A stretch of DNA of 64,000 bases from Fidelibacterota bacterium (GTDB lineage Bacteria; Fidelibacterota; Marinisomatia; SCGC-AAA003-L08; TS1B11): the NCBI GenBank assembly GCA_020354025.1, contig CP070638.1, forward strand, positions 1,811,956 to 1,875,955, given 5' to 3'. The position numbers and the translations under genes are program-made. Numbering within the stretch: position 1 is the first letter of the stretch; the number at the start of each line of letters is the position of its first letter. Below the pieces are notes generated by a model. The model was given only the letters and a program-made list of their open reading frames with translations. It was not told where the DNA came from and made no database searches. Shown piece after piece: positions 1 to 64,000 of this stretch.

Positions 1-311
1 ATGCAAAGTACAGATATTCCTCGAGTGATACATGTTGGATTAGCCTTCCTTGCGCTAGTTTAACCTGCCCCACTAGATTAGGCTCTTAGTGTCTGAATGA
101 CTGTTTGTGAAGGGAATAATATTGGGATCTGTAAAACTGTGTCATCGGTCCCTCGGCTCGAATCCAGATCCTGCATAAATACTTGGCGATAATAGCTCAC
201 TACCTCATTGTAAATTCGGCATAATGATATCATTCTGGATTTAAACAGAATCATCACCGGATTACCTGTACTTTATATAACGGTGGAAATAGGATTTCGA
301 GAGGAAAAGGA
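1..311. other. Gene-free AT-rich left edge
   Basis: I see no open reading frame of note here. The stretch is AT-rich compared with the comM remnant that follows. A 7-bp inverted repeat (GGATCTG at 125-131, CAGATCC at 165-171) encloses a segment with GTAAA and CTCGAATCC, faintly like the 3' half of a tRNA, but it is only 47 bases long and the T-arm does not pair well. A GAGGAAAAGGAG tract at 301-312 looks like a ribosome binding site for the fragment that follows. Confidence 0.5.
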
Positions 312-800
312 GTGATGTGCACATTGTTTGGGACGGTTCCGCGCAACGAATGCAGCTGTACACCCCCGGCCATCCAGCGCTACATGAGCCGCATCTCCGG
401 GCCCCTGCTGGACCGCATCGATATCCATGTGGAAGTGCCGGCGGTGAAAGTGGAGGAGCTGGCGCATAGGCAGGATGGGGAGAAGTCGGAGGTGATCCGG
501 ACTCGGGTGGAAGCGGCTCGGGAGCGTCAGCTGAGCCGCTTTGAAGATGAGTCCAACATCTTTGCCAACGCCCACATGGGCAGCAAGGCCCTGCGCCGCT
601 ACTGTCCCATACCTGCTGACGGGGAGGACCTGCTAACCACTGCCATCAACCGCTTGGGACTCTCAGCTAGGGCCTACGACCGCATCATCAAGGTAGGCCG
701 CACCATCGCCGACATCGCCGGGACGGATACCATCCAGACACCCCACCTGGCCGAGGCTATCCAGTACCGCTCGCTGGATCGGCAGCTGTGGCTGGGGTGA
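312..800 (+). pseudogene. comM: 5'-truncated ComM / YifB (Mg-chelatase-like AAA+ protein), C-terminal part only
   Basis: ComM (YifB) is an AAA+ helicase-like protein of about 500 residues that promotes branch migration during natural transformation. Only the last 150 or so residues are present. The homology starts at NECSCTPPAIQRY and runs through SRISGPLLDRIDIHVEVP, the second half of the ATPase, into the Mg-chelatase C-terminal domain (SARAYDRIIKVGRTIADI). The first 11 codons (MMCTLFGTVPR) do not look like ComM, and the Walker A and B regions are absent. A GTG at 312 or ATG at 315 with a good ribosome binding site opens the frame, so a short peptide could be made, but it could not be an ATPase. 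The break near 330-342 looks like an old deletion or rearrangement. I am sure of the family and fairly sure it is a relic. Confidence 0.8.
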
Positions 801-915
801 GGATAGTTCCGAGTTACTAGTTCCTAGTTTCGTACTGGGGGCGATTTATAACTGCAGCCTGGAAAGCCAGCTCCGGCGGGCCTAAATTCGCGTCTTATAA
901 TGATAGGATTAAATT

Positions 916-1197
916 ATGTTGCGCTACCTTTTAATAGTCTTTGGGACGGTCTTCCTGGCCGAGCTGGGCGATAAGACTCAACTGGCAATTCTGCTCTTCT
1001 CCACCAAGCCGGAGGTATCTCGCGTGGGAATAGCGCTGGCGGGTTCCCTGGCTCTGGTGACCACCACAGTCATAGCGGTGGTCATCGGTGATCGTCTCGC
1101 ACACTGGATCAATCCCAAGTTCTTGGAAGGAGCTGCCGCGATCGGATTTATCCTGATCGGTGTCTTCATGTTCGTCTCGCTTTTCAGGGGCGAGTAA
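916..1197 (+). CDS. Half-size GDT1/TMEM165 (UPF0016) family cation transporter
   Basis: This 93-residue membrane protein carries the signature E-L-G-D-K-T at residues 16-21, which defines the GDT1/TMEM165 (UPF0016) family of Mn2+/Ca2+ exporters or cation:H+ antiporters. Three hydrophobic segments are visible (about 1-15, 38-57, 70-88). Canonical members have two such repeats and two E-x-G-D motifs. Here only one repeat is present, so it would have to pair with itself or with another half-size copy elsewhere. No second half follows in the 200 bases downstream. Start ATG at 916 lies after an AGGATTAAATT leader. The ion is inferred from the family, not from this sequence. Confidence 0.8.
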   Translation: MLRYLLIVFGTVFLAELGDKTQLAILLFSTKPEVSRVGIALAGSLALVTTTVIAVVIGDRLAHWINPKFLEGAAAIGFILIGVFMFVSLFRGE

Positions 1198-1420
1198 AAT
1201 GTTTCACCTGGCGGGATGCCTCTTTCGTCAGTCTTTATCTGAGTAGGGTTATGGTCGGAAAAGTGAATTCTTTCGGAGGATTGACTTACTTTATTGTTAC
1301 TAACCTTCTTCCGGATCATGCGTCCAAAATGCAATGCAACCTGACTAGTACTCTCTCAGGGGGTGTGCCATCCACTGTGTAGGTAGCTAACAAGAAGTAT
1401 TTATATTGTTGGGGATTAAA

Positions 1421-2089
1421 ATGAGAAACATACTGAGATACAACTATCCAGTTTCTATCTTATCGCTTTGCATGAGTTTCCTGATTAGCCCTGTCCTGTC
1501 CCAGGAGCAAAAAGAGAATCCGGATCTTGATAAGAAGGTGAGAGAGGTTCTTGATAGCTACAGATGGAGGGACATGAATATTCCCGCGTCTGACGGTCAG
1601 ATACTGTATGATATTATCATTGAGAATAACTATAAAAAAGCTCTTGAGATAGGGACCTCAACCGGGCATTCGGGGATATGGATTGCCTGGGCACTTAGCA
1701 AAACAGGTGGTAAACTGATCACAGTGGAAATAAATGAATCTCGATATAGAGAAGCCCTAGCTAATTTTAGAGAAGCCGGACTTTCCGAATACATCGATGC
1801 AAGGCTGGCTGATGCCCATGAACTTGTGCCCAAATTGGAAGGTCCCTTCGATTTCGTCTTTTCCGATGCAGATAAGTACTGGTATAAGAATTACGCTATG
1901 GCAGTATTGCCTAAGCTTGAGGTAGGTGGTTGTTTTACCGCTCATAATGTCTCGCGTTATGGGCGCAGGAGCGGTGGAGGTATAGGTGAATTTGTTGACT
2001 ACATGACTAGTTTGCCCAATCTGGAAACAACATTTGGCGGTCCTACTGGCCGATCAAGCCTGTCGATAAGTTATAAGAAATCGAAGTAA
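1421..2089 (+). CDS. Exported class I SAM-dependent O-methyltransferase
   Basis: The 222-residue product begins with a signal peptide (hydrophobic core about residues 11-25, likely cleavage after VLS at 27) and continues into a class I methyltransferase. The glycine-rich SAM loop is E-I-G-T-S-T-G-H at 76-83, an acidic strand end follows (ITVEIN), and then DFVFSDAD, the metal/substrate side of catechol O-methyltransferase-like enzymes. I prefer ATG 1421 over the upstream in-frame TTG at 1406 because it starts the signal peptide directly. An exported methyltransferase is unusual, since SAM is cytoplasmic; the N-terminal segment could instead be a membrane anchor. The substrate is unknown. Base composition is AT-rich like the next two genes. 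Confidence 0.75.
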   Translation: MRNILRYNYPVSILSLCMSFLISPVLSQEQKENPDLDKKVREVLDSYRWRDMNIPASDGQILYDIIIENNYKKALEIGTSTGHSGIWIAWALSKTGGKLITVEINESRYREALANFREAGLSEYIDARLADAHELVPKLEGPFDFVFSDADKYWYKNYAMAVLPKLEVGGCFTAHNVSRYGRRSGGGIGEFVDYMTSLPNLETTFGGPTGRSSLSISYKKSK

Positions 2090-2145
2090 TTACCTCATCA
2101 CTATCTAAGAGATAGCAGAACCATTATTCCTGCTTATACTTCGTA

Positions 2146-3504
2146 ATGGTCAATAGCTCGCAAAATAATCTTGTAAGAAAGCTTGGTCTTTTTCCTGTTA
2201 CTAACATAGTAATTGCCAACATGATTGGTGCTGGCATCTTTACCACCTCCGGGCTTTTAATGGGTGACCTGAATAATCCCCTGATAATGATATTCTTATG
2301 GATTACGGGAGGATTAATCGCCTTATGCGGAGCATTATGCTATGGGGAATTAGGAGCGGCGATACCCCAGGCAGGGGGCGAATATATCTTCCTCTCAAAG
2401 TTATATCATCCTATGTTTGGCTTTTTAAGCGGCTGGGTTTCATTCATTGTCGGATTTTCAGCACCAATAGCAGCCTCTTCTTTAGGATTCAGTGAGTATT
2501 TTACCAGAGCAGTGCCTCAATTCCTCCATTTGGGTATTAATTCAGGTACTGTTAATCCGTTATTTATTAAAAAGATACTTTCAGTTTTTATTATTATTGT
2601 ATTTACGCTCGTTCATCTGAGAGGAATTGAATTTGGATCAAAAATCCAGAATTATTTAACTATATTGAAAGTTGGCCTAATAGTTGGTCTGATTGTAATC
2701 GGTGTTTCATTTGGGAAGGGCGATATTGACCATCTTTTTCAAGGCAGCAAATTCACATTCGACTTTGGTGGCTGGAAAATCATAGGCCTTTCCCTTATGT
2801 GGATTATGTTTGCATACAGTGGATGGAATGCTTCTACTTATATTGGATCAGAAATTAGAAGTCCAAGAAGAAATTTGCCTTTCTCCCTGTTACTGGGGAC
2901 TGGTACTGTCATATTGCTTTATTTTTTATTGAATTCCTTTTATGTTTACGCTATTACCCCCGAAGATATGAAGGGTGTCATTTCCATAGGTGGGTTGGCT
3001 GTAGGCAACTTATTTGGCAAGTCGATGGATAACATTGTATCGCTATTGATAGCCTTTGCCCTTCTATCTTCAATAAGTGCCTTCATTATTCTTGGCCCAA
3101 GAGTCTATTACTCAATGGCTAAGGATGGGTATTTTTTTAAGTTTGTTTCGAAGGTTCATCCGGTTTATGGAGTTCCATCAAAAGCAATACTCTTGCAGTG
3201 TCTCTTTTCAATAGTGATAGTACTATCAGGAACTTTTGACCAGATATTAACATATATGGGTTTCTCCCTCGGTATTTTTCCAATCCTTGCAGTTGTTGGC
3301 GTTTTTAAGTTAAGGCGTTCCAAGAATAGTATATATAAACTCCCGGGCTTTCCTGTAGTTCAGATAATATATGTATTCTTTGGTATTTCAATGCTTTTTT
3401 TAGCATTTCTTGAACGTACAACTGAGTCCTCAATAGCAATAGCAACAGTAATAGTAGGAATACCCCTGTATTTTTTCTTTAAGAAGATAAATAAGAAAGA
3501 TTGA
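2146..3504 (+). CDS. APC-superfamily amino acid permease
   Basis: The 452-residue integral membrane protein has about 12 hydrophobic segments. The N-terminal G-A-G-I-F-T-T-S-G at residues 28-36 is the unwound TM1 substrate site of the APC (amino acid-polyamine-organocation) superfamily, followed by YGELGAAIPQAGGEY in TM2, also typical. It should import or exchange an amino acid at the inner membrane. The length fits the LAT/AAT-like branch. The gene is strikingly AT-rich, with many ATT, TTT and AAA codons, unlike the GC-rich housekeeping genes after 5.2 kb, which suggests later acquisition together with its neighbours. Substrate cannot be read from sequence. Confidence 0.9.
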   Translation: MVNSSQNNLVRKLGLFPVTNIVIANMIGAGIFTTSGLLMGDLNNPLIMIFLWITGGLIALCGALCYGELGAAIPQAGGEYIFLSKLYHPMFGFLSGWVSFIVGFSAPIAASSLGFSEYFTRAVPQFLHLGINSGTVNPLFIKKILSVFIIIVFTLVHLRGIEFGSKIQNYLTILKVGLIVGLIVIGVSFGKGDIDHLFQGSKFTFDFGGWKIIGLSLMWIMFAYSGWNASTYIGSEIRSPRRNLPFSLLLGTGTVILLYFLLNSFYVYAITPEDMKGVISIGGLAVGNLFGKSMDNIVSLLIAFALLSSISAFIILGPRVYYSMAKDGYFFKFVSKVHPVYGVPSKAILLQCLFSIVIVLSGTFDQILTYMGFSLGIFPILAVVGVFKLRRSKNSIYKLPGFPVVQIIYVFFGISMLFLAFLERTTESSIAIATVIVGIPLYFFFKKINKKD

Positions 3505-3860
3505 TAAGTATTGAAAAAATGCGAAAAGGTGATAAAGTGCCAATATGTTATTTTATACTTTTTCAAGGCACCACTCGTCAAATTGGATGGTAGTGGTATC
3601 CCGGGAGAGTCAGCGCCACTGCCTGGACTGAGGAACCCTCAATTCCACCGAGATCCAGATAAGTATCAAAGTCCTGTGGCATTTGCGCTCCCTGCCCGCC
3701 GGTGACGGAAGCCGGTCGAGTCAGTGCATTATCTTTATGGATTTAAGGTCATTAGAAGTATTACCTTTCCATATTGAATTTGGTAAAATGAGAAAAATTG
3801 TTGTCTCAGTCCATCATTGTAGTCTAGAGCTCATCTTCAGCGAAAACGAATAAATAAGAT
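3505..3860. other. 356-base gap between permease and phosphofructokinase
   Basis: A short frame at 3511-3705 (64 codons) crosses this gap, but its peptide resembles nothing I know and its composition changes sharply in the middle, so I do not call it a gene. No strong hairpin with a T tract follows the permease. The promoter of the phosphofructokinase gene probably lies in the AT-rich last 130 bases, but I cannot fix a -35/-10 pair. Confidence 0.4.
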
Positions 3861-5162
3861 ATGAAAAAGGACATTGACTTTTCGATTAAGAGATTGGGAA
3901 AAGCAATTCATTTGTCCCCTCTGGAGAACATCAACTTTGTTGATGATAATGGGAAAATTATTTACGATGTAGACTACAACAATATAGTAGCCAATCATAA
4001 AAATATAAGCCTCGAAAAAATGATCACGCTGGAAGAAGCGGGGCCAAGAGAGCGGCTGTATTTTAATCCTGAGAAAGTAGTTGCAGGTATTGTTACATGC
4101 GGGGGATTATGTCCAGGATTGAACAATGTAATCAGATCGATATTCATGCAGATCCATTACCAATATAAGGTTAAGAATATTATCGGATTTCGATATGGGT
4201 ATCGCGGCATATATCAAAATAGCCATCCGGGTCCAATGATGCTGACCGAAAATGATGTTGAACACATACATAATCGGGGTGGTTCGATTCTTGGATCTTC
4301 GAGGGGGAGTTCGGATCCGGTTGAGATAGTTGACGGACTCGAATATTATGGTATTAACATTCTCTTTACTATTGGTGGGGATGGTACGATAAAAGGCTCG
4401 ATCGCAATAGAAGAGGAGATAGCCAGGAGAGATCTAGCAATTTCAGTAGTTAACGTGCCTAAAACGATTGATAACGATATCCCCTTTACTTCTAAATCAT
4501 TCGGATTTCAGACCGCATTTTCCGAGGCTGTAGAATCGATCCGCTGTGCACATAATGAAGCCAAAGGCGCTCCCAATGGAATAGGAATAGTAAAGGTTAT
4601 GGGGAGGGATTCAGGATTCATCGCGGCTCATACAACCCTGGCGCAGAAGGACGTCAATTTCCTGCTTGTTCCCGAGATCGATTTTGATCTCGAGGGGCCT
4701 GATGGACTGCTAGTTAAACTCGAAAAAAGACTGGAACGTTCTCACCATGCTCTGATAGTTGTGGCCGAGGGGGCGGGACAAAAGTATTTTGAGAATGTAG
4801 ATGAGAAGCAGGACCTTTCAGGTAACATATTACTGAATGATATTGGAGTGTATCTTAAAGGGAAGATAAAGAGCTATTTTGCGGAGAAGAAAATAGAAGT
4901 AAATATTAAGTATATCGATCCTAGCTACATCATCAGATCAGTGCCGGCAAATCCGGAAGATTCTGTATATTGTGGAATTCTGGCGGAACATGCGGTCCAC
5001 GCGGCTATGAGCGGCCGGACCAGGATAATTATTGGCAATTGGAATGCGAGGTTTGTTCACTTGCCTATGGATGTTATCCAATACGGCAGGAAAAAGATCG
5101 ATCCGAAAGGAGCGCTATGGCAGTCGGTGCTTCTCTCAACCGGTCAGCCTACCTTGAAATGA
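3861..5162 (+). CDS. ATP-dependent 6-phosphofructokinase, TP0108/plant-like type
   Basis: The enzyme phosphorylates fructose 6-phosphate to fructose 1,6-bisphosphate. At 433 residues it is longer than the E. coli type, with an 80-residue N-terminal extension ending EAGPRERLYFNP, as in the TP0108/plant/trypanosome group. Landmarks: GGLCPGLNNVIR at 81-92, GGDGT at 172-176, PKTIDND at 200-206, MGRDSGFIA later. Glycine in GGDG rather than aspartate predicts ATP, not pyrophosphate, as phosphoryl donor; lysine in PKTIDND is the usual companion in this group. It is AT-rich like the two genes before it. A second phosphofructokinase at 10144 has GGDD, so the cell probably owns both donor types. Confidence 0.9.
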   Translation: MKKDIDFSIKRLGKAIHLSPLENINFVDDNGKIIYDVDYNNIVANHKNISLEKMITLEEAGPRERLYFNPEKVVAGIVTCGGLCPGLNNVIRSIFMQIHYQYKVKNIIGFRYGYRGIYQNSHPGPMMLTENDVEHIHNRGGSILGSSRGSSDPVEIVDGLEYYGINILFTIGGDGTIKGSIAIEEEIARRDLAISVVNVPKTIDNDIPFTSKSFGFQTAFSEAVESIRCAHNEAKGAPNGIGIVKVMGRDSGFIAAHTTLAQKDVNFLLVPEIDFDLEGPDGLLVKLEKRLERSHHALIVVAEGAGQKYFENVDEKQDLSGNILLNDIGVYLKGKIKSYFAEKKIEVNIKYIDPSYIIRSVPANPEDSVYCGILAEHAVHAAMSGRTRIIIGNWNARFVHLPMDVIQYGRKKIDPKGALWQSVLLSTGQPTLK

Positions 5163-5234
5163 TTCCGGGGATACAATTGATCAGCGGTTGTCCAGGCTTT
5201 ATGCATCGGCAGTCGAGCATTTGGTGAGGGTGAT

Positions 5235-5891
5235 ATGAACCGTGAGGATATGAAACGGGCTGCGGCCTTGGCGGCTCTGGACTACATCAAGCCCGGCATG
5301 ATCGTAGGTGTGGGTACTGGCTCTACCGCTAATTACTTTATTGACGGCTTGGTGGGACTGAAGGACAGGATCGCGGGCGCGGTCGCCAGCTCGGCGGCCA
5401 GCGCTGAGCGGCTGGAGCAGCACGGCATCACGGTGCTGGAACTCAACGAGGTAGGGCTGCTGCCGATCTATGCGGATGGGGCGGATGAGGCCGACGCCAG
5501 TCTCCGGCTCATCAAGGGCGGCGGGGGATCACTGACCCGGGAGAAGATCGTGGCGGCGGCCAGCCGGAAGTTCATCTGCATCGTGGATGAGACCAAGCAG
5601 GTGGAGGCATTGGGGGCTGTGCCACTGCCGGTGGAAGTGATCCCCATGGCCCGGAGGTACGTGTCTGATGCGTTGACAGCGTTGGGCGGCAGGCCGGCAG
5701 TGCGGAAAGGATTCGTTACCGATAATGGCAACCTGATCCTGGATGTCTCCAACCTTCCCATCATCGATCCTGCCCAGATGGAGGCCGAGCTGGATCACAT
5801 TCCTGGTGTTGTCTGCAACGGTCTGTTTGCCCGCCGCCCGGCGGATATGGTATTAGTTGGGACCAGCAGCGGTGTCCAGACGCTAACCTAG
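5235..5891 (+). CDS. rpiA: Ribose-5-phosphate isomerase A
   Basis: RpiA interconverts ribose 5-phosphate and ribulose 5-phosphate in the non-oxidative pentose phosphate pathway. The 218-residue length is normal. The family motifs are all present: GVGTGST (25-31, phosphate loop), YADGADEAD (79-87, containing catalytic acids; most relatives have DEVD or DEID) and [11 protein letters not shown] (94-104, catalytic lysine). ATG 5235 is chosen; a ribosome binding site-like GAGGGTGAT lies just upstream. It sits 72 bases after the phosphofructokinase gene but differs from it sharply in base composition, which marks the right edge of the AT-rich patch. Confidence 0.96.
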
Positions 5892-5913
5892 TTCCACCGT
5901 TCCCAAAAAAAGC

Positions 5914-6684
5914 TCAACGATTTTTCTCGAAGATCAGGCTGGAGCAGGTCAGGCCAGCTTCGGCTTTCTGCAGCTCCGATATGTCAATAGTCGATACGGC
6001 ATAGCCTTGACTGGTGAGAATATCGACTGTTTTCGGGAATCCGGCAGCTAAATAGACCATATCATCCAGCCGCAGTGCATTAGCGGCCCAGGGTTCCTCC
6101 TTTGACACGGGAATTATGCGCAAGCCGGTAAAGGGTGAATGATTGAACCAATCGGGATTGGCCAGGAGGGTCTCATTATCCACGGCGGTTATGGCCGACT
6201 TCAGGTGCAAACACCCCGTAACCGCTATCTGGATTACATCGTAGCCGAAAGGCTTCAAGATATCTGCTAGGGCGTATACCCCTGCCTGGTTGGTGCGGGA
6301 CGATAGCCCCACGAAAATCTTCTTTCCTACCAGTAACACGTCCCCACCGTCGAGCGTGGCAGGTGGCTGAATGCGGGTGATAGGCCGATACCTGGCCAAC
6401 ACGGGCTCCATGTTGGTCACCTCGCCCTGGCGGGATAGCACCCCCGGATTGGCCATAACAGCCAGCTCATCCAACACAACCGCCGTGTCTTCCACAAAGA
6501 CGCTGTCCGGATAGTCTCTGTTTATGTCCAGTTCGATCACCTCCAAACCGTGAGACTGGAGGATGTCGCAGTAGGTGGTGTGCTGTCGGGCGGCCAAGAC
6601 CAGGTCGATTGGTTGGCGCTCCCGGTGGGAGAGCTCGCACTTGTCCAGGTTGGGGGAGACGATATGGGTGAGGGCCAGGAGCAT
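5914..6684 (-). CDS. Dimethylargininase (DDAH)-like guanidino-group hydrolase
   Basis: The 256-residue protein matches the DDAH branch of the amidinotransferase/arginine deiminase superfamily, which hydrolyses N-omega-methylated arginines to citrulline and methylamines. Visible signature parts are DSVFVEDTAVV (60-70, acidic guanidinium-binding residues), LDGGDVLLVG (111-120), GCLHLKSA with catalytic His160, and the C-terminal nucleophile Cys247 in AGLTCSS. All catalytic positions are present, so it should be active on a guanidine substrate. Dimethylarginine is the usual one for this branch, but plain arginine or other guanidines cannot be excluded. It is convergent with rpiA, 22 bases apart, and stands alone. 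Confidence 0.88.
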   Translation of the reverse strand: MLLALTHIVSPNLDKCELSHRERQPIDLVLAARQHTTYCDILQSHGLEVIELDINRDYPDSVFVEDTAVVLDELAVMANPGVLSRQGEVTNMEPVLARYRPITRIQPPATLDGGDVLLVGKKIFVGLSSRTNQAGVYALADILKPFGYDVIQIAVTGCLHLKSAITAVDNETLLANPDWFNHSPFTGLRIIPVSKEEPWAANALRLDDMVYLAAGFPKTVDILTSQGYAVSTIDISELQKAEAGLTCSSLIFEKNR

Positions 6685-7008
6685 GGCTCATGTGACGGAG
6701 ATGAACTTACGGATTTAGAGTCACGGATCGTGAGTTCAATATTGATGGGATGGACGATTAAGAGGTATGATAAAGTACTAGGCAACGCTTTATGTTGGGG
6801 AGCAAGGATGGGATCACTATACTCCCTCCGGCCTTACTGTCCCAGTGGGAGGCTTGAAAAGTATAGATTAAAAGGGGAAGGTGTGGGGAAATTAGGTACC
6901 CGAAAACAGGGCATAGCCTGCCTCTATCTACATTTTTTTTGTTATAGTATGTAGAAGGTCTTATATTGTCATATATACAGGAAACGGTCTAGGGAAGGGT
7001 TTTCCCCG
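6685..7008. other. Divergent intergenic region, 324 bases
   Basis: The region lies between the divergent starts of the DDAH-like gene and the lipoprotein at 7009 and must hold both promoters. The last 100 bases are AT-rich (TTGTTATAGTATGTAG near 6940-6954 contains a TATAGT that could be a -10 box). A 5-bp hairpin, GGGAA at 6992-6996 with TTCCC at 7002-7006, covers the likely ribosome binding site of the downstream gene. I see no gene here. Confidence 0.4.
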
Positions 7009-7932
7009 ATGAAATACGTCCGATATGCTAATGCGTTGCTGTCAATTCTGATTATTATAGTTGGAGCCTGTGCCATGCAGAAAGAAAGCCCAAAACTTGC
7101 CCGGCTACTACCGGAGGTCGTGGAGGACTGGCAGATCAGCGGCGATGATCAGGTTTTTAACCGCGATAATTTGTATGACTATATAAACGGTGGTGCCGAG
7201 CTTTATCTTTCCTACGGTTTTATCGAGATGGTCAACCGCACCTATGTTTTTCCAGATCAGCCCGATGTTCTCGTGGATATTCTGGACATGGGAACTTCCC
7301 AGAATGCCTTCGGCGTATTTGCCCATTCAAGAGAATCAGTTGCATCGGATTTCGGACAAGGATCTGAGTATCACCAGGGCTATCTGCACTTCTGGAAAGA
7401 TCGCTACGTGATTTCGATAATTTCTAATCCGGAAACCGCTGAGTCGAAGCAGACTATCTTCACGTTGGCTAAAGAAATCGAAACGGCCATTGGCGTGGAG
7501 GGGCCTTTGCCAGATATCCTGAGGCTGCTTCCCGAACAGAACCTGGTCGAAGAGAGCATTCGTTACGTTCGCGATCATTTCTGGATGAACTCGCACTTCT
7601 TTATTGCTGAAGAAAATATCCTCAACCTTAATGATCAGACTGATGCGGTACTGGCTAAGTATGGTGCACTGGGACAGCGCAGTATCCTACTGCTGGTAAA
7701 ATATCCCCAGGCGAGTGAGGCCGAGGAAGCGTATGCTAGCTTCATAGAGGACTATCTGCCTGAACTGCGCGATGAGCCCGCCATCAGATCGGAAGACGGC
7801 AGCTGGACTTCCGGCCACTTGTCAGGCAATCTGATCACAATCGTGTTCAACGCATCATCGCAGGCTGCCGCACTGAGTTTGGTTAATGCGGTTAAGGATA
7901 ATTATACGGCCGATTCTATCAGCTCATCCTGA
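7009..7932 (+). CDS. Lipoprotein resembling the DUF6599 family
   Basis: The 307-residue product has a lipoprotein signal peptide ending in the lipobox V-G-A-C (Cys21). The mature part contains DYINGGAELYLSYGF, and a later YLHFWKDRYVISI stretch, which I associate with DUF6599, a family of exported proteins of unknown function often found next to DUF362 genes, as here. No enzymatic motif is visible. It precedes two DUF362 genes by 36 bases with good ribosome binding sites and is probably cotranscribed with them, so the three may form one periplasmic or membrane-associated unit. The family name is from memory of its pattern and should be treated as moderate. Confidence 0.65.
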   Translation: MKYVRYANALLSILIIIVGACAMQKESPKLARLLPEVVEDWQISGDDQVFNRDNLYDYINGGAELYLSYGFIEMVNRTYVFPDQPDVLVDILDMGTSQNAFGVFAHSRESVASDFGQGSEYHQGYLHFWKDRYVISIISNPETAESKQTIFTLAKEIETAIGVEGPLPDILRLLPEQNLVEESIRYVRDHFWMNSHFFIAEENILNLNDQTDAVLAKYGALGQRSILLLVKYPQASEAEEAYASFIEDYLPELRDEPAIRSEDGSWTSGHLSGNLITIVFNASSQAAALSLVNAVKDNYTADSISSS

Positions 7933-7968
7933 GTCAAATCTTATACCAACCAGGACAGGAGGATAAAA

Positions 7969-8859
7969 ATGAGTCCAAAAGGCATAACGAGGCGGGATTT
8001 CTTGAGGGAAGGGACCTCAGCCACACTTGCGGGAGCGTTCTTCCTGAGCTTGCCGAAGAAGCTGTCTGCCCGATCTGAGAAAGCAACCCGGGTTGTATTG
8101 ATCCGCGCCCGGGATGTACTGGATGATCAGAACAACCTCGATGGTGCAGTCCTGAGTCGCATGCTGGATGAGTCAGTTGCGGCTCTGCTCGGTGAAAAAG
8201 AACCTCTGCAGGCCTGGAAACTACTGATTAAGCCCAGTGATATCGTCGGTATCAAGACCAATGGTTTCCGGGGTCTGCCCGTACCATCGGAATTGGAGCA
8301 GGCAATCAAGGCCAGGGTCATCGATACCGGCGTAAAAGAAGCAAACATCTCCATCCGTGACGCCGGTGTACTCGAAGATCCTGTTTTTCAAAAATCGACC
8401 GCTCTGATCAACACCCGGCCTATGCGAGCCCACTCTGTGGCGGGAGCAGGGACCTGTATAAAGAATTACATCCGGTTTATACCAAACCGCAGCTCGATGC
8501 ACCCCGATGGATGTGCCGATCTGGCCTCATTATGGAAGCTCCCCATCGTTAAGGGAAAAACCAGATTAAATATTCTGGTCATGCTTACACCCCTTTTTAA
8601 TGCCAGCGGGATGCGAGTCAGCCCAGAGTATCTCTGGTCTTATAAAGGCTTGCTGGTTGGCACTGACCCGGTGGCTGTCGATGCGACGGGGCTGCGCATA
8701 ATTCAGGCGAAACGCAGGGAATTTTTTGGCGAGGACCGCCCGCTGGAGCCCCTGCCGAAACACATCCAGCTGGCGGATTCCCGCCACGGCATCGGTACGG
8801 CAGACCCGGAGAAAATAGAACTCATCAAACTAGGTTGGCAGGAAAATATTCTGATCTAG
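7969..8859 (+). CDS. Tat-exported DUF362 protein, first copy
   Basis: A twin-arginine signal opens the 296-residue protein (RRDFL at 8-12, hydrophobic stretch to about residue 30, KLSAR), so it should be exported folded, probably with a cofactor. The rest is a DUF362 domain: DIVGIKTN, a central INTRPMRAH segment, CADLASLWKLP and the conserved DPVAVDATGLRI near the C-terminus. Many DUF362 proteins bind Fe-S clusters through a ferredoxin-like insert; here there is no CxxCxxC cluster, so this is a cluster-less form. An AGGAGGATAAAA site fixes ATG 7969. It is followed by a close paralogue at 9050. Confidence 0.85.
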   Translation: MSPKGITRRDFLREGTSATLAGAFFLSLPKKLSARSEKATRVVLIRARDVLDDQNNLDGAVLSRMLDESVAALLGEKEPLQAWKLLIKPSDIVGIKTNGFRGLPVPSELEQAIKARVIDTGVKEANISIRDAGVLEDPVFQKSTALINTRPMRAHSVAGAGTCIKNYIRFIPNRSSMHPDGCADLASLWKLPIVKGKTRLNILVMLTPLFNASGMRVSPEYLWSYKGLLVGTDPVAVDATGLRIIQAKRREFFGEDRPLEPLPKHIQLADSRHGIGTADPEKIELIKLGWQENILI

Positions 8860-9049
8860 GGGGCTTGTGCCACTAGGGCGGGGAGGTGAGCTCGCCAGCC
8901 AGGTATCCCAAGGCCTGCTCATGCTTGTGTTCAACGCTCTATCATTGGGAACAGCCCGGGATCTCTTTGTGGCTGCTTAGGAGAACGTGGTTCCCAAAAC
9001 CAAGCTAACATTGAATGAAACCGGCAGTAAATCAAGCGAGGGAGATATA

Positions 9050-9943
9050 ATGAAGCATAAAGGCATAACCAGACGGGATTTCTTGAAGGGCAGTACGTCG
9101 GCCGCACTTGCCGGGGCGTTCTATTTAAGTCTGCCGGGCAAGCTCTCCGCCCAACCAGGAGATAAAACCAGGGTTATCTTGATCCGCGAGCAGGCTGTGC
9201 TGGACAAGCTGAACAAGCCTGACGATGCTGTGCTGGCCCGGATGCTGGATGAGGCAGTAACGATCCTTCTCGGTGAAAAAGACCCGCTCGTGGCCTGGAA
9301 ACGACTGGTTAAACCTGATGATGTTGTGGGTATAAAGACCAACATCTGGTCGTATCTGCCCGTACCGCCAGGATTAGAACAGGCTATCTACGCTAGATTA
9401 ATTGATGCCGGTGTGGTAAAAAAGAACATCTCAATGCGTGACCGCAGCCTGCTTGCAGACAATGTTTTCAAAAGAGCAACAGCGCTTATCAACGTCCGGC
9501 CGATGCGAACCCATGACTGGTCAGGAGTAGGGACCTTGATCAAGAATTACATCACGTTCACCAATAATCCCAGCTCCTATCATCCTGATACCTGCGCCGA
9601 CCTGGCTACCATCTGGAAGCTGCCCTTGGTGAAAGGCAAGACCAGGTTGAATATACTGGTCATGCTGACACCGCTGTTTCATGGCTCTGGGCCTCACCAT
9701 TTCAATCCGAAATATACCTGGGCTTATAAAGGCCTGCTGGTGGGAACGGACCCGGTGGCGGTCGATGCGACTGGCTTGCGCATCCTCCAGGCGAAGCGCA
9801 GGGAATTCTTCGGTGAGGATCGCCCTATGGATCCGCCGCCAAAACATATCCTGCTGGCGGATACCCGGCACGGCCTGGGGACGGCTGATCCCGAAAAAAT
9901 CGAGCTCGTCAAGCTCGGCTGGCGCAAAGACATCCTGATCTAG
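9050..9943 (+). CDS. Tat-exported DUF362 protein, second copy (tandem paralogue)
   Basis: The 297-residue protein aligns with the preceding copy along its whole length: the same GITRRDFL Tat motif, the same LARMLDEAV segment, CADLATIWKLP, NILVMLTPLF and WAYKGLLVGTDPVAVDATGLRI. It again lacks a cysteine cluster. The central region differs most (VKKNISMRDRSLL, HDWSGVGTLIKNYITF). I choose ATG 9050, preceded by GCGAGGGAGA, rather than the upstream in-frame GTG at 8987, because the Tat signal starts there and the length then matches copy one. The pair looks like a tandem duplication that has diverged, perhaps to form a heterodimer or to act on two substrates. Confidence 0.86.
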   Translation: MKHKGITRRDFLKGSTSAALAGAFYLSLPGKLSAQPGDKTRVILIREQAVLDKLNKPDDAVLARMLDEAVTILLGEKDPLVAWKRLVKPDDVVGIKTNIWSYLPVPPGLEQAIYARLIDAGVVKKNISMRDRSLLADNVFKRATALINVRPMRTHDWSGVGTLIKNYITFTNNPSSYHPDTCADLATIWKLPLVKGKTRLNILVMLTPLFHGSGPHHFNPKYTWAYKGLLVGTDPVAVDATGLRILQAKRREFFGEDRPMDPPPKHILLADTRHGLGTADPEKIELVKLGWRKDILI

Positions 9944-10143
9944 GATTAGCCCAAAATATACCGAACTACCCTGGAAATATCACCGGCGCTTTATTCCTGG
10001 ACCTGCCCGCTGCCTATCATCGCCGAATTCCAGCCCATTTTTCTGAGGAACTCTTGGCAACTCGGAACTCCCCTCATCGCTTCCTTATGGCTAAATTAGC
10101 CTCCCGCTGACAGACTTATTTGCAGGGAATAGAAAGGAGAACT

Positions 10144-11178
10144 ATGCGTATTGGCATTTTGACAGGCGGAGGCGATTGCCCTGGGCTTGACCCGATGATA
10201 CGGGGACTGGTCCTTACCGGAGTTAAAACCTACGGCTACGAATTTCTTGGCTTCCTTGACGGGTGGAAGGGTCCCGTAGAGAACCTCACCATGCCCCTTG
10301 ATGTGGACAGCGTGCGGGGTCGTTACGATGTGGGTGGCACCATGCTCGGCTCCAGCCGCACCAATCCCCTGAAGGACCCCGCTCTGATTGACAAGATCAA
10401 AGCAAATTTGAAGGCCAATAAAATTGACGTGCTGGTGGCCTCCGGGGGAGACGACACCCTGGGCGTAGCTACCAAGCTCTCTGAAATGGGGATCAAGACC
10501 ATCGGCGTACCCAAGACCATTGATAACGATCTGTCCGCAACCGATTATACCTTCGGCTTCGATACGGCTGTTGCCATTGCCACCGAGGCGATAGACCGCC
10601 TTCATACCACCGCCCGGAGCCATCATCGAACCCTGGTGTTAGAGGTCATGGGCCGGCATTCAGGATGGATCGCCCTGTATAGCGGTATTGCTGGCGGTGC
10701 CGACTACATTATGCTGCCGGAGAAAGACACGGACCCGAAGGAGCTGTGCGCCTCGGTCCAGCGCGAGTACGGCGAAGGCCGGAAGAACTACGCCATAGTA
10801 GTGGTTTCCGAGGGTGCCAAGCTAATCCAAATGGAAGAGCTGACCGTGCAGGACGAGAGCCAGGACGCTTTCGGACACGTGAAACTGGGGGGCATCGGTA
10901 AGCAAGTGTCCAAGCTGATCGAGAAGGAAACAGGTTTTGAAACCAGGGATGTCTTGCTCGGGCATATCCAGCGAGGCGGCTCACCTACGGCCAAGGACCG
11001 GATTCTCTCCACGCGTTACGGCGTTTTTACCGCCCATATGATCCACAAAAGCCAGTTCGGTTATATGCCGGCATTAAGGGGCAACAATATCATGGCCGTA
11101 CCCCTTTCGGAAGCTACCTACGAGAACAAGGTGGTGGGACCCGAGTGGTTCCCCGTGCTGGATGTTCTAAAGGCTTAG
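10144..11178 (+). CDS. pfp: Pyrophosphate-type 6-phosphofructokinase
   Basis: This second phosphofructokinase is 344 residues, the length of the compact bacterial type. Its donor-site residues are GGDDT at 101-105 and PKTIDND at 123-129. In characterised enzymes, aspartate in place of the second glycine plus lysine in PKTIDND goes with pyrophosphate use and a reversible reaction. The N-terminal loop GGGDCPGLDPMIRG has an unusual D-P-M where N-A-x is common. ATG 10144 follows AAGGAG; the in-frame TTG at 10120 is rejected. The stop codon overlaps the stop of the convergent sulfotransferase gene by three bases. The donor assignment is inference from motif only. Confidence 0.9.
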   Translation: MRIGILTGGGDCPGLDPMIRGLVLTGVKTYGYEFLGFLDGWKGPVENLTMPLDVDSVRGRYDVGGTMLGSSRTNPLKDPALIDKIKANLKANKIDVLVASGGDDTLGVATKLSEMGIKTIGVPKTIDNDLSATDYTFGFDTAVAIATEAIDRLHTTARSHHRTLVLEVMGRHSGWIALYSGIAGGADYIMLPEKDTDPKELCASVQREYGEGRKNYAIVVVSEGAKLIQMEELTVQDESQDAFGHVKLGGIGKQVSKLIEKETGFETRDVLLGHIQRGGSPTAKDRILSTRYGVFTAHMIHKSQFGYMPALRGNNIMAVPLSEATYENKVVGPEWFPVLDVLKA

Positions 11179-12482
11179 CTGTTCGAAGGAGTGCTTCTAG
11201 CCTCGGCGAGGCCTTCTTCAGCCTCCGCGTGTCCGGTCTCCATCTCCAGTATCCGGGAGAAGAGTTTCCGGGCCTGTTCTTCCATCCCCAGACTGGCACA
11301 CGCCGTACCGAGAGAGAACAGGGCTTCGGTGTCACGGGGGTGTCGCTCGACGATGTCCAGAAAGGTTTGAAGCGCATCCTCGGTACGGCCCAGCTCTAGG
11401 TATACTTCAGCCAGGTTTTTAGCCGTATCAGTGTTTTCAGGGTTAAGCTGCCGGGCCAGGCTCAGGTGGGCTAGCGCCTGCTCCTTATCCCCCCTGTTGA
11501 GGTAGAGCACCGCCAGATCGTTCTGGGCCTGAGCGTGAAAGGGATGTAGCGATACCGTCTCCTGCATAGCCTTCAGCGCTTCTCCGAGCTGGTTGCACTC
11601 GATAAATTCATTAGCGCGTTCGAAACTGGCCTGGGCCTTCATTTTCGCCTCTGGGGTTGTGGTGTCACTCTCAGGTAACCGGCTGCCGATGGTTTTTTCC
11701 AGTTTGAGCGGGAGTACCAATCCCTTATCCATTGCCTCTTGGAGGGCTTTGCCGCCTGCGGCACATAACGCTGCATACGCTTCAGCTACTTCAAAGGGTG
11801 CCTTGGCCTCGTTCAGCTCTGCCTCTGTAAGGCGGTGTTGTCGGTGGGACGAGGAAATAGAACGGCAGGCCGCGTCGAGCCGCTCCTCAGGTACCGACCA
11901 TCCCAGCCAGTGTAACACTCGATGGAGCTCACTCCGCGGGTCTACAAAGTACATGTCATAGTGAGTGATCAACCGGTCGCCGGGATCGGTATCTGCGAAT
12001 ATACGCTGGTAATACCTGAGCCACAGGTTGTAACTGAAGGCGTCGGTACTGCTCACCTGCTTGCCGAGGGATTTGGCAGTTTCAATGGGATTGCGGAGGC
12101 AAACAACCACCTTCAGTCCTGGCAATACGCATCTCCAGAACGGAAGGATCAGACTGCAGCGTGGGTCTTTCCAGCCCCATTGTTTTCGCTCACCAATGGT
12201 CCCGATGAGCTGCTGGGCCCGCTCGCGGAAGGGGGCCATATCGGGCTTTGTCTCCCAGCCCTGGGGCATACGGGGCAGGAGGAAGTCCCAGTCTCCTGTG
12301 AAGTGGGCTAGGATATCCTCGGTCAGCTGGTCCATGTCCTGGTTCTGCCAGTAGCCTGCGGGATTTCCCTCGTCCGGCGGCATGATCCGCTCTTCCGGTC
12401 CCAGGTACAGGCCGCAGAGATTGAGCAGACGGGCTATCATGGAGGTGCCGGTTCGGTGCATACCGGTGATGCAGATAGTCAT
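11175..12482 (-). CDS. Sulfotransferase-family protein fused to C-terminal TPR repeats
   Basis: The first 230 or so residues look like a sulfotransferase: the 5' PAPS loop ITGMHRTGTSMIARLL at residues 4-19, GYWQN, WGWKDPRC, and the LRNPIETAKSL segment typical of the 3'-phosphate site. From about residue 285 the protein becomes a run of tetratricopeptide repeats (AKMKAQASFERANEF, LAVLYLNRGDKEQALAHL, LAEVYLELGRTEDALQTF, LGTACASLGMEEQARKLF). It lies 75 bases downstream of the glycosyltransferase gene on the same strand, and both are divergent from flagellin, so it may sulfate a glycan on flagellin or on another surface protein, with the repeats gripping the target. Substrate is not shown by sequence. 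Confidence 0.78.
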   Translation of the reverse strand: MTICITGMHRTGTSMIARLLNLCGLYLGPEERIMPPDEGNPAGYWQNQDMDQLTEDILAHFTGDWDFLLPRMPQGWETKPDMAPFRERAQQLIGTIGERKQWGWKDPRCSLILPFWRCVLPGLKVVVCLRNPIETAKSLGKQVSSTDAFSYNLWLRYYQRIFADTDPGDRLITHYDMYFVDPRSELHRVLHWLGWSVPEERLDAACRSISSSHRQHRLTEAELNEAKAPFEVAEAYAALCAAGGKALQEAMDKGLVLPLKLEKTIGSRLPESDTTTPEAKMKAQASFERANEFIECNQLGEALKAMQETVSLHPFHAQAQNDLAVLYLNRGDKEQALAHLSLARQLNPENTDTAKNLAEVYLELGRTEDALQTFLDIVERHPRDTEALFSLGTACASLGMEEQARKLFSRILEMETGHAEAEEGLAEARSTPSNS

Positions 12483-12557
12483 TGTCCGATTCCCTCTATC
12501 GTTGAGCAGGTCCTTCCACAGGTCACCGGTAACCGGGGCTGCAGCACCGCTGGATTT

Positions 12558-13754
12558 TCAGGCACAGGTTTTCCTTGTCAGATCAAGCATGGTAGTCACC
12601 CGATGCTCCATCAGGTGTTCGCGCCAGATCCTTTCCCGGGCTTTCTGGATTACCCGGTCCCGGGCTGCCGGGTGTTCGAGAAAATATCGTACTTTGTCCT
12701 TCAATTCCTCGTCGTTGTGGAAGTACACCACCTCCTCATCCAGCTCGAAGTGGTCGGCCAGGGATTCCTGCCAATCGGTGAGGACGAATCCGTTACACAT
12801 GGGGACGTCGAACAGGCGCTGGTTCAGGGCTGTTTCCTGCTGGAACGTGGTCAGGCTCAGGTTAACGGCGCTGTTCAGATAGACGTTCGGGGTCTCCAGG
12901 GCATATGCCACCGGGGAACGAACGACTTCTTCAGGGAGGTAGTTCTTCCAGTCGTCGATACCGTACACCACCAGTGGCTCATCCAGTAGAGTGGTCAGAC
13001 GCCCCACCCGGTAGCGGCGGGTCTCCCGGAAAACCACATAAGCGATAAAGTTGTAAAAGGCATCCAGGGTCGTAAAACGCTCCCGGTAAGGGGCAAATAC
13101 TGTGTCCAGGTCGATATGACCAATCTCCATCTTCATAGTGCTGAAATCGGGCTGCCATTCGCTATAGAGGGTTTCGTATACATCGTGATGAAAGTGGCGA
13201 ATCATTTTGACGAAGGTTCCCCCAACGTAAGAAACCTTATTTCTCAGAAACTTGAAGCGGTTGTCGTGCTTCACTTTGCTGTAGGTGATATCAGTAGCCA
13301 GAGGGAGGTAGAAGGCGTACGGGAAGCCAGCCTGATTAAGGGTGGGCAGCAGGGCTTTATCGGAGGAGAACGCTACGACGGATTCTGGAATTTCATCAAT
13401 TGCGTGGGGACCGGTAAAGCGGTAGTTGTCCAGGTACCAGAGGATCACCGGCAGCGGAAGCCTGGCCAGGACACCGATGATGGTGCCCTGGTGGTCGAGC
13501 CCCATGTTGTTGAGTACCAGCAGGGCATCAGGTCGGAGTTTCACCGCCTCTTCCAGGATCAGGCGGAGGGCATCCTTGGCGGGCGTATGTTCGGGCAGGG
13601 CCAATTCGATAGCCTGGTGCCCCCTATGTCGTAGCTCTGCCAGGAGCTGGTTCTGGAGAAAGTAATCGTACTTGAGAAAGAGGAACCGATAGGGTGGCGA
13701 TTTGAACTTCTTGTACTGGAAGTGCCGCTTCAGATTCGGCAGTTCTGATTTCAT
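12558..13754 (-). CDS. CgeB-like glycosyltransferase (GT-B fold)
   Basis: The 398-residue protein resembles CgeB/spore-maturation-type glycosyltransferases: an N-terminal Rossmann half with LRPDALLVLNNMGLDH and ILWYLDNYR, then a second half with VVYGIDDWKNYLPEEV, YLNSAVNLSLTTFQQETALNQRLFDVPMCNGFVLTD and YFHNDEELKDKVRYFLEHP, the typical donor-binding and C-terminal pattern (N-x-R-x-F-D and the E-L segment). No signal peptide, so it acts in the cytoplasm. The gene is divergent from flagellin with 262 bases between the starts and leads into the sulfotransferase gene. Glycosylation of flagellin before export is the natural guess, as CgeB-like enzymes often flank flagellin genes. Acceptor and sugar are unknown. 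Confidence 0.75.
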   Translation of the reverse strand: MKSELPNLKRHFQYKKFKSPPYRFLFLKYDYFLQNQLLAELRHRGHQAIELALPEHTPAKDALRLILEEAVKLRPDALLVLNNMGLDHQGTIIGVLARLPLPVILWYLDNYRFTGPHAIDEIPESVVAFSSDKALLPTLNQAGFPYAFYLPLATDITYSKVKHDNRFKFLRNKVSYVGGTFVKMIRHFHHDVYETLYSEWQPDFSTMKMEIGHIDLDTVFAPYRERFTTLDAFYNFIAYVVFRETRRYRVGRLTTLLDEPLVVYGIDDWKNYLPEEVVRSPVAYALETPNVYLNSAVNLSLTTFQQETALNQRLFDVPMCNGFVLTDWQESLADHFELDEEVVYFHNDEELKDKVRYFLEHPAARDRVIQKARERIWREHLMEHRVTTMLDLTRKTCA

Positions 13755-13877
13755 ACCCCGGAGGGTACCACTTTATTTGGGCGCTTGTCAACCCTGCATA
13801 ATCGGCTCATTAAGTAGGTATCTACTTGACTGATCAGGCTGGCCGTCGGATTCTTCCGGGAAGGCCAGATATTCCGC

Positions 13878-13904
13878 TAAAGATTTCCGGTTGGCTGCCG
13901 ATAT
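13878..13904 (+). promoter_or_regulatory. Sigma-28 (FliA) promoter of flagellin
   Basis: TAAAGATT at 13878-13885, an 11-base spacer, then GCCGATAT at 13897-13904. This matches the enterobacterial sigma-28 consensus TAAAGTTT-N11-GCCGATAA at 14 of 16 positions with exact spacing. Transcription would start near 13911, giving a leader of about 105 bases before the flagellin ATG. Confidence 0.88.
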
Positions 13905-14016
13905 GACAGGATAGAGAGCAAAAGTGGTACCGGCGGTCGGGCGATGCGGCTGGTTACCGGAAAGGAAAATCGCCAGTGGGCAGGGATGTCCACATAATGA
14001 GCACAAGGAGGTAATA

Positions 14017-14838
14017 ATGAGTTTCACTCGTATTAACGCCAATATCGCGGCGTTAGCATCTTACAATGAGCTTCTCAAGGTAAATAGCTACGTTGCGAGG
14101 GGTTTGCTTCGGTTGTCTTCGGGCAAGCGGATCAATAAGGTCGGCGACGACCCGGCCGGTTTCTCACTGGCCCGGGGCATCGAATCGCGCCGGCGTTCAC
14201 TTTCACAAGCGCTGGACAACGTTGGTACCGCCAAGAACGTCCTCTCTATTGCCGAAGGGAGCTACCTGGCTATCGCCAGTATTCTCCAGGTTATCAAGGA
14301 GAAGACCGTACAGGCCGCTGACGACAGCTACAACCTCGATCAGAAAAATGCGATCCAGGGGCAGATTACCGCCCTGGTAGCCGAAATCGACGACATTGTC
14401 GAGGAAACCGAGTTCCAGGGCACACAGCTGATTGACGGTTCCTTCGCCGCCGCCAAGTTCCAGACCGGCGCCGCGGCTGGTGACGTTTTCAGCGTATCGT
14501 TAAACAACGTGGATTCGGCTGCGTTAAATGTCGACGCTCTGGTGGTTACTGATGCCGCTACCGCTTCCGCTGCCATGGCTGATGTGGATGCCGCCATCAA
14601 CACACTTAACCAGGCAGCTCAGGACGTGGGTGAGTATACAATCCGTTTGGATAACAAGGAGACCACCCTGTCGGTTGGTATAACCAATATCGAGTCCACC
14701 CGTAGCCGGATTGAGGACGCTGACTTCGCTCAGGAGCAGATGAACCTGATCCGGGCTCAGATCGTACAGCAGACAGCATTCGCCTCGTTTGCACAGGCTA
14801 ATGCGGCACCCCAGCTGGTCCTATCGCTCTTCCGGTAA
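14017..14838 (+). CDS. fliC: Flagellin
   Basis: The 273-residue flagellar filament subunit keeps the two conserved ends that form the D0/D1 coiled coil: INANIAALASYNELL and LRLSSGKRINKVGDDPAGF at the N-terminus; IESTRSRIEDADFAQEQMNLIRAQIVQQ and SFAQANAAPQLVLSLF at the C-terminus. The variable middle is short (about residues 145-195), so the outer D2/D3 domains are missing and the filament should be thin and smooth. ATG 14017 follows AAGGAGGTAATA. The gene has its own sigma-28 promoter and a strong terminator, as expected for a highly made monocistronic transcript. Serine/threonine-rich central residues are possible sites for the neighbouring glycosyltransferase. Confidence 0.96.
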   Translation: MSFTRINANIAALASYNELLKVNSYVARGLLRLSSGKRINKVGDDPAGFSLARGIESRRRSLSQALDNVGTAKNVLSIAEGSYLAIASILQVIKEKTVQAADDSYNLDQKNAIQGQITALVAEIDDIVEETEFQGTQLIDGSFAAAKFQTGAAAGDVFSVSLNNVDSAALNVDALVVTDAATASAAMADVDAAINTLNQAAQDVGEYTIRLDNKETTLSVGITNIESTRSRIEDADFAQEQMNLIRAQIVQQTAFASFAQANAAPQLVLSLFR

Positions 14839-14869
14839 ACCAGCGCAGCCAGTTGGGCTTTCGCAAAGG

Positions 14870-14900
14870 GGGGTCTGGATTTTCCAGGCCCCTTTTTCTT
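14870..14900 (+). terminator. Rho-independent terminator of flagellin
   Basis: GGGGTCTGG at 14870-14878 pairs with CCAGGCCCC at 14884-14892 (9 bp with one G-T pair) around a 5-base loop, followed directly by TTTTTCTT. It lies 31 bases after the flagellin stop codon. Confidence 0.92.
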
Positions 14901-14996
14901 GTTAGAGGCCAGAAAAGGGGTGAATAAACCATTGTGAGGCAATGATCCGAGCGATTTCAGGCCGCTTTTCCTCTCTTGAAAGTTGCTTGAAATTGC

Positions 14997-15023
14997 TAAA
15001 GAATCCTCTATATCTTCCGATAA
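14997..15023 (+). promoter_or_regulatory. Sigma-28 (FliA) promoter of the fliS-fliD operon
   Basis: TAAAGAAT at 14997-15004, 11-base spacer, TCCGATAA at 15016-15023. It matches the sigma-28 consensus at 13 of 16 positions with exact spacing. The start point would be near 15030, about 64 bases before the fliS GTG. Confidence 0.82.
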
Positions 15024-15093
15024 GGGAACTAGGGAAAAAGAAGATGAACATGTATTTAAGGCATAAGATAAGGTAAATTAAGGAGTTACTATC

Positions 15094-15420
15094 GTGTTTC
15101 GTACCCAGGTTGAGCCTCGAGACATAGACAGGAATCCGTATCTAAAGCAGAAAATATTTTCAGCAAGCCCGGAACAGCTGATCTCCTATATGTACGACGC
15201 AATTATTGCGGCCTGTCATCGAAAGGATCAGGAGCGGGCATTACGGGGCTTGTCAGGGCTGGTTAATGCCCTCAATTTTGATTACAAGGAGGTTGCCGTT
15301 CCCCTGTATCAGCTTTATCGGTATTGTCTGGAGCAAGCCCGGAAGAAGAAATTCGATGAGGTGGAAGAACTCATCGGCGGGCTTAAGGCAGCTTGGGCGG
15401 AGGCAATGAATGTGAACTAA
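15094..15420 (+). CDS. fliS: Flagellin export chaperone FliS
   Basis: FliS binds the C-terminal end of flagellin in the cytoplasm and keeps it unpolymerised until export. The 108-residue product has the family's core: NPYLKQKIFSASPEQLISYMYDAII in helix 1-2 and a four-helix pattern after it. It is slightly shorter than typical members (about 125). The start is GTG 15094, preceded by AAGGAG at 15079-15084. It begins an operon driven by the sigma-28 site at 14997, with fliD 12 bases after it. Confidence is high because of sequence and position between flagellin and the cap gene. Confidence 0.9.
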   Translation: MFRTQVEPRDIDRNPYLKQKIFSASPEQLISYMYDAIIAACHRKDQERALRGLSGLVNALNFDYKEVAVPLYQLYRYCLEQARKKKFDEVEELIGGLKAAWAEAMNVN

Positions 15421-15432
15421 TCAGGAACAGCT

Positions 15433-16899
15433 GTGGTAGCAATTTCTACATCATCATTCGGCGGTCTCGACATTGAGGGGCTGGTAGCGCAATACCGGCT
15501 TATCGAGCTTGGATCGCGTAGTAGCATCGAAGGCCGTAAGGAGGTTCTTGAAAGCCGAAAAGAGGCGCTGAGCGAACTGGATTCCAAGCTCTTAGCACTC
15601 TACAAGCTGGGAGAGCGCTTTTCGGATATCATCCTGGACGTTTTCAATTCACGACAGGGGAGTTCCAGCGACTCCGAGCTGTTTACCGTTTCGGCTGGTG
15701 TCGCAGCCCAACCGGGAAGTCACGACATTACAATCAGCCGGTTGGCATCTATTGACACCCGCGTTTCCCAGCAGTATGTTGCCACTGGGACCAATGTCAG
15801 TGACAGCTTTACCGGGGAGCAGACCTTCGGGATCCTGGTGGCCCATCCCACTGATGTCGATCCGAATAACCGGGAAGAAATCACCGTTACCGTATCTGCG
15901 GCGACTTTCGACAACAAAACCAACGACGAGGTGCTGGCGGACATCGCCCTGGCTATCAACAATGCCATGAGCGCCGCTGTTACTGCCGGTACCATTGATT
16001 CGGATGAGCAGACAGTTGCTTCGGTGGTCTCCGAGGAAACGGGTACTTCCCGCTTAGTGCTGCGAAGCGGACAGTCGGGGGAGACTTACAGTCTGCAGTT
16101 CAATGATACTGACGGTCTCCTGGCCAACTTGCAGGTGAACGCCGCATCGCAATCAACGGGAACCAGTGGTGGTTATATCACGGCTGCAAATGAACTGAAC
16201 TCCCTGTTCACCATCGACGGACTGGCCTTTACGCGGGATAGTAATTTCGTCGAGGATGCACTCGAGGGTGTCAGTATACAGCTGCTGGGTACAACCGCGA
16301 CCACGGAAACGATTACCATTACGACTGATACCGAAGCCGTCAAGAGCGAGGTTCAGGACTTTATGGATGCCTACAACGAGGTGATAGAGTTCCTGAACGA
16401 CAAAACGGCTACAGACGGCGAATTCCGGGGCGATTCGACGTACAGCACCCTGAAGTTCCAGTTGCGGAGCATCATCTCCGCTGTAGTGAGTAATACCGAG
16501 ACGACTGACTATAATCAGTTGAGTGAGATCGGAATCAGTATCAATAGGGATGGCACGCTGTATTTTGAGGATGAGACGAAGTTTGAGACGGCCTTGGCCA
16601 CGAATACCAGCCTCGTTTCAGACCTGTTCGTTGCCACAGATGGCGTCGCCGTCGCGCTGAATGAATTCGTCGTTAATTACACCAAGACCTCAGGGATTAT
16701 ATCGACCTCAGAAGATGCTGTTGAGGCAACCCTGCGGTACCAGGAGACTCGTCTTGAGAACTTCGATGAGCGCCTGGAGAAGAAAGTAGAGAGGTTCCGG
16801 GAGCAACTACTCCGGTTGCAGTCGGTGTATCTGGAGATGCAACAGCAATCTGCCTTTTTTTCAAATTTTTCCTCCCAATTATCAGGCCTCTCTGGTTAA
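15433..16899 (+). CDS. fliD: Flagellar filament cap protein FliD
   Basis: FliD forms the cap at the tip of the filament and helps incoming flagellin fold. The 488-residue protein starts with SSFGGLDIEGLVAQYRLIE, a standard FliD N-terminal helix, followed by the coiled-coil segment ESRKEALSELDSKLLALYKL. The middle contains SGQSGETYSLQF and the FliD_C region with VQDFMDAYNEVIEFLNDKT, and the end is a long amphipathic helix (LENFDERLEKKVERFREQLLRLQ) for multimerisation. The GTG at 15433 is the most upstream reasonable start and has AGGA ten bases before it. It is the second gene of the fliS operon. Confidence 0.92.
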   Translation: MVAISTSSFGGLDIEGLVAQYRLIELGSRSSIEGRKEVLESRKEALSELDSKLLALYKLGERFSDIILDVFNSRQGSSSDSELFTVSAGVAAQPGSHDITISRLASIDTRVSQQYVATGTNVSDSFTGEQTFGILVAHPTDVDPNNREEITVTVSAATFDNKTNDEVLADIALAINNAMSAAVTAGTIDSDEQTVASVVSEETGTSRLVLRSGQSGETYSLQFNDTDGLLANLQVNAASQSTGTSGGYITAANELNSLFTIDGLAFTRDSNFVEDALEGVSIQLLGTTATTETITITTDTEAVKSEVQDFMDAYNEVIEFLNDKTATDGEFRGDSTYSTLKFQLRSIISAVVSNTETTDYNQLSEIGISINRDGTLYFEDETKFETALATNTSLVSDLFVATDGVAVALNEFVVNYTKTSGIISTSEDAVEATLRYQETRLENFDERLEKKVERFREQLLRLQSVYLEMQQQSAFFSNFSSQLSGLSG

Positions 16900-16915
16900 G
16901 TAGTTGAGGGTCAAA

Positions 16916-17305
16916 ATGGTTGAAACAATCAAGAACGTCACAGCCATCGTTGAGCATGACCCTAACCGTGCGCAAACCGATAAGGTGGATCGGAACAGGA
17001 GTCCAGGGAAGGATAAAGCACCACAAAAAGCACCTGATTTTTCAAGAAAGACCAGCGAACCGGAAGCTGTCCAGGGAACGGGCACAGAGCTCTCCGTAGT
17101 GGTGAAAGATATCAATACCCTGGTTTTCCAGGTAGCGACCACGAAGGTATCCTTCGATGTAGATGAGGAAACCGGTCGGTCGGTGGTTCGGGTCGTGAAT
17201 AAGGAGACCGGTGAAGTTATCCGGCAGGTACCGCCTGAGGAACTGCTGACTTTGGTAGCTAGGATGCGACAGCTTTCCGGGCTCATTTTCAACAAAGAAG
17301 TGTAG
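16916..17305 (+). CDS. flaG: FlaG family flagellar protein
   Basis: FlaG proteins are small flagellar proteins, usually encoded beside fliD, that influence filament length. This 129-residue product has a disordered, charged N-terminal half and a C-terminal FlaG domain with VRVVNKETGEVIRQVPPEELL, the most conserved stretch of the family. I prefer ATG 16916 over the in-frame TTG at 16904; the spacing to fliD is then 16 bases with a GAGGGT ribosome binding site. It is part of the same operon. Confidence 0.88.
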   Translation: MVETIKNVTAIVEHDPNRAQTDKVDRNRSPGKDKAPQKAPDFSRKTSEPEAVQGTGTELSVVVKDINTLVFQVATTKVSFDVDEETGRSVVRVVNKETGEVIRQVPPEELLTLVARMRQLSGLIFNKEV

Positions 17306-17308
17306 ACG

Positions 17309-17752
17309 GTGAACAAAAAGATTAGCAGCAACAGGGGGATGGAGAGCCGTTTGCGGCAGGTCCTCCTACAACAGCGGGATGCTGTTGCGGATATTTTATG
17401 TTATTCTCAGAAGTTTATGGACCAGTCGGAGCAATTCAGCACAGACCAGCTCGAAGACCTGCTGGAGCATCGGACCGGGCGAGTACATCTAATTGAGCAG
17501 CTGGAGGATGAGCGTCACCGACTGATGGGGAAGAATACCGAACTGGAGGCCTCCCTGCGGCCCCTTTATGATGAAATTCAGGACGCTCTGGATGAGCTAG
17601 CTGCCTTGGATAACCGACTGAAGGAAATGATTTTCGACGCTCAACTCCGGCTCACAAATAATATGGCATTCACCCCTAAGTTTATTAACTTACGGCAGAG
17701 TGCAGCGAACGGGCATTACGCCTATAATCGCGTACTGGATTTAATGAGGTAG
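17309..17752 (+). CDS. Helical FlgN/FliT-like putative flagellar export chaperone
   Basis: The 147-residue product is predicted to be nearly all helical (LRQVLLQQRDAVADIL, QLEDLLEHRTGRVHLIEQLEDERHRL, LYDEIQDALDELAALDNRLKEMI). Length, charge pattern and place in the operon fit FlgN or FliT, which are small cytoplasmic chaperones for hook-filament junction or cap proteins. I cannot see a diagnostic motif, so the call is by shape and neighbours. Start GTG 17309 lies three bases after the flaG stop. The next gene starts four bases after its stop. In other bacteria flgN and flgM are also adjacent, which supports the FlgN version slightly. Confidence 0.5.
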   Translation: MNKKISSNRGMESRLRQVLLQQRDAVADILCYSQKFMDQSEQFSTDQLEDLLEHRTGRVHLIEQLEDERHRLMGKNTELEASLRPLYDEIQDALDELAALDNRLKEMIFDAQLRLTNNMAFTPKFINLRQSAANGHYAYNRVLDLMR

Positions 17753-17756
17753 ATCC

Positions 17757-18254
17757 ATGGCACCTATAAAAAATATCGTTGGCGACGTCCCGTCTCCTGA
17801 GCGTCTAAAACCTCAGGACCGCGTTTCCACAACCCGCTCTGATAAAGCAAAAAAACAGGGTCAGGCTCGCGAGAGCGCCACGGTAGAGTCCCGCGGGGAT
17901 ACGGTAAATATTTCCACAGCCGCGAGACAGCTAGCGGAAACCCGTGACACTCAGATGGCGCAATATCAAGATATGCTGCAAGCCCTGAAGAGCGAAGACG
18001 GCGATAAGGTGAAAAATGTGCAGCAGCGGATTGCCCAAGGGGAATTCAACGAGCCCGCCGTACTGGAGAGCGTCGCTGAGGCTATTAGCAACCTGCCTCA
18101 ATTCCAAGCCCTGACAGAAAGCGCTCCGGAAACATCCCGGACTAGGGAGCTCAGGGGAGACATTGCCCAGAGGATCCGTTCCGGAGAGTATGAGTCTGAC
18201 GACGTACTTGATAGGGTAGCCATCAATATCCTCAGAGATATTGGCGCCGCCTGA
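17757..18254 (+). CDS. FlgM-like putative anti-sigma-28 factor with doubled C-terminal unit
   Basis: FlgM holds sigma-28 inactive until the hook is complete and is then exported. The 165-residue product has a disordered N-terminus (1-47), a D-T-V-N-I-S-T-A-A-R-Q-L segment at 48-59 like the D-x-V-x-L-S motif of FlgM, and a helical unit V-x-x-x-Q-Q-R-I-A-Q-G-E-F at about 86-98 matching the V-x-x-I-x-x-G-x-Y motif of FlgM. A second such unit, L-R-G-D-I-A-Q-R-I-R-S-G-E-Y-E, follows at 132-146 with DRVAINIL after it. Typical FlgM is about 90-100 residues with one unit, so this is almost double. It is the last intact gene of the sigma-28 operon, a normal place for flgM. The function is inferred. 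Confidence 0.6.
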   Translation: MAPIKNIVGDVPSPERLKPQDRVSTTRSDKAKKQGQARESATVESRGDTVNISTAARQLAETRDTQMAQYQDMLQALKSEDGDKVKNVQQRIAQGEFNEPAVLESVAEAISNLPQFQALTESAPETSRTRELRGDIAQRIRSGEYESDDVLDRVAINILRDIGAA

Positions 18255-18653
18255 GACCGCCCGTTTTATCCTCGATCTTATACATTCTGATTTCTTACTG
18301 ACACAGATACGCTCCACCTGAGTAGTGGAGGAATTTTACTAGTAATCCATTATGTTAAAGCGGAATGTGATTGTCGTCGTGTACCGGATATTGAGATGGG
18401 ATGAACAGGAAATGATGGATTCTCCCCAGTGGACGTCGATGTTGGTATATTCAGCCCAGCGATTTTCTTTCCTTCCAGCTAGGTTCAATAAGAAAACTTT
18501 CCCTGCTTGTCGATCATATGGGAAGCAGCTCAATTGCGCGTTTTAAGATTGATTAGTGGGTAAAATTAGCTCAACAAAACAAATCATGGAATCCTTGGGT
18601 TTGGAGAGAGGTTTTTCTTATTACGATGACTTTATTTCACCCTGTTTGAATCC
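18255..18653. other. AT-rich stretch between FlgM-like gene and CheZ-like relic
   Basis: Apart from the weak hairpin at 18312-18330 I see no gene. A short frame at 18556-18774 starts inside this stretch but its peptide is a shadow of the decayed CheZ-like frame. The first part of the relic gene may reach back into here in degraded form. Confidence 0.4.
18312..18337 (+). terminator. Possible terminator after the flagellar operon
   Basis: CTCCAC at 18312-18317 pairs with GTGGAG at 18325-18330 around a 7-base loop, followed by GAATTTT. The stem is short and the T run has only four bases, so it is a weak intrinsic terminator at best. It lies 58 bases after the stop of the FlgM-like gene. Confidence 0.45.
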
Positions 18654-19195
18654 GGCGGTGAAATTTTGCCTTTTCTGGAAGAGCTGTTTAAATTCCAGAG
18701 TTGTCTTGATCTATACTAGCGAAGGCGAGCCAGTCGCCGGAAAACACCATAGCGTCTATATCGGCTATATCTGATAATATAGCCAGCGCCGACATGATGG
18801 TGGAAGATACCACGCACACGATTATGGATAGCGTGGGCCATATAACCGTGGAATTGGATCAGCTGATCGCCGATTAGTCTGATAGTGAGATAAAGAAGGT
18901 TCTCTAGAATCTGGTCGGCAAGCTGGCCGAGATCAGTATTGCGCTCCGGTTCCAGGACATTACTTCCCAGTATCTCCGTCAGATGGCGGTGATAGTAGAG
19001 ACGGTCCAGGTGCGGACGGAGAAGCCGTTTGTGTCGTTGAAGAGAATCGGTTATGGAAATTAATTAGTAAAGAACATTGTTGAGAGCAATGCCCAGTAGG
19101 CTAAAGTGGGAACGGCAATTGAGATTACCGATACTATCCGGCAAACCGCCACGGTTTTACACTACAACATTGGTGCCCTGTTCGGGCTCAAATAA
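18654..19195 (+). pseudogene. Relic of a CheZ-like chemotaxis phosphatase gene
   Basis: A coding-like frame from 18722 to a final TAA at 19193-19195 is broken by four in-frame stops: TAG 18875, TAG 18905, TAA 19061 and TAG 19097. Reading through them gives a continuous helical protein with GKLAEISIALRFQDITSQYL, a pattern like the F-Q-D-x-T-G-Q active-site helix of CheZ, and a C-terminus ALFGLK. Upstream, in another frame, 18654-18716 encodes GGEILPFLEELFKFQS, also CheZ-like, so at least one frameshift is present too. All four stops could come from single C-to-T changes in CAA or CAG. CheZ removes phosphate from CheY; loss would leave another phosphatase or constant signalling. It follows the flagellar operon directly. 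Confidence 0.65.
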
Positions 19196-19226
19196 TGTTG
19201 CACACAAATAGTGAGGACGATCTAAT

Positions 19227-19658
19227 ATGCCTATTGATCCTATGCTCAATCCCAACCGGCCCCCCACCAAAGAGGATCTGGAGGATTTCCTGGGTATAAG
19301 CCGCTACCGGCGGTTTGATGCTATCTACAAGGAGCTGATTGGTCTGAATCTGGATGCTAGATGCGTGTGGAGCGAACTGGACAAGATCTGGTTTATTCAC
19401 TTTTATTCCGGCAAAGCCCCTATCTTCAGCATCCGCTGGGGAGTCGACTACTTTTATGCTCACCTCTCCCTGGAAGCCAAACACTATACGAAGGTAGCCC
19501 AACAGAAAAACATAACCCCCGATGCCCTTGAACTGCTGCAGAAGAGCCCAACCAATCCTACGAAGAAGATCAAACGCATCGAAGCCAACCTGGAGATGAT
19601 GAAAGATCAGGAGGCTTTCTTGCAGCTGCTGCCCGCACTGATCCGTGTGTTGGTCTAG
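19227..19658 (+). CDS. Small cytoplasmic protein, DUF3788-like
   Basis: The 143-residue product has no signal peptide or membrane segment. Its plan, an N-terminal P-T-K-E-D-L-E-D-F-L-G stretch, then W-S-E-L-D-K-I-W-F and a run of beta-like strands (APIFSIRWGVDYFYAHLSL), followed by a helical tail, recalls DUF3788, a family of small proteins of unknown function. The match is by eye and weak. It stands alone between the CheZ-like relic and a convergent acetyltransferase gene, with a GTGAGGACG site before ATG 19227. I infer no role. Confidence 0.55.
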   Translation: MPIDPMLNPNRPPTKEDLEDFLGISRYRRFDAIYKELIGLNLDARCVWSELDKIWFIHFYSGKAPIFSIRWGVDYFYAHLSLEAKHYTKVAQQKNITPDALELLQKSPTNPTKKIKRIEANLEMMKDQEAFLQLLPALIRVLV

Positions 19659-19790
19659 CCCACGGGTGTTTTCGGGCATCGACCGCTTCTGTCTCTGGTC
19701 CCCTTATAGCCGGGACAGGCTACAACGCCCTGATAAAATAACGTAGATCTGTTTTCGACGCCGCCTGGCGGCTGTATTATAAGGGGATGG

Positions 19791-20381
19791 CTAGAAGTCT
19801 TTGTTCGCGGTCGAATTGCGGATCGGACGGCGATAGTACTCGAAGGTCCGTCCGGAGCCATGCCAGTTGGAGAAGCGCTTGACGATTGCCGTATCCGGTG
19901 AAAATTTGCGCGCGATGCCTTCCAGCACGTGGCCGGTTACGTACCGGTAGTTGTGCTTCCGGGCCCAGTTAAGGTAGACCCGTTTCAGGGTTCGGGCGAA
20001 TCCATTGCCGCGATAACGGGCCAGGATGACGTACGCATAGGTATACAGAGTATTGCTCAGTCCCAGGTTCTGATCGAACTTGGCCCAGGGATCGCGGGCG
20101 AAGTACTCCAGCGGGACACCGATGATATAGCCAACGATTTCCCCATGATACCGGGCTACGAAGGGAAGGGTTTTAGGATAGTTGAAATATTTCCGAATGG
20201 TTGTCTTGGTTAGCCGGGCAAGGTCTCCGTACTCGCTGGCCAACGATTCGGAAACCTCTACCAGAGTGGGGATGTCCTCACCCCCGACGTATTCCATGAG
20301 TTCAATCTGGAACCCCAGCGGAGAGGAGGCGATGATCCGGGTACGGGACTTTTCGCTGATATTGAGTGTGAGTTGCTCCAT
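19791..20381 (-). CDS. GNAT-family N-acetyltransferase
   Basis: The 196-residue protein has a GNAT fold: a helical start (PTLVEVSESLASEYGDLA), the strand FVARYHGEIVGYIIGVPLEYF (motif D), then LYTYAYVILARYRGNGFARTLKRVYLNWARKHNYRYV, in which R-Y-R-G-N-G-F-A is the acetyl-CoA pyrophosphate loop (Q/R-x-x-G-x-G/A). The tail is longer than usual for the family (FSPDTAIVKRFSNWHGSGRTFEYYRRPI), similar to acetyltransferases that modify small amines or amino acids. Substrate unknown. It is convergent with the DUF3788-like gene and divergent from bioY. Confidence 0.82.
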   Translation of the reverse strand: MEQLTLNISEKSRTRIIASSPLGFQIELMEYVGGEDIPTLVEVSESLASEYGDLARLTKTTIRKYFNYPKTLPFVARYHGEIVGYIIGVPLEYFARDPWAKFDQNLGLSNTLYTYAYVILARYRGNGFARTLKRVYLNWARKHNYRYVTGHVLEGIARKFSPDTAIVKRFSNWHGSGRTFEYYRRPIRNSTANKDF

Positions 20382-20850
20382 TGTTCCAGAACTTTTCTCA
20401 GGTTCAACAAATTAATTTAGGTCAGCGTGTGAGGTTCATCCAGCGAAAAGTTCTCGGGATTCTCTTAAAAAAGATCAATATTCGTCTGATGGTACTGACC
20501 GAAAATAACATTAGATTCAGATTCTGAAATTCAACCAGGACTGAATACCTTAAGATCACAGGGAGTTTCACTAGTCCTGGCAAGACCTGGCCCCCGTCTG
20601 TCTGAAGCGCTTATCCCCTGGGATTGACCTCTTCAGGTTTGCGGTATTACGATTATTTTGATGCTGGTAATGACTACTGGTCGTTACAAGTAGGTGCGTT
20701 GGTAGCGGGGCTGCTCGTTCACGCGAGTTATTTGGCAACCGCCAACCAGCGGCCTAAATTCGTGCTTCAGGAATGAATCAGGATTTTACGGACAATCTGC
20801 ATCTAGTTATTGCACCCTGCTTGGGCGGATGAACTGAAAAGGAGCAATTT
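20382..20850. other. 469-base intergenic region upstream of bioY
   Basis: It holds the promoters of the acetyltransferase gene and of bioY, which I cannot place. An 8-bp inverted repeat (CCAGGACT at 20535-20542, AGTCCTGG at 20573-20580) lies 270 bases before bioY. I do not recognise a BirA-type biotin operator. A frame from TTG 20624 to TGA 20776 encodes about 50 residues with a plausible transmembrane stretch (SLQVGALVAGLLVHASYLATA); it may be the tail of a decayed membrane-protein gene or a small protein. It is too short to name. Confidence 0.45.
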
Positions 20851-21456
20851 ATGGTTTGCGCTACTTATGCCGATATTCTACGGCCTCAGGCCCGGCGCCT
20901 GGCCTGGTTATACGACTTGGCTCTGGTGCTGGGAGGCTCCCTACTGGTGGCCCTCAGTGCCCGGGTTGTGTTTCCTCTGCCGTTCAGTCCGGTGCCCGTC
21001 ACCGCCCAGACTCTGGCGGTGCTCCTTGTGGGTGCTCTCTTGGGAGGGGTGCGGGGGGGCATGAGCCTGCTGTTGTACCTGGCCCAGGGAGTAGCCGGGT
21101 TGCCGGTATTTGCCGCGGGAGCAGCTGGTGTGGCCTATTTCCTGGGACCTACCGGCGGGTACCTGCTGGGCTTTGTGGCTGGAGCTACCCTGACTGGGCT
21201 GCTGGCCGAGCGGGGTTGGGATCGGCGGATCTGGAATACTCTTTTGGCCATGCTGCTGGGAACCGCGGTGATCTACGCAATAGGGTTGGCATGGCTGGCA
21301 CTGCTGACGGGGGTTGATGATGTGCTGGCTATCGGCCTGTATCCCTTTATACCGGGGGCCATCGTCAAGATTGTTGTAGCGGCAGTGCTATTGCCGCAGG
21401 GGTGGAAGCTGCTAGGCCACCGGTTTGAAGCGAACACTCGAAGGGAGTATCCATGA
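20851..21456 (+). CDS. bioY: Biotin transporter S component BioY
   Basis: BioY is the biotin-binding membrane component of an ECF-type transporter. The 201-residue product has about six membrane segments and the family's characteristic stretch: LPFSPVPVTAQTLAVLLVG, GLPVFAAG, GPTGGYLLGF and YPFIPGAIVKI near the end. ATG 20851 follows AAAAGGAGCAATTT. No ECF ATPase or T component is nearby, so it either uses shared ones or works alone, as some BioY proteins do. It overlaps the next gene by four bases (ATGA), meaning translational coupling with a HIT protein. Confidence 0.95.
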   Translation: MVCATYADILRPQARRLAWLYDLALVLGGSLLVALSARVVFPLPFSPVPVTAQTLAVLLVGALLGGVRGGMSLLLYLAQGVAGLPVFAAGAAGVAYFLGPTGGYLLGFVAGATLTGLLAERGWDRRIWNTLLAMLLGTAVIYAIGLAWLALLTGVDDVLAIGLYPFIPGAIVKIVVAAVLLPQGWKLLGHRFEANTRREYP

Positions 21457-21794
21457 GCGATAATATCTTCGCTAAGATCATCAACAAGGAAATCCCCGCC
21501 GACATCATCTACGAGGATGACCAGTGCGTGGCCTTTCGGGACGTTAATCCCCAGGCGCCGGTGCACTTTCTGGTGGTACCGCGCAAACCGATTGCCAAAT
21601 TGCAGGACCTGACTGCCGAAGAAGAGGGTCTTATCGGGCACCTCCACGGCGTGATCACCCGGCTGGCAGAGCAGGAGAAAATCGCGGAGGGATACCGGGT
21701 AGTGGTCAATTCAGGATCGAGTGCCGGCCAGTCCGTTTTTCACCTCCACTTCCACGTGCTGGGTGGACGTCCCATGCGCTGGCCACCCGGATAG
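21453..21794 (+). CDS. HIT-family purine nucleoside phosphoramidase (HinT-like)
   Basis: The 113-residue protein is a standard HinT-type histidine-triad hydrolase. H97-L-H99-F-H101 gives the H-x-H-x-H catalytic triad, preceded by NSGSSAGQSVFH. The N-terminal FAKIINKEIPADIIYEDD and APVHFLVVPRKPI stretches are also typical. Such enzymes hydrolyse AMP-N linked compounds and are widely conserved housekeeping proteins. The ATG overlaps the bioY stop. All key residues are present. Confidence 0.96.
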   Translation: MSDNIFAKIINKEIPADIIYEDDQCVAFRDVNPQAPVHFLVVPRKPIAKLQDLTAEEEGLIGHLHGVITRLAEQEKIAEGYRVVVNSGSSAGQSVFHLHFHVLGGRPMRWPPG

Positions 21795-22029
21795 GCCGGG
21801 CGGCGGCTTGATCTGCCGTCGGCTGGAACAGTGGGCGAACAGTCGTCCGAATTGACCAGGATCATTTTGCCCCTCCCTAAGTAAAATTGGCTAAGGGCAA
21901 CTTTATGGTTCTCGTTATTGGATACCGGCCTGCGGTTATATCATGAGGTGAACGCTTGCAGTAGGACATAGGTTGCAGCAGCGCCGTCGGTCTTAGTGAC
22001 ATAAACCAGAAATAAGCAATTCCACTAAC

Positions 22030-22932
22030 TTGAAACGCTCCCGGTACGATCGCAAATTTACCCGTATCACCAGGAAACTCCGTGATTATCCGCGAGGCCG
22101 CTCGTCCCAGCTGGAGAAGTGGGATCTCTTTGAGGACCTGACCAGCGGGAGCAGTAGCAATCTATTCCTGGGTGCGTACGGCGATGTGGCTATTATGGAC
22201 CTGCTGGGAGAGTATGGGCTACTAGCTGCTTTGGCTAAACGGGGTATCGACCATCCGTTACTAGACCTGGACCTGAGTGATGCCTATCGCCATGTCCTGC
22301 GCCTGTATGATGGGGAGGTTACCTCTGGCAAATTGGCTGTCGAGCTTGTATTCCGCCGCACCCTACTTAACCACAGCATTAGGCCGGCAACCGAGAAAAG
22401 TCGGCCTCCCTGTCTGCTTCTGGAATGGATTCTCCTGCAAAATCCTAATCATCGGTTCGATGAGGGCCACCCGGCCTTGCCGCAGCAGGATTATCCCGGG
22501 CTGGCAATGGGAGACATGGTCTTGAGCCTCATCGCCCAGATGGCTAGGGTCATGCACTTGAGCGGGATTGTCACGGTGCCCGCCAACCTGAACTCGGCAC
22601 TGTTTTTCTTGAGAGATTATCTGGCCCTGTCGCCCCGTATCCAGGCCGAGCTCCTGATCCTGAAGCGGACGGTGAAAAAATATGGCCGGATAGAGGTAGC
22701 CTGGGCTGAATTGTGGGGTGACCTGCTTGAGGAAGGCACAGGCCGGCCTTATCATTGGCAGCCTTCTGAAATGGTCCAGCCCCTGAGTGATGAGCTCCAC
22801 GCCTGGTTCAAGGGAAACGAACGCTATACACGAGAAATGGAGCGGCATAACCCGCGGTTCACTATCCGCAAAGGAGTGCGGGTTAGGCCACTAGCAGACG
22901 GTCAAGTCGTCAGGGATTATCAGGTAGCCTAG
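22030..22932 (+). CDS. Uncharacterised cytoplasmic protein
   Basis: I do not recognise the family of this 300-residue protein. It has no signal peptide or membrane span and looks mainly helical. It starts with a basic stretch (KRSRYDRKFTRITRKLRDYPRGR) that could touch nucleic acid, then KWDLFEDLTSGSSSNLFLGAYGDVAIMDLLGEYGLLAALAKRG. The middle is rich in leucine helices (YLALSPRIQAELLILKRTVKKYG). The start is taken as TTG 22030, since no ATG is closer; the true start is uncertain. It stands alone, 235 bases after the HIT gene. Codon use is like the GC-rich genes around it, and the frame is long and uninterrupted, so I believe it is real. Confidence 0.65.
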   Translation: MKRSRYDRKFTRITRKLRDYPRGRSSQLEKWDLFEDLTSGSSSNLFLGAYGDVAIMDLLGEYGLLAALAKRGIDHPLLDLDLSDAYRHVLRLYDGEVTSGKLAVELVFRRTLLNHSIRPATEKSRPPCLLLEWILLQNPNHRFDEGHPALPQQDYPGLAMGDMVLSLIAQMARVMHLSGIVTVPANLNSALFFLRDYLALSPRIQAELLILKRTVKKYGRIEVAWAELWGDLLEEGTGRPYHWQPSEMVQPLSDELHAWFKGNERYTREMERHNPRFTIRKGVRVRPLADGQVVRDYQVA

Positions 22933-23229
22933 GTGTAGACCGACTGACATTTTGATAACCGCCTTCATGGTGCCAATTCAATGTTTTTATCGGAACCGGC
23001 GGACCGGGACATTGGGGGTGGATTTAATCAGTTAATCGAAGTATTTTTCCACCCAACGGTCTGCTATCGAAACAGGGATAATACTACAATGGGTATAGCT
23101 TTTAGAAAGCCGATGTCACCTCCATTAGTCGAAACTAGGCCTCAGGGAACTTCACACGGCAGAGATCACAGCCGACGAGGGAAGGACGGATACGTCAATT
23201 CCCCCACTCTGTTGAGAACACAATCGGGC

Positions 23230-25035
23230 ATGCCGCTGATGGGATTGCTATATCGGATCCTATCGCTGGTTCTGCTCATGACGGCTACCGTTTTCGGCAG
23301 GATCACCTATACTCTGAGTTTTGAGGATCGTGCTGAACATTATATCACGGTAGATCTGGAAGTTGACGGCCTGCGGGGAAAAGACTATCAGGACTTCAGG
23401 ATGGCAGTGTGGACTCCGGGTAGCTACCTGGTCCGGGAATTCTCGCGCAACGTTGTCGATCTCACAGCTAGGAGTGGCATCCGGGAGCTGCCGGCAACCA
23501 AGGTCAATAAGAACACCTGGCGTGTCGATTTGAACAGACAGCGGCGAATATTCGTCCGCTATAAGGTGTATGCCTTTCAGCCTGATCATCGCAGCAGCTT
23601 CGTTAACGAGGACGGGGCAATGCTCAACGGTGCCAGTGTGTTCATCTTTCCTGATGGTATGGAGTCACAGGAAAGCCTGGTGGTGATAAACAAGCCGCGT
23701 AGCTGGGATCAGGTCACCTCCGCCCTACCCTGGGTAGGGGGGAGGAGTCCCGTATTCCGGGCCGCCAACTATGATGTGTTGGTGGATTCCCCGATTATGA
23801 TGGGTAACCATACCGTACTTGACTTTGAGGTCAGTGGAGTCTCACATCGGTACGCCATTTCCGGTGAGGGGGACTATGATCCCGACCGGCTAGTGACCGA
23901 TACGGGGAAAATTATCCGCGAAATCCACGACATTTTTGGCTCTGTACCCTACGACGATTACACTCTGTTTCTGCAGCTGTGGGATGAGAGAACCGGTGCC
24001 CTTGAACACAGTAATTCATCTCACTTTATTGTTTCCAGAGATGCCTTTCAGAAAGAGCAGCGCTACCATCGTCTTCTGGGGATCGTGGCCCATGAGGTAT
24101 TTCATGCCTATAACGGCAAGCGTATCCGGCCTGAGTCCCTTGGGCCTTTTGATTATGATCGGGAGAATTATACCACTCTGCTGTGGGTAGTGGAAGGATT
24201 CACCTCGTACTACGACCGGCTCCTGCTGCGGAGGGCTGACCTGCTGACTGTGGAAGAATACCTCGATCAGCTTGCTCGTAGCATCAAAGAGCTTGAATCA
24301 ACTCCCGGCCGCCACCAACAGACCCTCCAGCAGGCGTCCTTCGATGCCTGGATCAAGCATTATCGACCCGATGAGAACAGCCCTAACACTGCCATTTCAT
24401 ACTACACCAAAGGCAGCCTGGTGGCATTGGCCCTGGATCTGACCATCAGAGCTTTCACTGATGGCGAGCGGGGGTTGGATGACGTCTTCCGGCTCATGTG
24501 GCAGGACTACCTGGTCGCCAGGAATGGATACAGCCACGAAGATTTTCGGGCGGCATGTGATTCAGTGGCGGGGCGTTCCCTCGACGACGTCTTCCAGTAT
24601 GTTACCACCACTGCGGAAATGGACTGGCAATCCGTCTTGGAACCCTTCGGTCTGATGCTGGTCCGGGGCTACATGAATCCGGGAGATTCCACCCGGGCTT
24701 ATTATGGGTTCAGGACGTGTGAGGAGGACGAGCAGCTGAAAATCACGCGAATTGACTCTAATACCCCCGCAGCCCGCGCGGGTCTGAGTGTGCATGATGA
24801 ACTTATATCCATTGATAATTACCGCCTTCTGGGAGCCGTAGCCGAGCAGATTCTGGCTTCTCGCAGCCAGGACAAAGCAGCCGCTCTGGTCGTAAATCGG
24901 AATGGTATCATGCGTACCTTTACTATCAGGCCTACACCACCGCCCTACGACATGCTATCTATTGTGCGGATGGAACCTCCCACCGAGCAGCAGGAAAGGC
25001 TCTATACCGGCTGGCTTCAGATCCCTTGGGAATAA
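23230..25035 (+). CDS. M61-family glycyl aminopeptidase with PDZ domain
   Basis: The 601-residue exported protein has a signal peptide (MPLMGLLYRILSLVLLMTATVFG), a beta-rich N-terminal domain, and a gluzincin core with HEVFH at 288-292 followed by AYNGKRIRP, exactly as in peptidase family M61, and WVVEGFTSYYDRL for the third zinc ligand (E). Near the C-terminus, TRIDSNTPAARAGLSVHDELISIDNYRL is a PDZ domain. Such proteins cleave N-terminal glycine or alanine from peptides in the periplasm. The open frame runs upstream to 22981, but those 83 codons look non-coding, so I start at ATG 23230. It is 6 bases ahead of thiN. Confidence 0.88.
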   Translation: MPLMGLLYRILSLVLLMTATVFGRITYTLSFEDRAEHYITVDLEVDGLRGKDYQDFRMAVWTPGSYLVREFSRNVVDLTARSGIRELPATKVNKNTWRVDLNRQRRIFVRYKVYAFQPDHRSSFVNEDGAMLNGASVFIFPDGMESQESLVVINKPRSWDQVTSALPWVGGRSPVFRAANYDVLVDSPIMMGNHTVLDFEVSGVSHRYAISGEGDYDPDRLVTDTGKIIREIHDIFGSVPYDDYTLFLQLWDERTGALEHSNSSHFIVSRDAFQKEQRYHRLLGIVAHEVFHAYNGKRIRPESLGPFDYDRENYTTLLWVVEGFTSYYDRLLLRRADLLTVEEYLDQLARSIKELESTPGRHQQTLQQASFDAWIKHYRPDENSPNTAISYYTKGSLVALALDLTIRAFTDGERGLDDVFRLMWQDYLVARNGYSHEDFRAACDSVAGRSLDDVFQYVTTTAEMDWQSVLEPFGLMLVRGYMNPGDSTRAYYGFRTCEEDEQLKITRIDSNTPAARAGLSVHDELISIDNYRLLGAVAEQILASRSQDKAAALVVNRNGIMRTFTIRPTPPPYDMLSIVRMEPPTEQQERLYTGWLQIPWE

Positions 25036-25041
25036 GCTCCT

Positions 25042-25674
25042 ATGTCCCTTAATCCGCCGATAGTGATCCTTGCGTACGGCGTTTTTCCTACGCACGATCG
25101 TCCGTTGGAAGCGCTGAGAGATGCCGGTACGTTGATATGTTGCGATGGTGCGGCGAATGAGCTGATCGGGCGAACTCCGGGACCGGATGCTGTGGTGGGA
25201 GATCTCGATTCACTCAGCGAAGAGGCGCGCTCTGCATTCCGCGATAGGCTGGTGGAGCTGCCCTCTCAGCAATCCAGTGATTTGGAAAAAGCTCTCCGGT
25301 GGGTGGCTGGTAAGGGGGGAGAAGAGGTCACTATCCTTGGTGCTACTGGCCTGCGGGAAGATCACGGCCTGGGCAATCTGCTCATGTTGTGGACTGATTT
25401 CGGTCTGGATATAACCCTGCTAACAGATACCGGCCGGTTCACCGTGGTTCGTACTGCCCGCTCTTTTCACTCGTTTGAAGGACAGGTCGTATCTCTCTTC
25501 CCCGAATCCTCCAGGGTCCGGATCACCACTTCCGAGCTGTTATATCCTCTCCGGAACGCCCCCGTATCTGCACCCTATAAAGGGACCTCGAACCAGAGCC
25601 TGGGCTCTGAATTCTCGGTAAAGACCACCGGGGGTGCCGTGCTGGTGTACCAGGATTATCCGCCAGGAGCCTGA
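25042..25674 (+). CDS. thiN: Thiamine pyrophosphokinase (thiamine diphosphokinase)
   Basis: ThiN transfers pyrophosphate from ATP to thiamine, making the TPP cofactor. The 210-residue product shows the family's hallmarks: ICCDGAANELIG, VVGDLDSLS, QQSSDLEKALRW (substrate and Mg sites) and ILGATGLREDHGLGNL. The C-terminal half contains the beta-sandwich thiamine-binding segment (VSLFPESSRVRI, ending in GGAVLVYQ). The cell therefore imports or salvages thiamine. The following symporter gene, 14 bases on, is a candidate partner. TPP is also the cofactor of the 2-oxoacid oxidoreductase encoded at 35 kb. Confidence 0.92.
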   Translation: MSLNPPIVILAYGVFPTHDRPLEALRDAGTLICCDGAANELIGRTPGPDAVVGDLDSLSEEARSAFRDRLVELPSQQSSDLEKALRWVAGKGGEEVTILGATGLREDHGLGNLLMLWTDFGLDITLLTDTGRFTVVRTARSFHSFEGQVVSLFPESSRVRITTSELLYPLRNAPVSAPYKGTSNQSLGSEFSVKTTGGAVLVYQDYPPGA

Positions 25675-25688
25675 AGGGGCATTCTCCG

Positions 25689-27140
25689 ATGGAGTTTTCC
25701 TGGGAGAGTGCCCGGCTGCATCCCCTGGACCTGACTATTATAGCACTCTATGTGGGTGGTCTGCTCTACCTGGGCCTGCGCTCGCGACTCTCACCCGCGG
25801 CTCGCCTGGATCACTACTTGCTAGGAGGCCGCCGTCTCACTCTTGTGCCCTTCGTGGCGACCCTCGTTTCCACTTGGTATGGCGGCATCCTGGGAGTGGG
25901 GGAATTCACATACCTTAACGGCGTGGTAAACCTGTTAGTCTTCGGTTTACCCTATTATATCTTTGCCATTCTGTATGCCCTTTTCTTTGCCGCCCGTATC
26001 AGGAGGGGTGATGCCCTCACGATCCCGGAGCGTTTCCGGCAGAATTTCGGGCCCCGCTCCGCCCGCTTCAGCGCCGTCCTGGTGTTTCTGCTCACCACGC
26101 CAGCCCCATATCTACTTATGCTCGGTGTTATGCTGAACTTTCTGTTGGGACTGGATCTGTGGGTAACGATTCTCCTGGGAACGATATTCAGCACCATCTA
26201 CCTGTGGCGGGGAGGTTTCCAGGCGGTAGTGCGGACTGATCTGCTCCAGTTTATCCTTATGTTCGTAGGATTCGCCGTTCTCCTGAGCCTGCTGCTGGGA
26301 GAGGAGTCCTTGGTACACATGTGGCGGGAGCTGCCTGCCGGTCACCGCGACTGGCGGGGTGCTGAGCACCTGAGCTGGCAGGTTATCCTGGTCTGGTTCC
26401 TTATCGCCAGCTGGACCTTTGTGGACCCCGGTTTCTACCAGCGCTGTGCGGCGGCCCGTACCGGCAGAACCGCTGCCAGGGGTATTATCATCAGCGTCGG
26501 TTTCTGGCTCGTCTTTGACCTGCTCACTACGGCCACCGGACTTTATGCCGTTATTCGGCTCTCCGACCTGACGGGATCGTCCGCGGGGCCTGTGGCCGCC
26601 TATCCATTGCTCGGTGCGGCCGTCCTGCCTGTGGGTCTGCGCGGATTCTTCTTCGCGGCCTTGTTGGCTGTGATCATGAGTACTGTTGACTCATTCGTTT
26701 TCATCAGCGCCACGACTCTGGGTCGTGATTTTGCACTTCCCGACGATGCATTAGCCAGTCGGCGGACGGCTGTCGAGCGTCGGCGCATCAGGTGGGGGAT
26801 CGTGGCCAGTGCCGTTGTCGGGTATTTTCTGGCCGTGAGCTTGCCGTCGGTGGTCGAGCTATGGTATACTCTGGGAATGGTCCTGGTGCCTGGGCTGCTG
26901 CTGCCCATTCTCTTCACTTTCTATCCCCGGATTACATTGTCTGACAAGAGAGCGCTGACCATCGGTCTGGTCGGCGTAATAACCGCCGGTATCTGGTTGA
27001 TCACTCCTGATGTCGGGCGGTGGTTGGGCGGGGGAAGCGAAACCTACCCCTTGGGACTGCAGCCGATGCTGCCCGGGTTGTTGGCGACCATAATCCTGGT
27101 TCCGCTCTTAGGGAAGAAGTCCTCCCGATCTTTGGGGTGA
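25689..27140 (+). CDS. SSS-family sodium:solute symporter
   Basis: The 483-residue membrane protein has about 13 hydrophobic segments and sodium/solute symporter (SSS) family features: LDHYLLGGRRLTLVPFVATLVSTWYGG at the start, the LWRGGFQAVVRTDLLQFI segment and LLAVIMSTVDSFVFISATTLGRDF with the S-T-x-D-S sodium-site helix. It should import a solute with Na+. Substrate cannot be read, but coupling to thiN hints at thiamine or a precursor; nucleoside, sugar or proline remain possible. The start ATG 25689 lies 14 bases after thiN. Confidence 0.88.
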   Translation: MEFSWESARLHPLDLTIIALYVGGLLYLGLRSRLSPAARLDHYLLGGRRLTLVPFVATLVSTWYGGILGVGEFTYLNGVVNLLVFGLPYYIFAILYALFFAARIRRGDALTIPERFRQNFGPRSARFSAVLVFLLTTPAPYLLMLGVMLNFLLGLDLWVTILLGTIFSTIYLWRGGFQAVVRTDLLQFILMFVGFAVLLSLLLGEESLVHMWRELPAGHRDWRGAEHLSWQVILVWFLIASWTFVDPGFYQRCAAARTGRTAARGIIISVGFWLVFDLLTTATGLYAVIRLSDLTGSSAGPVAAYPLLGAAVLPVGLRGFFFAALLAVIMSTVDSFVFISATTLGRDFALPDDALASRRTAVERRRIRWGIVASAVVGYFLAVSLPSVVELWYTLGMVLVPGLLLPILFTFYPRITLSDKRALTIGLVGVITAGIWLITPDVGRWLGGGSETYPLGLQPMLPGLLATIILVPLLGKKSSRSLG

Positions 27141-27182
27141 ATGCAGATGAAGAACGGTCGTGGCCTACTGCCCAGAAAATAG

Positions 27183-27214
27183 ACGGGGCGACAATCAGGC
27201 GACTGCCGCCCCGT
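27183..27214 (+). terminator. GC-rich hairpin after the symporter gene
   Basis: ACGGGGCG at 27183-27190 pairs with CGCCCCGT at 27207-27214 (8 bp, 16-base loop). No T run follows, so it may stop transcription weakly or protect the 3' end. It lies 43 bases after the stop codon. Confidence 0.4.
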
Positions 27215-27398
27215 GCAGGCTGGGTAGATTGTGCCAGTGCAGGAGGGATACTCCCTCTACCAGAGGAGCACCCTGGGAGGTATCTAAGAAGTGCTAGTGA
27301 ATAATATTCAACCCACCAAAGTTTGCAATCTCAAATGGTTAAAAGGTCAGCCAAGAAAAAAGTTCCCGTAAACATCGCGCCTGTCCAGGCAGCTCCCG

Positions 27399-28697
27399 GT
27401 GGGCGATCAGGATAGCTCTAATTTGCCTGTTGGAATAGATTATCAGTCCCGCTCTGATGCCGCTCGCGCCGCGGTAGAGGAGAAAAACAGCCGAGCCAAT
27501 TCGCCGGTGGCCTCCACCGCTGGCATCTACATCCACGTCCCGTTTTGCAGGGCGAAGTGCCTGTATTGCGATTTCTATTCCCTGGCCGAGCGGGATGATG
27601 TCGTGGATCGTTTTGTGAATTGCATTACCGAAGAGATTCACGGTGCAGCTGGCCAAGTCCGCGACCGGCGGTTCGATACCCTGTATATCGGCGGTGGTAC
27701 TCCGAGCCTTCTTACTCCCGGTCACCTTGAGAGCATAATGAACGCCCTGCAGAAGGTGCTGGGGCTGAACCGGATTGTGGAGTTCACCTTAGAAGCCAAT
27801 CCTGGGGAGGCGCCCGAAGAGAAGCTGCGGGCTTTTCGTGACCTGGGAGTCAATCGGCTCTCCTTGGGATTCCAATCGTTCGATGCCGGCCTGCTCAAAT
27901 TTTTGGGACGGCTCCACGATCCGCGGGATTGCAGCCGGACCTTCGAGGCCGCTCGCCGGGCTGGATTCGATAACATTAGCGTCGATATACTGTTCAATGT
28001 TCCCGGTCAGACGCTGCAGTGCTGGCAGTCCGATTTAGCCGCGTTGGTGGAGCTGGGTCCGGAGCACATCTCGGCATATTCGCTGACCGTGGAAAGGGGC
28101 ACGCCTCTTGACGACATGGTGGCGGCGGGGCAGGTCTGCATGCCTGCTGAGGAGGTGGACACAGCCCTGTACGCCTGGACCAGGCAGTATCTGCCGGGTT
28201 GGGGCTATCACGCCTACGAAATCAGCAATTACGCCCGGAACGGCAGAGCCTGCCGCCATAACCTCCACTATTGGCGCGGTGAGCCTTATCTGGGATTCGG
28301 TCCGGCTGCCCACGGATTCGATGGTACCAGGCGCTGGTGGAATGTGCGGGATCTTGACAAGTACCTGAAGCTAATTGAGGGGGGGGACTCGCCGGTGGCT
28401 GGGGGAGAGGAGCTTAATATCATCCAGCTGCGCAACGAGAAGCTGGCCTTGGGCCTTCGATTGAGCAGGGGCATATCGGTAACGGTAGACCTTGGTTATG
28501 AAAGCGTGGCAGACTTCATCAGCAAATACGAGGGTCAGCTGGAAAGTTGGGCTGATCACCTGGTGCTCGTGGGTGAGCAGCTTTCGCTCACGGAGCAGGG
28601 CACGCTACTGGCTGATACTATAGCAGCGGATTTATTCCTTGAGGGTAGGAAACCGGCGCTCCATCGAAAACGACGTCCACCGGCAGCACTGCTGTAG
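27399..28697 (+). CDS. hemW: Radical SAM heme chaperone HemW
   Basis: The 432-residue protein has the radical SAM cluster C50-x3-C54-x2-C57 in YIHVPFCRAKCLYCDFYSL, the GGGTPS motif of this group and the typical end of HemW (SLTEQGTLLADTIAADLFLE). HemW, long misannotated as oxygen-independent coproporphyrinogen oxidase, inserts heme into respiratory proteins. The first 40 residues before AGIYIHVPFC are longer than usual and unconserved, so the true start may be inside, but I see no clear alternative; GTG 27399 is kept. It is convergent with tlpA. Confidence 0.9.
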   Translation: MGDQDSSNLPVGIDYQSRSDAARAAVEEKNSRANSPVASTAGIYIHVPFCRAKCLYCDFYSLAERDDVVDRFVNCITEEIHGAAGQVRDRRFDTLYIGGGTPSLLTPGHLESIMNALQKVLGLNRIVEFTLEANPGEAPEEKLRAFRDLGVNRLSLGFQSFDAGLLKFLGRLHDPRDCSRTFEAARRAGFDNISVDILFNVPGQTLQCWQSDLAALVELGPEHISAYSLTVERGTPLDDMVAAGQVCMPAEEVDTALYAWTRQYLPGWGYHAYEISNYARNGRACRHNLHYWRGEPYLGFGPAAHGFDGTRRWWNVRDLDKYLKLIEGGDSPVAGGEELNIIQLRNEKLALGLRLSRGISVTVDLGYESVADFISKYEGQLESWADHLVLVGEQLSLTEQGTLLADTIAADLFLEGRKPALHRKRRPPAALL

Positions 28698-28753
28698 GCT
28701 GAATACATCTAGCAGAGTCGTGAGATGAGGTACCTATTGAAGGATAAAAGGAC

Positions 28754-29284
28754 TTAGAGTAGTGGTTCGATCCCTTTCAAGAAGAACCGCTCACTCCGGG
28801 CACCTATATACACGTCCCGCACGTAACCTTCACGGTCAATAAGATAGGTAGTAGGCAGATACCCCTGCCAGGCATAGGCCCTGCCGACTTGAGATAACTC
28901 AGATTGTGTACCGTGGAGGACGGGGTAGGTGACCTTGTAATTTGTTACGAATTTCTTGATCTGTTCAACCTGGAGCTCATCCCATGAAACTCCCAGGATT
29001 ACCACGCCTCGATCCCTGTAGCTTTCGTATATTCGGTTCAGGTCGGGGATTTCCCGGCGGCAGGGACCACACCAGGTAGCCCAGAAATTCAACAGCACTA
29101 ACTTACCCCGCAGACTGCTCAACTTGATGCGTTCACCGTCGAGACTGCGAAGGGTGAAATCGGGTGCCAGGGATAATTTTTCCTTCGGTTCTTGGCCTTG
29201 TTGTATTGTGAATGCAAGGGCACTACTTACAAGGATCACCGCTGCGGTGATCACTGTTATCATTGTCTTGTTACGCATTAGCAT
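28754..29284 (-). CDS. TlpA/ResA-like periplasmic thioredoxin
   Basis: The 176-residue protein has an N-terminal signal anchor (residues 8-26) and a thioredoxin fold of the TlpA/ResA group: [41 protein letters not shown], with the redox pair C72 and C75, and cis-proline in [10 protein letters not shown]. It reduces disulfides outside the cytoplasm, often apocytochrome c. It lies 69 bases downstream of dsbD, whose product would supply its electrons. Confidence 0.92.
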
Positions 29285-29353
29285 ATTTTCTCTCCGGATT
29301 CATACTTTCGTGTGGCGGACGAACAGTGGGATTTCGGTCGGGAGCCAGATTTA

Positions 29354-31258
29354 TCAGTCCCCAATAGCTTGCAGGAACGAACGCATTCCCTTATCCAGGA
29401 ACGCAGTAAATTCCTGATGATCAGTGGTCATTCCCGGGAAGCGGACGATCTCACTCCCGTCAGGAGCCAGGATGGCATAGAAGGGGAGAGCGGCGGTTCC
29501 GAACCGCTCCACCACAAAGCGCTGCTTCTCCCGGAAGTTGTCGCCGCCGTCGGTGTAGAGGCGCAGCAGCACGAATTGTCTTAGCCGCTCGGCCACCGCT
29601 TGCTTGGTGAAGATGTTGGCTTCCATCCAGCGGCAGTTGGTACAGGTATAGCCGGTCACATCCAGGAAGATGGGTAAGTTGAGCGATTTGGCTTGGGCCA
29701 GGGCTTCGTCGTATTCCTCAAACCAATGAAGATTCTCAAGTTGATTGCCAAGCACCACCCCGGCGTCTTCTTCACTTACTCGGGGAGGTAGGTACGCCTC
29801 TACCAGTCCCGGTATCTTCTGTCCTGCCAAGCCTGCCCCCAGCAGCAATCCCAGGATGAGGAATGCACCGCTCGACAGCAGTCGGGATACTGAAATCCGG
29901 TCTAATTCCGAATCGTGGGGCAGCTGGATCTTGCCCAGCAGGTAAAAGCCGGTAAGCAAAAGGAGCACGGTCCATGATGCCAGGACCAGCTGGTGGTTGA
30001 AAAAGCCCCAGCCCCACACCAGGTCGGAGTTACTGATGAATTTAAACGCGGCGGCTAGCTCTAGGAAGCCCATCACCACCTTCACCGAGTTCATCCAGCC
30101 CCCACTCTTGGGCAGTCGGGCCAGGTACTGGGGGAACAGGGCCAGGAGGAAAAATGGCAGGGCAAAGGTAATCGAATAGGCAATCATACCGATCGCGGGC
30201 CATAAGTAATGGCCCTGGCTGGCCGCCACCAGTAGCAGTCCCACGAATGGGATGGTGCAGGTAAAGGAAGTGAGCGTAAAAGTAAGCGCCATAAAGAATA
30301 TGCCCAGTAGCCCTGCCCTCGCTTCCTGTGCCAGGCTGAACTGACGCAGTCTGGAGGGTAGCTGGATTTCATACATACCGAAGAGGCTGAGGGCAAAATA
30401 GACGAATAGTCCGGCTAGGAACAGGTTGATCCAGGGGCTGGATGCCAGCTGGTTTGCGCCGGTTGCTCCGAGCGTCAGGGCCAGCAGAACCCCCAGGAGC
30501 GAATATATGACAACAATGCCAATCCCGTAAAGGCCGGCTGCTTTTAAGGGTGGTATCTCCCCTGATTCACCCTGCTTTAGGAAAAACGAGACCGTGATCG
30601 GAATCATGGGGAAGACGCACGGTGTCAGCAGAGCCACCAGGCCCATGCCCATGGATAAGAGGAGAAACGACCACAGCCCTTCCAGAACGGCCCGTTGCAG
30701 TTCTGTGCCCTCCAGCCCGGTGATTGCAGACAGGGCTGGTTTGGCCGGGCGAAAAGCATAGGCGTCCCGGATCGGTCCTTCCCCTACCTGTAGCTGGAAA
30801 CTGAAGCGCTGGTACGTGGGCGACAGGCACATGGTTTCGGTACAGGCCATGTAGGCCAGGTGCCCTTCCAGGAGCATGGGGCCTGCCGGGAGGTCTCCGG
30901 CGAGCGCCAGGGCCTGGCGTACTTTCAGGTTGCCTGAATGCCATCCCACCTCTATCTCAAAACCCTTGTCCCATACCCGCTTGGATGCGGGTTCCTGGAA
31001 GGGACCGACAGCAGAAACCTTGGTGCTGTCGTCTAGTTCGAAGTGGGAGGGCACCGGGCCCAGGCCGCTGATATCGCTGGAGTAGATATGCCAACCCGGC
31101 TCGATGTTAATATCAGCCTGGAGAATTACTTGCTCGCCGGGGCGGACATCAGTGCGGTCTATGGAAATAACCGATCGGACGACATCCGCAGGAAACTGCC
31201 CCATAAGGGGAATGGCGGCAGTTGCACTTACCAGCAGTAGGAATTTGATCCGATTCAT
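29354..31258 (-). CDS. dsbD: Thiol:disulfide interchange protein DsbD
   Basis: DsbD carries electrons from cytoplasmic thioredoxin to the periplasm. The 634-residue product shows the three domains in order: an N-terminal alpha domain ([20 protein letters not shown], with a cysteine pair in [11 protein letters not shown]), an eight-helix membrane domain with the redox motif [11 protein letters not shown] and [11 protein letters not shown], and a C-terminal thioredoxin domain ([19 protein letters not shown]). I choose ATG 31258, with GGGAG upstream, which gives a clean signal peptide; the longer frame would overlap the patatin gene by 14 bases. It forms a pair with tlpA. Confidence 0.92.
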
Positions 31259-31316
31259 GTGCATGTATCTCCCAGGCCAGGTTGATGTTTTCGGGCACTG
31301 GGTTTCCAGGCTGATG

Positions 31317-32258
31317 CTATACCTCCGCATTCATGGTGGGGATGCGCCCCTTTGTCCTTCGCAGCCAACCTTTAACTCCTTGCCTCTCTCTTAGTTTCTC
31401 TTTCAGCTCACTTATACCTCTGTCCACTGCCAACTCTCCGTTATTCACCAGCTGCTCCAGTTGATCGAACTGGGTCCAGTGGACGTTGAGGGTATCGGGG
31501 TGAATGTGGAAGTCCCATTGATGTTCCTGAGCCTGAGATAATTTAGTAGCGGAAATTTCACTAGCGCGTCCGAGAATGCCAAGGATGTTCTGCTCCGCCA
31601 GTGGTGCAAAGTAATCGATTGATACGTCTACAGCGATAATAAATCCCGCCCCCAGCTGACAGGCCGCCTTCCCGGGTATCGGCTGACCAGCTGCACCGTC
31701 TATCAGGAGTTCGTTCTCTGTGGCTACAGGCGGCAGATATCCAGGGATGGAGCCGCTGGCCACGACGGCTTTAACTAGGTCACCCCGGTCCAGGACCATA
31801 TCCCTACCACTGTGGAGGTCCACCGCGCAGCAGGCGAACGGCAGGCGAAGCTCATCGAAAGTACGCACGGGCAGGAGAAACTCTATCACCCTTGCCAGTC
31901 GCTCTGATTTCACTACTCCCGGCCGGCTGTCGGAGAAGCTGAGTACGGCCTTGTTGCGGATGTACCGGGCCGCCCACTGCAGGAAAACCGGCTCGGAGCC
32001 GGGGGATCGGGCTTTGATCCAATTGATGCCCGATTCGGTATAGACGTCGCTCGTCAACATTTCCTGGAAGCGCTGCTCCACCCAGGCTGCATTCTGGGTG
32101 GCGGCGTACATAGCACCCACTATCGCTCCCATGGATGTACCGGTAATAACGTCAATAGCGATGCCATGTTTGACGAGTCCCTTCAATACACCGATGTGAG
32201 TAAGTCCCCGGGCGCCGCCGGAACCTAGAGCCAACCCGATGCGCGGAGGACGTGTCAC
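31317..32258 (-). CDS. Patatin-like phospholipase (RssA/NTE-like)
   Basis: The 313-residue protein has all patatin motifs: oxyanion loop G-S-G-G-A-R-G at 12-18, nucleophile elbow G-T-S-M-G at 40-44 (Ser42), and catalytic Asp in IDGAAGQPIP. Such proteins hydrolyse acyl esters of phospholipids; this branch (RssA/YlbK-like) has no signal peptide and acts from the cytoplasm. It lies immediately upstream of dsbD on the same strand, 58 bases away, and may be cotranscribed, though no functional link is obvious. Confidence 0.9.
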   Translation of the reverse strand: MTRPPRIGLALGSGGARGLTHIGVLKGLVKHGIAIDVITGTSMGAIVGAMYAATQNAAWVEQRFQEMLTSDVYTESGINWIKARSPGSEPVFLQWAARYIRNKAVLSFSDSRPGVVKSERLARVIEFLLPVRTFDELRLPFACCAVDLHSGRDMVLDRGDLVKAVVASGSIPGYLPPVATENELLIDGAAGQPIPGKAACQLGAGFIIAVDVSIDYFAPLAEQNILGILGRASEISATKLSQAQEHQWDFHIHPDTLNVHWTQFDQLEQLVNNGELAVDRGISELKEKLRERQGVKGWLRRTKGRIPTMNAEV

Positions 32259-32331
32259 GGTATACTTTTCCTGATACTAGTCATAAGCAGACAGTTCCCA
32301 ACCGGTTGAGAGGGTAGTGGTATCTCCGGCC

Positions 32332-33231
32332 TCAGGGTGTTATAGATGGTCCGACACGGACACGGAAGATTCGCTGGGGCTGCACCGGATTATCTCTTGA
32401 ATCGGTAGCGGCGGTGGCGATGGAATCCACCACGGCCAGTCCTCCGATTACTTCCCCGAAAACCGAGTACTGGTTGTCTAGCTGTGGTAACCGGCTTAGG
32501 GCAATGTAGAACTGGCTGCCGGCGCTGTTGGGATCCCGCGAGCGCGCCATGGCCAGGGTCCCTTTCCGGTGAGGCCGGGGATTGAACTCCGCCGGGATGG
32601 TATAACCGGGGCTGCCCGTTCCGTCGTTTGCCCGTTTGGCATCTCTGGAGAGAATGTCTCCCCCCTGGATCACGAAGTCAGGGACCACCCGGTGAAAAGT
32701 AGTACTGTCATAATAACCAAAATTCGCCAAGCGCTTGAAATTATTGCTATGGCCAGGTGCCACGTCGGTGAACAGGCGCAGTTTGATGGTGCCAGCGGAG
32801 GTTTCCATGACCACTGTATCCTTGGGTGTGGCTGGTTCGCCGGTGTATTCGGCCAGGCCGCGGCGGATGAGTTCAATCTCTTCGCCGGTCAGGTGACGGA
32901 TGCCATCGGAATCAAAGCTCTGTTCACTCGCCACCGCACCACCCTCGTACTTCCGAACCATCCGTTGCTGGCCGTTGGGCCACCAGGACCTGTAGGAGGT
33001 TACCGAATCTTCAAGGTAGGTTTCCTTGAAAGAAACGGCACCGCTAATATGGTAGCCTGTTCTGGATACCCTATGCCGCTCGCCGCCCTTCCACTCGTAG
33101 CGGGCAACTTCCTGCTTCTGGCCGTCGGGATAGGTTTTGAGGATTTCTTCCTCAGGCTGTCCGCCACAGGAGTAGATAGCGGCCAATGCCAGTCCCACCA
33201 CAACAGAATACCAGTACTTTGTTGATCCCAC
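32332..33231 (-). CDS. Exported cyclophilin-type peptidyl-prolyl isomerase with N-terminal MORN-like repeats
   Basis: The 299-residue protein begins with a hydrophobic signal and a cysteine (IYSCGG, Cys22), an imperfect lipobox. Residues 30-110 contain short YPDGQKQEVARYEWKGG- and WWPNGQQRMVRKYEGG-like repeats of the YwqK/MORN type. From 140 a cyclophilin domain begins: FHRVVPDFVIQGGD with the catalytic arginine and glutamine, GSPGYTIPAEF, and GSQFYIALSRLPQLDNQYSVFGEV. It isomerises prolyl bonds and probably helps folding in the periplasm. The repeat-plus-cyclophilin combination is unusual. Confidence 0.85.
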   Translation of the reverse strand: MGSTKYWYSVVVGLALAAIYSCGGQPEEEILKTYPDGQKQEVARYEWKGGERHRVSRTGYHISGAVSFKETYLEDSVTSYRSWWPNGQQRMVRKYEGGAVASEQSFDSDGIRHLTGEEIELIRRGLAEYTGEPATPKDTVVMETSAGTIKLRLFTDVAPGHSNNFKRLANFGYYDSTTFHRVVPDFVIQGGDILSRDAKRANDGTGSPGYTIPAEFNPRPHRKGTLAMARSRDPNSAGSQFYIALSRLPQLDNQYSVFGEVIGGLAVVDSIATAATDSRDNPVQPQRIFRVRVGPSITP

Positions 33232-33411
33232 TGATGCCTCCTACTTTGTTGTTATTCTCGGGTTTATATCAACCTGTCTTGAGAAAATAAAACCGGGCTG
33301 CAAAGTTAGGCTCTGGTGCTGCTTTTTGCTATAGTGGAAAAAAGGAATGCCGAGTACGATGCTCCGGCTGATCCTGATATGACCCGGCGCCATTACCATC
33401 GGCAATTTGGA

Positions 33412-33984
33412 CTACCGTTTCCCGGAGCGTCCCGGTTTCACTAGCTGGATTTCCCGCCGGCAGAGCGGGCAGTCCTCCGGCTCCCAGGTGGCGATGGGCA
33501 GGCGCAGCAGGATCCTCCCCGGCTCGCCGAACTCAATGCCCTGCTCACTCCGGTCCACTAGGCACACTACGCTCTGAACCGTGGCTCCCGCCGCGCGCAC
33601 CACTTCCAGCAGCTCGAACACCGAACCGCCGGTAGTGACGATGTCCTCTACTACAAGCACCCGGTCATCGGGGGAGAGAGCGAAACCCCGGCGGAGGGTC
33701 ATGGCGCCGTCCACCCGTTCGGTGAACATGGTACGCCTGCCTAGGATGCGGGCCACTGCGCCGGCCAGCAGGATACCACCTACCGCCGCTCCCAGAACCA
33801 CGTCAACCTCGTCAGGGCTGATCCCCTCGGCCATGGCCTGACCGACGGCGTCAAGGGAATCGGGCCATTCCAATAGACGGAATTTCTCGATATAGCGATC
33901 ACTGTGCTTTCCGGAGGTCAATAGGAAGTGCCCCTCCAACAGCGCTCCGCGTTCATGCAGCAGGCTCAGCAGGTCAAAGTCCAT
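33412..33984 (-). CDS. pyrE: Orotate phosphoribosyltransferase
   Basis: PyrE joins orotate to PRPP to make OMP in pyrimidine synthesis. The 190-residue product has the PRPP loop VLVVEDIVTTGGSV and GHFLLTSGKHSDRYIEKFRLLE, typical of bacterial PyrE. The C-terminal tail CPLCRREIQLVKPGRSGKR, with a C-x2-C, is a common small extension. It overlaps the end of pyrF by 11 bases, so it is translated coupled with it. Confidence 0.94.
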   Translation of the reverse strand: MDFDLLSLLHERGALLEGHFLLTSGKHSDRYIEKFRLLEWPDSLDAVGQAMAEGISPDEVDVVLGAAVGGILLAGAVARILGRRTMFTERVDGAMTLRRGFALSPDDRVLVVEDIVTTGGSVFELLEVVRAAGATVQSVVCLVDRSEQGIEFGEPGRILLRLPIATWEPEDCPLCRREIQLVKPGRSGKR

Positions 33985-34789
33985 GAGATTGTGCTAGCTC
34001 GTTAATACGCTGGTTATAATCTTCTACGGCGGCCGAGATTTCATCCAGAGATCCCTCCCCTGCGTAGACGATGCCCCGCGAGACGTTGATGATGCTGGGG
34101 CATTCCGAAGCGCCGCAGGCCACCGCCGGTTCCAGGGCGCCTCCCTGCGCGCCTACTCCCGGAATGAGGAAGGGAAGATCGGGCGCCGCCTGTCGCACCT
34201 TCGCAAGGTCGTCGGGGTGAGTCGCCCCTACCACCAGTCCCAGGTTATCGGCGTCGTTAAGCGCCCGGGCCCAGGCAGCTACCTCCAGATAGAGCGGATG
34301 ATCGTTCCCGTGGCGCTGGAAATCCTCGGCGCCCGGATTGGTGGTAAGGCACAGCACGAATGCTCCCCGGGCTGGATCGGCGAGAAACGGTTCCAGGGCA
34401 TCTTGCCCCATGTAGGGATTTACTGTGGCGGCGTCCAGGTTCAGGTGCTGAAAGATGCATCGGGCATAATTCCTGGCCGAGTTACCGATATCCCCCCGCT
34501 TGGCGTCGCCAATGACCATCGCCCGCTCTCCGATAGCCGCTGCGAGCTCCTCCAGCCAGGCATACCCGGCTGCGCCGAATTGCTCGAAAAAAGCGAAATT
34601 GAGCTTGTAGCCCCACACCCGGTCCCAGGTTTCCTCCACAATTGTCAGGGAGGCTTCCCGGAGTGAATTCAGAGTGGCGTCGTGGAGGCGGCTGGACCTG
34701 GTGGGATCTAGGTCCAGTCCTAGGCACAGGCGGGACTGTTTGCGCTCCACTTCTGCGCGCAAACGGGTGTTGAAGGGGCTTAACACCAT
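33974..34789 (-). CDS. pyrF: Orotidine 5'-phosphate decarboxylase, type 2
   Basis: PyrF converts OMP to UMP. At 271 residues it belongs to the longer type 2 group. LCLGLDLDPTRSS at the start and VIGDAKRGDIGNSARNYA give the substrate and catalytic D-x-K-x-x-D residues; VGATHPDDLAKVR and FLIPGVGAQGG follow, as usual. It lies 38 bases after vorC (on the minus strand) and overlaps pyrE, so pyrF-pyrE appears to be the tail of the vor operon. Cotranscription is inferred from spacing. Confidence 0.94.
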   Translation of the reverse strand: MVLSPFNTRLRAEVERKQSRLCLGLDLDPTRSSRLHDATLNSLREASLTIVEETWDRVWGYKLNFAFFEQFGAAGYAWLEELAAAIGERAMVIGDAKRGDIGNSARNYARCIFQHLNLDAATVNPYMGQDALEPFLADPARGAFVLCLTTNPGAEDFQRHGNDHPLYLEVAAWARALNDADNLGLVVGATHPDDLAKVRQAAPDLPFLIPGVGAQGGALEPAVACGASECPSIINVSRGIVYAGEGSLDEISAAVEDYNQRINELAQSHGL

Positions 34790-34827
34790 ATCCCTGGCTT
34801 GATGGCTGACGACATCATCCTCTTCGG

Positions 34828-35376
34828 TTACGATTTAGCCTGTGCGGCAATCTCCATGCCCCGCTGGATGGCCTGCTCGTTGACGGGCAGTAGATGATGA
34901 TATCTTTCCGGCAGCACTTCCATGATACCCTCCTTGATCGCCGGTAAGCCCAGTATCGGTCGGTGGATTAGGAAAGCCCCCAGCATAATCATGTTCAGGG
35001 CCCGATCATTCTTGAGCCGGGACGCCTCCACCGCTGCCGGGATGGCCTGAATGGTGATATCGGACCGGGTGGGTGGGTTTATGATACTGTTACTCTCGTA
35101 TAGCAGCAGACCGCCCGGTTTTACCCCGGCCTCGAATTTGTCCAGCGAGGGCTGGTTGAGAATCACGGCAGTGTCATAGCGCGTGATGATCGGGGAGCTG
35201 ATGGGATCATCCGAAATGATAGCTACGCAGTTGGCCGTACCGCCGCGCATTTCAGGGCCGTAACTTGGCATCCACGAGACCTCCTTGCCCTCCACCATGC
35301 CGGCATAGGCCAGTACCATACCCAGGGTCAACACCCCCTGCCCTCCGAAGCCGGCGATGACGGTTTCTTCCTTCAT
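34828..35376 (-). CDS. vorC: 2-oxoacid:ferredoxin oxidoreductase, gamma subunit
   Basis: The 182-residue protein begins KEETVIAGFGGQGVLTLG, the gamma-subunit signature of the pyruvate/2-ketoacid ferredoxin oxidoreductase family, with PSYGPEMRGGTANC following. It completes the complex with the beta, alpha and delta subunits encoded just upstream. The open frame extends to 35490, but ATG 35376 is the real start: it overlaps the vorB-side stop by 4 bases (ATGA) and begins the conserved sequence. The gene symbol is by analogy with the VorB-type alpha subunit. Confidence 0.9.
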   Translation of the reverse strand: MKEETVIAGFGGQGVLTLGMVLAYAGMVEGKEVSWMPSYGPEMRGGTANCVAIISDDPISSPIITRYDTAVILNQPSLDKFEAGVKPGGLLLYESNSIINPPTRSDITIQAIPAAVEASRLKNDRALNMIMLGAFLIHRPILGLPAIKEGIMEVLPERYHHLLPVNEQAIQRGMEIAAQAKS

Positions 35377-36182
35377 CGGCTCGCATCCACGGGTGGCGCT
35401 TTTAAGTCGCCGAGCGTGTAAGTCGACAGCATGTGCTCCTCCAGCCAGCGGTTGGCCTCCACTGGAGTCATCTTCCAGCCCGACGGGCAATTGCTCACCA
35501 CTTCAACGAAACACAGCCCCCGCTTCTGCTCCTGTAGCTGAAAGCTCTTGATAAAGGCCTTTTTGAGCTTCCGCACGTTGGCGGCTTTGTGCACACTCTG
35601 GCGGGTTACATATGCGACTCCCGGTAGCAGGGCTATCATGTCTGCGATTTTCAGCGGATTGCCATGCTGGGCTAGCTGCCGTCCCTCTGGTGTGGTTGTG
35701 GTTTGTGCGCCGAGGATGGTAGTGGGTGCCATCTGCCCGCCGGTCATGCCGTAGATTCCGTTGTTGATGAAAATAATCAGGATGTTCTCGCCTCGGTTGG
35801 CGGTGTGAATTGTTTCAGCAGTGCCGATAGCGGCCAGATCGCCGTCGCCCTGGTAGGTGAATACGTATTTATCGGGGAGCATGCGCTTGATGCCGGTGGC
35901 TGTCGCTGTTGCCCTGCCGTGGGCTGCCCCCTGCATGTCTACATCCAGGTAATCATATGCAAATACGGAGCAGCCCACCGATGCAACCCCGATCGTCTCG
36001 GACTGGAGGCCCAACTCCTCTACCACTTCCATGAGCACCCGGTGCACCACCGAGTGGCCGCAGCCCGGACAGTAGCTCATCGTGGTGTCAACCAGCGTTA
36101 AGGGGCGCTCATATACCAACTCGTAGCCCGGGAGAGGTCGGCCGTCGTGACCTTCCTTGGAATCGGTGCGGTGTTCGGTCAT
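35373..36182 (-). CDS. vorA: 2-oxoacid:ferredoxin oxidoreductase, beta (TPP-binding) subunit
   Basis: The 269-residue subunit binds thiamine pyrophosphate: SYCPGCGHSVVHRVL at the start (cluster-side cysteine pair), then FTYQGDGDLAAIGTAETIHTANRGENILIIFINNGIYGMTGGQMAPTT, the G-D-G-x-N/n TPP-Mg site and the family's NNxxYGMTGGQ motif. It should decarboxylate the 2-oxoacid and pass electrons to ferredoxin. It overlaps the alpha subunit gene by four bases upstream and the gamma gene by four bases downstream. The symbol is by analogy. Confidence 0.93.
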   Translation of the reverse strand: MTEHRTDSKEGHDGRPLPGYELVYERPLTLVDTTMSYCPGCGHSVVHRVLMEVVEELGLQSETIGVASVGCSVFAYDYLDVDMQGAAHGRATATATGIKRMLPDKYVFTYQGDGDLAAIGTAETIHTANRGENILIIFINNGIYGMTGGQMAPTTILGAQTTTTPEGRQLAQHGNPLKIADMIALLPGVAYVTRQSVHKAANVRKLKKAFIKSFQLQEQKRGLCFVEVVSNCPSGWKMTPVEANRWLEEHMLSTYTLGDLKAPPVDASR

Positions 36183-37294
36183 GACTTGACCGTCTTAAGA
36201 TCCATATCAGCCGGTTCTGTCTGCCTGGGGGATGAGCCGTCGAGTTGTCCTTCCAATTGCTCCAGGACCTCTTCCGGTGAGGGGATCATGCCGCCCGTGC
36301 GTCCGTGGAACACCACTGGAACCCGGCCTTCCACGGCCAGGCGTACATCTTGCACCATCTGGCCAGTGTTCATCTCTACGGTAAGGATAAGTTTGGAGTG
36401 CCCAGCCAGACGTGCCAGCGGTTCGTAAGGAAAGGGGTATAAAGTGATCGGTCGTACCAAACCCACCCGCCGTCCGGCTTCCCGGGCCAGTTCCACTACC
36501 CTCCGGCCAATGCGGGCGGCTAGACCATAGGCCACTAGCAGTATCTCGGCGTCCTCCGTCTGAATTTCTTCCCATCGAACTTCTTCCGCCTTGATACGCT
36601 GGTACTTTTCCTGCAGATTGACATTGATTCGCTCCATCTGTTCCGGCTCGATGTGCAGCGACGTGATGATGTTACGTTCCCGATCCGGCGTCTTGCCCGT
36701 TGTGGCCCATGGCTTGGGAAGTTTGTGTTGCTGGGGATCATAGTCAGGGAACGTCACCTTCTCCATCATCTGTCCCAAAGCCCCGTCAGCCAGGATCATC
36801 ACCGGGTTGCGATATCTGTCGGCTAGGTCAAAGCCCAGGTAGGCGAAGTCCGCCATTTCCTGGACAGAGGCGGGCGCCAGTACAATCAGATGGTAATCGC
36901 CGTGACCGCCACCCCTGGTTGCCTGGAAATAGTCGCCTTGGGCCGGTTGGATAGTGCCCAGTCCGGGGCCGCCCCGGTTCACATTAACCACCAGGCAGGG
37001 AAGCTCCGCCGAAGCGATATACGAGAGGCCTTCCTGCATCAAACTGATGCCGGGACTGCTGGAACTGGTCATCACCCGTCCGCCTGCACCGGCCGCACCG
37101 TAGACCATATTTATGGCGGCCAGCTCGCTCTCGGCCTGGATCATTACGCCCCCGGCACGGGGAAGCTCACGGGACATATATTCCAGTAACTCGGACTGGG
37201 GCGTGATGGGATAGCCGAAATAACCGTCACAGCCAGCTAGGATAGCCGCCCTGGCGAGGGCTTCGTTGCCTTTCATAAGTAGGGTATCCGTCAT
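36179..37294 (-). CDS. vorB: 2-oxoacid:ferredoxin oxidoreductase, alpha subunit (VorB-like)
   Basis: The 371-residue subunit matches the VorB type (branched-chain 2-oxoacid, 3-methyl-2-oxobutanoate:ferredoxin oxidoreductase): KGNEALARAAILAGCDGYFGYPITPQSE, VMTSSSSPGISLMQEGLSYIA, GGPGLGTIQPAQGDYFQATRGGGHGDY. The last stretch is a strong mark of this subgroup. The complex oxidises branched-chain or related 2-oxoacids to acyl-CoA and reduces ferredoxin, or works in reverse. 2-oxoglutarate cannot be excluded from sequence alone. It is second in the operon, 9 bases after the ferredoxin-like gene. Confidence 0.88.
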   Translation of the reverse strand: MTDTLLMKGNEALARAAILAGCDGYFGYPITPQSELLEYMSRELPRAGGVMIQAESELAAINMVYGAAGAGGRVMTSSSSPGISLMQEGLSYIASAELPCLVVNVNRGGPGLGTIQPAQGDYFQATRGGGHGDYHLIVLAPASVQEMADFAYLGFDLADRYRNPVMILADGALGQMMEKVTFPDYDPQQHKLPKPWATTGKTPDRERNIITSLHIEPEQMERINVNLQEKYQRIKAEEVRWEEIQTEDAEILLVAYGLAARIGRRVVELAREAGRRVGLVRPITLYPFPYEPLARLAGHSKLILTVEMNTGQMVQDVRLAVEGRVPVVFHGRTGGMIPSPEEVLEQLEGQLDGSSPRQTEPADMDLKTVKS

Positions 37295-37303
37295 TACGAC
37301 CCT

Positions 37304-37570
37304 CTATGTTGCCGGAACAGCGGCGATCGGTCTTTTGCTCTTTTCGGTGGGACGGACTTCCTGATAAACGGTGATCACTGCATCGGGACAGACCAAGGCG
37401 CAGTTTATGCAGCCGGTGCAGGTATCAGCCGACAGTACAGCGTAGTGATATCCCTTCTGGTTCAGATCAGAGGACATGGCCAGACAGTCCTGAGGGCAGG
37501 CCTCAATGCAGAGCTCGCAGCCCTTGCATTCCTCCGTGCGGAATTCGACTGTCCCCGAAATCTTGGCCAT
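37304..37570 (-). CDS. vorD: 2-oxoacid:ferredoxin oxidoreductase, delta (2[4Fe-4S] ferredoxin) subunit
   Basis: The 88-residue protein has two typical 4Fe-4S motifs, [13 protein letters not shown] and [13 protein letters not shown], of the C-x2-C-x2-C-x3-C-P form. It is the electron-carrying delta subunit of the complex. It is the first gene of the vorDBAC-pyrFE run on the minus strand; the promoter should lie in 37571-37767. The ATG at 37570 is preceded by a GGGAG site. Confidence 0.93.
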
Positions 37571-37767
37571 ATGATAAACTCCCTGGATTTTGTTCCTGTC
37601 GCAATTTTAACAACGACGGGCGACAGGGATTAGTTTCGGCAGCTTTAAAGATTGGGGTGCTGCTGAATGGCTAATATTAAGTTTTATTGGTCTTGTTAAC
37701 AAGGGGAAGGATAGGACTGGATTTCCTCGGAATGAGTGGCTGGCCGATTGTCTTGAATCAGAATAGT

Positions 37768-37822
37768 CCACGGTTTAGACCGTGGGATCGGGGGAGGAAA
37801 GAATGTGGACCCCTTCAGGGGT
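37768..37822 (-). terminator. Two consecutive hairpins after the propeller lipoprotein gene
   Basis: CCACGGT at 37768-37774 pairs with ACCGTGG at 37779-37785 (7 bp, 4-base loop), and ACCCC at 37809-37813 pairs with GGGGT at 37818-37822. On the minus strand they lie 23-77 bases downstream of the stop at 37845 and would serve as terminator; a partial T run (ATTCTTTCCTCC) follows the first stem met. Similar hairpins occur at ends of IS200/IS605-type elements, so a relic is possible. Confidence 0.5.
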
Positions 37823-37844
37823 GCTATCTATTTCTTGGGCGGGA

Positions 37845-39491
37845 CTACTTGTTGATTACGATATCTTCAATGAACGAGAAGCCGCTGATGTCAATACCCT
37901 GCTCACCAGCACTGGTGATCTCTACGACCTGATTGGTACCGTTATCACCGATCCAGACACTGCGGGTTCCCTGGTCGACGGCCATCGCGTGAGGATCTGC
38001 GAAGGGATACGAGTCTATTGGTTCTTTTAATGAAGTGTCTATCTCCGTGAAGTACTGGATACCCTTATCAAGGCCCAACACCCACACTTGTCCATTTTCT
38101 TCCGTAATCTCGACCTTTAATGGATTAGTTCCCGGGGGCAGCGAAATCGGATAGTCATACGGCTCATATTCACCATTTGAGTCGTTGTATTTCAAATACT
38201 CGATTTCATTGTCGTTAGTATCTGCGACGTAGACGGGAGCCTTCTTAGCGTTGCGTACTGTCAGGCTTGATGGGCTGTTGAAACTCCCTTCGAGGATTGC
38301 AGCGTTCAACGATGAGAGAGAATCGGGTGGATCAGCTAAAAAATCCACGATGTTGATCTGGATAATCCGGGAATTAGCTCCGGTTCCGTCAGCAATCCAT
38401 ACATCACCTGCTGTCTGGTTGATAGTGATGGCGGCCGGGTGGCTCAGACCCTTCACCTGCTTTATCACGCTCTCTGTATAAGTGTCTATCACGGTCAGGC
38501 GGCGTGGTTCATCATCACTGACGCTGATAGCCCAGAGGGTGCGCGTTTCACGGTGGATCGCCAGATCCGTGACGGAGGGTATGCTGGTGATACCGGCAAA
38601 GGATGATACTTGCTGGCCCTGCTCGTCCAGCTTGATGATCTGTCCGGCATCCTGGTCTGCCACGTAACAGCCGTAAAACTCATCGATATTATTGGCGACG
38701 GCTACCGGCTTCTGGAAGGAATATGCTGCCGAGAAAACCTCTTCACGTCTGGGGGTGTATTTGCTCACCCTGGGGTTGACACCACTTTCTACGATCCACA
38801 TGGTACCGTATTCGGAAAAGACCAGGACTTGTAACGTATCGAGTGAGTAATAGCCTTGTGGAATGTCAGATACTTCAACGATGAGATCGTAGATCTGTGC
38901 CTCGTTCGGATCGCTGGGCGCGGTCCAGGTAGCGGTATTTGTTTCCTGGGGACCGGCGGGGTTCATGGTCCCAACATCGGGGGGGAAGGTGTAGAACTTG
39001 AAGGTGATGTCTTCGCCGTCGGGATCAAGGGCTTCACATGTGAGGGTAACCGAGTTGCCCAGAGTAACGTAAGGCGAACTGCTTGAAAACTCCGTGATGC
39101 CGGGCGCAGAATTGACAACCGATAATGCTACCGTCGCGGTATCGGTGCCACCTGCCTTCCGGTCGTCGGCGACAGCCGTGACGAGCACCGGTCCGATGTC
39201 CGCGGGTGCAGTCCACTTCACGACCTCGCCCGTCGTCTTATTGAATACGCCGTCTGTGGCACTCCAGCTTACTGACACCACGTCCTCATCCAGGTCTTCC
39301 ACAACGGCGGTAAAGGTCTGGCTTGAGCCCGTAAGCGGAGTGTCATCCTCTATCTGGATGTCAATACTGGGTGGATTATTAACCAGCTCGCATCCCATGA
39401 AGGAGATGAGCAGCGCACCAGCCGCCGCGGCGCAGAAACGCAGGATGGCTGCCGGGACAGTGGTCGGTGCTTGTATCGATACCTTGTTCAT
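37845..39491 (-). CDS. Exported lipoprotein with Ig-like domains and an NHL-type propeller
   Basis: The 548-residue protein has a long signal region ending in the lipobox F-M-G-C (Cys34). Residues 40-225 hold two Ig-like/PKD-type repeats (TFTAVVEDLDEDVVSVSWSATDG, TLTCEALDPDGEDITFKFY). From about 230 there are repeated short strands, GTMWIVESGVNPRVSKY, YGCYVADQDAGQIIKLDEQG, TRTLWAISVSDDEPRRLTVID, GDVWIADGTGANSRIIQI, NGQVWVLGLDKGIQYF, RSVWIGDNGTNQVVEI, which form a beta-propeller of NHL or YVTN type. It likely sits on the cell surface or in the outer membrane. Role unknown. It closes the leftward surface-protein cluster. Confidence 0.8.
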   Translation of the reverse strand: MNKVSIQAPTTVPAAILRFCAAAAGALLISFMGCELVNNPPSIDIQIEDDTPLTGSSQTFTAVVEDLDEDVVSVSWSATDGVFNKTTGEVVKWTAPADIGPVLVTAVADDRKAGGTDTATVALSVVNSAPGITEFSSSSPYVTLGNSVTLTCEALDPDGEDITFKFYTFPPDVGTMNPAGPQETNTATWTAPSDPNEAQIYDLIVEVSDIPQGYYSLDTLQVLVFSEYGTMWIVESGVNPRVSKYTPRREEVFSAAYSFQKPVAVANNIDEFYGCYVADQDAGQIIKLDEQGQQVSSFAGITSIPSVTDLAIHRETRTLWAISVSDDEPRRLTVIDTYTESVIKQVKGLSHPAAITINQTAGDVWIADGTGANSRIIQINIVDFLADPPDSLSSLNAAILEGSFNSPSSLTVRNAKKAPVYVADTNDNEIEYLKYNDSNGEYEPYDYPISLPPGTNPLKVEITEENGQVWVLGLDKGIQYFTEIDTSLKEPIDSYPFADPHAMAVDQGTRSVWIGDNGTNQVVEITSAGEQGIDISGFSFIEDIVINK

Positions 39492-39543
39492 TTATACCCT
39501 GGATTTATCTACCTTCTTGTTGCATTCACATACCTGCAAACGG

Positions 39544-40224
39544 TTACTCCAGGCGATACTTATTGGCCAGAATCTCAATGACTTCGGCCAGTGCCATCTC
39601 ATAAAGTGCAAAGGTTGTGCCATTAACGTTCCAGGTGCTTGGATCGGCGGGATTCAGGTCTCCGTTCGGGAGACTCACCGGGGAGTCAGGTTCTGCAAGC
39701 AGGCGCTTGATTGCCTGCCACGCTCCGGCGTGGTCGGTGGTGATAAATAGGGCTTGGGCCTGGATAACCAGCATATCAAGCCAGTCGATCTGATCGTGGT
39801 ATGTAAAAACGTAGCCTGAATCGGCGGCCAGCACCAGTCTGGTCAGCGAGTCGGCATCTGAATACTCCAGCTGGTTCAGTTTGACCACGGCCAGGCCGCA
39901 CCAGGAGTGTTCCTGCCATCCCTCAGCTGACGGACTGGCGGCACCTACCTCCAGGGCTGCGACAATAGTGTCCTGGTCTTCGTCGTCCAGCATCAGCAGG
40001 GACCACCCCCGGCCTACGTTTCCGGAGATGTTTACGGGATCAAGCTCCAATCCATCCTTGAATTCGACTAGGGCATCGGAGAATTCATCCTCGGTGAAGA
40101 GCTCCCAGCCGGCTTCATTGAAGGCGTCGACCTGCTCCTGTTTCGTCGGGCCACGTTCCCACCACCCGCAGGCGGCTAGAGCCAGCAGGGTGACGCATGC
40201 CAGTGTAATGTTCGTAGATCTCAT
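39544..40224 (-). CDS. Small TPR-like lipoprotein
   Basis: The 226-residue product has a lipoprotein signal (LLALAAC, Cys19). The mature part begins EQVDAFNEAGWELFTEDEFSDALVEFKDGLELDPVNISGNVGRGWSLL, a tetratricopeptide-like helical pair, and continues with less regular helices (HAGAWQAIKRLLAEPD). The family is not known to me. Its start overlaps the stop of the giant gene at 40221 by 4 bases (ATGA on the minus strand), so it is translated with it, and it may help place or assemble that giant protein on the surface. That role is a guess. Confidence 0.75.
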   Translation of the reverse strand: MRSTNITLACVTLLALAACGWWERGPTKQEQVDAFNEAGWELFTEDEFSDALVEFKDGLELDPVNISGNVGRGWSLLMLDDEDQDTIVAALEVGAASPSAEGWQEHSWCGLAVVKLNQLEYSDADSLTRLVLAADSGYVFTYHDQIDWLDMLVIQAQALFITTDHAGAWQAIKRLLAEPDSPVSLPNGDLNPADPSTWNVNGTTFALYEMALAEVIEILANKYRLE

Positions 40225-43200
40225 TTGAGCAGCGTAACCTTTCGGGTAACGATATTACCACCGTCAGTTTCCAGCCGTATGAAGTAGAGCCCGGAGGAAG
40301 CTGGCAAACCCCGCTTATCGATACTGTGCCAGCTGAACGTGTGTACACCGGGCTCGAGCAGCTGCCTGGGAGAAGCGTAAATCTCCCGTCCCAGGAGGTC
40401 ATAAATCACGATCCGGCCCTGGTCCGGCAAGCGCAATAGAAAGCGGACCTGGATGGTTGCGTTGAAAGGATTGGGATAACAGGACAGTTCAGCGTTGGGC
40501 AAGGGCGTGTTCCGGGCCGGTGTATCCGAAGGAGCGAAAACGATATCCCTGTTTAAGGTAGCCGCCGCTTCAAAGTGCCCGTCAACGCTGGTGTAGGTCT
40601 CGATCTTCACCAACTGGTCCTCTTTGACCTCGTAGAATGAATAATAAGGATTGGCATCCCGCTTCTGATGGTACGTCAGGGTCGCCAGGATCGGTTCGGG
40701 CAGGTTGGTGTCCAGGGAGTAGACCTTCGCGGGTGCCTGGCTGGTGGCCTTCTTATTTGCCCCGGCACCTGCTAGTTCAGCTGTCGTTTGCTCGGTGAGA
40801 ACAGATTGGGAATCTTCAGATATGATGAGCAGCTTTCCGTTTGGGATTCGCGCCGGGGGATAATTGACGGTCAACTGCTGGTCCGGACTGGCCAGGACGC
40901 CGCCTGTCGCTTTTGAGAATCCGATAGCGAGAAGCAGAGATGGACTCGGATCAATAGGGTTATTGGCTGCATCGGTTATAATCACTGTAAGGGCATAGCT
41001 GCCCTCCTTCAGGAAATGATAGGGGGCGACCCACGTGATCGTGCCTGGAAGGGGATCCTTCATGGCGAACGACAGCGAACTGGAATAATCCTTGGGAGGA
41101 GAGCCGTAGGAGTAATGCCACGTGAACCGGGTGGTGTCAGTGGTGCTGTCGGCGGAAACGACGTAATGGATCCATCGGTCTGCGGCTGCGGCTGGATTGA
41201 AAAAGTAAGTAAGACCTCCGACGGGAGGGGTGAAATCGGCGACAGAGGATACGATCACATGCGCCAGGGCGTTAGCCGTGTTTCCCTTGTCATCGGTAGC
41301 GGTGATGATGAGCCAGCTGTCGCTGGTTCTGTTCCCGGCGCTGACCGTGAGCTCGGCTGTGACGGGATCGCAGAATACGGTGATGAACGGGTTGAGGTTC
41401 AAGACCTCGATAGTGATTAGGCTGCTGTCTGTATCCCGGTCATCTACGTAACTCCGCAGGAATAGGCCGGAGTAGGTTTCCCCGACGTTCAGGGAAATGG
41501 TGGGTATCCGGCGCCAGACCGGGGAAAAGGAATCCTTAATGCGGACGGTAATGGTATCCGAATTGGAGGTCTGACCGAGCTCGTCCTCAGCGGAGAAATA
41601 GAGGTAGGTGGTAGAGTCCTTAACGAGTATGGGCGTAGTGAGCTCGACCATATCGAGGGGACCGTCGGTTACAGTTAATAATGTGGTGTCACAGTGGGAG
41701 TCAAAATCAATCGAATCGGTCGGGGTCTCGTCGTAGCAGATCTCCCCGTAAGTGAATAGATAAGTGGTCGAGTCATAGACAACCTCCACCTCGTCTGGCA
41801 CGGCATACCATAGCGGCGGACCATCATAACGCCGGGACACCAGGATCGCCAGGTCGCTGGTATCCTTTAGTCCTCGGCTGTTGGTGGCCACCAGTGATAC
41901 GGTCAGGTTGCCGATAAAGGTGGTGTTGGTGGTGATGGTTATCTCGTGGGTATAGAAGTCGATTGAGAAGCTCGCCAGGCTGTCGTCGCCGAAAGATGTC
42001 CAGCTGATGGCCGCCGGGTTGTCCTGGAGGTCCGCAACGTAATCGTCCAGATCGAGAATGCCCTCGTAGGTGGTATCTTTATAGATCGTAAAACCCGGCA
42101 GAGGAAAGATCATGGGGGCGTCCCCATCGAAGATAAAGAGCCTGGCGGTGTCAGTGTCGCTGTAACCTGCATCGTCGGTGACCGTCATTTCCAGCAGGTC
42201 AACGGCGGCATAGGCCTGCGTAATGCTGATGTTCACCGTATCCCCGGTTAACACGCTGCTGGGTGCGAAAGTCACGTAAGGATCAACGGCTTCCGTAACG
42301 GCGTCAACCGCCTGGAAAGACCAGGTCATGTTTGCCGGCTGCGTGTCAGGGTCGTATACCCAGTCGGCCAGGTCAAGGTGCTTGGCCGGGGCGTCCAGCG
42401 AGTTGATCTTGATGTCTTCCACTATGATGATGTCCGGTGGCCAAGGCCTGACGCTCACCACCAGTGTGTCGCTCTTGCTGTCGCTGGAGTCGTCGGTGGC
42501 GGTGATCACGAGGGGAATATCGGTAAAGGGGCAGGTGGGTCCGGCCTCCAGTCGGAGCAGGCTATCTTGTAATAGCACCACCGATAGGGAGTCAGGATAG
42601 GGATCGGTATAGCTCCAGGCAAGTGATACGTCGTCAACGTCCGAAGCGAAAAGGTTAAGGTCGAGGGTATCAGGGGTGGCGCGGTGGAGGACTAGCGTAT
42701 CCCCTAGGGCGCTCACGCTGTCAAAACTCACCACCGGCGGATCGTTTATGGAGTTTACGGTGAACTTGATAAGGCTGTCGATGCTCACGCCCAGGCCGTC
42801 GGTGATAAACAGCCGCGCGCTGTCGTATGGTGCTACTGAGAAATAATTGGTGTCGGCGCTGAAGGTGATAGTGCCCACCCCGCTGTTGTAGTTGACCCTG
42901 ATGGGGCTACTGGGCTCAAGCCGGACCGAAATACTCGCTCCCCCGTCATCGGCGTCGGTGAAAATGTCCGAGTAGACCAGCTGTAGGCTGTCGTCCTCGT
43001 TGTACGTGAAGGGCTGAGCCGGCAGAGGAGTGGTGAAGACCGGCGGTTTGTCCACTATCACTCTGATGCGCTGCTCGTCGAAGTAGAGTACGCCGTCGGC
43101 AACCGTCTCCTCCAGACGGATAGTGAAAGTAACACTGTCGTGGGCACTGGACGAGGAGGTAACCACTAGACTGGTGTCGGCGGGATCGATGTAAGCATTG

Positions 43201-43979
43201 GGATCGCCGGGGGTGTACTCCGGGATGATGCTCCAGGCCCCATCGACGTACAGGCTGCTGGCGAAGTGGTCTGGGAGGTACTCGCTCCAGGTGTCGCCGG
43301 GGGCCAGGATCGTATCGGGAAGGGCGGGGCTGATGCGGACGCCGCCGATATCGAAGACGCCGTCGGTGGTTGCCAGATTAATTCCGCTACCTACCTCCGG
43401 CCAGTAGCGGTTCACGCGCTGTTCCATGTAATGAGTAGCTCCACGGTCAAAAGTGATAATAGTCTGGCCGGAAGGGTCGCTGGGCAGACCGATTACCACG
43501 GCTTGGAAAGTGGCACCGGTGCCTGACCAGTTAAAAGTTTCCCGCTCGCCTGTTGTCGGGTTGGTCACGCCGGTCTGTTGGCTATAGTCGAGCTGGAAAC
43601 CGCTTAAGCCGTTAAGGTCCACGTAGGGTTCGGACCATTCGTCGCCGTGGGTGTGGTTGTGGTGCATACCACCAGGGAGGTCTCCCTTGGTGAAGGGCTT
43701 ATAGATTATGGTCGTGTCATTGATCTGGTCGGCTAGGAGCAGTGGCTTGAGCACGGCGGGATCAATGGTCAGGTAGAATTCAAAGCCGGTCAGGGATTCG
43801 CCCCTGGGATTGATGATTATCTGAAAGGTGACGGTATCGCCCAGTGCCAGGACCGTAGAGCCATCGGAAGTTACGATTATGGCGCTGGGCTGGGCTGTAA
43901 GGGTGGCTGCGCCCAGGCTGACCAGCAGGGCCACAAGGGCCTGTCTGGTCAAGGCTGACCTTAATCGGTTCATCATCAT
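40221..43979 (-). CDS. Giant exported protein with cohesin-like start, cadherin-like repeats and type IX-like sorting tail
   Basis: The 1252-residue protein starts with a signal peptide (ALTRQALVALLVSLGAATLTAQ). Residues 31-215 resemble a cohesin-type beta sandwich (LALGDTVTFQIIINPRG, LTGFEFYLTIDPAVLKP) and carry a His-rich stretch M-H-H-N-H-T-H-G-D-E-W near 105-115, possibly a metal site. Then come at least six cadherin/Ig-like repeats with NDPPV-type starts. The end, CYPNPFNATIQVRFLL, LGREIYASPRQLLEPGVHTFSW, SSGLYFIRLETDG, is a type IX-like C-terminal sorting domain, so it is probably exported through the outer membrane and fixed there. It shares a 4-base overlap with the TPR-like lipoprotein gene. 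No enzyme motif is visible. Confidence 0.82.
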   Translation of the reverse strand: MMMNRLRSALTRQALVALLVSLGAATLTAQPSAIIVTSDGSTVLALGDTVTFQIIINPRGESLTGFEFYLTIDPAVLKPLLLADQINDTTIIYKPFTKGDLPGGMHHNHTHGDEWSEPYVDLNGLSGFQLDYSQQTGVTNPTTGERETFNWSGTGATFQAVVIGLPSDPSGQTIITFDRGATHYMEQRVNRYWPEVGSGINLATTDGVFDIGGVRISPALPDTILAPGDTWSEYLPDHFASSLYVDGAWSIIPEYTPGDPNAYIDPADTSLVVTSSSSAHDSVTFTIRLEETVADGVLYFDEQRIRVIVDKPPVFTTPLPAQPFTYNEDDSLQLVYSDIFTDADDGGASISVRLEPSSPIRVNYNSGVGTITFSADTNYFSVAPYDSARLFITDGLGVSIDSLIKFTVNSINDPPVVSFDSVSALGDTLVLHRATPDTLDLNLFASDVDDVSLAWSYTDPYPDSLSVVLLQDSLLRLEAGPTCPFTDIPLVITATDDSSDSKSDTLVVSVRPWPPDIIIVEDIKINSLDAPAKHLDLADWVYDPDTQPANMTWSFQAVDAVTEAVDPYVTFAPSSVLTGDTVNISITQAYAAVDLLEMTVTDDAGYSDTDTARLFIFDGDAPMIFPLPGFTIYKDTTYEGILDLDDYVADLQDNPAAISWTSFGDDSLASFSIDFYTHEITITTNTTFIGNLTVSLVATNSRGLKDTSDLAILVSRRYDGPPLWYAVPDEVEVVYDSTTYLFTYGEICYDETPTDSIDFDSHCDTTLLTVTDGPLDMVELTTPILVKDSTTYLYFSAEDELGQTSNSDTITVRIKDSFSPVWRRIPTISLNVGETYSGLFLRSYVDDRDTDSSLITIEVLNLNPFITVFCDPVTAELTVSAGNRTSDSWLIITATDDKGNTANALAHVIVSSVADFTPPVGGLTYFFNPAAAADRWIHYVVSADSTTDTTRFTWHYSYGSPPKDYSSSLSFAMKDPLPGTITWVAPYHFLKEGSYALTVIITDAANNPIDPSPSLLLAIGFSKATGGVLASPDQQLTVNYPPARIPNGKLLIISEDSQSVLTEQTTAELAGAGANKKATSQAPAKVYSLDTNLPEPILATLTYHQKRDANPYYSFYEVKEDQLVKIETYTSVDGHFEAAATLNRDIVFAPSDTPARNTPLPNAELSCYPNPFNATIQVRFLLRLPDQGRIVIYDLLGREIYASPRQLLEPGVHTFSWHSIDKRGLPASSGLYFIRLETDGGNIVTRKVTLLK

Positions 43980-44058
43980 GTCGAATTTAAAAGCGCAAAC
44001 ATTATGCCAGGAAGTAGATATATGACCGGGCAGCCTTATTCATTTTTAAATAGAATAC

Positions 44059-44086
44059 GGCCCCGGGAATGAATATTCCCGAGGCC
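44059..44086 (-). terminator. Terminator of the 1453-residue surface protein gene
   Basis: On the minus strand GGCCTCGGGAAT (44086-44075) pairs with ATTCCCGGGGCC (44070-44059) over 12 bp with one G-T pair and a 4-base loop. The T run after it is interrupted (GTATTCTATTT). It lies about 44 bases after the stop codon at 44130. Confidence 0.8.
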
Positions 44087-44129
44087 ATATTCCATATGAG
44101 GTTTTTAGTGTGTATGCACGTACCTCTTG

Positions 44130-47100
44130 TTACTTCATCAGGACCATTTTCTTGGTCGCAATTACCTTGTTGTTCACAACCAGGTGATAGAAGTAAATGC
44201 CCGTACCAACTTTCTCGCCCTGATTGTTCAGGCTGTTCCACACTGCCTTGTAGTTACCGGGCTCCAGGGCGCCGGACACAAGGGTGCGGACTTCCTGACC
44301 GAGCAGGTTGAAGACTGTCAGCTTGACCTGACCCTCAGAGGGCAGGGAGAAGTTGATGTTCGTCGACGGGTTGAAGGGATTCGGATAGTTCTGGCTCAAT
44401 GCAAACTCATCCGGAACCATCTCCCGCATGCCGCCGATTAGGGCACTGGTCAAGATCCCGTCGCTGCTCACGAGGGTTACCCCTGAAAGAGTGGGCATTT
44501 CGGGATCAACGGACCGCTGGCGGAGTGTGAAGGTCATCAGCTCCGCTTCCTTATCGACCACGCTGGCGTAGCCTTTGGCGGCGCTGCCGAACAGGGCCAT
44601 CGGACCGTCCAAGCGGCTGGCCTCGATTGTCTTAAAGTGACTGGCCAGACCGTCGCTGTGACCGACCACTTCCCAATCGTTGGCGGGCACGAACATGTCC
44701 ACCGAATAGGCACTGAGGCTGCCCAGTTTCTCCGCCTGTACCGCGAAGGTGATCCCTTCGGCGGTCTCGTCGACCACGGCCAGGTAGATGACGGCATCCT
44801 CGTTGCTGCCGGGGATCTCACGGTAGAAGACGCCTTCTCCGTCACGGCCCAGGTTCTTGGAGGCCATGAACAGGTCGTTGATGCCCACCGTGCCGCTCTC
44901 ATCAACGTCGGCATATTCATTCCAGAGGGAATCTCCGGAACTGGTGCCGAAGGCCGTGGCAATGGCATCCGTGTCATCGCCGTCAATCCTGTTGTCAGGC
45001 AGCGATGCGGTTGCGGCCACGCCATCATCGTCAAATCCGGCTGCGTCGCCTCCAAAGAGCTTATTGCCGCCGGTGAAGTTCATGGCGGTGTAGTCCATGG
45101 AGACGATCCGCTGGTTGGTACGGACAACGTCCAGGTACCCGTCCATGCGGAGTATGACATCGTACTCACCGGAGGGAATCCCCTCCAGCTCGTAATAGCC
45201 GGCTGCGCCCAGGGTTACTTGGACACCATCGGTACCGTCAAGGTCGCTGTTGGCGTCCAGGTAGGCGGCATCGGCGAGAGGCGTGAAGGAACCGGCTTCC
45301 GCCAGGTAGAAGGAAACTTCCTCTCCCTGGTCGTCTCGGCCTTCCACATCCACGGCACCGTAGAGAATACCGGATTGTCCCATCCGCACCGTGAGGGCCA
45401 CGGGCGGAAGGGATGTGGCCTGAGGCGAACCGTCATCGTCGTATAGGTTCGTCTCAAATCCTTCACTCTCGCTGAAGACGATCTCCAGGTCCTCGATGGG
45501 GGTGGCAATCGCGGAACTCATGGTGAACTTGAACGACGTCATTTTAGAGTCAGTCACGTCATTAGTACTACCGGAGGCCAGTTTTTCCAGGTAACCCAGG
45601 ACGTAACTGCCGCCTACGGTCTCGAGGCTGTTCATCAGCACGTCGCCCAGCAGCTCATTAGGAGCCACAGTTGTCGTCCCGATCAGGTTGTCGAAGGGCT
45701 GGACCACACCGTTGTCGGGGTCGCCGTCCTGATCTACGATCTCAAACAGGGATGCCTGGGGGATTTCCACGAAGAAGATGGCCATGTTGGGATTCTCAGC
45801 GGTACCGTCGTCGGTAGCGTAGACGTCCACCTCGAGGGTATCACCGGGCGACATGGACATCTTGCTCGGTGACAGACGGACATTGTAAGCTGTCGTGGTC
45901 TGAGCCGACAGGTAGACGGTACCATGCGCCTTGACGCCATTTGGTGGATTGGTGGACCAATCGGCATCGGGAACACCACCATCTTCATCGGGATCGAGGA
46001 AGTAATAGAGCTCGTAATCGCCCTCGGTCCAGGCGGTACCGGAGGCATTAGTAGCATAATCACTTATATTGATTATTACACTACCATCCGCCGCTGTAGC
46101 ACCTGCTTCGCCACCAGCCGGGTCGGCGCCTGCGGTTGAGGTGGGCAGGACCCAGATGATGTCATCGCCTAACGGGGTGGCGTTGTAGGGGGCGGCTGCC
46201 CAAATCGCCATTGTGGCGTTACCGGGATTGGCTGAACCCACCTTGACCAGGGCCGCGAAGACGGCCGGGCTGCCGGTAGTGTTCAGGTCGAAGCCCTCCC
46301 AGACTAGACGGTAGGAATCACCGTTGTCCAGCTCCACCGGCGGGCCGGCGTATGGGGTGACCGCTCGCATATACTCACTGTGGGAAATCACCAGCTCAAT
46401 GTCATCCCAGTCAGCTGCCAGGGCGCCGGGGGTACCATCCGGGTTGAGCTGGGCCAGGATCTTGTCGCCGGCATGCTCCATGAGAGCCCAGGCATAATAG
46501 TCGCCTGCCGCCAGGCCTGAATTCCGGTAGTCCCACTCATAGCGGTTGGCTTCCCTGGTGTCCACGCTATCGGTGATGGTAGTCAGTAACGTGGCAGTAC
46601 CAGCGCTCACCGCCGCGTCAAGGGCGGTGGTATTGGTTGGATCAACCGTGATTATGCTAGCCCAGTCACCAGTGGCCAATGTAATGGCGTAGATTTTGAT
46701 CGTGGCCGTACCGGCTGCATCTATGTCGGTGTCGCCGTCCTTGTTGGTGCTGCCCGTGGGCGGATTGCCCCAGCTAAGGGTAAAGTAGCGGCTATCAGCC
46801 GATTCAAGATAGTACTCATTTGGAGGACCAGTCACATCGTACGGCTTGTAAACGTGCCATCCGAAGAAGGGGTAGTGCTTGATGGTCAGCGTTGCTGCTA
46901 CAGGTGCCGCAGCTGAGGCCACCGCTTCCGTATCCACGGCCTTGATGTCCTGGTTGTTGCCATCGTTCAGCACTACGTAGATGTAGTACGTATTGGCCGG
47001 CTCAAAGACCGATTCGTTCGTATAGATCTGGTAGTTGTAGTAGCCGTCAGCGTCCTCTTCGTAGAGCGCCGTGCTGTGAATCTTAACGGCGCTGCCGCCA

Positions 47101-48491
47101 TCCAGACTCGCGACCGAGTCCCGGCCGTTCACGACAGTGATGTCGATATCGCTGGCGGTAAGAGTCGCGCTGGTGGACCTGAACATGTGGACCTCGGCGT
47201 TGTCGTCTACGTCTTCCACGAACCAGAAGATGCTGATGTCCTTCTCGTTTGCGGTTGGGCCATAGGCGCCGGTGATATCGATCACACCGCCCGATTCCAG
47301 GGTGATGGATGACAGCTCACCGTCCAGGCCCACACCTGCATTATAGATGTCGTCAAAATTACCTGCAGTCACATCATCGTCAAATATGAGGCCGGTACCG
47401 AGGGTGGCATCATAGAAGTCGGCGAAGACTGGACGATGCCGAACGTCGACAGTATCGCTCCGGCCTATGACCCAGTCGCCCGTGGCGTCGGACGTGATGT
47501 ATACATACCAGTTGCCCTCATCCAACAGATAGGTGCTGATGAACCCGGTATGGGCCACCGGAACCGGACCCGCGGCTTGATTGAAATCGAGGTTGTCATA
47601 ACTCAGCGGGTAGGTCTTGGGATCGAGGAGACCGGCATCGTCATAATCGATCACCCTTTGGCCGCTACCACTGTTAATCCTCGCAAGCGTGGAAACCTGC
47701 GATGCCCAGAGGTAATAGGCAACGTCGTTATTATCATTGGCATCCATGGCCACACCACCTATGGTCGGTGCCCATAAGTTGACATTGGCCTGGGTCCAGC
47801 TGATATCGGCGATGGCGGCAGTCTTTATCAGGTTCGGCAGAGATGTGGCGCCGACCATCGTGTTGGCTGCCTCGGCGGCATCCGGATCAGGGAGATATTT
47901 CCCTCTATTATTGGTATTTACTTTGCCGCTGGCTCCCGCGTCTTCCAACAGGGTTGACCAGGTTATCAGATCCAGTTGATCAACGAAGCTGACGGTCAGG
48001 TCAATGTCGGCCCCTTCCACCGTCGCCGTACCGCCAAACGTGACGGTATAGTCATCCGAAGACAGTGCCGGAGAATCAGACGTGGAGATGGGGAAGATGA
48101 TCCACACCTCGTCGGCTGCCGCAGTGGCAGCGCCGCCTGAGGTGATCTCGATGGAGGTTGCACTGGCAGCCGTTACGGAAAACGTGGCGCCTCCCGTGAC
48201 CCAGGTGATGATGGGTTCGTCCGTGCGGTCAGCGACGGCATCTTGATCAACATCCGGCAGGAGGACATCCCCCGGAAAGGTAATAGTGATCGTTCCGCCT
48301 ATTGCCCAACCACCGGTTAACTTGAGGTAAACCGTCTGGACGAACAAATGGTTGCCATCAGCCCCATTGGCGTAAGCACCTTTTGGGATCGAAGTCGGGC
48401 TTACCGCACTCCCCTGAATACCGTAAGCCGTACTGGCGAATGCCATCAGAGCAACGGCTACCAGAAGGTGTACCTTTCCCAAATACTTCAT
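44130..48491 (-). CDS. Giant exported surface protein with cohesin-like and dockerin-like segments and type IX-like sorting tail
   Basis: The 1453-residue protein has a clear signal peptide (MKYLGKVHLLVAVALMAFASTAYG) after AGAGAGGATTATACT; the longer frame to 48584 is rejected. Most of it is a string of acidic, Asp/Thr/Gly-rich beta modules. Around 45390-45890 a cohesin-like domain is visible (LSPSKMSMSPGDTLEVDVY), then a carboxypeptidase-regulatory-like fold (YYELEGIPSGEYDVILRMDGYL), then at 44830-45060 two calcium-loop, dockerin-like segments (PDNRIDGDDTDAIATAF; YADVDESGTVGINDLFMASK). The tail, with NYPNPFNPSTNINFSLP and GTGIYFYHL, is a type IX-like sorting signal. It has its own sigma-28 promoter and a strong terminator, so it is probably an abundant surface or flagellum-linked protein. 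Low cysteine content fits an S-layer-like role. Confidence 0.85.
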   Translation of the reverse strand: MKYLGKVHLLVAVALMAFASTAYGIQGSAVSPTSIPKGAYANGADGNHLFVQTVYLKLTGGWAIGGTITITFPGDVLLPDVDQDAVADRTDEPIITWVTGGATFSVTAASATSIEITSGGAATAAADEVWIIFPISTSDSPALSSDDYTVTFGGTATVEGADIDLTVSFVDQLDLITWSTLLEDAGASGKVNTNNRGKYLPDPDAAEAANTMVGATSLPNLIKTAAIADISWTQANVNLWAPTIGGVAMDANDNNDVAYYLWASQVSTLARINSGSGQRVIDYDDAGLLDPKTYPLSYDNLDFNQAAGPVPVAHTGFISTYLLDEGNWYVYITSDATGDWVIGRSDTVDVRHRPVFADFYDATLGTGLIFDDDVTAGNFDDIYNAGVGLDGELSSITLESGGVIDITGAYGPTANEKDISIFWFVEDVDDNAEVHMFRSTSATLTASDIDITVVNGRDSVASLDGGSAVKIHSTALYEEDADGYYNYQIYTNESVFEPANTYYIYVVLNDGNNQDIKAVDTEAVASAAAPVAATLTIKHYPFFGWHVYKPYDVTGPPNEYYLESADSRYFTLSWGNPPTGSTNKDGDTDIDAAGTATIKIYAITLATGDWASIITVDPTNTTALDAAVSAGTATLLTTITDSVDTREANRYEWDYRNSGLAAGDYYAWALMEHAGDKILAQLNPDGTPGALAADWDDIELVISHSEYMRAVTPYAGPPVELDNGDSYRLVWEGFDLNTTGSPAVFAALVKVGSANPGNATMAIWAAAPYNATPLGDDIIWVLPTSTAGADPAGGEAGATAADGSVIINISDYATNASGTAWTEGDYELYYFLDPDEDGGVPDADWSTNPPNGVKAHGTVYLSAQTTTAYNVRLSPSKMSMSPGDTLEVDVYATDDGTAENPNMAIFFVEIPQASLFEIVDQDGDPDNGVVQPFDNLIGTTTVAPNELLGDVLMNSLETVGGSYVLGYLEKLASGSTNDVTDSKMTSFKFTMSSAIATPIEDLEIVFSESEGFETNLYDDDGSPQATSLPPVALTVRMGQSGILYGAVDVEGRDDQGEEVSFYLAEAGSFTPLADAAYLDANSDLDGTDGVQVTLGAAGYYELEGIPSGEYDVILRMDGYLDVVRTNQRIVSMDYTAMNFTGGNKLFGGDAAGFDDDGVAATASLPDNRIDGDDTDAIATAFGTSSGDSLWNEYADVDESGTVGINDLFMASKNLGRDGEGVFYREIPGSNEDAVIYLAVVDETAEGITFAVQAEKLGSLSAYSVDMFVPANDWEVVGHSDGLASHFKTIEASRLDGPMALFGSAAKGYASVVDKEAELMTFTLRQRSVDPEMPTLSGVTLVSSDGILTSALIGGMREMVPDEFALSQNYPNPFNPSTNINFSLPSEGQVKLTVFNLLGQEVRTLVSGALEPGNYKAVWNSLNNQGEKVGTGIYFYHLVVNNKVIATKKMVLMK

Positions 48492-48874
48492 AGTATAATC
48501 CTCTCTAAGGTTTTGTTTATTAAGGGATTGATATTGTGTTTTGATCATTGCGTGATCTATGCGTGCTCTGCATAGCCGCGGCATTCTGCCTGATTCAGAA
48601 TCTCTAGAGTGCAGTTTTCCGCGGGTGCTTTAGCTGACCCCTTTATCGGCAGTTTCTGCTGATTCTTTAGCTTTTTTTTTCGGGTTTTTTAATGGTGTGT
48701 GTTTAATAGGATTAGGCTGGGAATTTCAGCCGCTGGCGAGCGATTTGGATTATGGTCTTTAAAGTGCGCTTGAGTAGTAATCTAAGCGCTTGTGGTGGGA
48801 GGTGTAAGGTTTGCCCTCGCCCGAGGTGAGGGAACGTCGAAACGGGAGCTTGTCGAAGCCCGATGGCGGGTGGC
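48492..48874. other. 383-base leader and promoter region of the giant surface protein
   Basis: The region holds the sigma-28 promoter at 48643-48669. On the minus strand, A-rich tracts (plus strand T runs at 48671-48680 and 48685-48690) lie directly upstream of the -35 and could be an UP element. The leader would be about 145 bases. Plus-strand 48812-48866, with CCCTCGCCCGAGG and GGGAGCTTGTCGAAGCCC, looks like an intergenic repeat of a sort common in bacterial genomes. No gene. Confidence 0.5.
48643..48669 (-). promoter_or_regulatory. Sigma-28 (FliA) promoter of the giant surface protein
   Basis: On the minus strand TAAAGAAT (48669-48662), an 11-base spacer (48661-48651), then GCCGATAA (48650-48643). 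The -10 is identical to the enterobacterial consensus, the -35 is identical to that of the fliS promoter here, and the spacing is exact. A run of nine A residues precedes the -35 box. The start point would be near 48636, about 145 bases before the ATG at 48491. Confidence 0.85.
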
Positions 48875-49786
48875 TTAATCGGGGGGCATCTGCTTGCTGG
48901 AGTATCCCTCCAGCTGCGCCCCTTCCTCCACGATCTCGTTGTAGATGTGGCACTGCTCCACGCGGGCGTCCGGCAGAATGATGCAATTTTCCAGCGTGCT
49001 GTCTGCCACTCGGCAGTTCTCCATGATACTGCTGGAATGTATTGTCGACCGCTCCACGGTTGCCTCCTGGTCGATGAACCGGCCTCCTAGGTCTTCCAGC
49101 AGGTAGCGGTTGGTGGACAGCAGCGTTTCTACAGTGCCGCAGTCCAGCCAGCGGTCCACCGGGTAGGTGTGGAACCTTTCACCCTGTCCGACCATGTGGT
49201 TCAGGGCATCGGTTAGTTGATATTCCCCCCTGGTCGTGACTTTGTGGTCCATATTGGATGCAAGGATCTGTCTTAAATCGCGCTGGCTCTCGATGCGGTA
49301 TATGCCCGCGATGGCCAGGTTGGACGGCGGCTCATCGGGCTTTTCCACCATTTGCACTATCCGGCGCCCAGTCGTTTCCACAACTCCGAACCGCCGGGGA
49401 TCATCCACCTCCACAACGCCGATCAGATTGCCCTCGCCGTTGATGAATCCAGCGTAATCCAGATGGAAAATCGTATCGGCCACGACTACTACTGCTGGCT
49501 CTTGCTTATCCTCCAACGCCAGGAATACCGCCTCCCCCAGGCCCCGCTGCTCGCGCTGCTCGGCATAGGTAACCTCAAGGTCGCTGTATTTGGACATATG
49601 CTCTCGTACCTGCTCTCCCAGGTGACCGGTTACGAGAGACACCTCGGCGATACCGGCGCTGACAAGCGGCTCGAGAAGATGGTCCAGGACCGGCTTACCA
49701 GCGATTGGCAGTAGAGCTTTTTGTCGTTTTGCCGTATGGGGGAGCAGGCGCGTTCCCTGGCCCGCGAGGGGGATCAGAGCTTTCAA
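48875..49786 (-). CDS. Sugar-1-phosphate nucleotidyltransferase
   Basis: The 303-residue enzyme begins MKALIPLAGQGTRLLPHTAKRQKALLPIAGKP, the NTP-binding loop of glucose-1-phosphate thymidylyl/uridylyltransferases, and later has VVVADTIFHLDYAG, MVEKPDEP and EYQLTDALNHM, all typical. The C-terminus (VERSTIHSSSIMENCRVADSTLENCIILPDA) is a short left-handed beta-helix as in the long RfbA/StrD group. It makes an activated sugar, probably dTDP- or UDP-glucose, for cell-surface or flagellar glycans. The base preferred cannot be decided here. Confidence 0.87.
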   Translation of the reverse strand: MKALIPLAGQGTRLLPHTAKRQKALLPIAGKPVLDHLLEPLVSAGIAEVSLVTGHLGEQVREHMSKYSDLEVTYAEQREQRGLGEAVFLALEDKQEPAVVVVADTIFHLDYAGFINGEGNLIGVVEVDDPRRFGVVETTGRRIVQMVEKPDEPPSNLAIAGIYRIESQRDLRQILASNMDHKVTTRGEYQLTDALNHMVGQGERFHTYPVDRWLDCGTVETLLSTNRYLLEDLGGRFIDQEATVERSTIHSSSIMENCRVADSTLENCIILPDARVEQCHIYNEIVEEGAQLEGYSSKQMPPD

Positions 49787-49845
49787 GGTTGCTTTATACT
49801 TTCGATATAAATGTTTGGCCGCTTATAGATTATAGCGAGTACGGG

Positions 49846-50133
49846 CTACTTATGTATAAGCCTGGCTTTATGGCGCTGGAGCTGGGTCCTTAGCTTGTCA
49901 ACGGCCACTACAACAGCGCGATCCATTTTCTGGCCTGTTTCAATCACCTTGAATTGACGCTTTTTTGAATGGGCGACGATTTCGGCTGATACCCGCCCGT
50001 TTTCACGGGACAGGATCACACGGCAGTTCAACACACCGTCGAAATATCGCTCCAACTTCGTTACTTCTTTTTCTGTAAAATCCCTTAGTTCCTTAGGCGC
50101 TTTAAAATGACGAGCCGTCACTTCAACTCGCAT
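49846..50133 (-). CDS. hpf: Ribosome hibernation promoting factor, short form
   Basis: The 95-residue protein is a short HPF/RaiA-type factor: VEVTARHFKAPKELRDFTEKEVTKLERYF, CRVILSRENGRVSAEIV, then DRAVVVAVDKLRTQLQRHKARL. It binds idle ribosomes in stationary phase. The start ATG 50133 follows a GGAGGAGAT site (plus strand ATCTCCTCC). No C-terminal dimerisation domain is present, so a separate factor would be needed for 100S dimers. Confidence 0.92.
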   Translation of the reverse strand: MRVEVTARHFKAPKELRDFTEKEVTKLERYFDGVLNCRVILSRENGRVSAEIVAHSKKRQFKVIETGQKMDRAVVVAVDKLRTQLQRHKARLIHK

Positions 50134-50270
50134 GTAATCATCTCCTCCTTGTTCATTCTTGTGTCATCCTTCGCGAATGACTGGTTCGATCCGGCTCTTG
50201 ACGGATCCTGTTCTGCTGCCCTATCAGCGGTATAATAATATTCATCCTGTAAATTGGCAAAGGTATTTTT

Positions 50271-51203
50271 TTACCTTTCTCCGGCGCTGGCATGGGGATG
50301 GGCTTGCCGGTATAATCTTTTCATCTGCTCCGTCTTTACGTGGGTGTAGACCTGGGTGGAAGACAGTGAGGCGTGCCCCAGCAGGTCTTTCACGGCCATC
50401 AGGTCGGCGCCGCGGTCAAGCAGGTGAGTAGCCACTGTATGACGCAGCAGATGGGGACTCAAGTGCCGGGCCTCAGCCACCTGTTTCATGTAATGTGCCA
50501 CCCTCACCTGAACGCTCCGGGGTGAGATTGACCTGCCATGCCGTCCGCAGAAGAGGGGGCATTGATAGTCGACTGTCTCTCCCTGTTGCCGCCGGGCCTC
50601 AAGGTACCGGCCCAGGGCTTCACCCGCCGCCTTGCCGAAGGCTACTATGCGCTCCTTCCCCCCTTTGCCCATTACGCGCATCGTGTTCTGGGTAAAGGAG
50701 ACGTTCCCCACAGTCAGGCCGGTAAGCTCCGCCAGCCGGATTCCGGTGGCGTAGAAAGTCTCCAGGATAGCCCGGTCCCGGAGCCCGATGAGGGTGTCCG
50801 CCGATGGTAGCTCCATCAGCCACATGGCCTGGTCTTCCGGTAGAAACTCAGGCAGATGCCGGGGAAAGCGGGGTGTCTTGATACCAGCCGCCGGGTTGGT
50901 GGGAATGATCTCCGCCCGGTTGAGGTATTTGAATAACGATTTGAGCGCCGCCAGCTTACGCGCTACCGATCGGGCGCCCAAATCACGCTCACGGAGATAT
51001 CCCAGGAAATGGCGAATGGCCTGCCGGTCGATTCGCTCAGGATATTGGAGATATTCCATGTCATACCCATTCACGAAACCGGTGAAATCCTCCAGGTCCC
51101 GCCGATAGGCCTTGATGGTCAGCGGTGAATATTTGCGTTCCTGGGATAAGTAATCCAGGAAGTCCTCGATGCAGTGGTTGAGTTCCGCCTTGATTTCAGG
51201 CAC
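50271..51203 (-). CDS. xerC: Tyrosine recombinase XerC/XerD type
   Basis: The 310-residue recombinase has the full catalytic set: Arg156 in ATGIRLAEL, Lys183 (GKGGKER), His251 and Arg254 in LSPHLLRHTVATHLL, His277 in LLGHASLSST and the nucleophile Tyr286 in QVYTHV. The N-terminal SAM-like domain (SPLTIKAYRRDLEDF) is also standard. Xer proteins resolve chromosome dimers at dif. Neighbouring housekeeping genes and the absence of an att site fit a chromosomal XerC/D rather than a phage integrase. It overlaps rluD by 8 bases. Confidence 0.92.
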   Translation of the reverse strand: MPEIKAELNHCIEDFLDYLSQERKYSPLTIKAYRRDLEDFTGFVNGYDMEYLQYPERIDRQAIRHFLGYLRERDLGARSVARKLAALKSLFKYLNRAEIIPTNPAAGIKTPRFPRHLPEFLPEDQAMWLMELPSADTLIGLRDRAILETFYATGIRLAELTGLTVGNVSFTQNTMRVMGKGGKERIVAFGKAAGEALGRYLEARRQQGETVDYQCPLFCGRHGRSISPRSVQVRVAHYMKQVAEARHLSPHLLRHTVATHLLDRGADLMAVKDLLGHASLSSTQVYTHVKTEQMKRLYRQAHPHASAGER

Positions 51204-52164
51204 GGGATTCCTGTCGCAGTATTGCTAGGGCGGTGTTGAGATCATCGGGGAGCGGGGCCTGGAAGGTCGCGGTCTCCTTGGTAGCAGGGTGAATAAAAGC
51301 CAGGCTGAACGCGTGGAGTCCCTGCCGCGGTAGCGCCCGATGGAGTTGCGCGGCAATGTCCCTCAGTTCCGGTGCGATACTTGCCCTTGCCCGCACTCCC
51401 TGGTACAACGTGTCGCCGAATATTGGATATCCCAGGTATGCCAGATGCACCCGGATCTGATGGGTGCGCCCGGTGCGGGGGCGGACCTCCAGCAGCGTGA
51501 AGCCGTGAAAATGTTCTCGTGACCGGAAAGTCGTTTCGGCTGGACGGCCACGCGACCTGCTGGCTCTGAACGCCAGGCGGTTGTGAGGATCGCGAACCAC
51601 GTTGGCCTCGACCTTCCCGGTTTTCGGCGGTGTTCCCCAGACCAGGGCCAGGTAGGTTTTCTGCACCTCGCGCCTTTCGAACTGCCGGGCCAGGTGTAGG
51701 TGGGCAGCGTCGGTCCGGGCAATTACCATGATGCCTGATGTATTCTTATCAAGACGGTGGACGATACCGGGACGCAAACGGCTGTTATACTCGGACAGGT
51801 GTTGGTACCGGCCTACAAGGCCGTTCACCAGCGTGCCTCTATGGACGCCGCTGCCGGGGTGCGTTACTAATCCTGCCGGCTTGTCCAAAACGATAATCTG
51901 ATCGTCCTCGTACAGGATATCGAAGGGGATGTCCTCAGGCTCAATATGATCCGGCTTATCGTGGATCGGCAGGTCAACCTGTATCCGTTCTCCTCCCGAG
52001 AGGGATTCCCGGGCTCTGTATACGGTCGCGCCATCTATGCGCACCATACCGGACTTGATCAGGGACTGGATGCGGGTGCGGCTGAGGTCCCCCAAACTGG
52101 CGGCAAGGAAATGGTCCAGCCGGGACCAGGGGACTTTCGCCGTGAGTTTAGTGGTATCAGCCAT
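51196..52164 (-). CDS. rluD: Pseudouridine synthase RluD-like
   Basis: The 322-residue enzyme has an N-terminal S4 RNA-binding domain (LDHFLAASLGDLSRTRIQSLIKSGMVRIDG) and a RluA-family catalytic domain with GIVHRLDKNTSGIMVIARTD (catalytic Asp in H-R-L-D) and RTGRTHQIRVHLAYLGYPIFGD. It makes pseudouridines in 23S rRNA helix 69, if it is RluD. It follows lspA by one base and is translated with xerC. Confidence 0.93.
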   Translation of the reverse strand: MADTTKLTAKVPWSRLDHFLAASLGDLSRTRIQSLIKSGMVRIDGATVYRARESLSGGERIQVDLPIHDKPDHIEPEDIPFDILYEDDQIIVLDKPAGLVTHPGSGVHRGTLVNGLVGRYQHLSEYNSRLRPGIVHRLDKNTSGIMVIARTDAAHLHLARQFERREVQKTYLALVWGTPPKTGKVEANVVRDPHNRLAFRASRSRGRPAETTFRSREHFHGFTLLEVRPRTGRTHQIRVHLAYLGYPIFGDTLYQGVRARASIAPELRDIAAQLHRALPRQGLHAFSLAFIHPATKETATFQAPLPDDLNTALAILRQESRA

Positions 52165-52165
52165 G

Positions 52166-52645
52166 TCAGGTTTTTTTGCCTGCCGCCTCCTGCCGTTGGG
52201 GATAGAAAAACGTTGTCAGCAGCAGAAAGAGCGCCACACCCACCGTGACAGCGCTGTCGGCCACATTGAACACGAAAAATCGGTATTTCCCCACGCCAAA
52301 ATCCAGAAAGTCCACTACCTGGCCAAAGACTAACCGGTCGATAAGGTTCCCGATGGCCCCACCCAGGACTAATGCCAGGGAGATACGGATACCCGGGTGG
52401 CTGGCTCGCTCGCGATAGAGATAATAAAGGATCAGGATCGTCGCCGCAATGGATAGTGCGGTGAAAAAGGGTAGAGCACCACCGATCTTAATGCCGAAAA
52501 CGATGCCGCTGTTTTCTACGTACGTCAAACGGAAAAAGTCGCCCATAACCGGAATGGTGGCGTGTAGCTCAAGGTTGTGACGTACCAGGTATTTGGTAAC
52601 TTGATCGGATACCACGATGAGGGCGGTGTACACCAGAGCCCGCAT
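52166..52645 (-). CDS. lspA: Lipoprotein signal peptidase
   Basis: The 159-residue membrane protein has four hydrophobic spans. The catalytic aspartates are Asp112 in VVDFLD and Asp130 in FNVADSAV, with GNLIDRL before them and VENSGIVFGI in the place of the usual N-x-G-x-A-F segment. It cuts signal peptides of lipidated proteins such as those at 7009, 37845 and 39544. It lies directly upstream of rluD, the usual lspA-rluD arrangement. Confidence 0.95.
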   Translation of the reverse strand: MRALVYTALIVVSDQVTKYLVRHNLELHATIPVMGDFFRLTYVENSGIVFGIKIGGALPFFTALSIAATILILYYLYRERASHPGIRISLALVLGGAIGNLIDRLVFGQVVDFLDFGVGKYRFFVFNVADSAVTVGVALFLLLTTFFYPQRQEAAGKKT

Positions 52646-52650
52646 GTGGT

Positions 52651-53046
52651 TCAGCTGGCGGCCTTACTCGCGTCGGTTTTACATGAAAAACAGCTGGTGG
52701 TGTGGGGGACTTCCTCCAATCGTTCTTTGCTTATCAGCTCGCCACAGGCGTGACAAATACCGAACGTGCCCTCTTCAATCATCTGCAGAGCTCGGTCCAG
52801 GTACCGAAGGTAGTTATTCTCCCGGGCTAACCAGTAATAGGCCTTCTCCCGCTCAGCATGATCAGTGCCTACATCGGCCATGTGATAGGCGTATGTGGAG
52901 TCACTGGTGCTGGCTGATTCGTTGGCGATGTGGGTGTTCTCCCGGAGTTCACCCATTTCCTCCAGCAGCTTACGCCGCTTCTCCAGGATATGCTTCCGGA
53001 AGTAGCTCAGGTCCTTCTGTGTCCATTTCGTTTTAGTTGCCATCAC
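52651..53046 (-). CDS. DksA/TraR-type zinc-finger protein
   Basis: The 131-residue protein has a long helical hairpin (LSYFRKHILEKRRKLLEEMGELRENTHIA) and a four-cysteine zinc finger: C-H-A-C in TFGICHACGELISKERL and C-F-S-C in HTTSCFSCKT. This is the DksA/TraR layout; many relatives next to lspA and ileS are general transcription regulators that work on RNA polymerase. It starts 12 bases after ileS ends. Confidence 0.9.
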   Translation of the reverse strand: MMATKTKWTQKDLSYFRKHILEKRRKLLEEMGELRENTHIANESASTSDSTYAYHMADVGTDHAEREKAYYWLARENNYLRYLDRALQMIEEGTFGICHACGELISKERLEEVPHTTSCFSCKTDASKAAS

Positions 53047-53057
53047 AGACCCCTTTA

Positions 53058-56000
53058 TTAGGCTCTTGCTATGTGAATGCTCACATCGGAACCACTCAAA
53101 TTTACAACTTTTTGGTGCTCTGGGTAGTCCAGTTTAGCTGACAGCTCGGTACCCAGGACCTCTGCCAGGAAATAATCCTTGAAGTGCTCAAGTGATTCAG
53201 CTATGTGACCGTCCCCGGAAATGCCCACCACGATCCGGTCTTCAACCCTCAGGTCGGCTTCCTTGCGCATATTCTGCACCTGGCGGATCAGATCACGTAC
53301 CGTTCCTTCCTGGAGCAGCTCATCGGTCAGCTCGGTGTTAATGCCCACAGCCATGTCTCTGGAGGTAGCTGCAACGTAGGGGAGGACACCCTCCTCGTTC
53401 ACCAGGATTTCATCCGGCTCCAGGGTGGTGCTGAGCCCGTCTATCTCGATCTCGACCGATTCCCGCTGGTGCAACCTGGCGACGGTCTCCTCCGGCGGCA
53501 AGCTCTCCAGCGCCCGGCGTACCTTCTCCAGGTCCTTGCCGAACCGGGGGCCTAAAAGGGGCAGGTTCGGTTCAATACTGCGGCGGATAAAACTTGCCGT
53601 AGGCAGGTCAGTCCGCAGTGACTTGATATTCAGCTCCTCCAACAGCTGGTTCCGGTTCTTCTCCACCGCAGACAGCACCCGGGCATCGCCGCTGACCACT
53701 ATCTCGCTCAATGGCTGCCGGATCTTGATATTGGCCTTGTTGCGGGCGGACCGCCCCAGCGCCACCACACTGATCACGCTGTCAATCTCGGTCAACAGGT
53801 CCTCGTCCACCAGTTCGGCTTGATAGGCGGGGAAGTCGCACAGATGAACGCTCTCGGGTGCCTCTGGGTCCAGAGCGCATACCAGATTACGGTAGATGGC
53901 CTCGGTCACGAAGGGAATGATCGGGGCCAGCAGCTTTACGAGCGTGACCAGGGCTTCGTGAAGGGTGGTATAGGCGGTCAGCTTATCGGTGTCGTGCTCA
54001 CTCTTCCAGAATCGGCGGCGATTGCGGCGGATATACCAGTTCGAGAGGTCCTCCAGGTAGCTGTCCGCCGCTCGCATGAGCCGGTCAGTGCGATAGTCTT
54101 CGTAAGCCGCAACCGCCGTGGCAATCAGCTGCTGCGTCCTGGCCACCAGCCAGTGGTCAATCTCAATGCGCTCATTATGAGGGACCGCATCCTTCACCGG
54201 ATTGAAATGGTCCAGCGAAGCATAGGTTACGAAAAAGCTGTACGAATTCCACAGGGTAAGCAATTTCCTGCGTACTTCGTTGGCGTGGTGGTAACCGAAG
54301 AGGAGGTTATGCTCGGGATTCTGCTCGGCGTATATCCAGCGCATCACGTCCACGCCCATTTTCTCCGCTGCTTCATCAAACCAGATAGCGTTCCCCTCCG
54401 ACTTGTGCATGTCCTTGCCGTGCTCGTCTTTGACCAGCGCATGGCCCAGAACCTTCTTGAAGGGTGGGCGGTTCTCGAGAACGGTACTCATGGCCAATAG
54501 ACAGTAGAACCAATTACGGAACTGGCCTGGGAACGACTCGGTGATAAAATCGGCGGGAAACCACTTCTCCCAGTACTCGTGATCGTCATGGTAGTGTATG
54601 GTAGAAAAGGGTACGATGCCGGCGTCCAGCCAGGGATTGCCGACATCCTTGATCCGGGATACCGGCTCACCGCACTGCGAGCAGGCTACCTTGACCTCGT
54701 CCACCCAGGGGCGATGCGGTGATTGGCCATCGAATCGGTCCCACCCTTCTACGGCTTTCTCATGGAGCTCCCCTCGAGAACCAATCACTGTTATCGTATT
54801 GCATTTTTCACACTCATAAATAGGCAGGGCTAGTCCCCAGTAGCGCTTCTTGGAAATCATCCAGTCATCCATGTTGTTCAGCCAGTCCAGCTCACGGTCC
54901 AGGCCGAAAGCGGGCATCCAGTGGATCTGCTTGGCGACCTCCATGATCTGATAGCGCAGCTCGTCCATCGTGATGTACCACTCAGCGACTACCCGGAAGA
55001 CCAGCTTGGTCTTGCAGCGCCAGCAGTGGGGATACCGATGGCGGTAGAGCTCCTGCTTGAGCAGGATACCCTTCTCTTTCAGGTTGCTGATGATCGGTTC
55101 CGCTACCTCCTCAACGTGCTGGCCTGAGAGCCAGTCAAAGCCCTCTAGGTAAACACCGTTCTCGTCCAGGGGCGCGATGACCGCAAGGTCGTAGACGTGT
55201 GCCAGGTCGAAGTCCTCCTTCCCGCAGCCGGGGGCGATATGGACGATGCCCGAGCCTTCATCGGCGCTTACTTCCTCCCAGGGGATGATCCGGTGCTTCA
55301 CCCCCGATAAGGCCGGGAGCTCATCGAAAGGCCCGCGATAGGTCCAGCCCATCATCTCGGCCCCCTTAAGGCGGCGGACGACTTCGGGAGAGGCTTTTTT
55401 CCCAAAGAGGCGGGGAACGGCCTCCGGCAGTAGGTACAGGGTACGATCATTGTCCTTGACGGCTACGTAGTCCAGGTTATCGGCTACGGCGGCCGCCACG
55501 TTGGAGGAAAGGGTCCAGGGAGTGGTTGTCCAGACTACGAGGTATTCGTTATCATGGCCTTCCAGCGGGAAAAGGAGGTATACTGACTTGTCGTCGATTT
55601 CGCGGTAGCCCTCGGTCATCTCGTGCTGGCTGATGCCCGTACCGCATCGGGGACACCAGGGCATGCAGTCTTCGCCTTTCTTTAGCCAGCCTCGCTCGTG
55701 AATGCGCTTAAGAAATTCCCAGATGGTATAATTATTCTCATCGGACATGGTATAGTAGGAGTTGTCCCAGTCCATCCAGTAGCCCAGGCGGATGGACTGC
55801 TCCGTCTGGATCTGCGCGTACTTGCGTACCCGCTCCTTGCAGCGGTTGACGAACTTCTCCATCCCGTATTCTTCAATATCCCGCTTGGATTCAAAGCCTA
55901 GCTCGCGCTCGACCTCTACCTCAACCCATAGTCCCTGGCAGTCAAAACCATTCTGATAACGCTGTTCGCACCCCTGCATGGCGTGGTAGCGCTGGAATAT

Positions 56001-56207
56001 GTCTTTGTAAGTGCGGCCCCAGGCGTGGTGCACTCCCATGGGGTTGTTGGCGGTGATAGGGCCGTCAAGGAAAGACCAGCGCTGCCGGCCTTTGTTCTTG
56101 GCCACGAGCTTCTGGAAGGTCTTATGGTTCTCCCACCATTGGAGGACTTCATGCTCCTGGCTGATGAAATCAACCTTGGGATTAACAGGATGATAATTCT
56201 TTTTCAT
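53058..56207 (-). CDS. ileS: Isoleucyl-tRNA synthetase
   Basis: IleS charges tRNA-Ile and edits misactivated valine. The 1049-residue enzyme has the class I catalytic core, with NPMGVHHAWGRTYKD (residues 55-69) in place of the HIGH motif and KDMHKSEGN for the KMSKS loop, both used in a recognised group of bacterial IleRS. The editing domain (VVWTTTPWTLSSN), WCPRCGTGIS zinc site and C-terminal anticodon-binding part follow. It is preceded by 176 bases with no T-box-like element, and ends 11 bases before the dksA-like gene. Confidence 0.96.
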   Translation of the reverse strand: MKKNYHPVNPKVDFISQEHEVLQWWENHKTFQKLVAKNKGRQRWSFLDGPITANNPMGVHHAWGRTYKDIFQRYHAMQGCEQRYQNGFDCQGLWVEVEVERELGFESKRDIEEYGMEKFVNRCKERVRKYAQIQTEQSIRLGYWMDWDNSYYTMSDENNYTIWEFLKRIHERGWLKKGEDCMPWCPRCGTGISQHEMTEGYREIDDKSVYLLFPLEGHDNEYLVVWTTTPWTLSSNVAAAVADNLDYVAVKDNDRTLYLLPEAVPRLFGKKASPEVVRRLKGAEMMGWTYRGPFDELPALSGVKHRIIPWEEVSADEGSGIVHIAPGCGKEDFDLAHVYDLAVIAPLDENGVYLEGFDWLSGQHVEEVAEPIISNLKEKGILLKQELYRHRYPHCWRCKTKLVFRVVAEWYITMDELRYQIMEVAKQIHWMPAFGLDRELDWLNNMDDWMISKKRYWGLALPIYECEKCNTITVIGSRGELHEKAVEGWDRFDGQSPHRPWVDEVKVACSQCGEPVSRIKDVGNPWLDAGIVPFSTIHYHDDHEYWEKWFPADFITESFPGQFRNWFYCLLAMSTVLENRPPFKKVLGHALVKDEHGKDMHKSEGNAIWFDEAAEKMGVDVMRWIYAEQNPEHNLLFGYHHANEVRRKLLTLWNSYSFFVTYASLDHFNPVKDAVPHNERIEIDHWLVARTQQLIATAVAAYEDYRTDRLMRAADSYLEDLSNWYIRRNRRRFWKSEHDTDKLTAYTTLHEALVTLVKLLAPIIPFVTEAIYRNLVCALDPEAPESVHLCDFPAYQAELVDEDLLTEIDSVISVVALGRSARNKANIKIRQPLSEIVVSGDARVLSAVEKNRNQLLEELNIKSLRTDLPTASFIRRSIEPNLPLLGPRFGKDLEKVRRALESLPPEETVARLHQRESVEIEIDGLSTTLEPDEILVNEEGVLPYVAATSRDMAVGINTELTDELLQEGTVRDLIRQVQNMRKEADLRVEDRIVVGISGDGHIAESLEHFKDYFLAEVLGTELSAKLDYPEHQKVVNLSGSDVSIHIARA

Positions 56208-56349
56208 CCAAAAAAGTTACCGGTATCTTTATTCCAATGTCAACTCGTCCGGTCTGTTCTGGGGCTTATCTTGTAATATTCGGGTCATATCCTGTTTTGA
56301 AATTCGGTTCCCCAGTGGAATCACACCGGATACCATCTATTATCACTGG

Positions 56350-56374
56350 CCGTGCTTTAAGTACCTCAGCACGG
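56350..56374 (-). other. Hairpin between rnr and ileS
   Basis: CCGTGCT at 56350-56356 pairs with AGCACGG at 56368-56374, an 11-base loop. No T run follows on the minus strand, so it is not a clear terminator; it could separate rnr and ileS messages or shape the 5' region of ileS. Confidence 0.4.
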
Positions 56375-56383
56375 CGGTATACT

Positions 56384-58471
56384 TCATTCTTCGGCCAGTA
56401 GGAAGTTGGCGAACCGCTTCTCGATGGAGACGTCCCGCACCCTGATGCGCACTTCCTGCCCCAGCTGGAGGGTCTGGTTGAAGCGCCGCCCCCGGAGGGC
56501 GAAGAGGCTTTCATCGAAGGCATAATCATCGCCCTCAAGCCAGTCAACGCTGATGAAGCCATCCACCAGGAACTCCCTGATCTGGACGAAGAGGCCCTTG
56601 GGGATCACTCCCGAGATGATGCCATCGAAGGTCTTGTCGATTTGGGTTGCCAGGAAGCGCAGTTCCTTGAGGCGGCTGTAGGCCCGCTCGGCTTCCAGGG
56701 CTACCAACTCCTGCTGGGTGCACCGGTTGGCCGTATTCGTCAATCCTTCTTCGGAGATGGTCCAGGGCGCCTTGGGGGCCGTCAGGTGCTCGATTATCAG
56801 CCGGTGCACTACCAGGTCGGCATAGCGGCGGATGGGCGAGGTGAAATGAGTGTAAGCCGGAAAGGCCAGGCCAAAGTGCCCCCGGTTATAGGCCGAGTAG
56901 ACCGCCTTGGCCATCGAACGCAGCGTGATCGTCTCGATCAGGTCGCGGTAAGGCGAATCCTCCATGGCCAGCAGAAGGTCCCGTACTTCTTTGCTGGTGA
57001 TGTCACGGGTTGGCAGTCCGGGCAGGTTCAGCCGTTTTAGCAGCGACGACAGCTTGATAATCTGCTCCTGTCCCGGTTCATCGTGGATGCGGTATATGAA
57101 CATCCGGCGAGGTTTACCCTTGGGAATGCGCTCCGCCACCATTCGATTAGCCAGCAGCATACACTCTTCCACGATCCGGTGGCTGTCTAGGCGCTCGGAA
57201 GGGTGGATTATATGGGGCACGCCGTAATCGTCAAGCTTGAATAGTGGCTCGGGGATATCGAAGTCCACGCTGCCCTGCTCTACGCGGTTCTGATAGAGCT
57301 TCAGGGTCAGTTTCTTCAGCGATGCAAGCAGGGGATACCATTTGCCCGAACCTCGTTCGAGGATCTCATGTACCCCGCTGTAAGTGAACCGGCGGCGGCT
57401 GCGGATAAGGCTGCGGGTGAACCTGACATTGCGCACCTCTGCATCTTTGCTCAGGTTGATGATAGCCGAAACAGCCAGGCGGTCTTCATCGGGTTTGAGG
57501 GAACACAGGTCGCTGGAGAGGGTATGGGGGAGCATTGGCACTACCCCTTCGGTAAAGTAAACGCTGTTCCCCCGCTGGAAGGCTTCGGTATCGGTGGCGC
57601 TGCCGGGAGGTACAAACAGGGATACGTCGGCGATGTGGACCCCCAGTTTCCAGCCGCCGTCTTTTCCTCGCTCAAGTGAGATGGCGTCGTCAAAGTCCCT
57701 GGCGGTAGCCGGGTCGATGGTCACTACGGTATGGGAGCGGAGGTCCTGGCGGCCAGGGCCGGGACCGATAGTGATGCGCCCGGCTTGGCGGACTGCTTCC
57801 TGTTCCACTGCTGGCGGAAAGTCCGGCTCCAACTCGAACTGCCGTAGTACGAACTTGAAGTCGGTGAGGGGATCGTCCGGGGAGCCGATGATCTCCTGCA
57901 CCCTGGCCTTGATGGGCTCCCAGCCGTCGCCCCAATCGCTGACCTGGGCATAGACCAGCGCACCGACGTCTTTTTTCCCGATGCCGGTGGAATCCAGACG
58001 CACGACCCGGTTGGCAAAGGGTTCGGATAGGGCCAGCTCGTACTTTCCCTGAACCCACTCCACTGCCCCTACCAGCGATGACCTGCCCCGCTTGAGGACT
58101 GCCGTCACCCGCCCCCGGGGACCCCGCCCGAATTTCTCCTTGCGCAGCGTAATGCTCACCAGGTCGCCTGATGCGGCGCCGCCGATATCCCGGATCCCGA
58201 TGAAGACGTCATCCATCCCCTCGACGGTGACGAAGCCGAAGCCGCGGTGGGTCAATTCCAGGACGCCTTCCACCTCCTGAACCGGGCCGGCGTAAACCAG
58301 GCGGCCGCCCTGCTGTCGGGTAATTGCGCCTTCCTGGACGAGCCCGTTCACTAACCGGCGGAAAGCGGCATACTGATGTTCCTTCACGCCTAGCCGCCGG
58401 GCGAGCTCCTTACGCCGGTAGGCGCGTCCCTGCCGGGTTTTCAGAAAGCTCAGGATTTCTTTCTTGGTCAC
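56384..58471 (-). CDS. rnr: Ribonuclease R
   Basis: RNase R is a 3'-5' exoribonuclease that degrades structured RNA. The 695-residue protein shows an N-terminal helix-turn-helix (SFLKTRQGRAYRRKELARRLGV), cold-shock domains, the RNB catalytic domain with VVTIDPATARDFDDAISLERG (Asp residues that bind Mg) and a C-terminal S1 domain (FDGIISGVIPKGLFVQIREFLVDGFISV). It lacks the long basic tail of E. coli RNase R. The start overlaps the stop of the Omp85-like gene by 4 bases. Confidence 0.95.
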   Translation of the reverse strand: MTKKEILSFLKTRQGRAYRRKELARRLGVKEHQYAAFRRLVNGLVQEGAITRQQGGRLVYAGPVQEVEGVLELTHRGFGFVTVEGMDDVFIGIRDIGGAASGDLVSITLRKEKFGRGPRGRVTAVLKRGRSSLVGAVEWVQGKYELALSEPFANRVVRLDSTGIGKKDVGALVYAQVSDWGDGWEPIKARVQEIIGSPDDPLTDFKFVLRQFELEPDFPPAVEQEAVRQAGRITIGPGPGRQDLRSHTVVTIDPATARDFDDAISLERGKDGGWKLGVHIADVSLFVPPGSATDTEAFQRGNSVYFTEGVVPMLPHTLSSDLCSLKPDEDRLAVSAIINLSKDAEVRNVRFTRSLIRSRRRFTYSGVHEILERGSGKWYPLLASLKKLTLKLYQNRVEQGSVDFDIPEPLFKLDDYGVPHIIHPSERLDSHRIVEECMLLANRMVAERIPKGKPRRMFIYRIHDEPGQEQIIKLSSLLKRLNLPGLPTRDITSKEVRDLLLAMEDSPYRDLIETITLRSMAKAVYSAYNRGHFGLAFPAYTHFTSPIRRYADLVVHRLIIEHLTAPKAPWTISEEGLTNTANRCTQQELVALEAERAYSRLKELRFLATQIDKTFDGIISGVIPKGLFVQIREFLVDGFISVDWLEGDDYAFDESLFALRGRRFNQTLQLGQEVRIRVRDVSIEKRFANFLLAEE

Positions 58472-59859
58472 AGTCTGCCGTCTTTTGTCATGGACAAGAA
58501 ATTTATCAGTCGCAGATGCACTTTCCCAGTCCTGAAGTTATCGTCACGGTTCCAGGCCAGGTCGATCTGGATAAGGTTCTGTCCCGCCTTGAGCAACAGG
58601 CCGAATCCCACCGCGGCAAGCCGGTCGACGTCTGCCAATATGCCGGTATCGAGGAACAGGTGTGTTCGAGTAGCCGGGCCGGTCCTGAAGCGCAGCTCGG
58701 TTCGGGAAACGACGCCCCAGGGGACCAGGAACTGGTCTTCCCGGTAACCGCGAAGGGTAGTGCTGCCGCCATAGCGCCCGAAATCGGCCAGTTGCGGCGT
58801 GAACTCCAGGGCGGCCAGACCCCTGACCTGCACTTCCTGGGCCAGGGTCAGACGGGCAAGGCTGCCGGTCCAGGTTGCGTTAAACTGCCCTCGCCCTAGA
58901 GCTGCTCGTGGATTGACCTCGACTCCGGTTACCGTGCCGCCCTCTAGGGCTAGACCTATCCGATAGCCCCGGCTGGGATTTACCGGGTGATCGAGTGTCA
59001 TACGCTCAAGGGATAGGTTGACGTTGCGGAAGCTGTAAGGTACCAGGCCTTGGTCCCGGCCGTGGGGAGTAACCTGGAGGGTTCGCATGCCCACTCCCAA
59101 GGCGGAACTCCAGCCCTGGGCAGGGAGTGATATTAGCTGCACCTTCACATCTCGCTGCAGGTAAAGCGTATCTCGCAGGTCCTGGAAAAACGACACCTGG
59201 GCTCCCAACGGCAGTAGGGGGAGATGAGGCTCGGCATAAGTCAGGTCGATGGTCTGAGTGGCCGGGTTCAGTCGCCGCCATTGGACGTGCAGATAGCGGA
59301 GCGTGCCCAGGAAGTTTGGCAGATCCAGGGTTATCTCTCCTACCAGTCGGCCCGCCTGGCTCCCCTGTTCATCGTATGCCGCCAGCACCTGTACCGTCTT
59401 ACGGGATACGTCCTCCAGACTGTACCGGATTCCGTATCCTTCGCCACGGCTGAAGTAGGATTTGTCCATTACCCGCCAGGCGGGTTGGCTGGCACTTTGT
59501 AGGAAGCCTCCCGGAGATGGATCAGTCACTCGCAAAAAGGTTACTAGGTTCGGCAGCCCGGCCCCTTCACTATTGTATGCCACTATGGTGTCCGGCGGTG
59601 GGACCGGGAGGTCTCCGCTATGATATTTCAGGGTGAGGCTGCTCTCAGACCACTCTTCCATGACCACACTTTCCAGCCGATAGACCGATCCCAGCCGTCC
59701 CCGGCGACCTTCACTCGTAAGCCGGTCGGTGAGGACAGAGGTTACCTGCGGTATCGATGAAACCTGCATTATGGTGTCCGGCAGGACGACCTTCACCACT
59801 TGGCCCCTCAAAGGCAGGATCAGGCTGCCACATAGTACGATGAGGACTGGTAATTTCAA
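58468..59859 (-). CDS. Omp85/BamA-like outer-membrane barrel without clear POTRA repeats
   Basis: The 463-residue protein has a signal peptide (MKLPVLIVLCGSLILPLRG) and beta-rich sequence. Late in the protein, FGRYGGSTTLRGYREDQF holds the L-R-G-Y motif that Omp85-type barrels use in loop 6, followed by TELRFRTGPATRTHLFLDTGI and alternating strands to the end. The N-terminal 200 residues do not show obvious POTRA repeats, so it is a short member, like a patatin-associated or TamA-like barrel. The end does not have the classical C-terminal Phe. It overlaps rnr and the next gene by four bases each. Confidence 0.75.
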   Translation of the reverse strand: MKLPVLIVLCGSLILPLRGQVVKVVLPDTIMQVSSIPQVTSVLTDRLTSEGRRGRLGSVYRLESVVMEEWSESSLTLKYHSGDLPVPPPDTIVAYNSEGAGLPNLVTFLRVTDPSPGGFLQSASQPAWRVMDKSYFSRGEGYGIRYSLEDVSRKTVQVLAAYDEQGSQAGRLVGEITLDLPNFLGTLRYLHVQWRRLNPATQTIDLTYAEPHLPLLPLGAQVSFFQDLRDTLYLQRDVKVQLISLPAQGWSSALGVGMRTLQVTPHGRDQGLVPYSFRNVNLSLERMTLDHPVNPSRGYRIGLALEGGTVTGVEVNPRAALGRGQFNATWTGSLARLTLAQEVQVRGLAALEFTPQLADFGRYGGSTTLRGYREDQFLVPWGVVSRTELRFRTGPATRTHLFLDTGILADVDRLAAVGFGLLLKAGQNLIQIDLAWNRDDNFRTGKVHLRLINFLSMTKDGRL

Positions 59860-62800
59860 AACTGGGTTCTGAGCTCCAGGTTGGCGTTGGTAAAGGGAGT
59901 ACGGTCTGCCTCCCGTCGTGAGAAAATAGTAAGCGTTAACAGCAGGTTGTGGGAGAGGTGAAATTGCCCGCTGGCCCGTATCCGCTGCGATTTACCGGTG
60001 GGAAAGCCTTCTGCCAGGAGATACGGGATGGCCATCTGCCGGCTGGCGGCTACGTATAGTTGTTCCAGGTCTACCCGTAGTCGACCCTGGGAACCCAAGA
60101 CTCGCTGCAGACCCACGCCATAGGTGACAGTTTGGACCCTTAATTCGTCCAGCTCCCGGTCCGTCTCCTGCTGCCAGTTGCCGGTCAGGCTGGCAGTGAG
60201 CCGTTTTCCTATGGTCCCTGACACGGTACCTTTGCCCTGCCATTTCAGTATATCATGGCGGCGGAGTAACGATACCATGGACTGGAAGTCCTTGTGCTCA
60301 TGGGCCAGTCGCAGTTCCAGATTGACTTTCCGCCCGGCTACCTGATGACGGCTTAACTGCTCCAGGTACGCTGAAGATTGCTCCAGCGCTTCCCCCAGGG
60401 GAGTTCCTGGATCCATACCGCCAATATTGGCCCGGTTCAGCCTGGTCAATCGTAAAAGACGCAGTCTGTACTGGGGTCTCCGGGGCTGGGCCTGGAGAGC
60501 GAGGTCCAGCTGCAGCCGGGATTGGACGTTAACTGCGTTTGTATCGTTCAGGGACGTTTTGGCGTAGGTGGCCAGGGAGTGTTTCTCCATAACCGATGCC
60601 AGTCGTCCTTGCAGGATGAGCCGGGCTTCTTTGAAATCCCTGGCCAGCCCGAACGGCAGCCGGGTGCGGTTGAGGTCCGTCTGGATGCGGAATCGGGCTT
60701 TCACGGTATTAACCGGGCGTATCTCCCCGGCCGGGATGGTATATCGCATAAAGGTACCCGCCTCATCGGGAACGTAGGTGTCATATACCGGATCATAGCG
60801 GTACTGCCCCCTGCCCGTTCCCACGGAGTCGTAGATTACTGCCTTGGTTTCGGCGATGCTGCGCTCCAGCCGGTAGCGCAGGTCCAACCACCAGGGCTTG
60901 CCCGCCGGACGATGCACCAGCGAAAGGTTGCCCATGAGATAGGAAAGGTCGTCCCGGTCGTCGTTGGTTACCTTTTCGTTGAAGGAAAGGGTAGTCTCCA
61001 GACGGCTGCCGCGGGACCTTGATCGCAGGAAGGATAGCCGCCAGAGGTTGGCCGTTTCGTTCAGCCCGGTCTGGAATGCGTCCCGTCGGCGTTCCCGGCT
61101 GAGACCCACCCGGATGCCCCCGGACAGCCCCGCTTGCACACCGAGCGCCACTTGGTTGACCTGATAGCCGCCATCGGAATCTCGCTGCCGGTCTTCGCTG
61201 TAGTACCGGAAAAATGGCTCCAGGTTTCTAAATTTGTATTGCAGCTCGCCATCTACAAGCTGCCACCGGCGCTCGCTGTTTTCGCGGGAAAGGAGGGTCT
61301 GGGTGAATCTTCCTGTAAGTCGCCCGGCGTCGTTTCCGGTAACGCCCCAGCGCAGCCTGCCCGTTATGACACTGTCCGCCTCGATGCGCCCCAGCTGCGC
61401 AAAGGCCCGTTGCTGACCTCCTTCCTCCAGGAATAGATTGACTGTCTGCCAGTTGTATCCTTCAGGATGACTGTCCAGGTCCCAGTCCCGTTGAAACTCC
61501 ACGACGTCCCACCGGCCTGGCGGCTGAAACCGGTTGCCCTTGCCAAGCCCGTCAAGCTGCACTCCCGCACTCATAGGGCGGCCGGCAAGACTTAGGGGCT
61601 TGGATTTCCACTGGAGCTGCACAGCGTAACCGGTGGCGCGGTTGTCCTGATCGTCTAGAGGTGAACTGCGGTTGAGATCCACATCACTGACACCCAGCTC
61701 GACCCGGGCAAGCTGTCCCCCGGAATTGCCCTGCAGGTGCCAGCTGGCCAATACCAGGTCCTGCTGCCGGGGGAGCTTGAGGATCCGGAACGGGGCGTAG
61801 GAGGCGTTGTATTGAGAAAGTTCTTCCGGCGGGACCCACTGGTACGCGATACGGTCCCCAGCTACGATCCGCCGGTATCGGCCTTGTCCGCCGACGTTGA
61901 AAAAGGATACGGTATGGTCCCCCTGATCTGGTCCGCGCCATACGTAATGCCCGTCAACTAGGTCATAGCTCCCAGTTGAATCGGGGATGGCTGTCGAGAT
62001 GACCGCCTCCTGTTCCCGGTCGCCAATTCCCCGCAGATGCTCCCGGTCCTCGGCGGAGAGGCTGAACTCCAGGTTGCTCTGTACGTTGTCCCGCTCGGTG
62101 AGAGCGGTAATGGTGAGACCGGACCGCTCGCCGTGCCAACCGGTGGAAAGATAGCCGGTGGTTCGGCTGTACACTAGGTCGGTGTACTCGAAGTCAACAA
62201 CAATCCGGCTGTCGCTGCGGATGGTGTGGCGGGGAGTGAAGCTGAGCTCTCCGGTCGCATAGTCCATGGTATAGTCCAGACTCTCGCCCCGTTGCAGCCG
62301 TTTCCCGTTTAGATACACCACTTCTGTGCCGGGAAGGATAATCAACGTCCTGGAACCTTCGTGGGTGGCAAGGCTGTACGGCCCCTGGCACCCGTCCAGT
62401 CCCTGAATGTGTTGACTGCGAAACCTCCCTGGGCTGCCGGCCAGCGCGCTCTCTGCCTCCCAGTTCTCACCCTGCAGACGGATGCGCATCCCTTCCAGTT
62501 TGCGCTCAAACGAGGAAAGGCGTCCTTCCTGACCTTTCAGGATGAAATCACCTACTTCCACGCCGCTCCGGCGGCTCGTGAGGGCAAGCCTTATCTGGTC
62601 CAGCTCATTCAGGGTATGGGTGTCTCCCTCGGGCTGAATGGGAAGGTTCTGGTCGGTGAGACTGCCATTGATGAATACTCCTCTGGTCAGCTCACCCTGG
62701 AGTCTGATGTTAAGCCCCCCGCTGAGATTTACCCCCCGGCCGGTCGACAGAGTGAGGCCACGGAACAGGCTGCCGGCGGTCACCAACTGGTCATCGGTTG

Positions 62801-63212
62801 GGAGACTCCTGGTTGGTTGGGATTTAATAATCGGGACAGATGATGATCGGACCGAATCGGACGCTAGCTGACCGAGGGGCGGAAGGGATCTCCAGGCCGG
62901 CCCCAACATCGTGGCCGTCAGCCCCTCCAGTGCCCGGTAACGCACGATTACCTCCCGCTGGCCCTCGATTGGCGCCACCCAACGGACTATCCCAGTCACC
63001 GGCTCCAGGCGGATCAGTGATGTGTCCAGCGTCGCTCCCATCGTGTCATATATCTCCCAGCTGTCCCGGATAACCGGGATGAGTGAGAGAGTATCCACTT
63101 GGCGAGCGGGGGTGAAGCTGATGCTGTCCTGGTGGATGACTGTCTGTGCAGACAGGCTGCCCGCCAGTACCACCGCTACCAGGGGTAGTTTAGGGAACCT
63201 GCTGAAATGCAC
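59856..63212 (-). CDS. Very large outer-membrane beta-barrel protein, SprA-like in style
   Basis: The 1118-residue protein has a signal peptide (LPLVAVVLAGSLSAQ) and, from about residue 160, long runs of alternating residues typical of large outer-membrane barrels, ending in Phe (LELRTQF). A stretch near 295-335 (G-T-E-V-V-Y-L-N-G-K-R-L, then LDYTMDYATGELSFTPR) resembles a domain of SprA/Sov, the translocon barrel of type IX secretion, but the protein is less than half of SprA's length. It could be a reduced SprA-type pore or an unrelated barrel. It lies between an Omp85-like gene and a propeller gene, all overlapping. Confidence 0.6.
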   Translation of the reverse strand: MHFSRFPKLPLVAVVLAGSLSAQTVIHQDSISFTPARQVDTLSLIPVIRDSWEIYDTMGATLDTSLIRLEPVTGIVRWVAPIEGQREVIVRYRALEGLTATMLGPAWRSLPPLGQLASDSVRSSSVPIIKSQPTRSLPTDDQLVTAGSLFRGLTLSTGRGVNLSGGLNIRLQGELTRGVFINGSLTDQNLPIQPEGDTHTLNELDQIRLALTSRRSGVEVGDFILKGQEGRLSSFERKLEGMRIRLQGENWEAESALAGSPGRFRSQHIQGLDGCQGPYSLATHEGSRTLIILPGTEVVYLNGKRLQRGESLDYTMDYATGELSFTPRHTIRSDSRIVVDFEYTDLVYSRTTGYLSTGWHGERSGLTITALTERDNVQSNLEFSLSAEDREHLRGIGDREQEAVISTAIPDSTGSYDLVDGHYVWRGPDQGDHTVSFFNVGGQGRYRRIVAGDRIAYQWVPPEELSQYNASYAPFRILKLPRQQDLVLASWHLQGNSGGQLARVELGVSDVDLNRSSPLDDQDNRATGYAVQLQWKSKPLSLAGRPMSAGVQLDGLGKGNRFQPPGRWDVVEFQRDWDLDSHPEGYNWQTVNLFLEEGGQQRAFAQLGRIEADSVITGRLRWGVTGNDAGRLTGRFTQTLLSRENSERRWQLVDGELQYKFRNLEPFFRYYSEDRQRDSDGGYQVNQVALGVQAGLSGGIRVGLSRERRRDAFQTGLNETANLWRLSFLRSRSRGSRLETTLSFNEKVTNDDRDDLSYLMGNLSLVHRPAGKPWWLDLRYRLERSIAETKAVIYDSVGTGRGQYRYDPVYDTYVPDEAGTFMRYTIPAGEIRPVNTVKARFRIQTDLNRTRLPFGLARDFKEARLILQGRLASVMEKHSLATYAKTSLNDTNAVNVQSRLQLDLALQAQPRRPQYRLRLLRLTRLNRANIGGMDPGTPLGEALEQSSAYLEQLSRHQVAGRKVNLELRLAHEHKDFQSMVSLLRRHDILKWQGKGTVSGTIGKRLTASLTGNWQQETDRELDELRVQTVTYGVGLQRVLGSQGRLRVDLEQLYVAASRQMAIPYLLAEGFPTGKSQRIRASGQFHLSHNLLLTLTIFSRREADRTPFTNANLELRTQF

Positions 63213-64000
63213 GGAGCATGCCGGCCTGATCTAGGCCATACAACCCGGGAGGTCGATAGGCTAGGTCAATGATGCCGGTTGTTCCAGGCAGGGATTTCAC
63301 CTGCCCGTTCGTCGGATTCAATTGAAGGAGCTCTTTACCAGTGGTAAGCATGAGGAACCCATTTGCCCAGACCATCGCCAGGATAGGTCGTTCCGGTAGC
63401 AGTGGTAGGCGGCGGTCGAGCTGCCCGCTGAGGTGGAACAGGCAAATGGCAGCGTCGATGGGATCCCATACGGCCACTGACGTCGGCGATTCCGCCAGGA
63501 GGCTCGGATGAAGTACCGCTGCTGTCCCGCTGGCTTCGTCCGCTACTACATCCACCAGCAGGCCATCATCGTAATACAAGTGCAGTCCGGCATGGTTCTC
63601 GAAGGTAACCCAGAACCGCTGCCGCACATCGCGGATGAAGGCATCAGGCAATAGGTCATCGGGCAGAGGGGTGGTGGCCACCGGATTTAACCGGGAGTCC
63701 AGACGTACGATCTGGTGCCTGTCCTGATCAAGAACGAAAATGGAGTTCTCGGCCACTGCTAGGTCCCGGGGCAGATCAAGGGAAAGAACGCCGGTGCCCC
63801 ATCCACCGTATCGTTGACGCAATTGGCCGTTCGCGTCGATGGAGAGCACTTCCAGGTTGAGGTCGTCGAGTAGGTAGAAACCGTCGTCCCAGTAGGCGGC
63901 CGCTACCTGCCCCTGGCCACCGGAAAGTGCCGTTAATGATATCGGAGATGTTTCAATCCACTCCTGGGCTCGGACAGAGGTACACGGCACTGTCAGACAG
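63190..64000 (-). CDS. Exported beta-propeller protein (cut by window edge)
   Basis: The visible 270 residues start inside a signal peptide (LTVPCTSVRAQEW) and contain repeated propeller-like strands: VAAAYWDDGFYLLDDLNLEVLSIDANG, SLDLPRDLAVAENSIFVLDQDRHQIVRLD, FWVTFENHAGLHLYYDDG, VAVWDPIDAAICLFHLSG, NGFLMLTTGKELLQLNPTNGQV. The true start lies beyond 64000, because the frame stays open to the edge and looks coding. The gene overlaps the giant barrel gene by 23 bases, so the two are translated together and probably act together in the periplasm and outer membrane. Confidence 0.72.
   Translation of the reverse strand, partial: CLTVPCTSVRAQEWIETSPISLTALSGGQGQVAAAYWDDGFYLLDDLNLEVLSIDANGQLRQRYGGWGTGVLSLDLPRDLAVAENSIFVLDQDRHQIVRLDSRLNPVATTPLPDDLLPDAFIRDVRQRFWVTFENHAGLHLYYDDGLLVDVVADEASGTAAVLHPSLLAESPTSVAVWDPIDAAICLFHLSGQLDRRLPLLPERPILAMVWANGFLMLTTGKELLQLNPTNGQVKSLPGTTGIIDLAYRPPGLYGLDQAGMLRAFQQVP

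Follow-up and report, generated by a model that had tools for sequence, protein, structure and literature searches.

A flagellar-type promoter precedes an operon for two giant predicted surface proteins in Neomarinimicrobiota

In a group of uncultured marine bacteria (Neomarinimicrobiota), an operon encoding two giant proteins predicted to sit on the cell surface carries the type of promoter that turns on the flagellar filament genes, and this promoter is kept in nearly every relative that could be read, so these cells probably dress their surface specifically for swimming. The operon begins with P0001, a 1,453-amino acid exported protein with a type IX sorting tail, followed by P0003, a second giant type IX cargo, and two predicted lipoproteins. 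A sigma-28 (FliA)-type site stands before P0001 in all ten genomes of the family in which the upstream region is readable, as well as before the only full-length homologues found elsewhere in the phylum. In contrast to the sigma-28 regulons of E. coli and C. difficile, the non-flagellar member here is an operon of type IX secretion cargo. Control by sigma-28 is well supported by comparative evidence, in the absence of transcript, ChIP or mutant data, whereas a role as an adhesin or surface scaffold is inferred.

A sigma-28-type promoter upstream of P0001

We analysed a 64,000-nt window of the genome (contig CP070638.1), in which the minus strand carries TAAAGAATCAGCAGAAACTGCCGATAA 151 nt before the ATG of P0001 (Table 1). 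This sequence has the canonical FliA/SigD form (TAAA-N15-GCCGATAA). It is the only match in the window, where 100 dinucleotide-preserving shuffles gave 0, and the only site without a mismatch in the whole 3,404,291-base genome. The initial annotation had proposed that P0001 belongs to the FliA regulon on the basis of this motif, its exact spacing, an A-rich tract in front of it and the presence of the same form before flagellin and fliS. We confirm these observations, with the flagellin and fliS sites lying about 34 kb away. A further site inside P0001, at 47803–47827 (TAAAGACT-N9-GCCGATAT), was rejected, as its spacing is short by 2 and it is intragenic. No sigma-70-type promoter was found upstream of P0001 except one overlapping the start region, and the leader matches no Rfam family.

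Table 1 Features of the operon, its promoter and the flagellar genes in the 64,000-nt window.
Feature	Position	Strand	Description
Sigma-28 (FliA)-type promoter of P0001	48643..48669	-	TAAAGAAT-N11-GCCGATAA; -35 at 48662-48669, -10 at 48643-48650
A-rich tract	48670..48690	-	Next to the -35 element; possible UP-like element
Predicted 5′ untranslated region	48492..48642	-	About 145 nt; ribosome-binding site AGAGAGGA at 48499-48506
P0001	44130..48491	-	1453-aa exported protein; Ig-like repeats, cohesin/X/dockerin-like block, type IX sorting tail
X-module-like (CarboxypepD_reg) plus dockerin-like region of P0001	44847..45233	-	About aa 1087-1215
Type IX (type A) sorting tail of P0001	44142..44387	-	aa 1369-1450
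P0003	40221..43979	-	Second giant type IX cargo, 1252 aa; weak cohesin-like N-terminus
P0004	39544..40224	-	Predicted lipoprotein; start overlaps the stop of P0003
P0005	37845..39491	-	NHL-repeat protein with lipobox-like signal
Sigma-28-type promoter before flagellin	13878..13904	+	TAAAGATT-N11-GCCGATAT
Sigma-28-type promoter before fliS-fliD-flaG	14997..15023	+	TAAAGAAT-N11-TCCGATAA
FlgM-like anti-sigma-28 factor	17757..18254	+	Next to flgN-like gene

Conservation of the promoter

To examine whether the motif is kept in close relatives, a test suggested by the initial annotation, we compared the sequences upstream of P0001 homologues, and the result did not refute the assignment. All 11 genomes of the family encode the protein, at 29–49% identity, and in the 10 in which the upstream region of a copy can be read, TAAAG-N15-CCGATA stands 127–152 nt before the ATG. 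One of these genomes, G001, carries a perfect match to the 27-mer pattern before its second copy, whereas before its first copy, and in the family genome G002, runs of N hide or remove the region. Outside the family, full-length homologues were found only in two genomes of another class of the phylum, G201 and G204 (family f27), and both carry TAAAG-N15-CCGATA about 190–200 nt before the ATG. In G204 (contig C282) two P0001 homologues lie in tandem; the site found lies before the second, and the first is cut by the contig end. The motif thus precedes 12 of 12 homologues with readable upstream sequence in these two groups, whereas a first-order Markov null gave it in 39 of 240,000 simulated upstreams. 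In the alignment, the 15-nt spacer has drifted, but both boxes and the ribosome-binding site (GAGGA) are conserved, and the A positions upstream of the -35 element, among the few invariant upstream positions, are invariant in the 10 family genomes. Two exceptions were seen: the diverged homologue in G083 (family f14) lacks the canonical site and has only the mis-spaced TAAAG-N16-TCGATA about 100 nt upstream, and a P0001 paralogue in the family genome G009 (contig C12, position 285000), whose N-terminus differs, has no site. A FliA motif alone can be silent, as in E. coli, where 30 of 52 FliA binding sites lie inside genes and most of these give no detectable stable RNA (PMC4183435). However, conservation at fixed spacing over diverged upstream sequence, the uniqueness of the perfect match and the lack of a credible sigma-70 site upstream make it very unlikely that the motif is a chance or non-functional match and that the operon is transcribed from another promoter.

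The genome also encodes the cognate sigma factor. FliA is over its curated cut-off (TIGR02479), or within one bit of it, in 10 of the 11 family genomes, and the copy in the genome analysed here is over the cut-off and matches solved FliA structures (PDB 6pmi, E 8e-31; 1rp3, E 8e-23). The FlgM-like gene in the window falls just under its cut-off (PF04316, E 1e-4, 22.8 bits against 25).

Operon organization and distribution

The initial annotation missed that P0001 heads a conserved operon. We found no terminator-like or promoter-like site between P0001 and P0003. The order P0001–P0003–P0004 is kept in the family genomes G003, G004, G008 and G009, with P0005 also seen in G003, G004 and G008. It is likewise kept in G201 and, with P0001 cut by the contig end, in the genome G203, while P0003 and P0004 are together in G204. 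P0004 also follows the P0003 homologue in G006. Across 245 genomes of the phylum, P0001 was found in 14, all among the 49 with flagellin, and a P0001 C-terminus lies at a contig end in a fifteenth, G203. P0003 also occurs in 14 genomes, the same set except G007, and is adjacent to P0001 in most. The association with flagellin looks extreme when counted genome by genome (3e-11), but it reflects only three lineages; we therefore do not use it as a probability and regard it as supporting and not conclusive.

Predicted protein architecture

P0001 has a signal peptide by inspection, conserved Ig-like repeats, a CarboxypepD_reg domain (below cut-off), a dockerin-like region and a type IX type A tail (TIGR04183, E 1.4e-8, 34.5 bits against a cut-off of 23). 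The type IX translocon protein SprA is encoded in the genome (SprA_N, PF14349, 70 bits against 27, at position 2725244). Among the roles listed in the initial annotation (a filament sheath, a motility adhesin or a cell-surface coat), a sheath around, or a component of, the flagellar filament is the least supported. Although P0001 shares a promoter class with flagellin and was found only in genomes with flagellin, its type A tail predicts type IX export and attachment to the cell surface, not flagellar export. Moreover, it is co-conserved with another type IX cargo and predicted lipoproteins, most flagellated relatives in the phylum lack it and nothing ties it to the filament, so we consider this reading unlikely.

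The cohesin/dockerin likeness noted in the initial annotation is confirmed at profile level. The family profile matches X-module/dockerin structures of cellulosomal scaffoldins (PDB 4u3s, E 1.6e-9; 4wi0, E 2.3e-9; 2b59, E 1.9e-7), although Pfam Dockerin_1 was detected in only 2 of 13 members (best E 4e-4). AlphaFold models of P0001 are of moderate confidence (mean pLDDT 63 and 67), so the N-terminal fold matches are only indicative. In foldseek searches, the C-terminal model matches the C. thermocellum cohesin-X-dockerin trimodule (3kcp, 4fl4; TM-score normalised by target 0.38–0.41); apart from this trimodule, searches with both halves gave only generic Ig-string matches. The P0003 N-terminus matches cohesins only weakly (2y3n_A, E 0.16; 1tyj, E 0.32). 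The X-module/dockerin and trimodule matches of P0001 raise the possibility of a scaffoldin-like role, in which the dockerin/cohesin-like modules hold hydrolases or bind particles for feeding while foraging by swimming. However, no catalytic or carbohydrate-binding family was found over a curated cut-off in P0001, P0003, P0004 or P0005, and this role remains doubtful. A regular, S-layer-like coat of P0001 and P0003 over swimming cells would be consistent with the long strings of Ig-like domains and with the S-layer proteins 8cka (E 2.2e-6), 9g93 and 8s80 among the hits to the N-terminal half. Yet the TM-scores are low (0.09–0.25) and shared with many unrelated Ig-domain proteins, the model is of moderate confidence (mean pLDDT 63) and no known S-layer anchor domain was found, making a coat of this kind improbable, although it remains open.

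Model for a swim-phase surface assembly

On the basis of these data, we propose, with good confidence, that the motif is a FliA promoter that drives P0001–P0003–P0004–P0005 together with the late flagellar genes. After completion of the hook and basal body, FlgM would be exported and FliA freed, as follows from established knowledge of the pathway, and FliA-RNA polymerase would then transcribe flagellin, fliS–fliD and this operon. P0001 and P0003 would cross the outer membrane by the type IX system and be fixed on the cell surface by their type A tails, as inferred from the sorting domains. They probably form one assembly with each other and with the two lipoproteins, perhaps through a dockerin-like module in P0001 and a cohesin-like module in P0003. 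This assembly most likely serves swimming or dispersing cells as an adhesin or surface scaffold, a role that is inferred without direct evidence. More speculatively, the operon may build a previously undescribed structure in which the two cargoes are clipped together on the cell by a dockerin–cohesin contact, with the two lipoproteins as base, and which is gated by the FlgM/FliA checkpoint so that it appears only on cells with a finished hook. Such a structure would couple the type IX system to the flagellar hierarchy.

Control of surface proteins by a flagellar sigma factor is known: C. difficile SigD affects the adhesin gene cbpA and the surface protein CD0514 (PMC3865298). Type IX cargo under a flagellar sigma factor, by contrast, was not found in the literature searched, nor could we find a described flagellar regulon for this almost uncultured phylum. 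In cellulosomal scaffoldins, the cohesin-X-dockerin order resembles that of the P0001 fold match, but no enzymes or binding modules were found over a curated cut-off in the operon, and the partner cohesin is only weakly suggested in P0003. The model predicts that these cells change their surface when they become motile, which bears on attachment to particles and on dispersal, and the regulon (flagellin, fliS, a PF12118 gene and this operon) is compact and could be read from metatranscriptomes without cultivation.

Other candidate members of the regulon

Genome-wide, strict sites are few. In 14 related genomes, the strict pattern TAAAGNNT-N12-CCGATA finds 54 sites, against 5 for the reversed pattern. 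In the 10 family relatives these sites precede flagellin, fliS, PF12118 genes and P0001 homologues, with a minority before other or no genes. In the genome analysed here, sites with at most two mismatches outside the window precede a second flagellin (position 855146) and a PF12118 gene (site at 1045876–1045902), plus a few doubtful places; the site at position 3010762, about 0.4 kb before ilvD, is probably a chance match. The PF12118 (SprA-related, HExxH-like metalloprotease) gene is a recurring sigma-28 member in the family, also seen in G003, G005, G006, G007 and G008, and its Campylobacter jejuni relative CJM1_0395 was proposed as a flagellar-secretion substrate (PMC5223770). A 283–298-aa protein without Pfam match is preceded by a strict motif in two genera (G007, contig C10; G008, contig C74) and has no relative in the window. 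Paralogous small membrane proteins at genome positions 2058968 and 3130432 have a TTAAGAAT-N11-nCCGATAA element (TAAAGTCT form in G003), suggesting possible sigma-28-like promoters of a family of unknown function.

Within the window, a TPR-sulfotransferase and a glycosyltransferase gene (11175–13754) lie next to flagellin on the opposite strand and are possible flagellin modification genes. The flagellin reading frame itself (13924–14838) opens at GTG 13924, but the protein most likely starts at ATG 14017 (MSFTRINAN).
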